In this document: positions 1 through 64,000 of the stretch, piece by piece
Layout: each line of letters begins with the position of its first letter
Position numbering within the stretch: position 1 is the stretch's first letter
DNA from: Roseateles saccharophilus
Lineage (GTDB): Bacteria > Pseudomonadota > Gammaproteobacteria > Burkholderiales > Burkholderiaceae_C
Assembly (NCBI RefSeq): GCF_004342485.1
Contig: NZ_SMBU01000004.1
Span: forward strand, 186,001-250,000
Direction of reading: 5' to 3'
DNA: 64,000 nt
Notes under the pieces: model-generated
Database searches by the model: none
Seen by the model: only the letters and a program-made list of their open reading frames with translations
What the model was told of the DNA's origin: nothing
Made by a program: the position numbers and the translations under genes

Positions 1-1566
1 GAAGAAGTGATGCTGGGCGCCGTCGTCTACGGCCACGAGCAAGGCAACGTCGCGATCGCCGCGATCAATGACCTGGTCAAGGAAGCCGGCAAGCCTTCCT
101 GGAACTGGGCGGCCCCCGCCAAGGACGAGGCCTTCATCGCCAAGGTCAACAGCCTGGCCGAAGGCCCGCTGCGCGAGGCCTACCAGATCCGCTCCAAGCA
201 GGCCCGCACGCAAGCCTGCCGCAGTGCTGCCGCGAACGTGTTCGCTGCGCTGGCCGCTGAAGGCGTCGCCTTCGACAAGGTCGAGGTCGAGGGCCTGCTG
301 TTCGAGATCGAAGCCCGCATCGTCCGCAGCCAGATCCTGGCCGGCGAGCCGCGCATCGACGGCCGCGACACCCGCACCGTGCGCCCCATCGAGATCAGCA
401 ACGGCCTGCTGCCGCGCACCCACGGCTCGGCGCTGTTCACGCGCGGCGAGACGCAGGCCCTCGTGGTTGCCACGCTGGGCACGGACCGCGACGCGCAGCG
501 CATCGACGCGCTGGACGGCGAGTTCGAAGACCGCTTCATGATGCACTACAACATGCCCCCCTTCGCCACCGGCGAGACGGGTCGTGTGGGCTCGCCGAAG
601 CGCCGCGAAATCGGCCATGGCCGCCTGGCCAAGCGCGCGCTGATCGCCGCGCTGCCGAGCAAGGAAGACTTCCCCTACTCGCTGCGCGTCGTCTCCGAGA
701 TCACCGAGTCCAACGGTTCCTCGTCGATGGCCTCCGTCTGTGGCGGCTGCCTGGCGCTGATGGACGCCGGCGTGCCGATGAAGGCCCACGTGGCCGGCAT
801 CGCGATGGGACTGATCAAGGATGGCAACCGCTTTGCCGTGCTGACCGACATCCTCGGTGACGAGGATCACCTCGGCGACATGGACTTCAAGGTGGCCGGC
901 ACGACGACCGGCATCACCGCCCTGCAGATGGACATCAAGATCCAGGGCATCACGAAGGAAATCATGCAGGTCGCGCTGGCTCAGGCCAAAGAGGCCCGCC
1001 TGCACATCCTGGGCAAGATGGTCGAGGCCATGGGCACGGCCAACACCGAGGTGTCGCAGTTCGCGCCGCGCCTGTACACGATGAAGATCAACCCGGAGAA
1101 GATCCGTGACGTCATCGGCAAGGGCGGCTCCACGATCCGCGCGCTGACCGAAGAGACCGGCACCACCATCGACATCGGCGAAGACGGCACCATCACCATC
1201 GCCTCGACCGACGCAGAGAAGGCCGAGATGGCCAAGAAGCGCATCGCCGAGATCACGGCCGAGGTCGAAGTGGGCAAGGTCTACGAAGGCCCGATCGTCA
1301 AGATCCTGGACTTCGGCGCCCTCGTGAACCTGCTGCCCGGCAAGGATGGCCTGCTGCACATCAGCCAGATCGCCCACCAGCGCGTCGAGAAGGTCACCGA
1401 TTTCCTGCAGGAAGGCCAGGTCGTCAAGGTCAAGGTGCTGGAGACCGACGAGAAGGGCCGCATCAAGCTTTCCATGAAGGCCCTGATCGACCGTCCGGAG
1501 CGCGAGCCCCGCGAAGCCGCCCCGGCTCCGGCCGCCGAGAACGCCGCGGCGCCCGCCGCGGAGTAA
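1..1566 (+). CDS. pnp: Polyribonucleotide nucleotidyltransferase (PNPase), 5'-truncated by the window edge
   Basis: Phosphorolytic 3'-5' exoribonuclease of mRNA decay, a trimer that can join the degradosome. The reading frame is open from base 1 (Glu-Glu-Val-Met), which matches the end of the first RNase PH domain, so the true start lies upstream. About 521 residues of a usual 700-odd are present. Visible parts in order: the all-helical linker (about residues 20-115), the second RNase PH domain starting near the IDGRD motif (about 117) with the phosphate-binding [10 protein letters not shown] segment and the GDMDFKVAG catalytic Asp segment, a KH domain with the GKGG loop (about 370), an S1 domain (about 424-500) and a short Ala/Pro tail. 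The quinone oxidoreductase gene follows after 10 nt. Confidence 0.98.
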
Positions 1567-1576
1567 GCCACGCAGC

Positions 1577-2563
1577 ATGCGTGCCGTCGCGATCACCCGC
1601 CCCGGCGGGCCCGAGGTGCTGGAACTGGCCGAGCGGCCGGATCCCATCGCGGGCCCGGGTGAGTGCCTGATCCGCGTTGCAGCCTCGGGCATCAACCGCC
1701 CGGACGTGCTGCAGCGCAGGGGCGCCTACCCGCCGCCGCCGGGCGCGAGCGAGTTGCCGGGGCTGGAGGTCGCGGGCGAGATCGTCGCCGGCGATGATCA
1801 GGCCCTGGCCGCGCATGGCTTCAAGCTGGGCGACAAGGTCTGCGCGCTGGTCAATGGCGGCGGCTATGCAGAGCTGTGCGTGGCGCCCGTCGGCCAATGC
1901 CTGCCGGTGCCCAGGGGTTGGACGCCGACGCAGGCGGCCACGCTGCCGGAGACCTGCTTCACCGTCTGGGCCAATGTGTTCGACCGCGCCGGCCTGCAGG
2001 CCGGTGAGACGCTGCTGATCCATGGCGGCTCCAGCGGCATCGGCGTGACGGCCATCCAGATGGCCAGGGCGCTCGGCGCACGCGTGCTGGTGACGGTGGG
2101 CGGCGCCGACAAGGCCGAGGCCTGCAAGGCGCTGGGCGCGGATGTGGCGATCAACTACCGGGAACAGGACTTCGTCGCCGAGGCCGCGGCCGCGACCGGC
2201 GGCCGTGGCGTCGACGTGATCCTGGACATGGTGGGCGGCGACTACATAGCCCGTGGCGTGCAGGCGCTGGCCGAGGATGGCCGCCTGGCGCTGATCGCGG
2301 TGCAGGGCGGCGTGAAGTCGGAAATTGATGCCGGCCTCGTGCTGCGCAAGCGCCTGACGATCACCGGCTCGACGCTGCGCCCGCGCTCTGCAGCCTTCAA
2401 GGCGACCGTGGCGCGCTCGCTGCGCGACCGGGTCTGGCCGCTGATCGAGGCCGGCCGGATCAAGCCCGTCATTTACCGCGAGCTGCCCGCTGCGCAAGCG
2501 GCCGAGGCGCACGCACTGATGGAATCCAACCAGCACATCGGCAAGATCGTGCTGAACTGGTGA
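1577..2563 (+). CDS. NAD(P)H quinone oxidoreductase, PIG3/QOR type (zinc-free MDR family)
   Basis: 328 residues. Probably reduces quinones or other activated alkenes with NADPH in the cytosol. The N-terminal GroES-like domain carries the family-typical segment [13 protein letters not shown] followed by YPPPPG. A Rossmann fold begins near residue 145 with the [10 protein letters not shown] nucleotide loop. The cysteine/histidine zinc ligands of alcohol dehydrogenases are absent, as expected for the quinone-reductase branch. It sits between pnp and tpiA with very short gaps (10 nt on both sides), an order common in Burkholderiales, so it is probably co-transcribed. The substrate is not known from sequence. 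Confidence 0.93.
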
Positions 2564-2573
2564 TGGAGTGGAG

Positions 2574-3317
2574 ATGAGAAAGAAACTCGTCGTGGGCAAC
2601 TGGAAGATGCATGGCAGCCGCGCTGCCAACGCCCAGCTGCTCGCCGGCCTGAAGGAGGCTGGCCCCTGGAATGCCGACGTCGCCGTCTGCGTGCCCTTCC
2701 CCTACATCGCCGAGACGGCGCTCGGGCTGACCGGCACGACGATCGCCTATGGCTCGCAGGACTGCTCCTCGCACGAGCAGGGCGCTTACACCGGCGAGGT
2801 GTCCAGTGTGATGCTGGCCGACATCGGTTGCCGCTATGCCATCGTCGGCCACTCCGAGCGTCGGGCCTACCACGCGGAGAGCGACCAGCTCGTCGCCGAC
2901 AAGGCTAAGGCGGCGCTGGCCCACGGCGTGACGCCCATCGTCTGCGTCGGCGAAACCCGTGCCGAACGCGAGGCCGGCCAGACCGAAGCCATCGTCAAGC
3001 GCCAGCTCGCCGCCGTCATCCACACGCTGGGCCACTGTTGCGGCGAGATGGTTGTGGCCTATGAGCCCGTCTGGGCCATCGGCACCGGACTGACCGCGAC
3101 GCCTGCCGAGGCCCAGGCCGTGCATGCTGTGCTGCGCGCCCAGCTGCACGCGGCGACCGATCGTTCCGGCGTCATGCGCATCCTGTACGGCGGCAGCGTC
3201 AAGGCCGACAACGCCGCCGAGCTGTTCGGCCAGCCCGACATCGACGGCGGCCTGATCGGCGGCGCGTCGTTGAAGGCGGCCGACTTCGCCGCCATCTGCC
3301 GCGCGGCAGCCCACTGA
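2574..3317 (+). CDS. tpiA: Triosephosphate isomerase
   Basis: Interconverts dihydroxyacetone phosphate and glyceraldehyde 3-phosphate in glycolysis and gluconeogenesis. The protein has 247 residues with all catalytic signatures: Asn9 and Lys11 in GNWKMHG, His93 in VGHSERR, Glu164 in [11 protein letters not shown], and the phosphate-gripping YGGSVK near the C-terminus. I chose ATG 2574 rather than the in-frame GTG at 2568 because [12 protein letters not shown] is the family-typical N-terminus and a GGAGTGGAG ribosome site sits directly upstream. secG follows after about 60 nt. Confidence 0.97.
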
Positions 3318-3376
3318 ATTTTCCCGGCGCCCGGCCGCAGGGCAGGGCGCCATCGAGTATTGATGGAGTGTTTGGA

Positions 3377-3772
3377 ATGCAGTTCTTTGCGAATCTGGTG
3401 TTGATCGTTCAGTTGCTCTCGGCCCTGGCGATCATCGGTCTGGTGCTGGTGCAGCATGGCAAGGGAGCCGACATGGGTGCCTCCTTCGGCAGCGGTGCGT
3501 CGGGTAGCCTGTTCGGCGCCACCGGCAGCGCCAACTTCCTGTCGCGTAGCACGGCCGTCGCGGCGACGCTGTTCTTCGGCTGCACGCTGGGCCTAGCCTA
3601 TCTGTCCAATGGTCGCACGTCGGCGTCGAGCGCCTCCGACAGCGTGCTGGACCGCGCCGCCGTCGTCGCGCCGGTCCAGGCCGCTTCGGGCGCTGCCGCC
3701 ATCCCCGGTGCCGCCGTCGTCGCGCCGATCGCTGCGCCTGCCTCTACCGCTGCTTCGGCTGCGGCGAACTGA
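3377..3772 (+). CDS. secG: Preprotein translocase subunit SecG
   Basis: Small inner-membrane subunit of the SecYEG translocon. 131 residues. TM1 is at about residues 4-24 (ending VLVQHGKGADMG, the typical SecG signature), followed by a Gly/Ser-rich cytoplasmic loop with the FGSGASGSLFG motif, TM2 at about 57-77, and a roughly 50-residue Ala/Pro/Val-rich tail that is longer than in Escherichia coli but common in betaproteobacteria. Start ATG 3377 was preferred over the in-frame GTG at 3368 because MQFFANLVLIVQLL is the conserved N-terminus. The tpiA-secG-tRNA-Leu-nuo order is conserved in the group. Confidence 0.95.
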   Translation: MQFFANLVLIVQLLSALAIIGLVLVQHGKGADMGASFGSGASGSLFGATGSANFLSRSTAVAATLFFGCTLGLAYLSNGRTSASSASDSVLDRAAVVAPVQAASGAAAIPGAAVVAPIAAPASTAASAAAN

Positions 3773-3883
3773 GGCCCGACCAAAAACCTCGCTTGCTCGC
3801 CGGACGTCACCAAAATCCGGTATAGAATGCGAGGCTGTCTGGCAAGCAAACCCTCCCTGGTTGCCAGGCATATTTAAGTACCT

Positions 3884-3968
3884 GCCGTCGTGGTGAAATT
3901 GGTAGACACGCTATCTTGAGGGGGTAGTGGCGAAAGCTGTGCGAGTTCGAGTCTCGCCGACGGCACCA
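3884..3968 (+). tRNA. tRNA-Leu (anticodon GAG)
   Basis: An 85-nt tRNA with an encoded 3' CCA. The acceptor stem GCCGTCG (3884-3890) pairs with CGACGGC (3958-3964), followed by discriminator A and CCA. The D-arm has the GGTAGACAC segment of leucine tRNAs. The anticodon arm is CTATC-TTGAGGG-GGTAG with GAG at 3918-3920. A class II variable arm and a GTTCGAGTC T-arm follow. It reads CUC/CUU codons. A TATAGAAT box at 3821-3828 could be its -10 element, but I see no -35 at normal spacing. The gene lies between secG and nuoA. Confidence 0.97.
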
Positions 3969-4194
3969 GACAATCGGCTAGCATTCCCGTTGGTCCTGAT
4001 GCGGGAATCGGCCAACAGCGGCCTGTCGCCAAGGCCATCCAGCCTGAAGCTGGGTGTTCCGGGGCAAGGTTCAAGGCGGGCGCGATCCGCGAGCGATTCA
4101 TTCGATTCGCTGGTGGCGCGCCTGTTTGCTTTTGTGGTTGGCTTGTGCAGCGATCACGTTGACGAAGACACATAGTCGACCTGAGAAAGCCCAA

Positions 4195-4554
4195 ATGAAT
4201 CTCGATCAATACCTGCCCGTCATCCTCTTCATTTTGGTCGGCGCAGCGGTCGGGATCGCACCCCAGGTGCTCGGCGCTCTGCTGGGCCCGAACCGGCCGG
4301 ATCAGGCCAAGAGCTCCCCCTACGAATGCGGCTTCGAGGCCTTTGAAGACGCGCGCATGAAATTCGATGTGCGCTACTACCTCGTCGCCATCCTGTTCAT
4401 TCTTTTCGACCTGGAAATTGCCTTCCTGTTTCCCTGGGCCGTGGCGCTCAAGGAAATCGGTGCGACGGGCTTTTGGGCGATGATGATCTTCCTCGGCATT
4501 CTGGTCGTCGGCTTCGCCTACGAATGGAAAAAAGGCGCCCTCGACTGGGAATAA
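4195..4554 (+). CDS. nuoA: NADH-quinone oxidoreductase subunit A
   Basis: Membrane subunit of complex I. 119 residues with three TM helices (about 7-27, 63-83 and 88-110). The NuoA signature [23 protein letters not shown], given here as its two ends SPYECGFE and DVRYYL, forms the quinone-channel loop with its conserved Cys. ATG 4195 (MNLDQYLPV) is the family start and is preceded by a GAGAAAG ribosome site; the longer in-frame extension from 4054 does not match the family. It is the first gene of a 14-gene nuo operon. The 226 nt between the tRNA and nuoA must hold its promoter, but I could not identify a convincing one. Confidence 0.97.
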
Positions 4555-4584
4555 GCGTCCGCCGACACAAGCTGGGAATTCCAA

Positions 4585-5061
4585 ATGGGTATTGAAGGCG
4601 TCTTGAAAGAGGGCTTCGTCACCACGTCGGTCGACAAGCTCATCAACTGGTCCAAGACGGGCTCGCTGTGGCCGATGACGTTCGGCCTGGCCTGCTGCGC
4701 CGTCGAGATGATGCACGCGGGCGCTGCGCGCTACGACATCGACCGCTTCGGCATGCTGTTCCGTCCGAGCCCGCGCCAGTCCGACCTGATGATCGTGGCC
4801 GGCACGCTGTGCAACAAGATGGCGCCGGCCCTGCGTAAGGTCTACGACCAGATGGCCGAGCCGCGCTGGGTGCTTTCGATGGGCTCCTGCGCCAACGGCG
4901 GCGGCTATTACCACTACAGCTATTCCGTCGTGCGCGGCTGCGATCGCATCGTGCCGGTGGACGTCTATGTGCCCGGCTGTCCGCCGACTGCCGAGGCGCT
5001 GCTCTACGGCATCCTGCAGCTGCAGGCCAAGATCCGCCGCGAAAACACCATTGCCCGCTGA
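4585..5061 (+). CDS. nuoB: NADH-quinone oxidoreductase subunit B
   Basis: Peripheral-arm subunit that carries the terminal 4Fe-4S cluster N2, which reduces quinone. 158 residues. The four N2 ligands are visible as Cys37-Cys38 (GLACCAVE), Cys102 (MGSCANGG) and Cys132 ([10 protein letters not shown]). Length and start agree with betaproteobacterial orthologues. It lies 30 nt after nuoA and 8 nt before nuoC. Confidence 0.98.
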
Positions 5062-5069
5062 GCCTAGGC

Positions 5070-5666
5070 ATGAGTCAAAACCTCGAAATCCTGGCCCAGC
5101 AGATTGGTGCCATCCTCGGCGAGCGTGTCGTCGAGTTGAAGAATGCCCTCGGCGAGCTCACGCTGACGGTTCGCGCCGCCGACTACCTCGAAGTGGCGAC
5201 CACGCTGCGCGATCACCCCGAGCTCAAGCTCGAGCAGCTGATCGACCTCTGCGGTGTCGACTACAGCGACTACGGCAATGGCGGCCGTGAAGGTCCGCGC
5301 TTCGCGGTCGTCAGCCACCTGCTGTCGGTCAGCAAGAACTGGCGCCTGCGGCTGAAGGTCTTCGCGGCCGATGACGACTTCCCCTGCGTGGCCTCGGTCA
5401 CGCCGGTGTGGAACTCGGCCAACTGGTTCGAGCGCGAGGCCTTCGACATGTACGGCGTCATCTTCGACGGCCACAACGACTTGCGCCGCATCCTGACGGA
5501 CTACGGCTTCATCGGCCACCCGATGCGCAAGGACTTCCCGGTGTCGGGCCACGTCGAGATGCGCTACGACGCCGAGCAAAAGCGCGTGGTCTACCAGCCG
5601 GTGACCATCGAGCCGCGCGAGATCACGCCGCGCATCATCCGCGAAGACAAGTACGGCGGTCTGTAA
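5070..5666 (+). CDS. nuoC: NADH-quinone oxidoreductase subunit C
   Basis: Hydrophilic 30-kDa-type subunit of the complex I peripheral arm, near the quinone site. 198 residues, separate from NuoD (not fused as in enterobacteria). The conserved [18 protein letters not shown] region is seen as [11 protein letters not shown], followed by HPMRKDFP. It has no cofactor. Its TAA stop overlaps the nuoD ATG by 1 nt (TAATG), which implies translational coupling and helps equal synthesis of the C and D subunits. Confidence 0.97.
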
Positions 5667-6919
5667 TGGCAGAAATCAAGAACTACACGCTGAACTTCGG
5701 CCCTCAGCACCCGGCCGCGCACGGCGTGCTGCGCCTGGTGCTGGAGCTGGACGGCGAAGTCATCCAGCGCGCCGACCCGCACATCGGCCTGCTGCACCGC
5801 GCGACCGAGAAGCTCGCCGAAAGCAAGACCTTCATCCAGTCGCTGCCCTATATGGACCGTCTCGACTACGTGTCGATGATGTCCAACGAGCATGCCTACT
5901 GCCTGGCCATCGAGAAGATGCTGGGCATCGAAGTGCCCATCCGCGCGCAGTACATCCGCGTGATGTTCGGCGAGCTGACCCGCATCCTGAACCACCTGCT
6001 GTGGCTGGGCGCGCACGGCATCGACTGCGGTGCGATGAACATCCTCATCTACTGCTTCCGCGAGCGTGAGGACATCTTCGACATGTACGAGGCGGTGTCG
6101 GGTGCGCGCATGCACGCGGCCTATTTCCGTCCGGGCGGCGTCTACCGCGACCTGCCGGACAGCATGCCGCAGTACCAGGTCAGCAAGATCAAGAACGCGA
6201 AGACCATCGCCCAGCTCAACGAAAACCGCCAGGGCTCGCTGCTGGACTTCATCGAGGACTTCTGCCGGCGCTTCCCGAAGAACGTCGACGACTACGAGAC
6301 GCTGCTGACCGACAACCGCATCTGGAAGCAGCGCACGGTCGGCATCGGCGTCGTGCCGCCCGAGCGCGCGCTCAACCTCGGCTTCAGCGGCCCGATGCTG
6401 CGCGGCTCGGGCATCGCCTGGGACCTGCGCAAGAAGCAGCCCTACGACGTCTACGCCAAGATGGACTTCGACGTGCCGGTCGGCACCAACGGCGACACCT
6501 ACGACCGCTACTGCGTGCGGGTCGAGGAGATGCGCCAGTCCAACCGCATCGTCCAGCAGTGCGTGCAATGGCTGAAGGCCAACCCCGGTCCGGTCATCAC
6601 CGACAACCACAAGGTGGCGCCGCCGGCGCGCGTGGACATGAAGTCCAACATGGAAGAGCTGATCCACCACTTCAAGCTCTTCACCGAAGGCTTCCATGTG
6701 CCCGCGGGCGAGGCCTATGCAGGCGTCGAGCACCCCAAGGGCGAGTTCGGCATCTACATGGTCAGCGATGGCGCCAACAAGCCCTATCGCCTGAAGATCC
6801 GCGCGCCGGGCTTCCCGCACCTCGCGGCCCTGGACGAGATGGGCAAGGGCCACATGATCGCGGACGCCGTGGCCATCATCGGCACGATGGACATCGTGTT
6901 CGGCGAAATCGATCGTTGA
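5666..6919 (+). CDS. nuoD: NADH-quinone oxidoreductase subunit D
   Basis: 49-kDa-type subunit that forms the quinone-binding cavity with NuoB. It is related to the large subunit of NiFe hydrogenases but lacks the metal-ligand cysteines. 417 residues. The N-terminus [20 protein letters not shown] is canonical, including the quinone-site His pair region (GPQHPAAHG), and [16 protein letters not shown] is seen in the middle. The start at 5666 overlaps the nuoC stop; the reading frame is open further upstream to 5408, but that part is nuoC read out of frame. Confidence 0.98.
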
Positions 6920-6929
6920 CAGGCAGACG

Positions 6930-7442
6930 ATGACGAGCAGCACCGACTACACCCTGAGCGACGCAACCCGCGCTCGCTTCGACCGCGAGGTCGCCAAGTA
7001 CCCCTACGAACTACGCCAGTCTGCCGTCATGGCCTGCCTGGCCATCGTGCAGCAGGAAGAGGGTTTCGTGTCCCGCGCCGCGGAAGACGCGATCGCCGCC
7101 CACCTCGGCATGGCGCCCATCGCCGTGTACGAGGTGACGACCTTCTACAACATGTACAACCAGAAGCCGGTCGGCAAGTTCAAGCTGAACGTCTGCGCGA
7201 ACCTGCCTTGCCAGCTGCGCGACGGCCAGAAGGCGCTGGACCATCTGTGCAGCAAGCTCGGCATCGAGCAGGGTGGCACGACGGCCGACGGCCTGTTCAC
7301 CGTGCAGAAGAGCGAATGTCTGGGCGCCTGCGCCGACTCGCCGGTGATGCTCGTCAACGATCGCCAGATGTGCAGCTTCATGACGACCGAGCGCCTCGAC
7401 GAGCTGGTCGACACGCTGCGTGCGCAAGCGACGAAGGCCTGA
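6930..7442 (+). CDS. nuoE: NADH-quinone oxidoreductase subunit E
   Basis: 24-kDa-type thioredoxin-fold subunit that carries the off-pathway 2Fe-2S cluster N1a in the NADH-oxidising module. 170 residues. A helical N-terminal domain (to about 75) is followed by the thioredoxin-like domain. Cluster ligands are the C-x4-C pair in VCANLPCQ and the C-x3-C pair in SECLGACA. It lies 10 nt downstream of nuoD and 8 nt upstream of nuoF. Confidence 0.97.
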
Positions 7443-7450
7443 GGAAGACG

Positions 7451-8791
7451 ATGCTGGACCTCTCCAAATTCCAAAGCACCGGCGCCGAGACCTGCTTCCA
7501 CGGCCGCCACATCAGCCCGCAGATCTATGCGGACCTGAACGGCAGGAACTGGTCGATCAAGGACTATGAAGCCCGCGGCGGCTACGCGGCCCTGCGCAAG
7601 ATCCTTGGCAAGGACGGCGGCGAAGGCCTGACGCCCGACCAGGTCATCGCCGAGGTTAAGACCTCGGCCCTGCGCGGCCGCGGCGGCGCCGGCTTCCCGA
7701 CCGGCCTGAAGTGGAGCTTCATGCCCCGCCAGTTCCCGGGCCAGAAGTACCTCGTCTGCAACTCCGACGAAGGCGAGCCCGGCACCTGCAAGGACCGCGA
7801 CATCCTGATGTTCAATCCGCATCAGGTCATCGAGGGCATGGCCATCGCCGCCTACGCGATGGGCATCACGGTCGGCTACAACTACATCCACGGCGAGATC
7901 TTCGAGGTCTACGAGCGTTTCGAAGCGGCCCTGGAAGAAGCCCGCGCTGCCGGCTACCTCGGCGACAACATCATGGGCAGCAGCTACAGCTTCCAACTGC
8001 ATGCCCATCATGGCTTCGGCGCCTACATCTGCGGCGAGGAAACCGCGCTGCTGGAATCGCTGGAAGGCAAGAAGGGCCAGCCGCGCTTCAAGCCGCCGTT
8101 CCCGGCCAGCTTCGGCTTGTACGGCAAGCCCACCACCATCAACAACACCGAGACCTTCGCCGCGGTGCCCTGGATCATCCGCAATGGCGGCCAGGCCTAT
8201 CTCGAGATTGGCAAGCCCAACAACGGTGGCACCAAGCTGTTCTCGGTGTCGGGCGACGTCGAGAAGCCCGGCAACTTCGAGATCCCTCTCGGCACGCCGT
8301 TCTCGGTGCTGCTCGAGATGGCGGGCGGCGTGCGCAAGGGCCGCAAGCTCAAGGCCGTCATTCCCGGCGGTTCCTCCGCGCCGGTGCTGACGGCCGAGGT
8401 GATGATGCAGTGCACGATGGACTATGACTCCATCGCCAAGGCCGGCTCCATGCTGGGCTCGGGCGCCGTTATCGTCATCGACGACTCGCGCTGCATGGTG
8501 CAGAGCCTGCTGCGCCTGTCCTACTTCTATGCCCACGAGTCCTGCGGCCAGTGCACGCCCTGCCGCGAAGGCACGGGCTGGATGCACCGCGTGCTGGAGC
8601 GCATCTACCACGGCGAGGGCAGGGCAGAGGACATCGACCTGCTGAACTCGGTGGCTGACAACATCCAGGGCCGCACGATCTGCGCGCTGGGCGACGCTGC
8701 CGCGATGCCAGTGCGCGCCATGATCAAGAACTTCAAGCACGAGTTCGTGCACCTGATTGAACACAAGAAGCCCCTGGTGGCTCCGACCTGA
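7451..8791 (+). CDS. nuoF: NADH-quinone oxidoreductase subunit F
   Basis: 51-kDa-type subunit that binds FMN and NADH and carries 4Fe-4S cluster N3. 446 residues. The NADH/FMN glycine-rich segment [13 protein letters not shown] is at about residue 78, the flavin-binding GYNYIHGEI and [10 protein letters not shown] segments follow, then the N3 ligands [11 protein letters not shown] and a fourth Cys in [11 protein letters not shown] 7451 is preceded by a GAGGAAG ribosome site; an upstream open stretch from 7208 is out-of-frame nuoE. Confidence 0.98.
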
Positions 8792-8812
8792 GCTGCCTAG
8801 GGAAACACCATC

Positions 8813-11119
8813 ATGGTTGAAATCGAACTCGACGGTCAAAAGGTCTCGGTCCAGGAAGGCAGCATGGTCATGCATGCAGCCGAGAAGGCCGGCACCTACA
8901 TCCCGCACTTCTGCTACCACAAGAAACTCAGCATCGCGGCCAACTGCCGCATGTGCCTGGTAGACGTGGAGAAGGCGCCCAAGCCCATGCCCGCCTGCGC
9001 GACCCCGGTCACACAGGGCATGATCGTCCGCACCAAGAGCGACAAGGCGGTCAAGGCCCAGCAGGGCGTCATGGAATTCCTGCTGATCAACCACCCGCTG
9101 GACTGCCCCATCTGCGACCAGGGCGGCGAATGCCAGTTGCAGGACCTGGCCGTGGGCTACGGTGCGGGAAAAAGCCGCTACACCGAAGAGAAGCGCGTCG
9201 TCTTCCACAAGAGCGTGGGCCCGCTGATCTCGATGGAAGAGATGAGCCGCTGCATCCATTGCACCCGCTGCGTGCGCTTCGGCCAGGAGATCGCCGGCGT
9301 CATGGAGCTGGGCATGGCCCATCGCGGCGAGCACAGCGAGATCCAGACCTTCGTCGGCCGCACGGTGGACTCCGAGCTGTCGGGCAACATGATCGACATC
9401 TGCCCGGTTGGCGCGCTGACGAGCAAGCCCTTCCGCTACAGCGCCCGCACCTGGGAGCTGTCGCGCCGCAAGAGCGTCAGTCCGCACGACTCGACCGGTG
9501 CCAACCTGGTCGTCCAGGTCAAGAACCACCAGGTCATGCGCGTCGTTCCGCTCGAGAACGAGGACGTCAACGAATGCTGGATCGCCGACCGCGACCGCTT
9601 CAGCTATGAAGCGCTGAACGGCGACCAGCGCCTGACCGCGCCCATGATCAAGCAGGGCGGCGCCTGGAAGCAGGTCGACTGGACCGTCGCGCTGGAATAC
9701 ATCGCCAACGGCCTGAAGACCATCAAGGCCGATCATGGCGCAGCGTCCATCGGTGCACTGGGCTCGGCCCACAGCACCGTCGAGGAGCTGCATCTGCTCG
9801 CGCAGATCGTGCGCGGCCTTGGCAGCGACAACATCGACCACCGCCTGCGCCACAGCGACTTCGGCAATGTCGCCGCGGCGGGCCAGGCCCGCTGGCTGGG
9901 CACGAGCATCGCAAGCCTGTCGGACTTGGATCGCGCCCTCGTCGTCGGCTCCAACCTGCGCAAGGACCATCCGCTGTTCGCCGCCCGCCTGCGCCATGCC
10001 GCGCGCCGCGGTGCCGCCGTCAGCCGTATCGGCGTCAGCAGCGACGACTGGCTAATGCCGCTCGCCGCGTCACAAGCCATCGCGCCTTCGGGCTGGGTGC
10101 AAGCCCTGGCCGATGTGGCCGCCGCCATCGGCGCCGGTGCACCGCTGGCCGGCACGGCTACCGATCAGGCCAAGGCCATCGCCGCCAGCCTGCAGTCGGG
10201 CCAGAAGAAGGCCATCCTGCTGGGCAACGCCGCCGCCGAACATCCGCAGGCCACCAGCCTGCTGGCTTTGGCGCAGTGGATCGCCCAGCAGACCGGCGCC
10301 AGCGTCGGCTACCTGACGGCCGATGCCAACACCGTTGGCGCGCAGCTCGTGAAAGCCCAGCCCCAGGTCGACGGCCTGAACGCCGGCCAGATGCTGAATG
10401 GCATGTCGCTGAAGGCCGTGGTGCTGCTGAACACCGACCCGGTGCTGGACTCCGCCAACGCCGCCGCCGCCGCCAAGGCGCTGGATGCGGCCGAGATGGT
10501 CGTCGTGCTGAGCCCCTTCAAGAGCGGCCTCGAGTACGCCGATGTGCTGCTGCCCATCGCCCCCTTCACCGAGACCTCCGGCAGCTTCGTCAACGCCGAG
10601 GGGCGCCTGCAGAGCTTCGTCGGCGTCGTGCGCCCGCTGGCCGAGACGCGTCCGGCCTGGAAGGTGCTGCGCGTGCTGGGCAACCTGCTGGGCCTGCCCG
10701 GCTTCGACCAGGACAGCTCGGAGCAGGTTCGTGAACAGGCCCTGGGCGGCGACATCGCCGGCCGCCTGTCCAACGCCACCTCGGCCAAGCCGCAAGCCGT
10801 GGCCAAGGGCGATGGCATCGAGCGCTTCGCCAACCTGCCCATCTACGCGACCGATGCGCTGGTGCGCAACTCCACGTCGCTGCAGCTGACCACCGACGGC
10901 CGCGAGGCCGCCACGGTCGGCCTGCCCGCCGGCCTGTGGCAGCAACTCGGCCTGGCCGAAGGTGACCAGGTCCGCATCGTGCAGGACGGCGGTGCCGCCC
11001 AACTGCCCGCCCGCCTCGAAGCCGGCCTGCCGGAGGGCGTTGCCCGCGTGCCCGCCGGCCTGGCCCAAACCGCCACCCTCGGCGCCGCCTTCGGCACGCT
11101 GAGCATCGCCAAGGTCTGA
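8813..11119 (+). CDS. nuoG: NADH-quinone oxidoreductase subunit G
   Basis: 75-kDa-type subunit with several iron-sulfur clusters. 768 residues. N-terminal 2Fe-2S ferredoxin domain (FCYH, CRMC and a later Cys; residues about 34-65), the His-Cys3 cluster N5 motif ([17 protein letters not shown]), the N4 ligands CIHCTRC plus CPVGAL, then a molybdopterin-oxidoreductase-like domain from about 220 with no obvious molybdenum function, and an Ala/Gly-rich C-terminal domain. I do not see the extra N7 motif. The stop lies 14 nt before nuoH. Confidence 0.97.
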
Positions 11120-11133
11120 GGGAGCTAAACGGA

Positions 11134-12231
11134 ATGATCGACACCCTCTACCAGAACGGCGCCTCGCTGCTGGGGGCCCTGTGGCCCCTGGTCTGGAGCC
11201 TGCTGAAGATCGTCGCGGTACTGCTGCCGCTGCTCGGCTGCGTCGCCTACCTGACGCTGTGGGAGCGCAAGGCCATCGGCTGGTCGCAGATCCGCCCGGG
11301 CCCGAACCGCGTCGGCCCGTACGGCCTGCTGACCCCCATCGCCGATGCGGTCAAGCTGATCTTCAAGGAGATCATCAAGCCGACCGCCGCGAACAAGGGC
11401 CTGTTTTTCCTCGGCCCCGTCATGACCATCATGCCAGCGCTGGCCGCCTGGGCCGTCGTGCCCTTCGGCCCGGATGCCGCGGTGGCCAACGTCAACGCCG
11501 GCCTGCTGTTCCTGATGGCGATCACCTCGCTCGAGGTCTACGGCGTCATCATTGCCGGCTGGGCGTCCAACTCGAAATACGCCTTCCTGGGCGCGCTGCG
11601 CGCGTCGGCGCAGATGGTCTCGTACGAGATCGCGATGGGCTTCGCGCTGGTCGTCGTGCTGATGGTGACCGGCAGCCTGAACATGACCGAGGTCGTGCAG
11701 GTGCAGGAGCGCGGCACCTTCGCGTCCATGGGCGTGAACTTCCTGTCCTGGAACTGGCTGCCGCTGTTCCCGATCTTCATCGTCTACTTCATCTCGGGCC
11801 TGGCGGAAACCAACCGCCACCCCTTCGACGTCGTCGAAGGCGAATCCGAGATCGTCGCCGGCCACATGATCGAGTACTCGGGCATGTCGTTCGCGATGTT
11901 CTTCCTGGCCGAGTACGCCAACATGATCCTGGTGTCGGCGCTGGCCGTCGTCATGTTCCTGGGCGGCTGGAGCGCACCGATCTCCTGGCATCTGCTGGGC
12001 ATGGACACGCCGCAGTGGGCCCTGAGCTCGATGGCCTTCTGGAACTGGTTCTGGTTGTTCGCCAAGACCTTCGTCGTCGTCACGATGTTCCTGTGGGTGC
12101 GTGCCACGTTCCCCCGCTTCCGCTACGACCAGATCATGCGTCTGGGCTGGAAGATCTTCATTCCCATCACGCTGATCTGGCTGGTCGTTGTCGGTGCCTG
12201 GATGCAGACGCCGTTCAACATCTGGAAGTGA
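11134..12231 (+). CDS. nuoH: NADH-quinone oxidoreductase subunit H
   Basis: Membrane subunit that connects the peripheral arm to the proton-pumping arm and lines the quinone tunnel. 365 residues with eight predicted TM helices. The conserved loop [21 protein letters not shown] is seen as its parts ERKAIGW and [11 protein letters not shown], and the acidic E-channel segments AETNRHPFD and [16 protein letters not shown] are intact. It follows nuoG by 14 nt and precedes nuoI by 10 nt. Confidence 0.98.
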
Positions 12232-12241
12232 GGCGGCGCTC

Positions 12242-12730
12242 ATGACTGCAATCACGAATTTCGCCAAGACCTTTTTCCTCTGGGAACTGCTCAAGGGGAT
12301 GAAGCTCACCGGGAGGCATTTCCTCTCGCGCAACATCACCATCCAGTTCCCCGAGGAAAAGACGCCGCTGAGCCCGCGCTTCCGCGGCCTGCATGCGCTG
12401 CGCCGCTACGAGAACGGTGAAGAACGCTGCATCGCCTGCAAGCTCTGCGAGGCCGTCTGCCCCGCGATGGCCATCACCATCGAGAGCGACGTGCGCGCCG
12501 ACGGCAGCCGCCGCACGACGCGCTACGACATCGACCTGACCAAGTGCATCTTCTGCGGCTTCTGCGAAGAGAGCTGCCCGGTGGACTCCATCGTCGAGAC
12601 GAGCATCTTCGAATACCACGGCGAGAAGCGCGGCGACCTCTACTTCACCAAGGACATGCTGCTGGCGGTCGGTGACAAGTACGAGCCGCAAATTGCTGCG
12701 CAAAAGGAGGCCGACGCCAAGTACCGCTGA
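12242..12730 (+). CDS. nuoI: NADH-quinone oxidoreductase subunit I
   Basis: Ferredoxin-like subunit that carries two 4Fe-4S clusters (N6a and N6b) between NuoG and NuoB. 162 residues. The two motifs are [12 protein letters not shown] and [12 protein letters not shown]. The amphipathic N-terminal helix ([18 protein letters not shown]) sits on the membrane. ATG 12242 matches orthologues; an in-frame extension from 12188 would read through the end of nuoH and is rejected. A 54-nt gap separates it from nuoJ. Confidence 0.97.
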
Positions 12731-12784
12731 TCGCTGCCGCGCCGCCAGGCGCCCAGCGGTCCGGCTCAGCTGGCCTGGATACCC

Positions 12785-13420
12785 ATGGACATCACGACCA
12801 TCCTCTTCTACGTCTTCTCCGGCATCCTGCTGGTGTCGTCGTTCCGTGTCATCACGGCGCGCAGCACCGTGCATGCCGCGCTGTTCCTGATCCTGTCGTT
12901 CTTCACGGCATCCTGTATCTGGATGCTGCTGAAGGCCGAGTTCCTGGCCATCGCGCTGGTGCTCGTCTATATAGGCGCCGTCATGGTGCTGTTCCTGTTC
13001 GTCGTGATGATGCTCGACCTGAACACGGACAGCATGCGCGAGGGCTTCTGGAAGCACCTGCCCGTGGCGGCCGTCATCGGCGCGCTGATCGCCTTCGAGA
13101 TGGGCATCGTGCTGATGGGCGGATTCCAGCTGTCCGACGCCCCGATGGCCACCGCCGCCCAAGTCCAGCTCGGCAACACCAAGCTGCTGGGCATCGAGAT
13201 CTACACCAGCTACCTCTACCCGCTGCAGATCGCCGCCGTGCTGCTGCTGGTCGCCATCGTCGCCGCTATCGCGCTGACGCTGCGCCGCCGCAAGGATTCG
13301 CGTGCCATGGACGCCTCCGAGCAGGTCAAGGTCACCAAGGCCCAACGCCTGAAGATCGTGAAGATGGCGCCCACCGTCGCCGCACCCGCACAAGCACCCC
13401 AAGAAGGAGGCCAGGCATGA
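12785..13420 (+). CDS. nuoJ: NADH-quinone oxidoreductase subunit J
   Basis: Membrane subunit of the proton-translocating arm. 211 residues, five predicted TM helices (about 2-20, 28-48, 54-75, 92-112 and 145-168). The [16 protein letters not shown] helix with its pi-bulge is typical of NuoJ. The C-terminal 40 residues are a charged/Ala-Pro cytoplasmic tail. The stop overlaps the nuoK start by 4 nt (ATGA). Confidence 0.96.
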
Positions 13421-13737
13421 TCGGCGCCGCTGGATTGACCCTGGGCCACTTCCTGACGCTGGGTGCGATGCTGTTCGCGCTGTCGGTGATCGGCATCTTC
13501 CTGAACCGCAAGAACCTGATCGTGCTGCTGATGGCCATCGAGCTGATGCTGCTGGCGGTCAACCTGAACTTCGTCGCCTTCTCGCACTATCTGGGCGACA
13601 TGGGCGGCCAGGTCTTCGTGTTCTTCATCCTGACCGTCGCGGCGGCCGAGTCGGCCATCGGCCTGGCCATCCTGGTCGTGCTGTTCCGCAACCGAGCCAG
13701 CATCAACGTCGAGGAACTCGACGCGCTGAAGGGTTGA
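13417..13737 (+). CDS. nuoK: NADH-quinone oxidoreductase subunit K
   Basis: Three-TM membrane subunit, homologous to MrpC. 106 residues with the two buried glutamates of the proton path in [13 protein letters not shown] and [11 protein letters not shown]. Overlaps nuoJ by 4 nt (ATGA), implying translational coupling, and sits 7 nt before nuoL. Confidence 0.97.
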
Positions 13738-13744
13738 GAAAAAG

Positions 13745-15802
13745 ATGTCTGCACAACTCTCCCAGAACCTGCTGCTGACGGTGCCGCTGGCGCCGCTCGC
13801 GGGCGCCATCGTGGCCGGTTTCTTCGGCAAGACGGTGGGCCGCCGCGGCTCGCACATGGTCACCATCCTCGGCGTGCTCGTCGCCTTCATCATCTCCGCG
13901 ATGACGCTGTACAGCGTCGCCGTAGACGGCGCCCGCTTCAGCGGCACCGTCTACGAATGGATGACTCTCGGCACGCTGAAGATGGAGGTCGGTTTCCTCA
14001 TCGACGGCCTGACAGCCATGATGATGTGCGTCGTCACCTTCGTGTCTCTGATGGTGCACATCTACACCATCGGCTACATGGAAGAGGACGACGGCTACCA
14101 GCGCTTCTTCTCCTACATCTCGCTGTTCACGTTCAGCATGCTGATGCTGGTCATGAGCAACAACATGCTCCAGCTGTTCTTCGGCTGGGAGGCGGTGGGC
14201 CTGGTGTCCTATCTGCTGATCGGCTTCTGGTACAAGAAGCCGACGGCCATCTTCGCCAACATGAAGGCCTTCCTGGTGAACCGGGTCGGCGACTTCGGCT
14301 TCATCCTGGGCATCGGCCTGCTGGTGGCCTTCGGCGGCTCGCTGAACTACGCCGAGACCTTCGCCAAGGCGGACGAGTTGTCCAAGATGGTCTTCCCCCT
14401 GCCTTTGTGGGGCGGTGACTGGTCGCTGATGACCGTCGCCTGCATCTGCCTGTTCATCGGTGCGATGGGCAAGTCGGCCCAGTTCCCGCTGCACGTCTGG
14501 CTGCCGGACTCCATGGAAGGCCCGACCCCCATCTCCGCGCTGATCCACGCCGCGACGATGGTGACGGCCGGCATCTTCATGGTGGCGCGCATGTCGCCGC
14601 TGTTCGAGCTGAGCGACACCGCGCTGAACTTCGTCATGGTGATCGGCGCGATCACGGCGCTGTTCATGGGCTTCCTGGGCATCATCCAGAACGACATCAA
14701 GCGCGTCGTCGCCTATTCCACGCTGTCCCAGCTCGGCTACATGACCGTGGCCCTGGGCGCCTCGGCCTACTCGGTCGCCGTCTTCCACCTGATGACGCAT
14801 GCCTTCTTCAAGGCACTGCTCTTCCTCGGCGCGGGCTCGGTCATCATCGGCATGCACCACGACCAGGACATCCGCAACATGGGCGGCCTGCGCAAGTACA
14901 TGCCCATCACCTGGATCACGTCGCTGCTGGGCTCGCTGGCCCTGATCGGCACGCCGTTCTTCTCGGGCTTCTACTCCAAGGACTCGATCATCGAGGCCGT
15001 GCACGCCAGCCATCTGCCGGGTGCAGAGTTCGCCTATGCGGCCGTCATCATCGGCGTGTTCGTGACGGCCTTCTACTCGTTCCGGATGTACTTCCTGGTC
15101 TTCCACGGCAAGGAGCGCTTCCATCACAAGCCCTTCCCGCAGGAAGACGCGGCCGAGCACGACGCGCACCACGCCCACGACGAGGACCACACGCCGCACG
15201 AGTCGCCCTGGGTTGTCACGGCGCCGCTGGTGCTGCTGGCCATCCCGTCGGTCGTCATCGGCTTCATGACCATCCAGCCGATGCTGTTCGGCGACTTCTT
15301 CAAGGACGCCATCGTCGTCAACGAGCACATCCATCCGGCGATGGAGGAACTCACCCAAGAGTTCCACAGTGCTGCCGAGATGGCCCTGCACGGCCTGACG
15401 TCGCTGCCGTTCTGGCTGGCCCTGTCCGGCGTCGTCACGGCCTATGTGTTCTACATGGTTGCGCCGGGCATTCCGGCCACGCTGGCCAAGGTGCTGCGTC
15501 CCATCGTCGTCATCCTCGAGAACAAGTACTTCATGGACTGGTTCAACGAGAACGTGCTGGCCCGCCTGGCACGTGCCATCGGCATCGGCCTGTGGAAGGG
15601 CGGCGACGCCGGCCTGATCGACGGCCTGATCATCAACGGCTCGGCCCGCGCGGTCGGCGGCATCGCGGGCCTCGTGCGCCGCATGCAGACGGGTTATCTC
15701 TACTGGTACGCCCTCGTCATGATCCTCGGCGTCATGGGTCTGATGACCTGGAAGCTCTGGCCCTTTATCGAGCCCCAGTTCAAGTCCCTGCTCGGGGCCT
15801 GA
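13745..15802 (+). CDS. nuoL: NADH-quinone oxidoreductase subunit L
   Basis: Distal antiporter-like proton-pumping subunit of complex I. 685 residues. Key parts: the TM5 Glu in FGWEAVGLVSYLLIGFW, the segment MGKSAQFPLHVWLPDSMEGPTP (seen as GKSAQFPLHVWLPD) with the TM7 Lys, and IHAATMVTAGIFM. The long amphipathic HL helix and anchoring TM lie in the last 150 residues. A His/Asp-rich loop (about 465-485, AAEHDAHHAHDEDH) is a local insertion between TM helices. nuoM starts 21 nt downstream. Confidence 0.98.
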   Translation: MSAQLSQNLLLTVPLAPLAGAIVAGFFGKTVGRRGSHMVTILGVLVAFIISAMTLYSVAVDGARFSGTVYEWMTLGTLKMEVGFLIDGLTAMMMCVVTFVSLMVHIYTIGYMEEDDGYQRFFSYISLFTFSMLMLVMSNNMLQLFFGWEAVGLVSYLLIGFWYKKPTAIFANMKAFLVNRVGDFGFILGIGLLVAFGGSLNYAETFAKADELSKMVFPLPLWGGDWSLMTVACICLFIGAMGKSAQFPLHVWLPDSMEGPTPISALIHAATMVTAGIFMVARMSPLFELSDTALNFVMVIGAITALFMGFLGIIQNDIKRVVAYSTLSQLGYMTVALGASAYSVAVFHLMTHAFFKALLFLGAGSVIIGMHHDQDIRNMGGLRKYMPITWITSLLGSLALIGTPFFSGFYSKDSIIEAVHASHLPGAEFAYAAVIIGVFVTAFYSFRMYFLVFHGKERFHHKPFPQEDAAEHDAHHAHDEDHTPHESPWVVTAPLVLLAIPSVVIGFMTIQPMLFGDFFKDAIVVNEHIHPAMEELTQEFHSAAEMALHGLTSLPFWLALSGVVTAYVFYMVAPGIPATLAKVLRPIVVILENKYFMDWFNENVLARLARAIGIGLWKGGDAGLIDGLIINGSARAVGGIAGLVRRMQTGYLYWYALVMILGVMGLMTWKLWPFIEPQFKSLLGA

Positions 15803-15823
15803 TCGAGAAGGCGGAGAACAAGA

Positions 15824-17299
15824 ATGATGCTGAGTCTTGCGATTTTTCTGCCCATCGTCTGCGGTGCGCTGCTGCTGGCGCTCGGGCGCGACGAACAGGC
15901 CAATGCGGTGCGCTGGATGGCGCTCGTCGCGGCGCTGGCGAGTTTCCTCGTCACGCTGCCGGTGGTCACCGGCTTCGACACGACGACCGCCGCGATGCAG
16001 TTCGTCGAGAACCTGTCCTGGATCGAACGCTTCAACATCCGCTATCACCTCGGTGTGGATGGCATCTCGATGTGGTTCGTGCCGCTGACGGCCTTCATCA
16101 CCGTCATCGTCGTCATCTCGGCCTGGGAGGTCATCGAGACGCGCGTGAACCAATACATGGGCGCGTTCCTGATCCTGTCCGGCCTGATGGTGGGCGTGTT
16201 CTGCGCGCTGGACGGCATGCTGTTCTACGTGTTCTTCGAGGCCACGCTGATCCCGATGTACATCATCATCGGCGTCTGGGGCGGCCCGAACCGCGTCTAC
16301 GCGGCCTTCAAGTTCTTCCTTTACACGCTGGCCGGCTCGCTGCTGATGCTGGTCGCGCTGCTCTATCTGTACTACCAGTCGGCCGGCAGCTTCGACATCC
16401 AGACCTGGCACAAGCTGCCGCTGACGGGCAGCGCCCAGACCTGGCTGTTCTTCGCCTTCCTGGCCGCCTTCTCGGTCAAGGTGCCGATGTGGCCGGTGCA
16501 CACCTGGCTGCCGGACGCCCACGTCGAGGCGCCCACGGGCGGCTCCGTCGTGCTGGCCGCCATCATGCTGAAGCTGGGCTGCTATGGCTTCCTGCGCTTC
16601 TCGCTGCCGATCGCGCCGGACGCCGCCCACCAGTGGTCCTGGCTCATCATCGCGATGTCGCTGATCGCCGTCGTCTACATCGGCCTCGTGGCCCTGGTGC
16701 AGAAGGACATGAAGAAGCTGGTGGCGTACTCGTCCATCGCGCACATGGGCTTCGTCACGCTGGGCTTCTTCATTTTCAACGAGCTCGGCGTCTCCGGCGG
16801 CCTCGTGCAGATGATCTCGCACGGCTTCGTGTCGGGCGCGATGTTCCTCTCCATCGGCGTGCTCTACGACCGCGTGCATTCGCGAGAGATCGCGTCCTAC
16901 GGCGGTGTCGTCAACACCATGCCCAAGTTCGCCGCCTTCGCCGTGTTCTTCGGCATGGCCAATTGCGGCCTGCCCGCCACGGCCGGCTTCGTCGGCGAGT
17001 GGATGGTCATCCTCGGCACCGTCAAGGCCAACTTCTGGCTTGGCGGCATCGCGGCGACCGCCCTGGTGTTCGGTGCGGCCTACACGCTGTGGATGGTCAA
17101 GCGCGTCTACTTCGGCGACATCGCCAACGACGACGTCCGCGCGCTGAGCGACATCAACCGGCGCGAGTTCGTCATGCTCGCCCTCCTGGCCATTGCCACG
17201 CTCTACATGGGCGTCTATCCCAAGCCCTTCACCGATGTGATGCACGCCTCGGTCACCGAACTGCTGCAGCACGTCGCGCTCAGCAAGATCCCGGGTTGA
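15824..17299 (+). CDS. nuoM: NADH-quinone oxidoreductase subunit M
   Basis: Antiporter-like proton-pumping subunit. 491 residues, about 14 TM helices. Conserved pieces: YVFFEATLIPMYIIIG with the TM5 Glu, FSVKVPMWPVHTWLPDAHVEAPT (seen as KVPMWPVHTWLPDAH) with the TM7 Lys, and LKLGCYGFLRF. The start MMLSLAIFLPI matches orthologues. It lies between nuoL and nuoN with gaps of about 21 nt on each side. Confidence 0.98.
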   Translation: MMLSLAIFLPIVCGALLLALGRDEQANAVRWMALVAALASFLVTLPVVTGFDTTTAAMQFVENLSWIERFNIRYHLGVDGISMWFVPLTAFITVIVVISAWEVIETRVNQYMGAFLILSGLMVGVFCALDGMLFYVFFEATLIPMYIIIGVWGGPNRVYAAFKFFLYTLAGSLLMLVALLYLYYQSAGSFDIQTWHKLPLTGSAQTWLFFAFLAAFSVKVPMWPVHTWLPDAHVEAPTGGSVVLAAIMLKLGCYGFLRFSLPIAPDAAHQWSWLIIAMSLIAVVYIGLVALVQKDMKKLVAYSSIAHMGFVTLGFFIFNELGVSGGLVQMISHGFVSGAMFLSIGVLYDRVHSREIASYGGVVNTMPKFAAFAVFFGMANCGLPATAGFVGEWMVILGTVKANFWLGGIAATALVFGAAYTLWMVKRVYFGDIANDDVRALSDINRREFVMLALLAIATLYMGVYPKPFTDVMHASVTELLQHVALSKIPG

Positions 17300-17320
17300 C
17301 GACGAGCCAAAGGCAAAACA

Positions 17321-18802
17321 ATGAACGACATGAACTGGCTCGCGATCTATCCCGAAATCCTGCTGCTGGCGATGGGCTGCGTCGTCGCCCTGGTGGACCT
17401 GTGGGTCACCGACGAGCAGCGCCGCCCGACCTACTGGCTGACCCAGCTGACGCTGGTCGTCGTCGCCGGCCTGCACTTCAGCTATTTCGATGCCGGCCTG
17501 ACCACCTATGCCATGCAGGGCATGGTCGTCGCCGACCCGATGGGCCATCTGCTCGCAGGCTTCGCCTGCGTCGCCACGCTGGTCACGCTGGTCTATGCGC
17601 GCCCCTACGCCGGCGTGCGCGAGATGCTCAAGGGTGAGCTCTTCATCCTCAGCCTGTTCTCGCTGCTGGGCATCAATGTGATGCTGTCGGCCAACAACTT
17701 CCTGGTCATCTACCTCGGCCTGGAGTTGATGAGCCTGTCGCTCTACGCTCTCGTCGCGCTGCGCCGCGACAACGCGATCGCGACCGAGGCCGCGATGAAG
17801 TACTTCGTGCTCGGCGCTCTGGCCAGCGGCTTCCTGCTCTACGGCCTGTCGATGATGTACGGCGCCACCGGCTCGCTCTCCATCCCGCAGGTCTTCGACG
17901 TGATCTCGCAGGGCGTGCCCAACAAGTCGGTGCTGGTCTTCGGCGTCGTCTTCGTCGTGGCCGGCCTGGCCTTCAAGCTGGGCGCCGCCCCCTTCCACAT
18001 GTGGGTGCCCGACGTCTACCAGGGCGCCCCCACGGCCGTCACGCTGCTGATCGGTGCCGCACCCAAGCTGGCCGCGTTCGCGATCACGGTGCGCCTGCTC
18101 GTCGAGGGCATGATCGGCCTGGCGGTGGATTGGCAGCAGATGCTGGTCGTGCTGTCCGTGCTGTCCCTGCTGATCGGCAACCTCGCCGCCATCGCGCAGA
18201 GCAACCTCAAGCGCATGCTGGCCTACTCCACCATCGCCAACATGGGCTTCATGCTGCTGGGCATGACGGCCGGCGTCGTCAACAACAACACGCTGTCGGC
18301 CGCCAACGCCTACAGCTCGGCGATGTTTTACACCGTCACCTACGTGCTGACGACGCTGGGTACCTTCGGCATGGTCATCCTGCTGTCGCGACAGGGCCAT
18401 GAGGCCGAGGAGATCAAGGACCTGGCCGGCCTGGCCAGGCGCAGCCCCTGGTTCGCGCTGGTCATGACGATGTTCATGTTCTCGCTCGCCGGCGTGCCGC
18501 CGACGGTCGGCTTCCACGCCAAACTGGCCGTGCTGCAGGCCCTGGTGGCGACGGGCGTGGGCTTCTACCTCTGGCTCGCCGTGTTCGCCGTCGTCGTGTC
18601 CCTGGTGGGTGCCTTCTACTACCTGCGCGTCGTCAAGGTCATGTTCTTCGACGAGCCGACCGACGCCGCCGCCATCGCCGCGCCGACGGACGTACGCCTC
18701 GTCATGACGCTGAACGGCGCCGCGGTGCTGGTGCTCGGCCTGCTGCCGGGTGGCCTGCTCGACCTGTGCAAGGTCGCGATCCGTCAGGCGCTGACGACCT
18801 GA
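17321..18802 (+). CDS. nuoN: NADH-quinone oxidoreductase subunit N
   Basis: Third antiporter-like proton-pumping subunit and last nuo gene. 493 residues, about 14 TM helices. Conserved pieces: VIYLGLELMSLSLYALVA with the TM5 Glu, GLAFKLGAAPFHMWVPDVYQGAPT (seen as FKLGAAPFHMWVPDVYQG), and SNLKRMLAYSTIANMGF. The small DUF2818 gene follows after 14 nt, as in other Burkholderiales. Confidence 0.98.
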   Translation: MNDMNWLAIYPEILLLAMGCVVALVDLWVTDEQRRPTYWLTQLTLVVVAGLHFSYFDAGLTTYAMQGMVVADPMGHLLAGFACVATLVTLVYARPYAGVREMLKGELFILSLFSLLGINVMLSANNFLVIYLGLELMSLSLYALVALRRDNAIATEAAMKYFVLGALASGFLLYGLSMMYGATGSLSIPQVFDVISQGVPNKSVLVFGVVFVVAGLAFKLGAAPFHMWVPDVYQGAPTAVTLLIGAAPKLAAFAITVRLLVEGMIGLAVDWQQMLVVLSVLSLLIGNLAAIAQSNLKRMLAYSTIANMGFMLLGMTAGVVNNNTLSAANAYSSAMFYTVTYVLTTLGTFGMVILLSRQGHEAEEIKDLAGLARRSPWFALVMTMFMFSLAGVPPTVGFHAKLAVLQALVATGVGFYLWLAVFAVVVSLVGAFYYLRVVKVMFFDEPTDAAAIAAPTDVRLVMTLNGAAVLVLGLLPGGLLDLCKVAIRQALTT

Positions 18803-18816
18803 CGGGCGCTGCAGCG

Positions 18817-19119
18817 ATGGACCAGTCCCTGGCCGTCTGGCTGGTGCTGGCCGCGGCCGTCGTCGCGGCCAACCTGCCTTACTTCAGCGAGCGCGTGCTG
18901 CTGGTCGGCCCGCGCCGCGCGCCCAAGGCTGCCTGGTGGCGCTTGCTGGAGCTGGCGCTGATGGCCGTGCTCGTCTTCGGCCTCGGCTCGATGCTGGAGG
19001 CCCGCCTCGGCCAGCGCCACGAGCAGGACTGGCAGTTCTATGCCGCCGCGGCCTGCCTCTTCATCACGCTGGGCTTTCCCGGCTTCGTCTGGCGGTATCT
19101 GCGTCGTGGCCGGGGCTGA
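18817..19119 (+). CDS. DUF2818 family small membrane protein
   Basis: 100 residues with two hydrophobic segments, about 5-22 (AVWLVLAAAVVAANLPYF) and 43-60, and a third near 70-90. DUF2818 genes sit directly after nuoN in many Burkholderiales, and this one follows by 14 nt, so it is very likely part of the nuo transcript. A role in complex I assembly is inference from position only; no biochemical function is known to me. ATG 18817 (MDQSLAVWLV) fits the family better than the longer frame from 18766. Its 3' end overlaps the NUDIX gene. Confidence 0.85.
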   Translation: MDQSLAVWLVLAAAVVAANLPYFSERVLLVGPRRAPKAAWWRLLELALMAVLVFGLGSMLEARLGQRHEQDWQFYAAAACLFITLGFPGFVWRYLRRGRG

Positions 19120-19687
19120 CGATCATCTCGTCGAGCTGCCGCTCGACAGCACCCAGGTCTACCGCGGCCACTTCCTCGACGTGCGCCGCGACCGCGTCGC
19201 GCTGCCCGATGGCGGCACGGCCCACCGCGAATACATCCGCCATCCCGGGGCCGTGATGGTCGTGCCGCTGCTGGACGACGAGCGCCTGCTGATGGAGCGC
19301 CAGTACCGCTACCCGATGGGCCGCGTGATGCTGGAGTTCCCGGCCGGCAAGCTCGACGCCGGCGAGACCCCGCTGCTCTGCGGCAGGCGTGAGCTGCTCG
19401 AGGAAACCGGCTACAGCGCCGCCGAATGGGCCTACGCCGGCCTGCTGCACAACGCCATCGCCTACTCGGACGAGGGCATTCACATTTACTTCGCGCGCGG
19501 CCTCACGCGGGGCGTGCAGAAACTCGACGAGGGCGAGTTTCTCGAACTCGTCACACACACGGCCGCCGAGCTGGACGCGTTCGCCGCCCGCGGCGAGCTC
19601 ACCGACGCGAAGACGCTGATCGGCCTGCTGTGGCTGCAGCGCTGGCGCCAGGGCGCCTGGCCGCTGGAGTGGCAGGCGCCGGCCTGA
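19106..19687 (+). CDS. NUDIX hydrolase, ADP-ribose pyrophosphatase type
   Basis: 193 residues if started at GTG 19106, which overlaps the DUF2818 gene by 14 nt; no ATG fits, and translation before this point is DUF2818 out of frame. The NUDIX box is intact: GKLDAGE, seven residues, RELLEETGY. The upstream EFPA and the downstream YFARGLTRG fit the ADP-ribose/nucleoside-diphosphate-sugar branch. Probable reaction: ADP-ribose to AMP and ribose 5-phosphate. Its place at the end of the nuo cluster is conserved in the order and suggests removal of NAD breakdown products, which is inference. Confidence 0.87.
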   Translation: MAGADDHLVELPLDSTQVYRGHFLDVRRDRVALPDGGTAHREYIRHPGAVMVVPLLDDERLLMERQYRYPMGRVMLEFPAGKLDAGETPLLCGRRELLEETGYSAAEWAYAGLLHNAIAYSDEGIHIYFARGLTRGVQKLDEGEFLELVTHTAAELDAFAARGELTDAKTLIGLLWLQRWRQGAWPLEWQAPA

Positions 19688-19976
19688 ACACAAGGCCTGT
19701 CGGCCAACTCTGCGGCCCGTCGGCCGGAACGGCATTCCGGCGCCGCAATCTGCAGCTCGTCACAGGACTTCCAGCACCCTGGGGCGATGTCGTTATGCTT
19801 CGCCCGTTTTTGTTTCAGGCCGTTTGCGGATCCAACCCGGCTGCCCGTTTCAGAAAGCGGCGACAACGCTGCCAGTGCGGGGCCGATGCCCTGATCCAGG
19901 CCGGCCCCACCGGCCGTCGCCGCCCGTTGTGTTCCATCACCCTTTCATCGACTTTCCGGCGCCAGCCGTCCTCAGG

Positions 19977-21131
19977 ATGACTCACCGTCCCCAACTGCAG
20001 ACTCCGACCGCGCCCCGTCTCCTGTCCCTGCTCGCACTGGCGGCGCTGCTGGCACTGTCCGGCTGCCAAAAGCCGGGTGCCGAAGCCGCCGAGGCCAAGG
20101 CGCAACCCCCGCTGCGACTCGCCATGGAAGACCGGCTGGTGCTGGGCCAGAGCGAGCACAGCAGCGGCCCGCTGATCACCGGCGCGGTGCAGCCCGAGCG
20201 CCGTGCCGACCTGCGCTCCGAGCTCTCGGCCATCGTGCTGCAGGTGCTCAAGGAGAACGGCGAGCTGGTGCACAAGGGTGACCTGCTGGTGCGCCTGGAC
20301 GCGACGTCCATCCGCGACAGCCTGACCTCGGCCGAGGAGGCCGCGCGCGCCGCCCACGAGGCCTTCGAGCAGTCCGACCGCCAGTGGCAGCGCCAGAAGG
20401 CACTGCAGGCCCAGGGCATGATCTCCCAGCAGGCCCTCGAGGATGCCCAGAACCGCCGCGCCGCGGCGATGAGCGAGAAGGTCGCGGCCGAGGCCAGGCT
20501 CGTGGCCGCCCGCCAGCAGATGGCCCGCACCGAGGTGCGCGCGCCCTTCGACGGCGTCGTCAGCGAGCGCCAGGTCTCGCCCGGTGACACGGCCCAGGTC
20601 GGCAAAGCCCTGCTCAAGGTGCTCGACCCGGCCAGCATGCGCTTCGAGGGCTATGTCTCGGCCGACCGCCGCGCGGAGCTGAAGGTGGGGCAGGCGGTGG
20701 ACCTGCGCATCAACGGCGCCGCCAACCCGCATGCCGAGGGGCGCATCCGCCGCATCGACGTGGCGGCCGACCCGGTGACGCGCCAGGTCGCGCTGCTGGT
20801 CGATTTCGTCGACCCCAGGCAGGCGGCCGTTGCCGGCCTGTATGGCGAGGGCCATGTGCGCACGACCAGCGTGGCGGCTCTGATGCTGGGCGAGGCCGAC
20901 CTGCAGCGCGACGGCGACCGCGTGTTCGCCTGGGTCGTCAAGGACGCCAAGCTCCGCCGCCAGCCCATCGTGCTCGGCGAGCGCGACGAGCGCAGCGGCG
21001 AATTCGTCATCAAGAGCGGCCTGGCCAGCGGCGACATGATCATCCGCAACCCCAGCCGTACCCTGGTCGAGGGCACGGCGGTGCAGCAGGCCGCCGCCCA
21101 GGCGGCGTCGGCGGCGAGCGCAGGAGGCTGA
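19977..21131 (+). CDS. RND efflux periplasmic adaptor, lipoprotein (membrane fusion protein)
   Basis: 384 residues. The N-terminus has a lipoprotein signal with lipobox LSGC (Cys about residue 29), so it is anchored in the inner membrane and faces the periplasm. A biotinyl-lipoyl-like hairpin, an alpha-helical coiled coil (about 110-185, rich in Ala/Glu/Arg/Gln) and a beta-barrel with the motif RAPFDGVVSERQVSPGD follow. ATG 19977 was chosen because it puts the signal peptide at the start; an upstream open stretch from 19824 adds a non-family leader. The RND pump gene starts 1 nt after the stop. No regulator or outer-membrane factor gene adjoins. Confidence 0.92.
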   Translation: MTHRPQLQTPTAPRLLSLLALAALLALSGCQKPGAEAAEAKAQPPLRLAMEDRLVLGQSEHSSGPLITGAVQPERRADLRSELSAIVLQVLKENGELVHKGDLLVRLDATSIRDSLTSAEEAARAAHEAFEQSDRQWQRQKALQAQGMISQQALEDAQNRRAAAMSEKVAAEARLVAARQQMARTEVRAPFDGVVSERQVSPGDTAQVGKALLKVLDPASMRFEGYVSADRRAELKVGQAVDLRINGAANPHAEGRIRRIDVAADPVTRQVALLVDFVDPRQAAVAGLYGEGHVRTTSVAALMLGEADLQRDGDRVFAWVVKDAKLRRQPIVLGERDERSGEFVIKSGLASGDMIIRNPSRTLVEGTAVQQAAAQAASAASAGG

Positions 21132-21132
21132 G

Positions 21133-24100
21133 GTGCTGATTTCCGACTTCGCCATCAAGAAGCCGATCGCCACGATCGTCTGCATCATCGGCATCATGGC
21201 CCTGGGGCTGCTGGCCCTGACCAAGCTCAAGGTCAACCAGAACCCCGACGTCGAGATCCCCATCCTCGTCGTCAGCATCCCGTATCCGGGCGCCTCGCCC
21301 GACACCAGCGAGCGCGAGATCGTCAACCGCGTCGAGCGGCCGCTATTGGCCGTGCCGGGCGTGACCGAGGTGCGCTCGACGGCCGGCGAGGGCCAGGCCA
21401 CCTTCGTGCTGCAGTTCGACTTCAAGAAGAACCTCATTGAGGCCGCCGACGACGTACGCAACGCCATCGCCTCGGTGCGCTACAACCTGCCTCAGGAGAT
21501 GCGCGAGCCCATCCTGCAGCGCGTCGACCCCTCGGCCCAGCCGGTCATGCAGGTCTCGCTCGAGTCCAAGACGCTCAGCCATGCCGAGATGTCGCGCATC
21601 GCCGAGGACCAGCTGGCCGACAAGTTCCGCGCCATCCCCGGCGTCGGCAAGGTCGACGTCTTCGGCTCGCTGAACCGCGAGCTGTCGGTGCTGCTGCACG
21701 GCCAGAAGCTGCGCGAGTTCAATGTCTCGGTCAGCGACGTCGTCAACGCGCTGCGCAACCAGAACATGTCGGCCCCGGTCGGCAAGGTGCGCGGCGAGTA
21801 CGAGGACCAGAGCATCCGCCTGATCGGCCGCATCGAGTCGCCGGCCGACTTCGACCGGATCGTCGTCAAACGCACGGGGGGTGAACTGGTGCGCCTGGCC
21901 CAGGTCGCCAGCATCGAGGACGGTTTCGCAGAGCGCACGACGCTGAGCGTGCGCAACGGCAAGAACAACGTCGGCCTGTCCATCACCCGCTCGCGCGAGG
22001 CCTCCACGGTCACGGTCGCCAAGGAGGTGCGCAAGATCGTCGAGGAGAGCAACAAGACGCTGCCCGACGGCACCAAGCTCGAGATCACGCAGGACGGCGG
22101 CAAGGACGCACAGGACAGCCTCGACAACGTCATCCATGCGCTGGTGTTCGGTGCCGGCCTGACCATCTTCGTCGTCTACGCCTTCCTGAACTCCTGGCGC
22201 TCGACGCTGATCACGGCCACCTCGCTGCCGACCTCGGTCATCGCCGCCTTCATCGCGGTCTGGCTGTTCGGCTTCTCGCTGAACTTCATGAGCCTACTGG
22301 GCCTGTCCCTGGCCATTGGCGTGCTGATCGACGACGCCATCGTCGTGCGCGAGAACATCGTGCGGCATATGGAGCGCGGCGCCGACCGGCGCACGGCGGC
22401 TTTCCGCGGCACGGCCGAGATCGGCCTGGCGGTGGCCGCGACCACCTTTTCCATCGTCGCCGTCTTCGTGCCCGTGGCCTTCATCTCCGGCGTGGCCGGC
22501 GAATGGTTCCGCCCCTTCGCGCTGACCGTCGTCGCCTCGGTGCTGGTGAGCCTGCTGATCTCGTTCACGCTCGACCCGATGCTGTCGGCCTTCTGGGGCG
22601 ACCCGCCGGGCCATCACGAAGCGCCCAAGACCGGCTTCTCGAAGCTGCTGCAGAGGTTCAACCACTGGTTCGACCACCAGGCCGACCGCTACGGCCTCGT
22701 CATTGCCTGGGCGCTGCACCACCGCCGCTGGATGGCGAGCATCGCCTTCCTGAGCTTTGCAGCGGCCATCGCGCTGCAGGCCACCATCGGCGGCACCAGC
22801 TTCCTGCCCAGTTCCGACTTCGGCACCATCGCCGTGGACATCCGCACGCCGCCCAGCGCCAGCCTCGAGTATTCGCGGCGCAAGCTGGCCGCTGCGGCCG
22901 ACGTGGCCAGGCTTCTGCCCGAGACCAAGGCTACCGACAGCTTCGTGCAGACCACCGGCGGCAAGCTCTACATCGACCTCGGCAAGAGCACGCAGCGCAA
23001 GCGCAATGCCCAGGAGATCGCCGCTGATCTGCGCGAGCGCCTCAAGGTGCTGACCGGCGCCGAATACGTCGTGCTGGACGACCTGAACAACGGCGGCCAG
23101 AAGCCGGTGCAGATCCGCTTCTACGGCACGGACACGCGCCGGCTGATGGCGATGACCGAGGACTTCATGGCCAAGCTGCGCAAGGTGCCGGGCGCCGTGG
23201 ACGTGGGCCTGTCGCAACAGGACTCGCAGGACGAACTGCGCATCGAGCTGCACCGCGGCCTGGCCAATGCGATGGGCATCTCGGTGGGCGACGCGGCCAA
23301 TGCGCTGCGCGTGGCCTTCGCCGGCATCCAGGTCGGCGACTGGATCGACCCCACCGGCCAGACCCGCGACGTGTCGGTGCGCCTGCACCCGTCCGACCGG
23401 GTGGACGCCGGCAATATCGAGCGCCTGCCGATCGCCGTATCCGGGACGGGCACCATGGTGCCGCTGGAGCAGATCGCCACCGTGACGACGGGCAAGGGCC
23501 CGGCCACCATCCAGCATGTCGACGGCAAGCGCGTCGTCACCGTGTCGGCCAATGCGCAGGGGCGCTCGTCGGGCGAAGTCTCGGCCGACGCGCAGAAGCT
23601 CGCCGAGAGCATGAACTTCCCGCCGGGCTATGGCATCAAGCTGGCCGGTGCGTCCAAGGATCAGCAGGAAGTGTTCGGCGCGATGGGCATGGCCCTGGTG
23701 TCGGGCATCGGCCTGATGTACCTCATCCTCGTCATCCAGTTTAACTCCTTCACCGCGCCGCTGGGGGTCATGCTGTCGCAGCCGCTGTCGCTGATCGGCG
23801 TCGTCGTCGCGCTGCTGCTGACCCACGGCACGCTGAACCTGATGAGCTTCATCGGCATCATCATGCTGGCCGGCCTGGTGGCCAAGAACGCCATCCTGCT
23901 GCTGGACGCCGCGCGCCAGGAGGAGGCCAACGGCGTGCCGCGCGAGGAGGCGCTGATGCATGCGGGCCGCAAGCGCTTCCGCCCCATCCTGATGACGACC
24001 TTCGCGCTGATCGCCGGCATGCTGCCCGTGGCCATCGGCATCGGCGAGGGCGGCGAGTTCTACCGCCCGATGGCCGTCGCCATCATCGGCGGCACGATCA

Positions 24101-24339
24101 CGTCAACCTTCCTGACGCTGCTGATGGTGCCCAGTTTCTACGACAGCATCGAGATCATGCGCGATCACCTGGGGCAGAAGTTCCAGCGCCGCGCCGCCCG
24201 CTGGGGTGCGGCCGTGTCGGGCGTGCTTTGCTTCCTGGAAGTCATCGCCTTCCTGACGCTGAGCCGCTTCGTGTTTCGCGTGCTGCGTGCGCTGGTGCGC
24301 TGGATCGGCCGCCGCGGCGGCCAGGTGCAGGCCGCGTAG
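21133..24339 (+). CDS. RND superfamily efflux pump, inner-membrane transporter (HAE-1 like)
   Basis: 1068 residues, starting at GTG 21133. Proton-driven export from periplasm or inner membrane together with the preceding adaptor. Twelve TM helices in the RND pattern (one, large periplasmic domain, five, repeated). The proton-relay Asp pair is in [19 protein letters not shown] (TM4), typical of hydrophobe/amphiphile pumps rather than metal pumps. The C-terminal 60 residues contain an extra hydrophobic segment (VLCFLEVIAFLTLSRF). Substrate unknown. Transcription ends at the 24379 hairpin. Confidence 0.93.
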   Translation: MLISDFAIKKPIATIVCIIGIMALGLLALTKLKVNQNPDVEIPILVVSIPYPGASPDTSEREIVNRVERPLLAVPGVTEVRSTAGEGQATFVLQFDFKKNLIEAADDVRNAIASVRYNLPQEMREPILQRVDPSAQPVMQVSLESKTLSHAEMSRIAEDQLADKFRAIPGVGKVDVFGSLNRELSVLLHGQKLREFNVSVSDVVNALRNQNMSAPVGKVRGEYEDQSIRLIGRIESPADFDRIVVKRTGGELVRLAQVASIEDGFAERTTLSVRNGKNNVGLSITRSREASTVTVAKEVRKIVEESNKTLPDGTKLEITQDGGKDAQDSLDNVIHALVFGAGLTIFVVYAFLNSWRSTLITATSLPTSVIAAFIAVWLFGFSLNFMSLLGLSLAIGVLIDDAIVVRENIVRHMERGADRRTAAFRGTAEIGLAVAATTFSIVAVFVPVAFISGVAGEWFRPFALTVVASVLVSLLISFTLDPMLSAFWGDPPGHHEAPKTGFSKLLQRFNHWFDHQADRYGLVIAWALHHRRWMASIAFLSFAAAIALQATIGGTSFLPSSDFGTIAVDIRTPPSASLEYSRRKLAAAADVARLLPETKATDSFVQTTGGKLYIDLGKSTQRKRNAQEIAADLRERLKVLTGAEYVVLDDLNNGGQKPVQIRFYGTDTRRLMAMTEDFMAKLRKVPGAVDVGLSQQDSQDELRIELHRGLANAMGISVGDAANALRVAFAGIQVGDWIDPTGQTRDVSVRLHPSDRVDAGNIERLPIAVSGTGTMVPLEQIATVTTGKGPATIQHVDGKRVVTVSANAQGRSSGEVSADAQKLAESMNFPPGYGIKLAGASKDQQEVFGAMGMALVSGIGLMYLILVIQFNSFTAPLGVMLSQPLSLIGVVVALLLTHGTLNLMSFIGIIMLAGLVAKNAILLLDAARQEEANGVPREEALMHAGRKRFRPILMTTFALIAGMLPVAIGIGEGGEFYRPMAVAIIGGTITSTFLTLLMVPSFYDSIEIMRDHLGQKFQRRAARWGAAVSGVLCFLEVIAFLTLSRFVFRVLRALVRWIGRRGGQVQAA

Positions 24340-24352
24340 CGAGCGCTGAGGT

Positions 24353-25756
24353 TCAGAGCAGCCGGCCCGGATTGAGCAGGCCCTGGGGATCCAGGGCCTT
24401 TTTTATGGCCCGCATCAGGCCCAGCGCGACCGGGTCCTTGCGGCGGCCGAGTTCCTCGCGCTTGAGACGGCCGATGCCATGCTCGGCCGAGATCGAGCCG
24501 CCGCGCCGCTGCACGGCGTCGTAGACCTTGGCGTTGATCGCCGCCTCGTGCGCCGCCAGGAACTCCGCCGGCGCGACACCGGCCGGCGCCTGCACGTTGT
24601 AGTGCAGGTTGCCGTCGCCGAGGTGGCCGAAGTTGATGACCGCGATGCCGGGCAGGTAGGCGGCCAGCGCGGCGTCCATCTCGGCCACGAAGGAGGAAAC
24701 AGCCGACACCGGCAGCGAGATGTCGTGCTTGATGTTCAGCCCCGCCTGGGCCTGTGCCAGCGGGATGGACTCGCGCAGATGCCAGAAGGCCAGGGCCTGC
24801 TGCAGGCTCTGTGCGATGGCCGCGTCCTGCACGCAGCCGCCCTCGATGGCGGCCCCCAGCAGGCCCTCGAAGGCGGCGCGAGCATGCTCGACGCTCTCGG
24901 CATCGGACAACTCCAACAACACGGTCCAGGCCGCCGCGCCCAGCGGTTGCTGCAGCTGCGGCAGCTCGCGCGCCAGCAGCGCCAGCGAGGCCTGGCTCAT
25001 GACCTCGAAGCCGGTCAGCGCATCGCCGGCGCGTGCGCGGGCGAGGCCCAGCAGTGCCACCGCATCATCGAGCGACGCGCAGGCCGCCAGCGCGGTCAGG
25101 CGGTCCCTGGGCTGCGGATACAGCTTCATCGTCGCCGCGGTGATGATGCCGAGCGTACCCTCGCTGCCGATGAAGAGGTCGCGCAGGTCGTAGCCGGTGT
25201 TGTCCTTGCGCAGGCCCGACAGGCCCTGCCAGACCTCGCCGGCCGCCGTGACGACCTCCAGCCCCAGGCACAGCTCGCGCGCATTGCCATAACGCAGCAC
25301 CTGCGTGCCGCCGGCGTTCGTCGCCAGGTTGCCGCCCAGCGTGCACGAGCCCTCCGCCGCGAGGCTGAGCGGGAAGAGCAGGCCGGCGCCGGCCGCGGCG
25401 GCCTGCACGTCGGCCAGCACGCAGCCGGCCTCGGCGGTGAGACTGGCGTTGGCGGCGTCGATGCTGCGCACGCGCTTCATGCGCGCCAGGCTCAGCACCA
25501 ACTGGCCGCCGCTGTCGTCCGGCGTTGAGCCACCGACCAGGCCGGTGTTGCCGCCCTGGGGCACGACCGGCACGCGGTGCTCTTGGCAGAGCCTGAGCAC
25601 GGCCGCAACCTCCGCTGTCGAGGCCGGCCGCGCAACGGCCAGCGCACGGCCGGGGTAGCGCTTGCGCCAGTCGCTTTCATAGGCGGACAGGTCGCCGCCG
25701 ATCAGCAGCCCGGCTTCGCCGAGCCGCTGACGCAGCGCGTCCAGGAAGGGCGTCAT
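24353..25756 (-). CDS. FAD-binding oxidase (D-2-hydroxyacid / glycolate oxidase GlcD-like)
   Basis: 467 residues. The N-terminal PCMH-type FAD-binding domain has VVPQGGNTGLVGGSTPD (about 60-76) and GGNLATNAGGTQVLRYG. The C-terminal FAD-linked oxidase cap has NFGHLGDGNLHYNV, EHGIGRLKREEL and the closing motif DPQGLLNPG. This set is shared by D-lactate, D-2-hydroxyglutarate and glycolate dehydrogenases, so the exact 2-hydroxyacid is not determined. Start ATG at 25756 (MTPFLDALRQRL) overlaps the end of the DUF2069 gene by 4 nt. Its 3' end hosts the terminator of the convergent RND operon. Confidence 0.9.
   Translation of the reverse strand: MTPFLDALRQRLGEAGLLIGGDLSAYESDWRKRYPGRALAVARPASTAEVAAVLRLCQEHRVPVVPQGGNTGLVGGSTPDDSGGQLVLSLARMKRVRSIDAANASLTAEAGCVLADVQAAAAGAGLLFPLSLAAEGSCTLGGNLATNAGGTQVLRYGNARELCLGLEVVTAAGEVWQGLSGLRKDNTGYDLRDLFIGSEGTLGIITAATMKLYPQPRDRLTALAACASLDDAVALLGLARARAGDALTGFEVMSQASLALLARELPQLQQPLGAAAWTVLLELSDAESVEHARAAFEGLLGAAIEGGCVQDAAIAQSLQQALAFWHLRESIPLAQAQAGLNIKHDISLPVSAVSSFVAEMDAALAAYLPGIAVINFGHLGDGNLHYNVQAPAGVAPAEFLAAHEAAINAKVYDAVQRRGGSISAEHGIGRLKREELGRRKDPVALGLMRAIKKALDPQGLLNPGRLL
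24379..24404 (+). terminator. Rho-independent terminator of the RND operon, inside the convergent FAD-oxidase gene
   Basis: Stem GGCCCTGG (24379-24386), loop GGAT, stem CCAGGGCC (24391-24398), then six T (24399-24404). It lies 40 nt past the RND stop and inside the last codons of the minus-strand FAD-oxidase gene, where it encodes part of the KKALDPQG motif. Confidence 0.8.
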
Positions 25757-26133
25757 GCCGCCTTCGCCGCCGCCAGCCGCTGGCGGATCTGCACCGTGCA
25801 GGCCACGAAGACGATGCCGCCGAGCAGCACCTCGGCCAGGGCCAGCCACTGGCCGCGCCCGCCCTCGCTGGTCGAGCGCACCAGGCCTTCAAGCACATAG
25901 AGCCAGATGAACAGGGCCAGCGTGCGGTAGGTATACATGCGATAGCGCCACAGCCCCGCCAGCGGCAGCAGCAGCGGCAGGGCCTTCACGGCCAGCGTGC
26001 CGCGACCCGTGGGCGCCAGCCACAGCTCCCAGGCCAGGCACAGCAGCAGCAGAGCGACGGTGGCGGCCAGCGCGACATTGCGCGACAGGCGTTCGGTGGC
26101 CGTCGGTTCGGTTCTTTCAGAGGCAGGGGACAT
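25753..26133 (-). CDS. DUF2069 family membrane protein
   Basis: 126 residues with about four hydrophobic segments (about 20-38, 48-62, 68-85 and 95-112). The pattern WRYRMYTYRTLALFIWLYVLEGLVR (seen here as YRTLALFIWLYVLEG) is the DUF2069 signature. Function unknown. Start at 26133 (MSPASERTEP) leaves 21 nt to the divergent yihY-like gene. It overlaps the FAD-oxidase start by 4 nt (ATGA), implying co-translation. Confidence 0.85.
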   Translation of the reverse strand: MSPASERTEPTATERLSRNVALAATVALLLLCLAWELWLAPTGRGTLAVKALPLLLPLAGLWRYRMYTYRTLALFIWLYVLEGLVRSTSEGGRGQWLALAEVLLGGIVFVACTVQIRQRLAAAKAA

Positions 26134-26154
26134 AGCTGCGGCATCATAGAAGCC

Positions 26155-27435
26155 ATGCCCACGACTCCACCGCCGGCGGCCAACCCCGACGCGCCGCTCG
26201 CCCGCAACCCCATTGCCTTCGCGGGCAACTTCATCACCGAACTGCTGGCCTGGCCCTGGCTGCAGACCCTGCACACCTTCCGCCAGCGTTTCCGCGAGGA
26301 GAAGCTCGGCCTCACGGCTGGCAGCCTGACCTTCACGACGCTGATCTCGTTGGTGCCGCTGCTGACGGTGATGCTGGCCATCTTCACGGCCTTCCCGATC
26401 TTCTCCAGCTTCCAGTCGTCGCTGGAGCAGTATTTCCTGAAGAGCCTGATCCCGCCCAACATCGCCAAGCCGGTGCTGGGCGCACTGACACAGTTCGCGG
26501 CCAAGGCCAGCAAGCTCGGCGCCGTCGGCCTGGTGGCCCTCGGCGTCACGGCATTGACGCTGATGCTCACCATCGACCGCACGCTCAATGCCATCTGGCG
26601 CGTGCAGCGCCCGCGGCCCATGGCCCAGCGCGTGCTCGTCTACTGGGCCGCCATGACGCTGGGCCCCTTGCTGCTCGGCGGCAGCCTGACGCTGACGAGC
26701 TATGCCATCAGTGCGAGCCAGGGCTTTCTGACCGCGATGCCGGCCAGCATCTCCGCGGCCCTCGGCAGCGCCGACGTGCTGCTGTTCGGCCTCGCGATGG
26801 CCGGGCTCTTCCACTATGTGCCCAACACCCATGTGCGCTGGCGCCACGCGCTGCTGGGCGGGGCCTTCGTGTCCATCGGCTTCTCGCTCGCGAAGTCGCT
26901 GCTGGCCTGGTATGTGAAGCAGGTGCCGACCTATTCGACGCTGTACGGCGCCTTCGCGACCGTGCCGGTCTTCCTGATCTGGGTCTATCTCGGCTGGGTC
27001 ATCGTGCTGCTGGGCGCCATCCTGGCGGCCAACACGCCGGCCCTGACGGGCCGCCTGCATCTGCGCCCCGACACGCCGGGCCAGCCCATGGCGCTGGCGC
27101 TGGAGGTGCTGCGCGAGCTGTGGCGGGTGCGGGAGGCGGGGCAGCGAGGGCTGTCGCATCTGGCATTGGCGGGCGCCCTGCGCGTCGACCCGCTGCAGCT
27201 GGCGCCCATCATCGACAAGCTGGTGGGCATGGACTGGGTCGGCCTGCTGGAGGAAGAGGGCGCCCAGCGCCTGGTGCTGCTGTGCGCACCGGAGAAGGCC
27301 TCTGTTCAGCCCCTGCTTGGCGCCTTCCTGGCCCAGCGCCAGGGCCTGCTGGCCAATCTGTGGACCCAGGGCGACTGGGAGAGGCTGACGCTGGACCGCC
27401 TGCTCGTCACTGAGGCTGGAAGCCCCCGGCCTTGA
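26155..27435 (+). CDS. YihY/BrkB (UPF0761) family inner-membrane protein
   Basis: 426 residues. The first 300 residues carry about six TM helices with the family motifs KLGLTAGSLTFTTLISLVPLLTV (seen as GLTAGSLTFTTLISLVPLL), YVPNTHVRWRHALLGG and YGAFATVPVFLIWVYLGW. The last 120 residues form a soluble winged-helix-like tail found in betaproteobacterial members. This family was once called RNase BN, but that name is not supported. Its function is unclear. The 3' end overlaps the convergent Bug-family gene by 29 nt. Confidence 0.88.
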   Translation: MPTTPPPAANPDAPLARNPIAFAGNFITELLAWPWLQTLHTFRQRFREEKLGLTAGSLTFTTLISLVPLLTVMLAIFTAFPIFSSFQSSLEQYFLKSLIPPNIAKPVLGALTQFAAKASKLGAVGLVALGVTALTLMLTIDRTLNAIWRVQRPRPMAQRVLVYWAAMTLGPLLLGGSLTLTSYAISASQGFLTAMPASISAALGSADVLLFGLAMAGLFHYVPNTHVRWRHALLGGAFVSIGFSLAKSLLAWYVKQVPTYSTLYGAFATVPVFLIWVYLGWVIVLLGAILAANTPALTGRLHLRPDTPGQPMALALEVLRELWRVREAGQRGLSHLALAGALRVDPLQLAPIIDKLVGMDWVGLLEEEGAQRLVLLCAPEKASVQPLLGAFLAQRQGLLANLWTQGDWERLTLDRLLVTEAGSPRP

Positions 27436-28363
27436 TGATGCGGGCCCAGGCCGCCGAATAGGCGTGCTCGCGGGCCGCGAGCTGGGCCGAATTCATCATG
27501 CCGACCGACAGGCCCAGCTCCGTGAGCCGCGCCTTCATGCCCGGCTGAGCGATGACGCCGGTCAGCGCGTTCGAGAAGCGCTCCAGCGCCGCGCGCGGCG
27601 TGCCGGCCGGCGCGAACACGCCGTAATAGGGCAGGTCCTCGAAGCCGGCGAGGCCCAGCTCCGCGAAGGTCGGCACCTCGGGCAGCACGCCCTGACGCTG
27701 CTGGCCCATGACGGCGACGATGCGCAGCTTCTTCTGCTGGTGGTTGACGATGAGGTCGGGAACCGAGCCGATGCCGGCGGCGATCTGGTTGCCCAGCATG
27801 TCGGCGATCATCGGCGCGCTGCCGCGGTAGGGCACGCTGAGCAGGTTCAGGCCGTTCTTCTCGCCCAGCAGCTTGACGAGGAACTCCGGCACCGAGGCCG
27901 GCGCCGGCACGCCGACGCTGCCCTGGCCGCCCTGCTTCTTCACCCACGCGACGTAGTCAGCCAGGCTGGTGGCCGGCGTGCCACCCGACAGGGCCAGAGC
28001 GTTCGCGAAGGTCGCGAAGCCAGCCACCGGCACGAAGTCCCGGGCGGGCTCGAAACCCGGGTTCTTCAGCACCAGGGGCAGGATGGAGATGGTGTGGTCG
28101 TGGCTGACGAAGAAGGTCGTGCCGTCGGGCGCCGCCGTCTTCAGGGCCTGGGCCGCGATCTGGCCGCCGGCACCGGGCTTGTTCTCGACGATGACCGTCG
28201 TGCCCAGCGACGCCTGCAGGGCCTCGGCCAGCAGGCGGGCGATCGCATCGGTGCCGCCGCCGGGCGGGAAGCCGACGAGCAGCTTGATGGGCCTGTCCTG
28301 CGCCTGCGCCGCGAAGGGCAGGGCGGCCAGCGTGGCCAGGGTCGCGCGACGGGTGATGTGCAT
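27407..28363 (-). CDS. Bug/TctC family periplasmic solute-binding protein
   Basis: 318 residues with a cleavable signal peptide (cleavage after AQA, about residue 22). Tripartite tricarboxylate transporter receptor family, shown by LLVGFPPGGGTDAIARLLA, VENKPGAGG, the VSVPYRG-type loop (LLSVPYRGSAPMI) and DLPYYGVFAPAGTP. These proteins bind carboxylates. No TctA/TctB genes are nearby; orphan Bug receptors are typical of Burkholderiales. A strong AAAGGAGG ribosome site precedes ATG 28363. The gene lies next to the XRE-cupin regulator and in the same direction, but a link is not proven. Confidence 0.93.
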   Translation of the reverse strand: MHITRRATLATLAALPFAAQAQDRPIKLLVGFPPGGGTDAIARLLAEALQASLGTTVIVENKPGAGGQIAAQALKTAAPDGTTFFVSHDHTISILPLVLKNPGFEPARDFVPVAGFATFANALALSGGTPATSLADYVAWVKKQGGQGSVGVPAPASVPEFLVKLLGEKNGLNLLSVPYRGSAPMIADMLGNQIAAGIGSVPDLIVNHQQKKLRIVAVMGQQRQGVLPEVPTFAELGLAGFEDLPYYGVFAPAGTPRAALERFSNALTGVIAQPGMKARLTELGLSVGMMNSAQLAAREHAYSAAWARIIKAGGFQPQ

Positions 28364-28392
28364 GCATGCCTCCTTTGAGCGGAGGCTGCAGT

Positions 28393-28968
28393 CTACGGAT
28401 GAAGCACCACCAGCAACGCCGTCGCCGCGGACTTGCCCGTGTTGCGGATGGCGTGCGGTCCGTCCGCCGCATAGCGCGCCGTCTCGCCGGCCTTGAGCTT
28501 GCTCGTCACGCCCTGGGCGCTGACCTCCAGGCTGCCGGTCAGCACGCTGAGGTGCTCGCGTGAGCCGGGCTCGTGGGCCTGGCTGTCCAGCACACCGCCG
28601 AGCTGCACGCTGAGTTCGTACCACTCGAACTGGCCGGCCAGCTCGATGGGGCCGAGGATGCGCAGCTTGCACAGCCCGTCCGGGCTGGTCAGCCCCGGAG
28701 TCGCGTGGGCGGGCACCGTCTCGATGGCCGGCATCGCGCTGCGCTCGCCACCCAGCAACTCGCCCATGTCCACGCCCAGAGCATTGGCCAGCCGCCAGAC
28801 CACGGCGACCGTGGGGTTGGCCTGGTTGCGCTCGATCTGCGACAACATCGACTTGCTGACCCCCGCGCGCTTGGACAGGTCGTCCAGCGACAGGCCGCGG
28901 CTGGTGCGCAACGCCTGCAGGGCGGCGCCGACGCGGGGAGGTTCGAGATCGACGGCAGGCTTGTTCAT
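28393..28968 (-). CDS. XRE-type transcriptional regulator with C-terminal cupin domain
   Basis: 191 residues. HTH domain at about residues 15-68 (TSRGLSLDDLSKRAGVSKSMLSQIERNQANPT), cupin domain at about 115-188 (HEPGSREHLSVLTGSLEV). Such regulators sense a small molecule through the cupin and often repress a neighbouring catabolic operon. It is transcribed divergently from kbl-tdh, with a perfect palindrome between the two, so threonine/glycine catabolism is the likely target; this is inference. Start ATG 28968 is only 2 nt from the likely kbl -35 box. Confidence 0.92.
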   Translation of the reverse strand: MNKPAVDLEPPRVGAALQALRTSRGLSLDDLSKRAGVSKSMLSQIERNQANPTVAVVWRLANALGVDMGELLGGERSAMPAIETVPAHATPGLTSPDGLCKLRILGPIELAGQFEWYELSVQLGGVLDSQAHEPGSREHLSVLTGSLEVSAQGVTSKLKAGETARYAADGPHAIRNTGKSAATALLVVLHP

Positions 28969-28970
28969 GC

Positions 28971-28999
28971 TTGACCTGGATAGACGTTTTTCGGATACT
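28971..28999 (+). promoter_or_regulatory. Predicted sigma-70 promoter of kbl-tdh
   Basis: TTGACC (28971-28976), 17-nt spacer, GATACT (28994-28999). The expected start of transcription, near 29006, falls just before the palindrome at 29008. Confidence 0.6.
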
Positions 29000-29007
29000 G
29001 CACGAAA

Positions 29008-29023
29008 GTTCGATATATCGAAC
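29008..29023. promoter_or_regulatory. Probable operator of the XRE-cupin regulator
   Basis: A perfect 16-nt palindrome, GTTCGATATATCGAAC, in the divergent region of the regulator and kbl. A looser TTCA-N6-TGAA repeat follows at 29027-29040. It overlaps the expected kbl transcription start and contains a TATATC that could be the -10 box of the regulator on the other strand, so one site could control both genes. Confidence 0.6.
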
Positions 29024-29061
29024 AAGTTCAATTTACTGAATTGTGCATCAGGAGCGACGCC

Positions 29062-30258
29062 ATGAGCCAAGCCTTCTACCAACATCTGCAGTCCGAACTC
29101 GACGGCATCCGCGCCGCCGGCCTGTTCAAGGCCGAACGCATCATCACCAGCCCGCAGGGCGCCGTCGTGACGACGGCCGATGGCCGCGAGGTCATCAACC
29201 TCTGTGCCAACAACTACCTGGGCCTGTCGTCCCACCCCAAGGTCATCGAGGCCGCGCACGAGGCGCTGCGCACGCATGGCTTCGGCCTGTCGTCGGTGCG
29301 CTTCATCTGTGGCACCCAGGACCTGCACAAGACGCTGGAGCAACGCATCGCGCGCTTCGTCGGCTGTGAGGACGCCATCCTCTACGCCGCAGCCTTCGAC
29401 GCCAATGGCGGCCTGTTCGAGCCGCTGCTGGGTGAGCAGGACGCCATCATCAGCGACGCGCTGAACCACGCCTCCATCATCGACGGCATCCGCCTGTGCA
29501 AGGCCCAGCGCTGGCGCTACGAGCACAACGACCTGGCCGACCTCGAGCGTTGCCTGAAGGAGGCCAAGGAGAAGGGCGCGCGCTTCACGCTGGTCTTCAC
29601 CGACGGCGTGTTCTCGATGGACGGCACCATCGCCCAGCTCGACAAGATCCGCGCGCTCTGCGACCGCTACGACGCGCTGCTGGGCATCGACGAATGCCAT
29701 GCCTCGGGCTTCATGGGCAAGACCGGCCGCGGCACGGCCGAGTACCGCGGCGTGTTCGGCAAGATCGACATCATCACCGGCACCTTCGGCAAGGCGCTTG
29801 GGGGTGCTTCCGGCGGCTTCACGGCGGCGCGCAAGGAAGTCGTCGAGCTGCTGCGTCAGCGCTCGCGGCCCTATCTGTTCAGCAACACGCTGGCCCCGGC
29901 CATTGCCGGCGCATCGCTGGCTGTGCTGGACCTGCTGGAAGCCTCGACCGCGTTGCGCGACAAGCTCGAGGCCAACACGGTCTATTTCCGCGAGGCCATC
30001 CAGGCCGCCGGCTTCGAGATCAAGCCCGGCACCCACCCCATCGTGCCCATCATGGTCTACGACGCGGTGAAAGCGCAGGAACTGAGCAAGCGCATCCTGG
30101 AACTGGGCATCTACGCCGTCGGCTTCTTCTTCCCCGTCGTGCCCAAGGGCCAGGCGCGCATCCGCGTGCAGATCTCGGCCGTGCACGAGCGCGAACACCT
30201 GGAGAAGGCCGTCGCCGCCTTCACGCAAGCCGGCAAGGAACTGGGCATCCTGAAATGA
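29062..30258 (+). CDS. kbl: Glycine C-acetyltransferase (2-amino-3-ketobutyrate CoA ligase)
   Basis: PLP enzyme that cleaves 2-amino-3-ketobutyrate with CoA to glycine and acetyl-CoA, the second step of threonine degradation. 398 residues, the usual length. The PLP lysine is Lys244 in TFGKALGGASGG. Other conserved pieces are CANNYLGLSSHP, DALNHASIIDGIRL and DECHASGFMG. Start ATG 29062 is preceded by GGAG. The stop overlaps the tdh start by 4 nt (ATGA), so both steps are made together. Confidence 0.96.
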   Translation: MSQAFYQHLQSELDGIRAAGLFKAERIITSPQGAVVTTADGREVINLCANNYLGLSSHPKVIEAAHEALRTHGFGLSSVRFICGTQDLHKTLEQRIARFVGCEDAILYAAAFDANGGLFEPLLGEQDAIISDALNHASIIDGIRLCKAQRWRYEHNDLADLERCLKEAKEKGARFTLVFTDGVFSMDGTIAQLDKIRALCDRYDALLGIDECHASGFMGKTGRGTAEYRGVFGKIDIITGTFGKALGGASGGFTAARKEVVELLRQRSRPYLFSNTLAPAIAGASLAVLDLLEASTALRDKLEANTVYFREAIQAAGFEIKPGTHPIVPIMVYDAVKAQELSKRILELGIYAVGFFFPVVPKGQARIRVQISAVHEREHLEKAVAAFTQAGKELGILK

Positions 30259-31208
30259 GCACTCCCCGCATCCTCATCATCGGCGCCAACGGCCAGATCG
30301 GCACCGAACTGGCCAGCGAACTCGCGAAGCTGCACGGCGACGACGCCGTCATCACCAGCGACCTCAGCCCCCAGGGCCGCGTGCCCACGCTCAAGCACGA
30401 GATGCTGGACGTGACCGACGCCGGCGCGCTGACGACCATCGTCAAGCGCCACAAGATCACGCAGATCTACCACCTCGCCGCAGCCCTGTCGGCCAATGGC
30501 GAGAAGCATCCGATGTGGGCCTGGGACCTGAACATGAAGGGCCTGCTCAATGTGCTGGAGCTGGCCCGCCACGAGAAGCTGGACAAGATCTTCTGGCCCA
30601 GCTCCATCGCCGCCTTCGGCCCGAACACACCGGCCGTGGACACGCCGCAGACGACCGTGATGGACCCGACGACGGTCTACGGCATCAGCAAGCTGGCCGG
30701 CGAGCGCTGGTGCGCCTGGTACCACGCCAAGCACGGCGTGGACGTGCGCAGCCTGCGCTATCCCGGCCTGATCAGCTGGAAGACGCCGCCCGGCGGCGGC
30801 ACGACGGACTACGCCGTCGAGATCTTCCATTCGGCACTGAAGGACGGCCGCTACACCTGCTTCCTCGAAGCCGGTCAGGCCCTGCCGATGATGTACATGC
30901 CCGATGCGCTGCGCGCGACCATCGAGCTGATGAACGCGCCGGCCGACGCTGTTCTGCAGCGCGGCAGCTACAACCTCGCCGGCGTCAGCTTCACGCCGGA
31001 AGGCATCGCGGCCAGCATCCGCCGCCGCCTGCCCGGCTTCACGATGGACTGTGTGCCCGACTTCCGCCAGGCCATCGCCGCCAGCTGGCCGCAGCGCATC
31101 GACGACGGCGCCGCCCAGGCCGACTGGGGCTGGCAGCTGCGCTACGACCTCGACGCGATGGTCGACGACATGCTGTCGAATCTGGCACGCGAACTGAAGC
31201 TGGGCTGA
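30255..31208 (+). CDS. L-threonine 3-dehydrogenase, short-chain (epimerase-like) type
   Basis: 317 residues of the extended SDR family. NAD-binding loop GANGQIG (10-16), YHLAAALSA, catalytic Ser117 (PSSIAAFG) and Tyr142-x3-Lys146 (TVYGISK). The family includes NAD-dependent epimerases, but the segments LRYPGLISW and GGGTTDYAVEIFH, and the coupling to kbl, identify the SDR-type threonine dehydrogenase known from Cupriavidus and Flavobacterium, not the zinc-dependent Tdh of Escherichia coli. Reaction: threonine plus NAD to 2-amino-3-ketobutyrate. It overlaps kbl by 4 nt. Confidence 0.9.
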   Translation: MSTPRILIIGANGQIGTELASELAKLHGDDAVITSDLSPQGRVPTLKHEMLDVTDAGALTTIVKRHKITQIYHLAAALSANGEKHPMWAWDLNMKGLLNVLELARHEKLDKIFWPSSIAAFGPNTPAVDTPQTTVMDPTTVYGISKLAGERWCAWYHAKHGVDVRSLRYPGLISWKTPPGGGTTDYAVEIFHSALKDGRYTCFLEAGQALPMMYMPDALRATIELMNAPADAVLQRGSYNLAGVSFTPEGIAASIRRRLPGFTMDCVPDFRQAIAASWPQRIDDGAAQADWGWQLRYDLDAMVDDMLSNLARELKLG

Positions 31209-31233
31209 CGCAAGGGGCTGCTAGGCTGGCGGC

Positions 31234-32046
31234 ATGAAAGCCGCCTCCCTCCTGCTGCTCGCCTGCGCGGCCGCTCCGCTTGCCCAGGCCCAGCAACAGG
31301 AGCAAGAGCCCGAAAGCCAGCCGGCGCGCTACCTGATCGGCGTCTCGGTCTCGAGCCGGCCCGAGTACGACGGTGCCGCCTCGCGCCAGACCCGGCTCAA
31401 CGCCCTGTGGGCCTTGCAGGTCGGCCGCTGGCGCCTCAGCACCTCGGGCGGCAGCGCGCTGCTCGGCTTCGGCCGGGAAAGCGCCGGCCCGGGCGCCAGC
31501 ACCCAGCTCATCGAGACTGCCAGGCTGCGCCTCGGGCTGGCGCTGCGCGTGGACAACGGGCGCAGCAGCAACGACGCGAGCACGACGCGCGGCCTGCCCG
31601 ACGTGAAGCGCACGCTGCGCGCGCGCCTCTACGCGAACTACAGCCTGGCCCCCGACCTCAACCTCGGCGCCGCGCTGTCCCAGGACCTGCTGGGCCACCA
31701 GGGCGGCCTGAACGCCGATGTGAACCTGGGCTGGCGCTTCTACCGCAGCCCGACGCTGGAGTGGACCAGCGGCATCGGCTTCTCCGCGGCCGACGCGCAG
31801 AACATGCGCAGCTATTTCGGCGTGCCCGAGAGGGCCATGGCGGCGAGCGGCAGGCCGGCCTATGTGCCCGGCTCCGGCCTGCGCGACCTGCATGCCGGCG
31901 TCGGCTTCACGCGGCCCTTCGCCAGGCACTGGTTCGTGTTCGGTTCGGCCGGCGCCAGCCGCCTGCTCGGCCCGGCGGCCGCCAGCCCGCTGGTCGAGAA
32001 GCGCGACGGCAGCTACGCGGCCATCGGCCTGGCCTGGCGAAATTAG
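31234..32046 (+). CDS. MipA/OmpV family outer-membrane protein
   Basis: 270 residues with a signal peptide (cleavage after AQA, about residue 19). The mature part shows alternating beta strands with aromatic ends and closes with GLAWRN, the typical outer-membrane barrel end. Family members include the MltA-interacting scaffold MipA and the OmpV porins; which role applies is not clear. It starts 25 nt after tdh, so it could be co-transcribed, and its stop touches the 254-bp repeat element. Confidence 0.82.
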   Translation: MKAASLLLLACAAAPLAQAQQQEQEPESQPARYLIGVSVSSRPEYDGAASRQTRLNALWALQVGRWRLSTSGGSALLGFGRESAGPGASTQLIETARLRLGLALRVDNGRSSNDASTTRGLPDVKRTLRARLYANYSLAPDLNLGAALSQDLLGHQGGLNADVNLGWRFYRSPTLEWTSGIGFSAADAQNMRSYFGVPERAMAASGRPAYVPGSGLRDLHAGVGFTRPFARHWFVFGSAGASRLLGPAAASPLVEKRDGSYAAIGLAWRN

Positions 32047-32047
32047 C

Positions 32048-32301
32048 CCACTGCGTCGGGGAAATGACACCCCCGCCGGGGCGTGCCGGCAGGCAGACAA
32101 GGCGCGAGGAGGCAGCGGGCTTGCGCCCGCAACGACGAGCAACGCCGCATGCCTGCCGGCACGCCCCGGCCCGCAGGGTGAGGACCAAAGCGGGCCACTC
32201 AGCGTTGCTCGGCATGGCCGGGGCCCAACCCCGGCGGCGTCTCGCGCCTTGATTGGGCCCGCTTTGGTCCTCGCGGGGGTGCCATTTCCCCGACGCAGTG
32301 G
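32048..32301. repeat. Nested inverted-repeat element between two convergent genes
   Basis: The outer arms 32048-32076 and 32273-32301 are inverted repeats matching 28 of 29. Inside, 32075-32095 pairs perfectly with 32150-32170 (21 bp), and 32180-32196 pairs perfectly with 32256-32272 (17 bp). Together they fold as a three-way junction: one closing stem and two long arms. Extra repeats exist: 32098-32108 with 32241-32251 (11 bp), 32137-32145 with 32202-32210 (9 bp), and a small hairpin 32115-32130. The element fills the space between the stop codons of the mipA-like and DUF962 genes exactly. I see no protein, no T-tract and no clear target duplication. Confidence 0.85.
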
Positions 32302-32302
32302 A

Positions 32303-32620
32303 CTAGAACTTGATCCGGCCCCGCCAGATGTCGGCGTACATGAGCCAGTCGCCCATCAGGCTGTAGATCGGGTACTTGAAGGTGGCCGGGCGGTTCTTCT
32401 CGAAGAAGAAATGCCCGACCCACGCAAAGCCGTAGCCGCAGAGCAGGCTGTAGAGCAGCCAGACGAGGGCGCCCGTCGTCACCAGCTCGAACAGGCAGGC
32501 CAGCACCAGCGTCGAGCCGATGAAGTGCAGACGCCGGCAGGTCGTGTTGCTGTGCTCGCCCAGGTAGAAGGGATAGAAATCGGCGAAGCGGGTGTAGCGG
32601 GTGGCGCTCATGCCGGCCAT
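32303..32620 (-). CDS. DUF962 / Mpo1-like membrane protein
   Basis: 105 residues from ATG 32620, or 102 from ATG 32611 (MSATRYTRF), which fits relatives equally well. Motifs: FADFYPFYLGEHSN, CRRLHFIGS, GYGFAWVGHFFFEKNRPATF and the closing DWLMYADIWRG. The histidines of HSN, HFIG and GHFFFEKN match the iron-binding histidines of yeast Mpo1, a dioxygenase that shortens 2-hydroxy fatty acids. Two or three TM helices. A fatty-acid alpha-oxidation role is inference from the family. Confidence 0.85.
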   Translation of the reverse strand: MAGMSATRYTRFADFYPFYLGEHSNTTCRRLHFIGSTLVLACLFELVTTGALVWLLYSLLCGYGFAWVGHFFFEKNRPATFKYPIYSLMGDWLMYADIWRGRIKF

Positions 32621-32673
32621 TCAAGCGCAGGCCCGGCCGCAGCGGCAAGCGGGCTTGCCCTTGCAGATGTGGC

Positions 32674-33471
32674 TTACGCCCCGGTCTGAAGCGCCGCCCT
32701 GAGGGCCGCCAGCATCGCGTCCGGCGCCTCGGCCATCAGCGCGTGGCCGGCCGGCACCGTGTGGATGCGCGGCTTCAGCAGGCCGCCGAGCACGGCGTTC
32801 TGCTTGGGTGAAGTCATCTGGTCCAGCGAGCCCAGAATGAAGTGCACCGGGCAGGCCACGCGCGCCGTGGCCGCCTCGCCGCCCGCGTAGCGGTCGCAGA
32901 CCTGGAAGTCGTTCTCGAAAAGGTTCACCGCCGTCTGGCGCGACTGCAGCCGGCGCATCAGCGCCATCGAGCCGCCTCGCAGCCAGGCGCCGGGGCCGGG
33001 GTAGCCCGGCTTGGCGCTGGCCAGCGAATGCGAGAACGTGTTGACCATGGCCATCGCGGCCTCGGGCCGGTCGCGTGCCGTCGTCAGCAGGGCTTCCGAG
33101 ACCTTCATCGGGTAGGCGGTGCCCACCATCACCAGCGTGGACGCCCGCTGCGCCGCCTCCAGCGCGATCAGCGAACCCATGCTGTGGCCCACCAGCGCGG
33201 CCTTGGCCACGCCGGCCGCATCCAGCAGCCGGTGCAGCCAGGCGGCGATGGCCTCGACGCTGGTCAGTGGCGCGCCGCCGCTGCGGCCATGGCCGGGCAG
33301 GTCGGGCGCCAGCACGCCGTAGCCATGGTGGGCGCACCAGCGGGCCAGCAGGGTCCAGACGCTGTGGTCGTTCAACGCGCCGTGGATGAAGACGACGCAG
33401 GGCAGGGCAGGGTCGAAGGGCTTGCCGCCGGTGTAGGCATAGGCCTCGTGGTTGTCGACGATGAACTTCAT
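32674..33471 (-). CDS. Alpha/beta-fold hydrolase
   Basis: 265 residues. Oxyanion HG motif (FIHGALNDHSVW), APDLPGHGRSGG, nucleophile elbow GHSMGS with Ser97, an Asp in LGSLDQM, and the catalytic His in PAGHALMAEAP. Cytosolic serine hydrolase of unknown ester or lipid substrate. It overlaps the upstream sulfhydrylase gene by 4 nt (ATGA), so the two are translationally coupled; homoserine O-acetyltransferases are also alpha/beta hydrolases, but this protein is too short and lacks their motifs. Confidence 0.88.
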   Translation of the reverse strand: MKFIVDNHEAYAYTGGKPFDPALPCVVFIHGALNDHSVWTLLARWCAHHGYGVLAPDLPGHGRSGGAPLTSVEAIAAWLHRLLDAAGVAKAALVGHSMGSLIALEAAQRASTLVMVGTAYPMKVSEALLTTARDRPEAAMAMVNTFSHSLASAKPGYPGPGAWLRGGSMALMRRLQSRQTAVNLFENDFQVCDRYAGGEAATARVACPVHFILGSLDQMTSPKQNAVLGGLLKPRIHTVPAGHALMAEAPDAMLAALRAALQTGA

Positions 33472-34760
33472 GCCTTGCTCGCTGCTTTGAGCGCCCGCTT
33501 CAGGTCGTCGATGAGGTCGGCCGGGTCTTCCAGGCCGATGGACAGGCGGATGGTGCCGGGGCCGATGCCGGCCTGGCGCAGCGCCGCGTCGTCCATGCGG
33601 AAATGCGTCGTGCTGGCCGGGTGGATGACGAGGGACTTGGCGTCGCCGACGTTGGCGAGGTGGGAGAACAGCTTCAGCGACTCGATGAAGGCGCGGCCCT
33701 GCTCCCGCGTGCCCTTCAGGTCGAAGGAGAACACGGCGCCGGCGCCGCGCGGCAGCAGCTTTTGCGCGAGGGTATGGTCGGGGTGAGAGGCCAGGCCCGG
33801 GTAGCCGACCCTGTCCACCAGCGGCTGGGCGGCCAGGAACTCGGCCACGGCCTGGGCATTGGCCACATGCCGCGCCATGCGCAGCGGCAGCGTCTCCAGC
33901 CCCTGCAGCATCAGCCAGGCCGTGTGCGGGCTCATGCAGGCGCCGAAGTCGCGCAGGCCCTCGCGGCGGGCGCGCAGCAGGAAGGCGCCGACGGTGCTCT
34001 CCTCGGCGAACACCATGCCGTGGAAACCGTCGTAGGGCTCGCAGAGCGTCGCGAACCTGCCGTGGCGATCGTGGGCGGCTTGCCAGTCGAAGCTGCCCGT
34101 GTCGACCAGCACGCCGCCGACGACGGTGCCGTGGCCGCACAGGAACTTGGTGGCCGAGTGGTAGACGAGGTCGGCGCCCAGCTCGGCCGGGCGCTGCAGA
34201 TAGGGCGTCGTGAAGGTCGCGTCCACCAGCAGCGGCAGGCCGGCCTCATGGGCTATTGAACTGACGGCCGGGATGTCCAGCACATCGAGACCGGGGTTGC
34301 CCAGGCTCTCGCCGAACAGCAGCCGCGTCTCGGGCCGTATGGCGGCGCGCCAGGCGTCGAGGTCGCGCGGGTTCACGAAGCTGGTCTCGATGCCGAAACG
34401 GCGCAGCGTGTAGTGCAACAGGTTGTGGCTGCCGCCATACAGCGCCGTGCTCGCAACGATGTGGCCGCCGGCACCCATCAGCGTGCAGATGGCCAGGTGC
34501 AGTGCCGCCTGGCCGCTGGCCGTGGCTACTGAGCCGATGCCGCCGTCCAGCGCGGCCATGCGCTCCTCGAAGACGGCCGTCGTCGGGTTGGAGAGCCGGC
34601 TGTAGACGTGGCCGGAGCGCTCCATGTTGAACAGCGAGGCGGCATGCTCGCTGTTCTCGAAGACGAAGGAGGTGCTGAGGTGCAGCGGCGTAGCCCGCGC
34701 GCCGGTGCCCGGGTCGGGCAGGGCGCCGGCATGCAGGGCAAGCGTATCGAAGCCGGGCAT
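33468..34760 (-). CDS. O-acetylhomoserine aminocarboxypropyltransferase (sulfhydrylase), MetY type
   Basis: 430 residues of the Cys/Met-metabolism PLP family. The PLP lysine is Lys205 in YHSATKFLCGHG. Family motifs: LHAGALPDPGTGARATPLHLSTSF, YSRLSNPTTAVFEERMAALDGG (partial: SRLSNPTTAVFEERM) and SIGLEDPADLIDDL. The length (about 430 rather than 390) and the N-terminal DTLALHAG favour O-acetylhomoserine sulfhydrylase over MetZ or MetB. Role: sulfide plus O-acetylhomoserine to homocysteine. Start ATG 34760. Confidence 0.9.
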   Translation of the reverse strand: MPGFDTLALHAGALPDPGTGARATPLHLSTSFVFENSEHAASLFNMERSGHVYSRLSNPTTAVFEERMAALDGGIGSVATASGQAALHLAICTLMGAGGHIVASTALYGGSHNLLHYTLRRFGIETSFVNPRDLDAWRAAIRPETRLLFGESLGNPGLDVLDIPAVSSIAHEAGLPLLVDATFTTPYLQRPAELGADLVYHSATKFLCGHGTVVGGVLVDTGSFDWQAAHDRHGRFATLCEPYDGFHGMVFAEESTVGAFLLRARREGLRDFGACMSPHTAWLMLQGLETLPLRMARHVANAQAVAEFLAAQPLVDRVGYPGLASHPDHTLAQKLLPRGAGAVFSFDLKGTREQGRAFIESLKLFSHLANVGDAKSLVIHPASTTHFRMDDAALRQAGIGPGTIRLSIGLEDPADLIDDLKRALKAASKA

Positions 34761-34832
34761 GGTGTTTTCTATGGTGTGGATGCGCGAGGATTGTGTGCTA
34801 TGTTGATCACGAAATTTCCCATGGAGGCCCCT

Positions 34833-35300
34833 ATGAAAGTCGTCGATATCCTGCGTGTCAAAGGCGGCACCCTGTTCACCGTCACGCCCGACGAGCCGCT
34901 GAAGGATTCCCTCGCCGTCATGGCCGAGCGCGACATCGGTTCCCTGGTCGTCATGGAGCATGGCGAACTGGTCGGCATGCTGACCTTCCGCGAGGTCATC
35001 CAGGCCGTCGTGAAGAACGCCGGTGCCGTCGGCACGACCATCGTGCGCACGGTCATGGACGACCATCCGCTGACCTGCACGCCCGAGACCGAGATCGACG
35101 AGGTGCGCCGCATGATGCTGGGCCGGCACGCGCGCTATATGCCCGTCATGAACGGCCGCACGCTGATGGGCGTGATCTCCTTCTACGACGTGGCCAAGGC
35201 CGTCGTGGACAGCCAGGACTTCGAGAACCGCATGCTCAAGGCCTATATCCGCGACTGGCCGGTCGAAGAGAACCCCGCAGAGGCCGAGCCCAAACTGTGA
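34833..35300 (+). CDS. CBS-pair domain protein
   Basis: 155 residues made of two CBS motifs (about 8-62 and 76-132) and a short acidic tail. CBS pairs bind adenine nucleotides and usually regulate a partner. No catalytic domain is present. I chose ATG 34833 (MKVVDILRVKGG) because GGAGG lies 5 nt upstream; ATG 34821 also begins in frame but would use that site as codons. Transcribed divergently from metY. A terminator follows 90 nt downstream. Confidence 0.88.
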   Translation: MKVVDILRVKGGTLFTVTPDEPLKDSLAVMAERDIGSLVVMEHGELVGMLTFREVIQAVVKNAGAVGTTIVRTVMDDHPLTCTPETEIDEVRRMMLGRHARYMPVMNGRTLMGVISFYDVAKAVVDSQDFENRMLKAYIRDWPVEENPAEAEPKL

Positions 35301-35390
35301 GGCCGGACTGAGAACAGCGCCTGCGCTGTGCGACGCCTGCCGAACGACACCCGGCTTGCAAGCCGGACGGCATGAAGTTCGCAACGCATG

Positions 35391-35421
35391 AAGGCGGCCT
35401 TGCGGGGCCGCCTTTGCTTTT
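35391..35421 (+). terminator. Rho-independent terminator after the CBS gene
   Basis: Stem AAGGCGGCC (35391-35399), loop TTGCGG, stem GGCCGCCTT (35406-35414), then TGCTTTT. A separate perfect 16-nt palindrome, CCGGCTTGCAAGCCGG, sits upstream at 35351-35366. Confidence 0.8.
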
Positions 35422-35445
35422 CGGGCCCACCTAGAATTTGCGGAT

Positions 35446-36549
35446 ATGTCAGGCAGCACCTTCGGCGAACTCTTTCGCGTCACCAATTTCGGCGAAAGCC
35501 ACGGCCCGGCCATCGGCTGCGTCATCGACGGCTGCCCGCCGGGCATGCAGCTCAGCGAGGCCGACATCCAGCCCGAGCTGGACCGCCGCCGCCCCGGCAC
35601 CAGCCGCCACGTCACCCAACGTAACGAGCCCGATGCGGTGAAGATCCTGTCCGGCGTCTACGACGGCGTCACGACCGGCACGCCCATCTGCCTGCTGATA
35701 GAGAACACCGACCAGCGCAGCAAGGACTACGGCAACATCCTCGACACCTTCCGTCCCGGCCACGCCGACTACACCTACTGGCGCAAGTACGGCGTGCGCG
35801 ACCCGCGCGGCGGCGGGCGCTCGTCGGCGCGTCTGACGGCACCGATGGTCGGCGCCGGCGCCGTGGCCCGCAAATGGCTGAAGCAGGCCTATGGCACCGA
35901 ATTCCGCGGCTGCATGACCCAGCTCGGCGAGATCGAGATCCCGTTCGAGGGCTGGCAGCATGTTGGCGACAACCCCTTCTTCGCCGCCAACGCCAGCAAG
36001 ATCGCCGCGCTCGAGGTTTATATGGATGAGCTGCGCCGCGCCGGCGACTCGGTCGGCGCGCGCATCCGTGTCGAAGCCACCGGTGTGCCGGTCGGCCTGG
36101 GCGAGCCGCTGTTCGACAAGCTGGACGCCGACATCGCCTATGCGCTGATGGGCATCAACGCGGTGAAGGGCGTGGAGATCGGTGCCGGCTTCGGCGTCGT
36201 CGCCCAGCGCGGCACCGAGCATGGCGACGAGCTGAGCCGCGAAGGCTTCGCCAGCAACAATGCCGGCGGCATGCTGGGCGGCATCTCGACCGGCCAGGAC
36301 ATCGTCGCCAGCATCGCGATCAAGCCCACCAGCTCCATCCGCAGCCCCAAGGCCAGCATCGACCGCGCCGGCAACCCGGCCACGGTGGAGACCTTCGGCC
36401 GCCACGACCCCTGCGTGGGCATCCGCGCCACACCCATTGCCGAGGCCATGCTGGCCCTGGTGCTGATGGACCATGCGCTGCGGCATCGGGCGCAATGCGG
36501 GGATGTGAAGCTGCCGATCGCCCCCATTGCGGGGACCCGCCCCAGCTGA
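35446..36549 (+). CDS. aroC: Chorismate synthase
   Basis: Last shikimate-pathway step: 5-enolpyruvylshikimate 3-phosphate to chorismate, needing reduced FMN. 367 residues. Signatures: [15 protein letters not shown] at the N-terminus, [36 protein letters not shown] (in part [15 protein letters not shown]), [13 protein letters not shown] and [17 protein letters not shown]. Start ATG 35446 is the family start. It stands alone between the CBS terminator and the second RND operon. Confidence 0.97.
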
Positions 36550-36686
36550 ATTCGGCTGAATTCGGCCTGATCGCTGGGGAATGCAGCTCAGCCCCCGCAA
36601 ACCGCGTTTCGTCACAAGCCCGCTGCGCCCCGGCGCTCTGATTTCTAGACTGCAAAGGTCTGCATCAGAGAGTGTTTGGGGGAGTC

Positions 36687-37847
36687 ATGCGCAAGTCCTG
36701 GAAATTGGGTGGCATCGCGGCCGTCGTGCTGCTGGTGGGTGGCGCTGGCGTGGCCGTCATGGCCAGCAAGGGCGATGGCCCAAAGAAACCCGACGACGAC
36801 AAGGCCAAGACCGTGCTGGAGTTCGTGCCCAGCGAAGTCGTCAAGCCGACGCTGACCGCCATGCCGGCCCTGATCGAGTTCAGCGGCCCGCTGGTGGCGC
36901 CGGGTACGGTCATCGTGCGCGCCAAGTCCAACGGCACCCTGCTCAACCTCGCCGTCGGCGAAGGCAGCCGCGTGAAGGCCGGCCAGGCTCTCGGCCAGGT
37001 CGATCTGGAAGAGCTGCGCTATCGCATCGCCGAGCGCGGCGCCAGCGTCGAGGCCATGCGCGCCCAGATGGAGCAGGCCGAGCGCAGCTACAAGGCCAAC
37101 GAGGGCCTGGCTGCCAAGAGCTTCATCGCCCAGACGGCGCTGGACAACTCGCGCGCCGCCTACGAGTCGGCCCGCGCCAACTGGAACGCCGCCAAGGCCC
37201 AGCTCGACACCAGCCAGGTGACGATGCGCCAGGCCGCCCTTGTCGCGCCCATCAACGGCATCGTCGCCAAGCGCCACGCGCTGCCGGGCGAGAAGCTCGC
37301 CGCCGAGCAGCAGATCCTGACCATCGTTGACCTGTCAAAACTTGAGCTGGCCGGCCTGGTGGGCACGCACGAGGTCAGCCGCCTTCAGCCGGGCATGGCG
37401 GTGCAGGTGCAGGTCGAGGGCGTGGACGAGCCGGTGCAGGCCAAGATCGCCCGCATCGCGCCCAGCGCCGAGCCGGGCACGCGCTCCATCGGCGTGACGC
37501 TGGTGCTGGACAACCCCAGGGAGCTCTACCGCGCCGGCCAGTACGCCGTCGCCAAGGTCGTGCTGCAGGACGACACCCAGCGCCTGACCGTGCCGCTGGC
37601 CGCCATCAGCCGAAACTCCGGCCAGGAGCAGGTCTGGATGATCGAGAAAGGCGCGCTGGTGCGTCGCATCGTGACCACCGGCCGCAGCGACGCCCAGGAA
37701 GGCCGTGTCGAGATCCTGAACGGCCTCAAGCCCGAGGCCCAGGTGCTGGCCGCGCGCTTCGACAACCTGCGCGAGGGCGACAAGGCCACCGTCGTGGCCA
37801 CCAAGGCCAAGGTCGCCAGCTCGGCCGCCACCCCCGTCCAACAGTGA
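36687..37847 (+). CDS. RND efflux periplasmic adaptor (membrane fusion protein)
   Basis: 386 residues with one N-terminal TM anchor (about 7-27), not a lipoprotein. Lipoyl-like half-domains (IVRAKSNGTLLNLAVGEGSRV and APINGIVAKRHALPGEKL), an alpha hairpin of about 100-165, beta-barrel and membrane-proximal domains (RAGQYAVAKV). GGGGGAG ribosome site before ATG 36687. The RND pump follows after 10 nt. Confidence 0.92.
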   Translation: MRKSWKLGGIAAVVLLVGGAGVAVMASKGDGPKKPDDDKAKTVLEFVPSEVVKPTLTAMPALIEFSGPLVAPGTVIVRAKSNGTLLNLAVGEGSRVKAGQALGQVDLEELRYRIAERGASVEAMRAQMEQAERSYKANEGLAAKSFIAQTALDNSRAAYESARANWNAAKAQLDTSQVTMRQAALVAPINGIVAKRHALPGEKLAAEQQILTIVDLSKLELAGLVGTHEVSRLQPGMAVQVQVEGVDEPVQAKIARIAPSAEPGTRSIGVTLVLDNPRELYRAGQYAVAKVVLQDDTQRLTVPLAAISRNSGQEQVWMIEKGALVRRIVTTGRSDAQEGRVEILNGLKPEAQVLAARFDNLREGDKATVVATKAKVASSAATPVQQ

Positions 37848-37857
37848 GGGCCAGGCC

Positions 37858-40800
37858 ATGTGGATGACCCGCGTTTCCATCCAGAACCCGGTCTTCGCGA
37901 CCATGGTGATGGTGGCCCTGTGCGTGCTGGGCCTGTTCTCCTACGCCAAGCTCGGTGTCGAGCAGATGCCCGACATCACGCTGCCCGGCGCCTGGATCGA
38001 CATCCGCTACCCGGGCGCCTCGCCCGAGGCCGTCGAGCGTGAAGTCGCCAAGCCCCTGGAAGAGGCGCTGAACAGCATTGCCGGCGTCGACCGCATCCAG
38101 TCGCGCAGCTTTGAAGGCCGCGTGCAGGCCAGCGTCGAATTCACGCTGGACACCGACATGAACCGCGCGATGCAGGACCTGCGCGACCGCGTCGCCGCGG
38201 CCCAGGCCGCCTTCCCGAGGGACGTGAAGCCGCCGTCGATGTCGCGCTTCCAGGGCGACAACGCCCAGCCCATCGTCGTGCTGGCGCTGCTGAGCTCGAC
38301 GCGCGGCGCGCGCGAGCTGTCGATGATGGCCGACCTCATCGTGTCCAAGCGGCTGGGCCGCGTCGAGGGCGTGGCCAAGGTGGACGTCGGCGGCATGACG
38401 ACCCGCGAGGTGCGCATCGACCTCGACCCGATGCGGCTGCGCGCCTATGGCGTGACGCCGGCCGAGATCTCCAAGGCCTTGAACGACGCGAACAGCGACC
38501 AGCCCGTCGGCCTGCTGAGCGACACCAACGCCGACGCCATCCTGCGCGTCGAAGGCCGCGCCAAGGACCCCAAGGCCTTCGGCCAGATGGTCGTCGCGCG
38601 CCGCGGCAACCTGGCGCTGACGCTGAACGACCTGGGCACCCTGGTCGAGCGCGAGCGCGAGGTCGACAGCATCGCCCGCATCAACGGCCAGCCGGCCGTC
38701 AGCTTCAACGTCTTCAAGCAGCAGGACGCCAACATCGTGCAGACCGGCGAGGCCGTGAAGGATGCGACGGAGGAACTGCGCAAGGTGCTGCCCAAGGACG
38801 TCGAGCTGCGCCTGATCTACGCCAACAGCGACTTTGTGAAGGGCTCGCTCACCGGCCTGCGGCACACGCTGATCGAAGGCGCGCTGCTGACCGTCGCCAT
38901 CGTCTTCCTGTTCCTGCACAGCTGGCGCTCGACCATCATCACCGGCCTGACGCTGCCCATCGCCGTCATCTCCAGCTTCATCGCCGTGCATGCCTTCGGC
39001 TTCACGCTGAACTTCATGACGATGATGGCGCTGTCCCTGTGCATTGGCCTGCTGATCGACGACGCCATCGTCGTGCGCGAGAACATCGTGCGCCACGTCG
39101 GCATGGGCAAGAGCCATTACCAGGCCGCTGCCGACGGCACCAACGAGATCGGCCTGGCCGTGATGGCCACCACCTTCGCGATCTGCGCCGTCTTCGTTCC
39201 CGTCGCCTTCATGGGCGGCATCATCGGCAAGTTCTTCTATCCCTTCGGCATCACGGTCGCCGTGGCGGTGATGGTCAGCCTCTTCGTCAGCTTCACGCTC
39301 GACCCGATGCTGTCCTCGGTCTGGCACGACCCGGTCAACGAGCGCGTGAAGCGCCTGCCCGTCGTCGGCCATGCCATCCGCGCGACCGACTGGTGCATGG
39401 AGCATCTGCACGACCGCTATGCGCGCCTGATCGGCTGGGCCTTCTCGGGCCGCCGCTACCGCGTCTTCGTGCCGCCCATCCCGGCCTATGGCCGCCCGTT
39501 CGATGCCAACGGCCGACGCGAAAAGAGCGCCAAGCGAGTCTTGCGCTTCGCGACGCTGACGCCGCGCGGCCTGGTCATGTGGGGCGCTTTCGCGAGCTTC
39601 GTCGCGGCGCTGATGCTGGCGCCCCTGGTCGGCAGCGAGTTCGTGCCGCAGACCGACAACGGCTTCACCCAGGTCAACCTGCGCATGCCGGTGGCCTCCA
39701 GCGTCGAGCGCGGCAGCGCCAAGGTCGCGCAGATCGAGGAGATCCTGAAGAACTACCCCGAGATCAAGACCGTCTCGGCGGTCATCGGCAGCACCGGCGA
39801 GGGCCTGTCAACGGGCCGCAACCAGGCGTCGCTGAACATCTCCCTCATCGACCGCAGCGAGCGCAAGCGCACGCAGAAGGAGATCGAGGACGCGATCCGC
39901 GCCGACATCGCGAAGATCCCGGGCGTCGAGGTCAGCGTGGGCTTCGACCGGCCGATCTGGATCACCATCCTCGGCAGCGACCCCGAGGTGCTGACCCAGA
40001 CCGCGAAGGACCTGGTCGAGAAGATCAAGAAGGTGCCCGGCGCCGTGGACGTCGACACCACCGTCAAGCCCGGCCTGCCGGCCTTCGCCGTGCGCCTGAA
40101 GGACTCGGCCATCCGCGAGCTCGGCCTGACCGCGCCGCAGGTCGCGTCCAGCCTGCGTGCCTACGTGAACGGCGACGTCGCCACCTACTGGACGACGCCC
40201 GACGGCAACCAGGTCGAGGTGCTGCTGCGCCTGCCGCGCGAGCAGCGCGAGCGCATCGAGCAGATGGCCAAGCTGCCGGTCGCCTTCTCCAAGGACGGCG
40301 CGCCCATCACGCTGGACCAGGTTGCCACCATCGATCCGGTCTTCAACCCCGAGGTCATCCGCCGCGAGAACCTGCAGCGCCGCGAGGCCGTGTTCGCCGG
40401 CGTGCAGGGCCGCCCGGGCGGCGACGTGAACGCCGACGTGCAGAAGCTCATCAAGACCATCCAGCTGCCGCCCGGCGTCAGCTTCAAGGTGGACGGCGCC
40501 GGCAAGCAGCAGGCCGAGGCCTTCAATGGCCTGCTGGCCGCGATGGGCCTGGCGGTGATCTTCATCTACATCGTGCTGGCCAGCCAGTTCGGCAGCTTCC
40601 TGCAGCCCATCGCCATCATGGCCTCGCTGCCGCTGGCCCTCATCGGCGTGATGCTGGCCCTGCTGCTGTGGCGCTCCACGCTGAACGTGTTCTCGATGAT
40701 CGGCCTCGTCATGCTGATGGGCCTGGTGACCAAGAACGCGATCCTGCTGGTGGACTTCGCCAACCATGCCCGCAAGGCTGGCGCGACGGTGGCCGAGGCG

Positions 40801-41100
40801 CTGCGCGAGGCCGGTCTGATCCGCATGCGCCCCATCATCATGACGACGGCGGCCATGGTCTTCGGCATGCTGCCGATGGCTATCGCGCTGAACGATGGCG
40901 GCGAGATCCAGGCACCCATGGGCCGGGCCATCATCGGCGGCGTCATCACGTCGACGCTGCTGACCCTGGTCGTCGTGCCGGTGCTCTACAGCTACCTCGT
41001 GCGCGACAGGAAACCCGCCGCCAAGCCGGCGGAGCAGGGCGCCGCCACCGCGCTGCCGCTGCACGGCATGCCGGGTGCGATGCCGGCGGACAAGGAATAG
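37858..41100 (+). CDS. RND superfamily efflux pump, inner-membrane transporter (HAE-1 like)
   Basis: 1080 residues. Second RND pump of the window, clearly paralogous to the one at 21133. TM4 carries the proton-relay Asp pair in [19 protein letters not shown]. The central region between the two repeats holds a longer cytoplasmic loop (about 500-565) with [21 protein letters not shown] 37858 ([13 protein letters not shown]); ATG 37864 is an alternative. Probably exports amphiphilic compounds; substrate and outer-membrane partner are not encoded here. Confidence 0.93.
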
Positions 41101-41129
41101 AAGTTTCCCCTCGAGCGCTCCCGCGCCCT

Positions 41130-41160
41130 GGGCCGGCCGCTTCGGTGGCCGGCCCTTTTT
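41130..41160 (+). terminator. Strong rho-independent terminator of the second RND operon
   Basis: Stem GGGCCGGCC (41130-41138), loop GCTTCGGT, stem GGCCGGCCC (41147-41155), then TTTTT at 41156-41160. It lies 30 nt after the pump stop. Confidence 0.92.
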
Positions 41161-41180
41161 GCGGCTTCAGCGCCCCGAAT

Positions 41181-41312
41181 TCAGACGATGCCGGCGAAAG
41201 GGCCAGCCTTCTGCATCGCGTGCGAAGCAGAGCCCGGCAGGCCGTGGGTCAGCGCCCAGATCCAGAAGATCATCAGTGCGAATGCGATTCCGGTCAGCTT
41301 CCATCGCCTCAT
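41181..41312 (-). CDS. Small single-TM hypothetical protein (43 aa)
   Basis: A 43-residue reading frame beginning at ATG 41312, preceded at 7 nt by GAGGAG. It starts MRRWKLTG and has one TM helix (IAFALMIFWIWALTHGL, about 9-25) and a short polar tail. Positive residues before the helix suggest N-in topology. No family recognised. It lies between the RND terminator and the GDCCVxC gene. Confidence 0.55.
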   Translation of the reverse strand: MRRWKLTGIAFALMIFWIWALTHGLPGSASHAMQKAGPFAGIV

Positions 41313-41480
41313 CGACGACTCCTCGGGAAACGAGCGGGATTGCCGACCGGGGCGAAGCCCTGCTCGATGCAACCCGGTTCGGGTGTCCGCGGACTCTAGA
41401 AAACGGCGGCTGACCGGAAGCTGACCAACGGCACCCTGGCGCAACGGTCCCAGCCCGCAGGCGCGGCTGTGGGCGACGGC

Positions 41481-41723
41481 TCAGGCGCCGCAGCCTGGGC
41501 AGCCCCGCTGCTGCTGCACCGGCGGGCACTTGACCGAGCCGTAGGAGCAGAACACGCAGCAGTCGCCGGGCTTGGGGCGCAGCAGGGTCTTGCACCGCTC
41601 GCACTCGTAGAAGAACTGGCAGGCATCGGTCGGCATGAGTTCGCGCTTTGCATAGCCGCAGACGGGGCAGGTCAGCGTGGATTCCAGCTGGACGGCGGTG
41701 GAGCTGGGGCCTACCACTTGCAC
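41481..41723 (-). CDS. GDCCVxC-domain small cysteine-rich protein
   Basis: 80 residues with 11 cysteines: CPVCG near the N-terminus, a YECERCKTLLRP pair, the diagnostic GDCCVFC, then CPP and CPGC at the end. The family, annotated as GDCCVxC (seleno)proteins, has members with selenocysteine; here all positions are Cys. Likely binds a metal or acts in thiol redox; function unknown. The only usable starts are GTG codons (41723 or 41717), which overlap the 3' end of the upstream repeat-protein gene by 13 or 7 nt and suggest coupled translation. Confidence 0.78.
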   Translation of the reverse strand: MQVVGPSSTAVQLESTLTCPVCGYAKRELMPTDACQFFYECERCKTLLRPKPGDCCVFCSYGSVKCPPVQQQRGCPGCGA

Positions 41724-43234
41724 CCCTTGCCGCGCGCCGTGTCGATGGCCAGCGGTATGGCGGCCAGGATGCCGGCATTGCTGTAGGCCTTGCGGCAGTC
41801 CTTGTTGGCCGCGTCCTCGATGGACTGCTCCAGCTTGGACCTGCGTTCCGGCGGCTGCGGCAGCAGTTCGACGAGGCCGGGGCCGCGGCGGGCGGCGCTA
41901 TCGCCACGTGGCAGCGACAGGTTCAGCGGCGTCCGTGGCGCGCTGGCGGCGGCCGCGGGCGGCAGGGCCGGCGCGGCGCCGATGCGCGGGCCGGCATCGG
42001 GCGCGCCCGGCGAGGCCCGGGGCGCGGCATAGGGGTTGGCGTCCGGATCGCCCTGGGCCGGGCCGGCCGGGAGGGGCTGGCTGGGCAGGGCGCTGGACAG
42101 GTCGGCCGGCAGGGCCGCGGCCGGCACCGCCGCTGCCGGGCGCGTGTTGGTCACGGGCTGCATCGGCATGGCGGCGTTCGCGCCCTCGGCCGCTTCCAGC
42201 CGGCGCACCGCGGCGGGCAGATCCTGGGCTGCAGGCAGGGCCGTCGACGCCGACCGGGCAGCGCCGGCCTGGCGCAGTTCGCTGGCCCGTGGCAGGCCGG
42301 CGGTCGCAGTGTCGTTCGACGGGGCCTCCAGCTTCTGCACCGCGGCGGGCAGGGCCGCTGCGGGCGTGGGTGGCACGGTGGTGCCCGGCGGCGTGCTGCG
42401 CAGCTCGGCTGCACGCGGCAGGGGCGTGGCGACACCGCTCTCGGCCGTGGCTTCGAGCCGGTGCACCGGTGGTGGCAGCTCGGCGCTCGGCGCGACGGCG
42501 GCAGGCGCGGGCGGAGCGCGCAATTCGGTCGGGCGGGGCAGCGCGGCGGCGCCCGGCGACGCGGCCTCCAGCCGCTGCACCGGGGCCGGCAGCTCGGTGG
42601 CCAGCGGCGCTTCGAAGGCTCGGGCCGGCGCGCTCAGGCGTGGGGGCGGGGCCAGCGGCGCGGCGGTCTCGGGCTGGGCCTCCAGCCGCCCGATGGCGGC
42701 GGGCAGGTCCGGCGCGGGGGCCGGCAGCGGCACGGTGGCGGCGCCCGCGCGCGCCAGGTCGGCCGGCTGCATCGGCAGCACGGTCGATTCGGCCGGCGCG
42801 ATGCGCGCCAGCGGCGGCGTGAGGTTCTCGCGCTCGACCGGGCGGAAGCCTTCCGGCAGGTCCAGCGTTGCGGCGTCGGGCGCAGCGGTGGAGGCTTCGT
42901 CGCCGCGCGCGGCCTCGGCCGGCGCTTCGCGCGGGTTCCGGCGGCCCGGCGCGGCAGCCCCGGTGGGTTCGGCCGGGCTGGCCTGGCCCGTGGCGCGCTC
43001 GCCGGGCGGCGCGTCGGCCTCTTCGCCGCTGCGGCCCAGCAGCCTGACGGTCAGGCTGCCCCAGACGCCCTGGCCCGGCGTGGCGCTGCCGGTCGCGTTG
43101 CCGAATACCAGCACCAGCCAGACGTGCAGCAGCACGGCCAGCAGCAGGCAGCGCCGCAGCAGGCGCGGGTCGGGCGGCGGGCGGCGGGGGAAGGCGGCGG
43201 CGGACACGGCGGCCGGATTGTGTCTCGGCGCCAC
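41711..43234 (-). CDS. Membrane-anchored Pro/Ala-rich tandem-repeat protein, unknown function
   Basis: 507 residues from GTG 43234 (GTG 43207 is possible). A TM helix at about 27-46 (CLLLAVLLHVWLVLVFG) is followed by a long low-complexity periplasmic region. It contains five copies of LP-(A/P)-x-(V/I)-x-(R/K)-LEA, alternating with P-R-x-x-ELR units, at a period of about 45 residues. The last 60 residues are different: LLPQPPERRSKLEQSIEDAANKDCRKAY (seen as LLPQPPERRSKLEQ and DAANKDCRKAY), ending GKGCKW, with two Cys. The layout (single TM, Pro-rich stalk, small end domain) recalls TonB, but no TonB motif is seen. The GDCCVxC gene follows with an overlap. Confidence 0.75.
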   Translation of the reverse strand: MAPRHNPAAVSAAAFPRRPPPDPRLLRRCLLLAVLLHVWLVLVFGNATGSATPGQGVWGSLTVRLLGRSGEEADAPPGERATGQASPAEPTGAAAPGRRNPREAPAEAARGDEASTAAPDAATLDLPEGFRPVERENLTPPLARIAPAESTVLPMQPADLARAGAATVPLPAPAPDLPAAIGRLEAQPETAAPLAPPPRLSAPARAFEAPLATELPAPVQRLEAASPGAAALPRPTELRAPPAPAAVAPSAELPPPVHRLEATAESGVATPLPRAAELRSTPPGTTVPPTPAAALPAAVQKLEAPSNDTATAGLPRASELRQAGAARSASTALPAAQDLPAAVRRLEAAEGANAAMPMQPVTNTRPAAAVPAAALPADLSSALPSQPLPAGPAQGDPDANPYAAPRASPGAPDAGPRIGAAPALPPAAAASAPRTPLNLSLPRGDSAARRGPGLVELLPQPPERRSKLEQSIEDAANKDCRKAYSNAGILAAIPLAIDTARGKGCKW

Positions 43235-43262
43235 CGCTGTTTCGTGAAGCGGCCGGCCCGGT

Positions 43263-44486
43263 TCAGCCTTTCGCCAGCGGGTTCCAGAGCTCGTCGAGAT
43301 GGGTGAAGCCCCAGGTTTCGGGTGGCTCGCGGCCGATGATGGCGTCCCTGGCCGACGGCGAGGACAGGTCCAGCATCTGCACCGGGATGGGCATGCCGGA
43401 CTTGGTCGAGTAGAAGACCTTCACCCGCGGCTTGATGAGCGAGCCGGGATTCTGGTCGACGACGACGGCCAGCCGGCCGGACTGCAGCCGCACCAGCGTG
43501 CCGGTGGGGTAGATACCGACGCTCTTCAGGAAGGCCTGGAACAGGGCAGGGTCGAAATGACCCTTCCACTGCGCCATGCGCTGCAACGAACCGGCCGGGT
43601 CCCAGGCCGTCTTGTAGGGCCGCGTGGACGTGATTGCGTCGTAGACGTCGCAGATGGCGCCCATGCGCGCCATCCGGCCGATCTGCTCGCCGGCCAGCCG
43701 GTGCGGGTAGCCGGTGCCGTCGATCTTCTCGTGATGGTGCAGCACGACGTCGAGCGCCACGGCGGGCACGCGGGCGCTGCCCTTGAGCAGCTCGTGGCCG
43801 CGCTCGGGGTGGGTCCGCATCACGTCGAACTCGGTGTCGGTCAGCGAGCCAGGCTTGTTCAGCACCTCCAGCGGCATCTTCATCTTGCCGACGTCGTGCA
43901 GCAGGCCGGCTAGGCCGGCCTCGCGGGTCTCGCTGTCCGTCAGGCCGAGCTGGCGGGCCAGCCCGACCATCAGCGCGCAGACGGCCACCGAATGCATATA
44001 GGTGTAGTCGTCGCGGGTCTTCAGCCTGGCGAGGCTGATGAAGGCCGAGGGGTTGCGGGCAAGCGTCAGGGCCACCTCCTCGACGACCGGGAAGCAGCGT
44101 TCGGTGTTGACCGTCTGGCCCAGGCGGGCCTCGCCGAACATGGCCATGACGGCCTGCTTGGAGCGGTTGAGGACCTGGCTGGCGCGTTCGATCTCGGCCT
44201 CGAGGCTTTCGCCGCGTGCCGGCGCCGCAGCCTGCGTTGCCTCGGCCTGCGGTGCCGGCGCGGCGAGCGCCTCCGCAACGGCAGACGCCACCGGCTCGTC
44301 CACGTCGCGCCCCTTGCTGATGTCGATCCAGACCGCCGGCACGCTGCTGGCCCTGAGCAGCGCCAGGTCGCCCGCATCGAGCAGCACGAACTTGGTCTTC
44401 CAGAACGGGTGCGACAGCCATGCCCCTTCCAGCGACTGCAGATACATCCCCAGCGTCACTTGGGAGGTCGGGATCTTCTTCAGCAT
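43263..44486 (-). CDS. HD-GYP domain protein with N-terminal DUF3391 (probable c-di-GMP phosphodiesterase)
   Basis: 407 residues from ATG 44486 ([16 protein letters not shown]). DUF3391 at about 1-110, an Ala/Glu-rich linker, then the HD-GYP domain from about 150. The metal site includes His197-Asp198 ([11 protein letters not shown]), and the signature is [12 protein letters not shown], with the GYP residues intact. Such enzymes break c-di-GMP to GMP and pGpG, which affects motility and biofilm. No membrane segment, so cytosolic. A longer frame to 44555 lacks family support. Confidence 0.93.
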
Positions 44487-44670
44487 GATCAGAAATGGCT
44501 GGCTGGCGAAAGTATCGATGCCATGCCTGGAACCGAGTTGTGATGCATTTGGCATCCCGCCGGCTACTTCGGGTTTCCCTGATCGTGGTCAAGCAGCGGC
44601 GCCGCAGCCCCGCAATGCCTGCGTCACGCAGCCGCACTTAAAGTCGGGACTCCTTCACACGGAGCCCACG

Positions 44671-45060
44671 ATGGACGCCCAGCAACTGCTCTCCGAATTC
44701 CTTTCCACCGAACATGGCGCCCAGGCCATGCAGGCGCTGACGGCGCAGGGCTATTCCGACGCCGATGCCCAGCAGCTGCTGGGCCACGCCACCGAGGCTG
44801 CGCAAGCCCATGTCGAGGAACAGCATGCGGGCCTGATGGGCTCGCATCCCGGCAAGAGCTTCTTTGCCGCCTTCGCCGCCGGGCTCGTGCAAGGGGACGG
44901 GTTCTTCAAGTCGTTGGAGGACGGCGGAGAGGGCGTGATCTCGGCGCGCATCGCCGAGGCGGTGGCCAACAAGGCGGGCGTGGATTCGTCGGCCGCCTCG
45001 ACGATTGCCGCTGCCGCAACGCCCTTCCTGGTGAGCTTCCTGAAGAGCAAGCTGGGCTGA
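44671..45060 (+). CDS. Hypothetical 129-aa alanine-rich protein
   Basis: 129 residues. ATG 44671 has a GGAG site. No signal peptide. Ala/Gln-rich helices form the first half (residues 1-55), a short SHPGKSFFAAFAAGLVQGDGFF segment (in part GKSFFAAFAAGLVQGDG) the middle, and a hydrophobic amphipathic end (AASTIAAAATPFLVSFLKSKLG). It faintly recalls DUF937/YidB-like proteins, which I cannot confirm. Divergent from the HD-GYP gene across 184 nt. Confidence 0.75.
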   Translation: MDAQQLLSEFLSTEHGAQAMQALTAQGYSDADAQQLLGHATEAAQAHVEEQHAGLMGSHPGKSFFAAFAAGLVQGDGFFKSLEDGGEGVISARIAEAVANKAGVDSSAASTIAAAATPFLVSFLKSKLG

Positions 45061-45068
45061 GCTGCCGC

Positions 45069-45995
45069 TCAGCGCAGCGAGGCTGCGAATCCCGGGTCGG
45101 TCAGCGGCGCGAACCTGAAGCCCTCGGCCAGCAGGCGCTCGATCAGGGCCTCGAGCTTGGCCAGCGTGTTCGGGTGGATCTCGTGCATCAGCACGATGCC
45201 GCCCTTGCGCGCCTTCACGGCGGCGACGACGTGGTCGACGAAATGCTCGCGGTTGACCTTGTCCACGCCACAGATCTTGGCTTCGTGCGCGTCGATGCTG
45301 CCGGTCTTGTCGAAGGCCCAGTCGCAGCTGTCCACATGCCAGCCGACGATGCGGTAGCCGAGCTGCTGCAGCTCCGCATTGGTCTCGCAGCTGGAGTTGC
45401 CATAGGGGTAGCGGAACAGCTTGGGCGCCGCCAGCGCCGCCAGCGCCGTGTCGCTGCGCTCGACCTCGCTGGCCTGCTTGGCCGCCGGGATGTCGTGGAA
45501 ATTGGGATGGGACCAGGAATGGTTGCCCACCAGCGCCAGCGGGTGCGCCTTCACCAGGGCGGCCAGCTCGGGATGGCGCTGCACCTTGGCCGCGATGAGG
45601 AAGAAGCTGGCCGGGATCTGGTGCTTGTCCAGCAGCGCGAGGATGGCCTCGGTGGCGCCCGGCTCAGGGCCGTCGTCGAAGCTGAGGCTGACCACACCGG
45701 ACGGCGGCGGCGTCCCGATGTCGGACTCGAAGCGACAGCTCTGCTTCAAGGCCTCGGCAGGCTGGTTCATCTGCTCGGCCAGGCCACGCACGCGGGCCGC
45801 ACGGATCTCGATGGCATGGTTGTGGTGCGGGCGCTCGGGGGCACTGGCCGCGCTGGCAGGCGCGGCGGGTGCCGATGGTGCGGACGAGGGCGCGGCAGGC
45901 GGCGTGGCGGCCTGGGGAGCGGCTGAGGCGGGGCCGAGCAGCCAGGCGAGGCAGCTGAGGGCAAGCAGGTGGGGGATGGTTTTCACGGCGCGCAT
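45069..45995 (-). CDS. Polysaccharide deacetylase (NodB domain), exported
   Basis: 308 residues. Signal peptide (cleavage after ASA, about 25), a Pro/Ala/Ser linker to about 55, then the NodB domain. Metal site: Asp107-Asp108 (SFDDGPE), His159 and His163 (GNHSWSHPNF). Further motifs are FRYPYGNSS, WHVDSCDWAF and LMHEIHPNT. It removes acetyl groups from a polysaccharide such as chitin-like, peptidoglycan or exopolysaccharide chains; the substrate is open. The start lies 6 nt after the NRDE stop, so it can be co-transcribed from the minus strand. Confidence 0.9.
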   Translation of the reverse strand: MRAVKTIPHLLALSCLAWLLGPASAAPQAATPPAAPSSAPSAPAAPASAASAPERPHHNHAIEIRAARVRGLAEQMNQPAEALKQSCRFESDIGTPPPSGVVSLSFDDGPEPGATEAILALLDKHQIPASFFLIAAKVQRHPELAALVKAHPLALVGNHSWSHPNFHDIPAAKQASEVERSDTALAALAAPKLFRYPYGNSSCETNAELQQLGYRIVGWHVDSCDWAFDKTGSIDAHEAKICGVDKVNREHFVDHVVAAVKARKGGIVLMHEIHPNTLAKLEALIERLLAEGFRFAPLTDPGFAASLR

Positions 45996-46001
45996 TGTCA
46001 G

Positions 46002-46802
46002 TCAGGGCCAGGCGGGCAGTTCGTGCACGACCGGCGCCAGCCAGCGGCCCTCGGCCGTGACGCTGCGCTCGAGCACGCGCGTGGCGCCCGAGGCCTCGCG
46101 GATCAGCAGCGTCGAGCAGCGCGTGCCATAGCCAGCCAGCCCGGGCCGCGCCGGGTCCGGCATGCGCACGAAGCGCGGCGACAGCAGCCGCTCGCGCTCC
46201 AGGCCGACGCCGGTGTCGGGCAGTTCGGCGTCGGCCGCGGGCGAAGCATCGGCGAGGGCGGCGAAGAGCTCGTCGGCCAGCTGCTGCGGCGAGCGTGCGT
46301 ATTCGAGGGCCGCGGCCAGCGCCGCCTGCAGGCCGCGCGTCTTGGGCCAGGGCGTGTCCAGCGCCGCATTGGACAGCGCGTGGATGCCGGGCGCGAGCGC
46401 CACCGGTCCCGGCGCACGGTTGCTGAACCAATGCCAGGCGCCGCGGCGCAGATCGGCGGTGACGAGGTTGAAGCCGTTGTAGCCCGCACGCAGCGCGGCG
46501 CTGAAGGCCGGCGAGTCCAGCTCGCTGGCCAGCCAGTCGACGACGAGGGCACCGCGCGAGGGCGCGTCGGCGATCTGGCGGCCGGGTTCGCGCACATTGG
46601 TCAGCAGCGCGAGGCGGCCGGCGCGCGTCAGGCCGAACCAGCTGCCGCCGGCGCCGAGATCGCGGCCCGCGAGCAGCTCGACGCCGCCGGCCGGCCACCA
46701 GGCCATCGGCGCCGCGGGGCGGGCAAAGAACTCGTCGCGGTTGGCCGCGACGACGAGGGGAAAGCGCCGATGGGCGTTCAGTGCGAACGCGGCGAGGCAC
46801 AT
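46002..46802 (-). CDS. NRDE/TANGO2 family protein
   Basis: 266 residues. The family N-terminus is intact: [11 protein letters not shown] with Cys2 in the position of an Ntn-type nucleophile, then [33 protein letters not shown] and GYNGFNLV. Homologues in eukaryotes (TANGO2) affect Golgi and haem or lipid handling, and bacterial function is not defined. It lies 16 nt downstream of sdaA on the same strand. Confidence 0.9.
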
Positions 46803-46818
46803 GGCTGGAGTCGCTGCC

Positions 46819-48207
<1,389 letters not shown>

Positions 48208-48227
48208 GTCTGCCTCGATTCAGTTGA

Positions 48228-48340
48228 GGGCGGCGTGTGGCCGCCCGACTCCTCCAGCGACTGCCGTGGAACCGGCTTTGCCAGGCCACTGGCAGCGCCC
48301 CATTGAGGGGGCCGGCGAAGCCGGTAGGGGGTGGTCTTGT
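48228..48340. repeat. Hairpin-rich intergenic stretch between gcvP and sdaA
   Basis: Holds GGGCGGC (48228-48234) pairing with GCCGCCC (48240-48246), and then a series of short inverted repeats around CCGGCTT/GCCGG and CCCCATTGAGGGGG. No gene fits. The texture resembles REP-like dispersed intergenic elements; whether other copies exist outside this window is not testable here. Confidence 0.5.
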
Positions 48341-51229
<2,889 letters not shown>

Positions 51230-51250
51230 GGCAGGTCTACAGCAGGTGGT

Positions 51251-51625
51251 TCAGAGGGTCTTGAGCAGGGCGTCGTAGGCGGTGGCGTCCATCAGCGGGT
51301 CGAGCTGGGCCGGGTTGCTCAGCTTGACCTTGAAGAACCAGCCAGCCTTCAGCGGGTCGGTGTTGGCCAGGGCGGGGTCGTCGCGCAGGGCCTCGTTGAC
51401 CTCGGTGATCTCGCCGTCCACGGGCATGTAGACGTCGGCCGCGGCCTTGACGGACTCGACGACGCCGGCGACGTCCTTCTCGGCATAGGCCTTGCCCACT
51501 TCGGGCAGGTCCACGAAGACCACGTCACCCAGCGCGTCCTGGGCATGCACGGTGATGCCGACCGTGGCGGTGCCGTCGCCGTGGACTTCGATCCATTCGT
51601 GGTCGGGGGTGTACTTGATGCTCAT
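51251..51625 (-). CDS. gcvH: Glycine cleavage system H protein
   Basis: Lipoyl carrier that shuttles the aminomethyl group between GcvP, GcvT and the lipoamide dehydrogenase. 124 residues. The lipoylation lysine is Lys60 in VVESVKAAADVY. N-terminus MSIKYTPDHEWIEV is canonical and sets the start at ATG 51625; an open frame to 51739 is upstream gcvT read out of frame. It lies 19 nt after gcvT. Confidence 0.97.
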   Translation of the reverse strand: MSIKYTPDHEWIEVHGDGTATVGITVHAQDALGDVVFVDLPEVGKAYAEKDVAGVVESVKAAADVYMPVDGEITEVNEALRDDPALANTDPLKAGWFFKVKLSNPAQLDPLMDATAYDALLKTL

Positions 51626-51644
51626 CGTTCTGGCTCCGAGTGGA

Positions 51645-52757
51645 TTAGCCGCGGTAATAGCGGTTGGGGGTGAAAGGGGTGGAAGAGACGACCATGGGCG
51701 TGCGCTTGTCGCGCACGACGGCGAAGACCTCGGTGCCAACGGCGGCGTGGGCCGTGTCGAGATAGGCCAGGGCCACGGGCTGGTTGACCGTGGGGCCCAG
51801 CGTGCCGCTGGTGACGACGCCGATTTCGGTGCCTTGCAGGGTCACGATCTTGGCGCCCTCGCGCACCGGCATGCGCTCCTTGCCGACCAGGCCGACGCGC
51901 TTTCGCGCGACGCCGTTGGCGAGCTGGTCGTCGATGACGGTCGCGCCCGGGTAGCCGCCGGCACGCGCGCCGCCGGCGCGGCGCACCTTCTGGATGGCCC
52001 AGGTGATGGAGGCGGCGACCGGCGTGGTCGTCTCGTTGATGTCGTGGCCGTACAGGCACAGGCCGGCTTCCAGGCGCAGCGAGTCGCGCGCCCCCAGGCC
52101 GATGGGCTTAACCTCGGCATGGGCCAGCAGCTTGCGGGCCAGGGCCACGGCGTCGTCCTCGTGGACGGAGATCTCGTAGCCGTCCTCGCCGGTGTAGCCG
52201 GAACGGGTCAGGAAGGTGTCGATGCCGTCGAGCTTGAAGAAGCCGCCGGTCATGAAGGTCAGCTTGGCGACCTCGGGGTTCAGGCGCGACAGCACCGTCA
52301 CGGCCTCCGGGCCTTGCAGGGCCAGCAGCGCGCGCTCGGGCACCGGGATGACTTCGCAGCGGCCGGCCAGATGCTTTTGCATGTGGGCGATGTCCTGGTC
52401 CTTGCAGCCGGCGTTCACCACCACGAACAGGTCGTCGGGGCGCTTGCAGACCATCAGGTCGTCCAGCAGGCCACCCTGCTCGTTCGTGAAGAGGGCGTAG
52501 CGCTGCTTGAACACGCCCAGGTCGACGATGTCGACCGGCACCAGGGTTTCCAGCGCGGCGGCGGCATCGGCGCCGACCAGGCGCACCTGGCCCATGTGCG
52601 ACACGTCGAACAGGCCGGCGCTGGCCCGCGTGTGCTTGTGCTCGGCCATCACGCCGGTGGGGTATTGCACCGGCATGTCATAGCCGGCGAAGGGCACCAT
52701 CTTGGCGCCGAGTTCGACGTGGAGGGCGTGGAGGGGCGTTTGCAGCAAAGAGGACAT
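51645..52757 (-). CDS. gcvT: Aminomethyltransferase, glycine cleavage T protein
   Basis: Transfers the methylene group from H-protein lipoate to tetrahydrofolate and releases ammonia. 370 residues. Motifs: [25 protein letters not shown] (in part [16 protein letters not shown]), [23 protein letters not shown]-type loop ([15 protein letters not shown]) and [22 protein letters not shown]. Start ATG 52757, 30 nt after the riboswitch. First gene of gcvTHP; sdaA may be read from the same transcript. Confidence 0.97.
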
Positions 52758-52787
52758 CGAGGGCTCCGATGGGTCGGGTTTGGATGT

Positions 52788-53004
52788 CCTCGCTGTCCGG
52801 GGTACCTGAGAGATTGACGAGCGGGTGGCTGTCCCGCGCTCGCTTGCCCCTTCGGTGGGCGGGCTCAAGGGCCCGCCTCTCTCCAGTGAGGAACGCCGGC
52901 AGTGTCTGCCACTGCGGGCGTTTTGTCAGTCCTTCTGCCTGAGCGTTCGAGTGACGAGACCCTGCGCCTTCGGCGGCCCCCAACTGCACCGGGGCGCTCT
53001 CCTG
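52788..53004 (-). ncRNA. Tandem glycine riboswitch (two gcvT-type aptamers) of gcvTHP
   Basis: Reads on the minus strand toward gcvT. Aptamer I (about 53004-52925) has GGAGAGCG, CCGCCGAAGGCGCAGG and CGCTCAGGCAGAAGGACTG. Aptamer II (about 52890-52788) has GGAGAGAGGCGG, CACCGAAGGGGCAAGC and AATCTCTCAGGTACCCCGGAC. These are the conserved core strings of glycine aptamers. A 31-nt hairpin separates them. In bacteria this pair usually switches gcv expression on when glycine is plentiful; here the short 30-nt platform contains the gcvT ribosome site (CGGAG), so control of translation start is possible. Confidence 0.93.
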
Positions 53005-53038
53005 ACGGGCGGCATTCTAGCCACCCTCGAGGGTGGGC

Positions 53039-56278
<3,240 letters not shown>

Positions 56279-56373
56279 GGGGAGGGGAGAGAATGCTCTG
56301 AACCCTCCAGCCTAGCGAGGCCGCCGCGGCGGGCCGTTCGTCATTCAGGGTTGCCCCGGAGGCGGGGCCGGCC

Positions 56374-57294
56374 CTAGCCGAAGATCCACCAGACGAACAG
56401 GCCGCCGAAGATCAGCCATTGCAGCCCGTAGTAGGCGAAGCGGCTCCTGGCCTTGATGCGCTTGCCGAACAGGCGCACCTGCTGCACATAGGCGAAGAGC
56501 TTGTTGATGCCGCCGGTCTTGTCGGTGTCGGAGTTGGGCGCCGCAGCGGCACGGATCAGCGTGTGGCTGATGAAATGGTTGAACCAGCGGGCAAGCGGGT
56601 TGTTCAGCGGCCGCTCGACGTCGCAGAACAGGATGATGCGCATCTGGTCCGACTGGTTCTCGGCGTAGTGCAGATAGGTCTCATCGAAGATGACGCCCTG
56701 ACCGTCACGCCAGCTGTAGCGCTCGCCGTCCACCGAGATGTAGCAGCGGTCGTCATTGGGCGTGACGAGGCCGAGGTGGTAGCGCACCGAGCCGGCGAAG
56801 GGGTCGCGATGCGTCACCAGCCGCCCGCCCGGCGGCAGGGCCGCGAACATCGCCGCCTTCACGCTTGGGATACGCTGCAGCAGCTCGGTCGTCACCGGGC
56901 AGAGCTCGCGCGCCGACGGGTGGGCGTCGCCGTACCACTTCAGGTGAAAGCGCGTCCAGCCGGTCTTGAAGAAGCTGTTGAAGCCGGCGTCGTTGTACTT
57001 GTCGCTCTTCTTGATCTCGCCGGCCTCGGCCAGCAGATGAGCCTCGGCACGGATGTCCTGCCAGTGGTCCTGCAGCAGCTTCAGCTCCGGGAAACCCGCC
57101 ACCGGCAGATAGGGCTTGGCCGGCAGCCGCGAGAACATGTACATCAGGCAGTTGATGGGCGCCATGAAGGTCGAGTGGTCCATCAGCTGCCGGAAGAAGC
57201 GCAGGCGCACCCGGCCGCGGAAATGCACATAGACCGTGCTCGCGACGAAGATCGCGACGATGCTGAGCTTGATGTAGGGAATGTCGTGAGGCAT
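56374..57294 (-). CDS. Aspartyl/asparaginyl beta-hydroxylase family protein, LpxO-like
   Basis: 306 residues. TM helix near the N-terminus (about 8-23) and another at the C-terminus (WLIFGGLFVWWIFG). The Fe(II)/2-oxoglutarate site is seen as His162-x-Asp164 (LVTHRDPFAGSVRYH), His209 (FDETYLHYAEN) and Arg219. The family includes LpxO, which adds an S-2-hydroxyl to lipid A acyl chains. The lipid A acyltransferase-like gene directly upstream supports the lipid A reading. Start ATG 57294, 14 nt after that gene. Confidence 0.88.
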   Translation of the reverse strand: MPHDIPYIKLSIVAIFVASTVYVHFRGRVRLRFFRQLMDHSTFMAPINCLMYMFSRLPAKPYLPVAGFPELKLLQDHWQDIRAEAHLLAEAGEIKKSDKYNDAGFNSFFKTGWTRFHLKWYGDAHPSARELCPVTTELLQRIPSVKAAMFAALPPGGRLVTHRDPFAGSVRYHLGLVTPNDDRCYISVDGERYSWRDGQGVIFDETYLHYAENQSDQMRIILFCDVERPLNNPLARWFNHFISHTLIRAAAAPNSDTDKTGGINKLFAYVQQVRLFGKRIKARSRFAYYGLQWLIFGGLFVWWIFG

Positions 57295-57308
57295 GGCGGT
57301 GGGCTGGC

Positions 57309-58181
57309 TCAGCCGCGGGCATAGAGGTCGGCCTCGCCGGGCGGGCGCGACTTGAAGCGCTTGTGCAGCCAGAAATATTGGTGCAATTGTCGGCGCACCT
57401 GGGCTTCGATGACGGCGTTCATCCGCGCCGCATCGGCCGCCGCGTCTGCGCTCGGGAAATCGGCCAGCGCCGGCTCGATGACCAGGGTGTACCCGTCGCG
57501 CTCGCGGCGCGGGTAGCAGGGCAGCACGGCGGCATGGGCCGCAGCCGCCATGCGCGACAGACCGGTGATGGTGGCCGTGTTCACGCCGAAGAAGGGCACG
57601 AAGACCGAGTCCCGGGCGCCGAAGTCCTGGTCGGGCAGGTAGTAGAGGCGGTAGCCGTCGCGCAGCGCGCGGATGACGGCCCGCGTGCCCTGCTGGCGCG
57701 AAAAGATGATGCCGGTGCCCAGGCGCAGCCGCCGCGTGCGGAAGAACTCGTCCAGCCAAGCGTTCTTCTGGCGCGAGTAGATGCTGACGACCGGCGTCTC
57801 CATCGAGATGCGCAGGCCGGCCAGATCCAGGCCGGTGAAGTGCGGCATCATCAGCACGACGGGCCGCCCGTCCAGCGCCTTCAGATGCTCCAGGCCTTCG
57901 ATGCGCATCAATCGGCGCAATCGCTCGGGCGATGCGAACCAGCAGTAGCCGTACTCCAGCAGCATCTGCACCATGGCAACGAAGTTGCGCCGCAGCAGCC
58001 GGCGGCGCTCCGCAGCTGGCCAGTCGGGCAGGCAGAGCTCCAGGTTGCGCGCGCCGATGCGCCGCCGCGAGGACGGCAGGCCGGCGATCAGGTGGCCAAC
58101 CAGCCAGCCCAGCAGCGCGATCGCGCGAAAAGGCAACCAGCTCAGCAGCCAGACCAGGCCGACCAGCAGCTTGAATCCCAC
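57309..58181 (-). CDS. Lysophospholipid/lipid A acyltransferase, LpxL/HtrB family
   Basis: 290 residues from GTG 58181. N-terminal membrane segment (about 5-33), acyltransferase motif HX4D with His114 and Asp119 (MMPHFTGLDL), then DQDFGARDSVFVPFFG, and the closing YFWLHKRFKSRPPGE, the KRFK/WLHKR signature of late acyltransferases. It adds a secondary acyl chain to lipid A in the inner membrane. GAGG ribosome site upstream. It probably forms a two-gene unit with the LpxO-like gene. Confidence 0.9.
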   Translation of the reverse strand: MGFKLLVGLVWLLSWLPFRAIALLGWLVGHLIAGLPSSRRRIGARNLELCLPDWPAAERRRLLRRNFVAMVQMLLEYGYCWFASPERLRRLMRIEGLEHLKALDGRPVVLMMPHFTGLDLAGLRISMETPVVSIYSRQKNAWLDEFFRTRRLRLGTGIIFSRQQGTRAVIRALRDGYRLYYLPDQDFGARDSVFVPFFGVNTATITGLSRMAAAAHAAVLPCYPRRERDGYTLVIEPALADFPSADAAADAARMNAVIEAQVRRQLHQYFWLHKRFKSRPPGEADLYARG

Positions 58182-58612
58182 GCGCGGCCCCTCAGGCGAT
58201 TGAATTGGCAGGACGTTCGCCGGGAGCGTCCACAGAGGGGGGGGCGGAAGAATCCAGCATTTTTGCGTCGTGGCGATGCGACATGGGTGTTGTTACTGGC
58301 TGAGGCGGGACACAGATGACTTGACCTGCAGGGTAGGGAAAACCCGCCCGGCACAAACTCTTCATGTTCGCATAGCCCGGCGGGCGCCCGATCCGAGCCC
58401 GGCAACGGGTGGCTGCCGCTGCAGGCAGGTGCCGTCGCATGAAATGCCGCTGCAATTGGTGGTTAGGCAGCAACGCCGGCGCAGACAAAGCGTCGGTCTT
58501 GCAACACAAAGGCCACGCCCGTACGCTACGCTCGACCGGAGGGTTTCAGCTCCTGCCCAACCCGATGCCTGAGCAGAATCCGGCTGGGCCCAATTGGTCG
58601 ATGGAGGCTCTA
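58182..58612. other. 431-nt non-coding region between divergent genes
   Basis: No protein of recognised family fits. It must contain promoters for the LpxL-like gene (leftward) and the sensory operon (rightward). It includes a G-run of eight at 58238-58245, a TPP-riboswitch-like string at 58281-58343 on the plus strand (see findings), and GC-rich hairpins such as the one around GCCCGGCGGGC near 58376. Confidence 0.6.
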
Positions 58613-59644
58613 GTGAGCGCTAAGCGTCTTGCCGGCTCGGGCCAGAACCGCCGCGGCCTGATGATCGGCCTGGCTGCCGTTGCCGCGCTGGCGTCAGCCT
58701 ATGCGTTGAGCCGCCACCAGAAATCCCCTGCATTGGCGGTCGAGCGCCTGTCGATTGCGCTCCCGCTGGTGCCGCACGCCGGGTTGGTGCATATCGCGGC
58801 GTCCAAGGGCTTTTTTGCCGATCGCGGCCTGGCGGTGACCCTGCTTCCGCAAAGCCATGGCAAGGCTGCGTTGGCCGAACTGCTGCGCGGCGGCGCGGAT
58901 CTGGCCGCCTCGGCCGACGTGCCGGTCGTCATCGAGGTGCTGAACGGCGCACCGCTGAGCATCGCCGCCACGATGGCCAGCGCGTCCAATGAACTGGCCG
59001 TGCTGGCCCGGCGCGATCGCGGCATCAACGCCGCGGCCGACCTGCGCGGCCACCGCGTCGGCGTCACCCTCGGCACCAGCGGAGAATTCTTCCTGTGGGC
59101 CTTCCTGGTGCGCCATCGCCTGGCGCCGGAGTCGCTGACCCTGGTGGACCTGCCGCCCGGCCGCCTGAACGCGGCGCTGCGCGATGGCAGCGTCGACGCC
59201 ATTGCGGCCTGGCAGCCGGTCAGGCACGAAGCCGAGGCCACGCTGGGCCATGCCATCGCCTCGTTCGGCGCGCCCGATGCCTATGCACAGAACTATGTGC
59301 TGGCCGGCCGCCAGGATTTCATGTCTGCGCGCCCCGAGGCCCTGCGCCGCCTCATGCTGGCCCTGCAGGACGCCGAACACTTCGTCCAGCTTGAACCGCA
59401 GCAGGCCAAGGCCCTGCTGGCCGAGCGCCTGAAGCTCGACGCCGAAGCCCTGGAACCCGCCTGGCGGACGCTGTCGCTCGAGCTGGAGCAGCAGCAATCC
59501 CTGCTGGTCACGCTCGAGGACGTGGCGGTCTGGGCGATGGCCCGTGGCTATGCGCCCGCGCAGCCCATGCCCAACTTCCTGCCGCATCTCTATCTCGATG
59601 CACTGGCGGCGGTGCGGCCCGAACGGGTGACGGTGGTGAGATGA
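58613..59644 (+). CDS. NMT1/THI5-like (SsuA/THI5) solute-binding protein, probably membrane-anchored
   Basis: 343 residues from GTG 58613, chosen because GGAGG lies 5 nt upstream; ATG 58601 and ATG 58565 are in frame. Residues 13-32 form a hydrophobic anchor (RRGLMIGLAAVAALASAYALS) without an obvious cleavage site, so the protein may stay tethered. The binding fold follows: PLVPHAGLVHIAASKGFFADRG (in part HIAASKGFFADRG), LLRGGADLAASADVPVV, LRGHRVGVTLGTSGEFFLW and DAIAAWQP. Relatives bind sulfonates, nitrate or thiamine precursors. No permease or ATPase gene follows; instead a histidine kinase starts with a 4-nt overlap. Confidence 0.85.
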   Translation: MSAKRLAGSGQNRRGLMIGLAAVAALASAYALSRHQKSPALAVERLSIALPLVPHAGLVHIAASKGFFADRGLAVTLLPQSHGKAALAELLRGGADLAASADVPVVIEVLNGAPLSIAATMASASNELAVLARRDRGINAAADLRGHRVGVTLGTSGEFFLWAFLVRHRLAPESLTLVDLPPGRLNAALRDGSVDAIAAWQPVRHEAEATLGHAIASFGAPDAYAQNYVLAGRQDFMSARPEALRRLMLALQDAEHFVQLEPQQAKALLAERLKLDAEALEPAWRTLSLELEQQQSLLVTLEDVAVWAMARGYAPAQPMPNFLPHLYLDALAAVRPERVTVVR

Positions 59645-61113
59645 AGATCAGCAGCAAAGCCCGGATCGGCGCCGCGCTGATGTTCGGCGCGATGGTGCTG
59701 ATCGCGGTCAGCATCGGCTGGGCCAACAACCAGGTGCGGGCAGCGGTCGAGCAGCGCCGCTACAGCGCCGAGATCGCCGGTGCGCTCAACGACATGCGCA
59801 TGGTGACCTTCGAATACATGCTCAACCGGCGGGAGCGCGCCCGCCTGCAGGAGCAGGCCGTCTGGCAACGTCTTGAACGCCTGCTCCGCGAGTCGCCCCC
59901 CCATCTGAACGCCGCTTCCGCGGAGACGGTGGCCGACCTGCGCACCCAGAGCGAGGCCAGCCATCGCCTGTTCGGCGAGGTCGGGCCGGAGCCCGGCGCC
60001 GGCGTGGTCGACGAGATCCGGCATCGCTTCGAGATCCAGCTGTCCAGCCGGCTGCTGATCCTGCAGCAGCAGAGCCTCGTCGTCGCAGCGCAGCTGATCG
60101 AGGATGCCGGCGTGCGCATCGACGCGGCCCAGCGGCGCGTCGTCCTGTTGACGGCCGCGGGCCTGCTGCTGATGGCAGCGATCACCGCCGCCGCCGTCTG
60201 GATTTCCCGGCGCGACGTGCTGCACCCGATTGCGCGGCTGGAGCAGGCCACCCGCGAGGTGGCGGCCGGCAATCTGTCCTTCAAGCTCGATGTGGAGAGC
60301 ACCGACGAGCTGGGCGAGATGGCGCGGCATTTCGACGAAATGACGCGCACGCTGCACGACTCCTTCGGCAAGCTCGAACTCAGCAACCGGGAACTGGCCT
60401 CGCTGAACAAGGAGCTGGAGTCGTTCAGCTACTCGGTCTCGCACGACCTGCGTAGCCCCCTGCGCAGCATGGACGGCTTCTCGCTGGCGCTGCTGGAGGA
60501 CTACGGCGACCGGCTCGACGACGAGGCGCGCGACCATCTGCATCGCATCCGTGCCGCCAGCCAGCGCATGGGCCGGCTGATCGACGAACTACTGGGCCTG
60601 GCGCGGGTGACGCGGGCCGAGTTGCGCATGCAGAAGGTCGACATCGGTGCGATCGCACGCGAGATGGCTGCCGCATTCGACCGGGCACATCCAGAGCGCA
60701 GCGTCCGCTGGGAAATCGACGCCAGCATCCCGGTGTGGGGCGACAAGGAGCTGATCCAGATCGCCTTGCAGAACCTGCTCGACAACGCCTGGAAATTCAC
60801 TGGAAAAACCGCCGATGCGGTCATCCGCGTGGGCTCGCGGCAGGAGGGCGCCGACCGGGTCTGCTTTGTCTCTGACAACGGCGCCGGTTTCGACATGGCC
60901 TATGCCGAGCGCCTGTTCGGCGCTTTCCAGCGCCTCCACCACGAGAGCGAATTCCCCGGCACCGGCGTCGGCCTGGCCATCGTGCAGCGTGTCATGCGAC
61001 GGCATGGCTGGCCGCTGTGGGCCAAGGCCAGCAGTGGCAATGGGGCGAGTTTTTTCTTCCGAATCATGGAGCAAACCGATGAGCGACGAGAGCAAGGTCA
61101 TCCTGCTGGTTGA
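59641..61113 (+). CDS. Transmembrane sensor histidine kinase (HAMP, HisKA, HATPase)
   Basis: 490 residues. TM1 at about 10-27, a periplasmic helical sensor region (28-160), TM2 at about 165-187, HAMP (188-240), dimerisation domain with the phospho-accepting His268 (SYSVSHDLRSPLR), ATPase domain with LQNLLDNAWKFT, SDNGAGFD and FPGTGVGLAIVQR. It resembles phytochrome-type kinases paired with Rcp1-like regulators. The start overlaps the binding-protein gene by 4 nt and the end overlaps the next regulator by 35 nt, so the four genes are one translational unit. Confidence 0.95.
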   Translation: MKISSKARIGAALMFGAMVLIAVSIGWANNQVRAAVEQRRYSAEIAGALNDMRMVTFEYMLNRRERARLQEQAVWQRLERLLRESPPHLNAASAETVADLRTQSEASHRLFGEVGPEPGAGVVDEIRHRFEIQLSSRLLILQQQSLVVAAQLIEDAGVRIDAAQRRVVLLTAAGLLLMAAITAAAVWISRRDVLHPIARLEQATREVAAGNLSFKLDVESTDELGEMARHFDEMTRTLHDSFGKLELSNRELASLNKELESFSYSVSHDLRSPLRSMDGFSLALLEDYGDRLDDEARDHLHRIRAASQRMGRLIDELLGLARVTRAELRMQKVDIGAIAREMAAAFDRAHPERSVRWEIDASIPVWGDKELIQIALQNLLDNAWKFTGKTADAVIRVGSRQEGADRVCFVSDNGAGFDMAYAERLFGAFQRLHHESEFPGTGVGLAIVQRVMRRHGWPLWAKASSGNGASFFFRIMEQTDERREQGHPAG

Positions 61114-61534
61114 AGACAACCCGGACGACGTCGCACTGACGCTGCGTGCGTTCAAGCGCAGCCACCTGATGAACCCGCTGGTCGTCGCCCGCGACGGCGT
61201 GGAAGCGCTCGACTTCCTGTTTGCGCGCGGCGCCCATGCCGACCGTGCCGGCGCGCCGCTACCGACGCTGGTGATCCTGGACCTCAAGCTGCCCAAGCTG
61301 GACGGGCTCGGCGTGCTCAAGGCGCTGCGCGCCGATCCGCGCACCGCGATGCTGCCGGCGGTAATCCTGACATCTTCGAAAGAGGAGCAGGATGTCGTCG
61401 CGGGCTATAAGCTGGGTGCCAACAGTTATGTGCGCAAGCCGGTCGACTTCACCGAGTTCGTCGAGGCGGTCAAGGTGCTCGGGATCTACTGGCTCGCCCT
61501 CAATCAGCTTCCACCTTCTACGACTTCATCATGA
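61079..61534 (+). CDS. Single-domain response regulator (Rcp1-like REC)
   Basis: 151 residues, one receiver domain and no output domain. Acidic pocket LVEDNPDD, phospho-accepting Asp68 (VILDLKLPKLDG), TSS and the switch Lys in VRKPVDF. The insertion RGAHADRAGAPLP before the Asp strand is typical of Rcp1-type regulators that serve phytochrome-like kinases. GGAG site before ATG 61079. It probably passes phosphate from the upstream kinase to the hybrid protein or another target. Confidence 0.95.
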   Translation: MSDESKVILLVEDNPDDVALTLRAFKRSHLMNPLVVARDGVEALDFLFARGAHADRAGAPLPTLVILDLKLPKLDGLGVLKALRADPRTAMLPAVILTSSKEEQDVVAGYKLGANSYVRKPVDFTEFVEAVKVLGIYWLALNQLPPSTTSS

Positions 61535-63111
61535 CCTCAAGGCCGATCAAGCTTCTGGCGGTCGAGGACTCCGAGAACGATGTCCGGCTGGCGATGCTCA
61601 TGCTACGCCGGGCCGGTTTCGCGCCAGATTTCCATCGTGTCCAGGACAGGGCGGCGCTGGAAGCCGCCCTCGTCGAGGGCCCGTGGGACGCGGTGATCTC
61701 GGACTTCAGCATGCCCGGGTTCGGCGGCCTGGACGCGCTCGCGACCTTTCGCGCCACCGGCCTGGACATCCCCTTCATCTTCGTCTCCGGCACGATCGGC
61801 GAGGAAACGGCGGTGGTCGCGATGAAGGCCGGCGCCAACGACTATGTGATGAAGGACAACATGAGCCGGCTCGCGCCCGTGCTGGAGCGCGAACTGGTGC
61901 AGGCCGCCCGCCGGGCCGCGCATCGCGAGGCGGAGATGGAGCTGCGCCGCTACGAGGCCCAGCTCGGCCAGGCCCAGAAGATGGAGTCGCTCGGCACGCT
62001 GGCGGGCGGCATCGCGCATGACTTCAACAACATCCTCGGCGCCATTCTGGGCAACGTGAAGCTCGCCCGTGGCGAACTCGTGGCCGGCCATCCGGCATTG
62101 GCGATGCTCGGCGAAATCCAGAAGGCCAGCCTGCGCGCCCGGGACCTGGTGCGCCAGATCCTGACCTTCAGCCGCCGCCAGCCCCAGCAGCTGGGCAACA
62201 TCGCCCTGCGGCCCATCGTCGACGAAACCTATCGCCTGCTGAGGGCGACCTTACCGGCGGGCGTCGATCTCGTCCTGGATCTGTGCGAGGCCCCCCTGTA
62301 TGTCGATGGGGACGCCACACAGCTGCAGCAGGTCCTGATGAATCTATGCACGAACGCGTGGCATGCCCTGCGTGGCGAAACGGGCCGGATCGTCATCGGC
62401 CTGGAGACGGTGCACCTGGACGCGATGGCGGCGCGAGCGCTGTCTGGCCTGGTTGCCGGCCCCTACGCCCACCTCTGGGTGAGCGACACGGGCACGGGCA
62501 TGGACGCCGCGACACGGGAGCGCATCTTCGAACCCTTCTTCACGACCAAGCCGACGGGGCAGGGCACGGGGCTCGGGCTGTCGGTCGTTCACGGCATCAT
62601 CGTCGCGCACCATGGCAGCGTTGCCGTCGACAGCGCGCCAGGGCAGGGCAGCACATTCCACCTCTATCTGCCTGCCGTGGCGGCCACACTGCGGGCCCCG
62701 GCCGTCGAGCCGACAGCAGAAGCGCCAGCGCCCGGTAACGGCGAGCATGTGATCTATCTCGACGACGATGAAACCGTCATGCTCGTTGTCATGCGGCTGC
62801 TCGAACGCGCCGGCTATCGCTGCAGCGGCTTCCTGGATTCGGCCGCCGCGCTCGCGACGGTTCGCGAGGCGCCCGACGCGGTGAACCTGTTCGTTTCGGA
62901 CTTCAACATGCCGGGCAGATCGGGGCTCGATGTCGCACGCGAGATCGCCTCCATCCAACCCGACCTGCCCGTCGTGATCAGTTCCGGGCTGATCACCGAC
63001 GAGTTGCGCGAACAGGCGCGTTCGCTGGGCGTGCGCGCGATCCTCGAGAAGGAAGACATCTTTCGGGAACTGGTCGCGCTGGTTGGGCGGGTACTGGCGA
63101 CTGGCGCCTGA
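61531..63111 (+). CDS. Hybrid sensor kinase REC-HisKA-HATPase-REC
   Basis: 526 residues, soluble. REC1 about 5-122 with Asp58 (VISDFSMPGFGG), a helical linker, dimerisation domain with His163 (GGIAHDFNNILGAI), ATPase domain with LMNLCTNAWHAL, VSDTGTGMD and GTGLGLSVVHG, then REC2 about 405-522 with Asp457 (FVSDFNMPGRSG). The HDFNN form of the H-box is the NtrB-like/HisKA_4-type. Overlaps the regulator gene by 4 nt (ATGA). With two receivers it is suited to a phosphorelay; there is no DNA-binding output in the operon. Confidence 0.95.
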   Translation: MTSRPIKLLAVEDSENDVRLAMLMLRRAGFAPDFHRVQDRAALEAALVEGPWDAVISDFSMPGFGGLDALATFRATGLDIPFIFVSGTIGEETAVVAMKAGANDYVMKDNMSRLAPVLERELVQAARRAAHREAEMELRRYEAQLGQAQKMESLGTLAGGIAHDFNNILGAILGNVKLARGELVAGHPALAMLGEIQKASLRARDLVRQILTFSRRQPQQLGNIALRPIVDETYRLLRATLPAGVDLVLDLCEAPLYVDGDATQLQQVLMNLCTNAWHALRGETGRIVIGLETVHLDAMAARALSGLVAGPYAHLWVSDTGTGMDAATRERIFEPFFTTKPTGQGTGLGLSVVHGIIVAHHGSVAVDSAPGQGSTFHLYLPAVAATLRAPAVEPTAEAPAPGNGEHVIYLDDDETVMLVVMRLLERAGYRCSGFLDSAAALATVREAPDAVNLFVSDFNMPGRSGLDVAREIASIQPDLPVVISSGLITDELREQARSLGVRAILEKEDIFRELVALVGRVLATGA

Positions 63112-63363
63112 TCAGTTGCCCGTCAAAGACAGCCCGTCCAAGGTTAAGAAAAAATCATTTTAAATCAGCGAGTTAAGGCTCGCAATGGGGTTGACTTATT
63201 CGCGACAAACACCAACTCGGCCCGCGCGTTGCAACAAACATCGACTGGAGTGTGCAGCTACTGGCCCCGGTAGAAGTGCCGCGTGCCAACGAACGTAGAT
63301 GCGAGTGGGGCGAGCAGCAGGTTGCAGAAGTGCCATCACGATCCCCGCACGGAAGGTCTGAAT

Positions 63364-63504
63364 ATGACGACGAACCAGGAAATGATGCCTGGCTATGAGG
63401 CCGACGACTGTCCTCTGACGGCGGCTGACCTGAAGGGCGTAGACAAGCTGACGAAGGCGCAAAGCCCCAGGGGCGCCGTCCTGCGCAAGCAGTCGCTGTT
63501 CTGA
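63364..63504 (+). CDS. Hypothetical 46-aa protein
   Basis: A 46-residue reading frame from ATG 63364 with a GGAAGG site upstream. Acidic first half (MTTNQEMMPGYEADDCPLT) with one Cys and basic second half ending in RKQSLF. No TM, no family recognised. The leader (63140-63215) is unusually AT-rich for this chromosome and has a GCGAG/CTCGC hairpin at 63168-63183. Could be a small regulator, a peptide precursor or chance. Confidence 0.45.
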   Translation: MTTNQEMMPGYEADDCPLTAADLKGVDKLTKAQSPRGAVLRKQSLF

Positions 63505-63639
63505 CGTGGCAGCCTGGGAGTCCCCGGCGCCAGGCGAGTTCAGTGGAGGTCTTGCTCTCGCTGATGGCGAACGGCAAGCACGACGACCAACTCAGGCCCG
63601 GCGACTTCGTACTCGATCAGGCGCCTCCGAGTGCCCCGA

Positions 63640-64000
63640 TGGCCACCCCAAACTGCTCCACTCGTGGCCACCCAAACTGCTCCGGGCAGGACGCAGGGAT
63701 TATGTGGGGTCCGAGGTGATGAGCAGGCGGGCTGAGGCCTCCTTGAGCCGGTAGCTCTTGCCCTCGAACTCGAGCATCGCGCAGCGATGCATGAGCCGGT
63801 CCAGGATGGTGGTGGCCATGGTGGCGTCGCCGAGGTAGCGGCCCCAGTCCTGGACGATTCTGTTGGACGTAATCACGATGGAGCGGCGCAGCTTGTAGCG
63901 CTGGTGGACCAGCATCTGCAGCAGCTCGGCGGCGTGCTCCCCGATACGCCGGGCCAGGAACAGGTCGTCCAGCAGCAGCAGGTCGGCCGCGACCCAGCCC
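63640..64000. mobile_element. IS21-family insertion sequence, one end, continues past the window
   Basis: The end shows two near-identical direct repeats, TGGCCACCCCAAACTGCTCC (63640-63659) and TGGCCACCCAAACTGCTCC (63665-63683), as is usual for the multiple terminal repeats of IS21 elements, followed inward by the 3' end of istB. The exact outer border is inferred to be near 63640. Transposase istA and the other end lie outside. Confidence 0.8.
63700..64000 (-). CDS. istB: IS21 helper ATPase IstB, 3' part
   Basis: About 100 residues of the C-terminal half; the 5' end is beyond the window. Visible: the Walker B string LLLLDDLF, then RRSIVITSNRIVQDWGRYLGD (in part VITSNRIVQDWG), ATTILDRLMHRCAMLEFEGKSYR (in part ILDRLMHRCAMLEFEG). 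IstB assists the IstA transposase. The reading frame is open from base 64000 to the TAA at 63700, with no sign of decay. Confidence 0.92.
   Translation of the reverse strand, partial: GWVAADLLLLDDLFLARRIGEHAAELLQMLVHQRYKLRRSIVITSNRIVQDWGRYLGDATMATTILDRLMHRCAMLEFEGKSYRLKEASARLLITSDPT

What the first reader, a model, noticed from the sequence alone, without database searches (positions are those of the whole stretch)
32048..32301. A 254-bp nested inverted-repeat element that folds as a three-way junction
Directly visible: outer arms of 29 nt with 28 matches, enclosing two independent perfect inverted repeats of 21 and 17 bp, plus shorter competing repeats (11 and 9 bp). The arms meet almost end to end, so the DNA or RNA can form one closing stem with two long arms. 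It fills the gap between two convergent stop codons to within 1-2 nt. This is far more structure than a bidirectional terminator needs, and there is no T-tract. It could be a non-autonomous mobile element with 29-bp terminal repeats, a REP/BIME-like array, or a structured RNA. I found no second copy in the window.
Basis: seen in the sequence. Interest (0 to 1): 0.75.

Follow-up and report, generated by a model that had tools for sequence, protein, structure and literature searches.

The report
Three-way-junction MITE inserted at CTAG
A 258-bp piece of non-coding DNA that folds like a three-armed cross sits inside the shared stop codon of two genes; it belongs to a widespread family of small passenger mobile elements whose folded core is found between the end sequences of at least two different families of jumping genes.

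Summary
The element is 32046-32303 (258 bp) between two TA dinucleotides. A second copy (93%) lies elsewhere in the genome and four full copies in two sister species. Six of 19 compared genomes have the empty site, a CTAG (one TTAG) in which the stops of the convergent mpo1-like and mipA genes overlap; the window has exactly 260 bp more. Other inserts sit at this junction in three further lineages. [quoted passage not shown] Its hairpin module (strong covariation, invariant bulge) is found in 20 of 20 genus genomes (3 only by weak matches), 75 of 150 of the family, 46 of 369 of the class and 27 of 398 of the phylum. End sequences fall into several types: one matches an IS5-family insertion sequence, another an IS1182-family one; neither carries the hairpins. 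No partner for the window's own end type was found. The unexpected part is a conserved folded core shared by elements with different ends; its role was not tested.

The parts
31234..32046 (+). mipA gene; its stop TAG (32044-32046) is the left TA plus the first base of the element
   Evidence: PF06629 MipA E 4.3e-39; translation ends IGLAWRN*
32044..32045 (.). left copy of the duplicated TA (here within TTAG)
   Evidence: 12-nt gap at empty sites versus 272 nt here: net 260 = 258 + 2 (or 256 + 4 if a whole CTAG is duplicated)
32046..32303 (.). the mobile element (258 bp between the TAs)
32046..32076 (+). left terminal inverted repeat / outer stem, tip type T1
   Evidence: 6 full copies in alignment A3
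32075..32170 (+). hairpin A: 21-bp stem 32075-32095/32150-32170
   Evidence: R1 match 84.6 bits
32099..32145 (+). conserved core of hairpin A (AAGGCGCGA...GAGCAACGC, with the bulge AAC)
32171..32179 (+). short linker between the hairpins (CCnnnGG-like in relatives)
   Evidence: seen in sequence; fold
32180..32272 (-). hairpin B: 17-bp stem 32180-32196/32256-32272, same module in inverted orientation
   Evidence: R1 match 75.4 bits
32202..32250 (-). conserved core of hairpin B
32273..32303 (-). right terminal inverted repeat / outer stem
32304..32305 (.). right copy of the duplicated TA (within CTAG 32303-32306)
32303..32620 (-). mpo1-like (DUF962) gene; its stop is made of the last base of the element plus the TA
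   Evidence: PF06127 E 3.8e-40

Best explanation
The 258-bp sequence is a MITE: a non-autonomous element whose near-palindromic ends (about 30 bp) are cut and joined in trans by the transposase of an insertion sequence with the same ends, inserted into the TA of a CTAG-type site with duplication of TA (or of the whole CTAG). Because the element's outermost base is G, an insertion of this kind rebuilds a TAG on either side; here it landed in the CTAG on which two convergent stop codons overlapped and kept both stops. Shown: element limits, empty site, several different inserts at one junction, other copies, and IS5- and IS1182-family insertion sequences with the ends of two sister subfamilies (T3 and T2). 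Inferred: that the same kind of transposase moves the window's subfamily (T1). Also shown: the two inner hairpins are a conserved, covarying module that occurs with more than one end type. Inferred, and least sure: the module is kept because the folded strand (single-stranded DNA during replication, or the 3' ends of transcripts) binds something at its invariant bulge and so helps the element persist or move. Also inferred: new sequence in one arm is copied to the other (block changes on both sides), which would let an element change both of its ends together.
For: Empty site in 6 of 19 orthologous loci, with the two stops overlapping on CTAG (5) or TTAG (1); window +260 bp; other inserts at the same junction in G001 (a hairpin remnant, +56 bp, another tip), G007 (T3 element) and G005/G017 (about 168 bp, single-hairpin relative). 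Copies: 2 in the own genome, 2 in G001, 2 in G002. Insertion sequences with the tips: L263 1106-1932, 827 bp, 18 of 18 matching ends, IS5 family (NF033580, 135.1 bits, cut-off 110); L269 610-2165, 22 of 22 matching ends (CTAG included), 437-aa IS1182 transposase (NF033551, 379.6 bits, cut-off 270), itself between two ORFs that converge on its two CTAGs. Exact shared run with the IS5 end 17-18 nt in both ends of L054, L097 and L088 (11 in L188); with the IS1182 end up to 19 nt in L173, 6-14 in the other T2 ends checked, broken by single differences. CTAG 15 observed versus 76 (Markov) or 190 (base composition) expected in the window. Tips preceded by C or T in 63 of 76 genus ends that have a TA. 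Module: 34 pairs, 90.5% of cells paired, 28 of 34 pairs with changes on both sides, 0 of 500 shuffles reach the covariation score, slid controls 31.0-40.5% paired. Six T1 copies compared pairwise: 77 double Watson-Crick changes, 24 single changes via G-T, 45 that make or break a pair.
Against: In the own genome none of 5 DDE_Tnp_1 loci has T1, T2 or T3 ends as its own ends. G007 and G026 carry elements but have no DDE_Tnp_1 match, so a partner must have been lost or be of another kind. Only 23 of 62 genus elements keep a TA at both ends, 30 at one, 9 at none. In G005/G017 the left edge of the insert is CTGA, not CTAG, and the copy in L159 no longer matches the model. The idea that CTAGs are mostly stop codons is not borne out: a rough gene caller makes 1 of the 15 CTAGs of the window a stop, the one at the element. 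No transposition was observed. No call tests the role of the hairpins.
Confidence: 0.87

Rival explanations
1. A structured RNA or bidirectional 3'-end element kept by selection on the host at gene ends, mobile only by origin.
For: Strong covariation; the unpaired bulge A-A-C is invariant in 40 of 40 modules; on 31 of the 64 flanks where a gene runs towards an element the gene stops exactly at its terminal TAG (read off the listing).
Against: Sister species do without it at the same junction (6 empty sites). Of 62 elements only 16 lie between two genes inferred to converge; 29 lie between co-oriented and 12 between divergent genes, 5 unresolved (heuristic gene directions). G-T intermediates are fewer than double changes (24 versus 77). 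No Rfam match at gathering score. No terminator with a good T-tract.
Confidence: 0.3
2. REP/REPIN-type element mobilised by a RAYT (Y1, HUH) transposase acting on the hairpins.
For: Y1 transposase genes in 9 of 9 genomes examined; hairpins with a conserved bulge resemble Y1 substrates (recalled).
Against: The RAYT-type genes of G000 and G001 are flanked by their own 21-22-nt inverted repeat; none of the 18 Y1 loci fetched contains a core hairpin or an element. TA/CTAG duplication and TIRs shared with DDE insertion sequences fit a DDE transposase.
Confidence: 0.05
3. A MITE of an IS630/Tc1-mariner transposase (TA target).
For: TA duplication; IS630 is recalled to prefer CTAG; DDE_3 genes present in the own genome and in G001.
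Against: DDE_3 genes in only 3 of 9 genomes, none in G515, G002, G006, G007, G026 or G032, which carry the elements; the TA-flanked repeats found around those loci do not match the tips.
Confidence: 0.07
4. Chance palindrome or assembly artefact.
For: None seen.
Against: z -14.2; full copies in three species; defined empty sites.
Confidence: 0.01

Closest known systems
MITEPsy1 of Pseudomonas syringae (PMC3189936; passages read)
   Same: Short non-autonomous element, 18-nt terminal repeats, inserts at CTAG or YTAA with a 4-nt duplication, attributed to an IS5-family insertion sequence (ISPsy2), shown to transpose in a trap assay.
   Different: 100 nt and a different end sequence; close copies only in part of the P. 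syringae complex, though the authors note similar sequences in other bacteria; no two-hairpin core is described in the passages read.
IS5-family insertion sequence (NCBIfam NF033580), here L263 1106-1932
   Same: Its 18-nt ends TAGGGCCTGTTAACACTA are the tips of T3 elements.
   Different: Encodes a transposase; no hairpin core found in it.
IS1182-family insertion sequence (NCBIfam NF033551), here L269 610-2165
   Same: Its ends (CTAGGAGTCTGCGCGGCAGAAC) match the tips of T2 elements over up to 19 nt; its two CTAGs are the ends of two converging ORFs.
   Different: A different transposase family from the T3 partner (both have a DDE_Tnp_1 domain); no core found in it.
Correia/NEMIS, RUP, ERIC and other small TA-target repeats (recalled, not compared here)
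   Same: Small, palindromic, TA-flanked intergenic elements.
   Different: By recall each is tied to few genera and one end type; here one core is found with several end types across a phylum.
REP/REPIN with RAYT (start of the abstract of PMC2817692 seen in the listing)
   Same: Extragenic palindromes in many copies.
   Different: The hairpins here do not flank the RAYT-type genes examined.

Membership tests
MITE | short, no transposase gene | tested here: met
   258 bp, too short for a transposase; the open frames of 80 aa or more that cross it all run on into the neighbours
MITE | terminal inverted repeats | tested here: met
   33-nt arms at 94%
MITE | dispersed copies with different flanks | tested here: met
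   6 full T1 copies in 3 species
MITE | target duplication at a defined empty site | tested here: met
   6 empty sites, net +260 bp; 2 bp or 4 bp cannot be told apart
MITE | autonomous element with the same ends | tested here: inconclusive
   found for T2 and T3, not for T1
MITE | observed transposition in trans | not testable with these tools
   needs a trap assay
IS5-derived MITE (window element) | ends match the IS5-family insertion sequence found | tested here: not met
   the T1 tip differs from the T3 tip of L263
REP/BIME with RAYT | same palindrome flanks the RAYT gene | tested here: not met
Rfam RNA family | match at gathering score | tested here: not met
   none of 7 weak matches around the window element reaches its cut-off; none in 5 relatives
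IS630-derived MITE | IS630-type gene with the same ends in the hosts | tested here: not met
   (9 genomes)

The most novel reading that the evidence does not exclude
A phylum-wide parasite of parasites: a conserved two-hairpin nucleic-acid core, with no gene, that persists by wearing the terminal repeats of whichever CTAG-targeting insertion sequence is present (IS5, IS1182 and others), swapping both ends together because each arm of the palindrome is copied from the other, while the invariant bulge of the hairpins binds a still unknown host or transposition factor.
Probability: 0.3. Interest if true: 0.85.

Novelty: new variant of a known kind. Interest (0 to 1): 0.6.

Why it matters
MITEs are normally read as deletion products of one parent insertion sequence. 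Here one folded core occurs with the ends of at least two transposase families and recurs across Pseudomonadota, which that picture does not predict. It gives a countable, testable case of end swapping, of arm-to-arm sequence copying in palindromes, and of a mobile element that spares two genes by landing in their shared stop codon. It also accounts for dozens of long hairpins in several of these genomes (up to 88 module matches in one).

Tried and rejected
IS630 as mobiliser: DDE_3 genes in 3 of 9 genomes, ends do not match. RAYT as mobiliser: Y1 genes in 9 of 9 genomes but no cores at any of the 18 loci fetched. IS427-type DUF4096 as the general mobiliser: 2 of 9 genomes, yet one of those hits turned out to carry the T3 ends. 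Known RNA: nothing at gathering score. Autonomous partner by spacing of tips in G515: of 161 exact tips only part were listed; the facing pairs up to 5 kb apart that I read off were 65, about 229, 267 or 294 bp apart, and the one 3-kb pair proved to be two short remnants. Composite element in G009: two elements about 2 kb apart, the ORFs between them looked at by eye only. My idea that elements sit at stops because CTAGs usually are stops: 1 of 15 CTAGs in the window by a rough caller, so dropped. Literature: no paper naming the family was seen (listings only; passages of PMC3189936 read). The hit and the 30 listed of 45 papers look unrelated by title; none was opened. Plasmids: the class-level element L095 matches 6 of 72,556 records over 17-50% of its length, the window element none; L095 has no match in phages or E. 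coli.

Limits of the counts. A2 holds 40 modules: 61 script hits, 44 after filters, 4 more left out by me. Modules had to have a stem of at least 12 of 14 complementary bases, so part of the pairing is selected for; the slid controls and the genome searches do not depend on that filter, but the model was built from these modules. Genome searches scored at most 150, 27, 11 or 10 candidates per genome, so match numbers are lower bounds; E-values of the model are rough. Gene directions come from a GC-by-codon-position rule; it got the window's own right flank wrong (called 'away'; the gene runs towards the element), and an earlier rule was dropped as unreliable. One search accepts a TA within a few bases of the repeat end. 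Core and tip classes are by simple patterns; 18 of 111 elements fell into 'other' tips, several of them misplaced T2 or T3 copies.

Full report
What is there. The finding is real and precise. The outer arms are 28 of 29 matched and reach 33 nt at 94%; inside are a perfect 21-bp and a perfect 17-bp inverted repeat. As RNA the stretch folds at -202.6 kcal/mol, z -14.2, with 0 of 200 shuffles as good. The 11-bp and 9-bp 'competing' repeats are the conserved motifs of the two hairpin loops in opposite orientation.

Limits and target. The mpo1-like (DUF962) gene was found in 19 of 20 genus genomes, the window's own included. In six (L148-L153) the convergent genes end with overlapping stops on CTAG (TTAG in L153), 12 nt between fixed marks; in the window the same marks are 272 nt apart. 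The extra 260 bp are 258 bp of element plus a duplicated TA (or 256 plus a duplicated CTAG; the two cannot be told apart). The same junction holds a hairpin remnant (net 56 bp) with another tip in G001, a T3 element in G007 (with a partial earlier tip and a repeated hairpin beside an N), and a 168-bp insert in G005 and G017. The latter is a single-hairpin relative: L156 matches the module model at 39.7 bits, E 1.1e-6, its ortholog L159 no longer does; its right edge is the CTAG, its left edge CTGA. Five further genomes (L147, L154, L155, L160, L162) have no CTAG at this place and no insert; L157 has a CTAG that is not shared by both stops and no insert; in L161 and L163 I did not recognise mipA next door (by eye). 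I chose this site because the window element is there, so its repeated use is not a random sample. CTAG occurs 15 times in the window against 76 (Markov) or 190 (base composition) expected; a rough gene caller makes only one of the 15 a stop codon, the one at the element.

Copies and range. The full T1 element is present twice in the own genome, twice in G001 and twice in G002 (the G001 C8 copy lacks part of one loop). G002 also has three short remnants with different inner junctions, which look like separate deletions inside full elements. With a covariance model of the single hairpin (R1) the module is found in 20 of 20 genomes of the genus (17 with a best E of 1.1e-10 or better, G003, G004 and G013 only at 4.7e-5 to 5.4e-4; 45 matches in the own genome, up to 88 elsewhere), 75 of 150 of the family (71 of 141 genera, E <= 1e-7), 46 of 369 of the class (36 of 272 genera, E <= 1e-7) and 27 of 398 of the phylum, 16 of these outside the class and 15 of the 16 in one family (E <= 1e-8). 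The own genome is counted in each. Match numbers are lower bounds. Beyond the phylum I did not look. It is rare on plasmids (6 of 72,556 records, partial matches, with L095), and L095 has no match in phages or E. coli.

Anatomy of the family. Most elements outlined are about 253-295 bp, with shorter forms of 164-186 bp: TA, an outer stem, hairpin, a short CCnnnGG-like linker, the second hairpin in inverted orientation, outer stem, TA. In 40 modules, 34 pairs were tested: 90.5% of cells pair, 28 of 34 pairs have changes on both sides, and no shuffle of 500 reaches the covariation score of 0.671 (mean 0.168); sliding the partners drops pairing to 31.0-40.5%. Eleven alignment columns are invariant; none lies in the 20-bp stem, and six of the eleven are unpaired in the structure, among them the bulged A-A-C. 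A process that only made the arms alike would have removed that bulge, so the bulge is probably under selection (inference). Between six T1 copies 86-98% identical, double Watson-Crick changes outnumber G-T steps 77 to 24, with 45 changes that make or break a pair (pairwise counts, not independent), and some are three-base blocks changed on both sides. That pattern suggests copying from arm to arm on top of selection; this is inference.

Ends and partners. Of 111 outlined elements, 6 have the window's tip (T1), 21 a tip like GGAG(C/T)CTG (T2), 66 GGGCCTGTTAACA-like tips (T3), and 18 others. T3 tips are the ends of an 827-bp IS5-family insertion sequence at a contig end of G006 (L263 1106-1932): 17-18 nt exact in both ends of three of the four T3 elements checked, 11 nt in the fourth. 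T2 tips resemble the ends of a 1.55-kb IS1182-family insertion sequence in G002 (L269 610-2165), whose two CTAGs are the ends of two converging ORFs: up to 19 nt exact, 6-14 nt before the first difference in the other ends checked. No core was found in either. Core types are shared between tip types: type alpha with T1 (5 elements), T2 (8) and T3 (10); beta with T2 (3) and T3 (44); delta with T2 (1) and T3 (31). So core and ends are separable to a degree; both transposases share a DDE_Tnp_1 domain, so the two end types might also have drifted apart with their enzymes. No partner for T1 was found, and two genomes with elements (G007, G026) have no DDE_Tnp_1 match: results against a simple one-parent story.

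Where elements land. In 62 genus elements the flanking gene is inferred to run towards the element on 64 flanks; 37 of these genes end in TAG and 31 stop exactly at the TAG of the tip (heuristic gene directions, see limits). Pairs of flanks: 16 convergent, 29 co-oriented, 12 divergent, 5 unresolved. Why so many land at or make a TAG stop is not explained: an insertion into the end of a gene would itself create the TAG, and selection against other sites would act too. A TA is present at both ends in 23 of 62, at one in 30, at none in 9; among ends with a TA the base before it is C or T in 63 of 76.

How it most likely works. A DDE transposase supplied by an insertion sequence with the same tip binds the outer repeats, moves the element and joins it at CTAG. 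This is supported for T2 and T3 by matching ends, and inferred for T1. IS5-type MITEs with CTAG targets are known and shown to move (MITEPsy1, PMC3189936, passages read). The role of the two-hairpin core is open. I favour a structure acting in a single strand, as DNA or RNA, through its bulge; no call tests this. A helpful 3'-end hairpin for the flanking genes remains a fair rival.

Novelty. The window element is a MITE, a known kind. What differs is a conserved, covarying core shared by elements with different ends over a whole phylum. I saw no paper describing it in the held library (listings); the library lacks most subscription journals and ISfinder could not be searched, so the family may have a name that I did not meet.

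Noticed in passing
L274 (G000:C12, own genome): An IS1634-family insertion sequence (NF033559, 306.6 bits) lies in or next to a T3-type element, seemingly a nested insertion.
   Followed up: partly
L206 1392-1413/2227-2248 (G000:C29); L208: RAYT-type Y1 transposase gene flanked by its own 21-22-nt inverted repeat, much the same in two species.
   Followed up: partly
L224 75-129 (G000:C11): A 55-bp near-perfect hairpin with CTAG at both ends and the same tip as the remnant at the mpo1-mipA junction of G001.
   Followed up: no
L009, L035 (tips CCTAGATTTGGCAG, CCTAGATCCGGCAG): A further, single-hairpin kind of element with CTAG at its ends; matches the module model at 47.6 and 53.9 bits.
   Followed up: partly
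G515 (L105-L124): 161 exact T3-type tips in one 4.5-Mb genome, including short remnants of about 35 bp that end in CTAG.
   Followed up: partly
L053 102-366 and 2402-2668 (G009:C3): Two T3 elements about 2 kb apart; could act as a composite. The ORFs between were only looked at by eye.
   Followed up: partly
L094-L100 versus window 32098-32150: Core loop sequence nearly identical in other families of the class, although the elements are rare on plasmids and L095 has no match in phages: how it spreads is unexplained.
   Followed up: no
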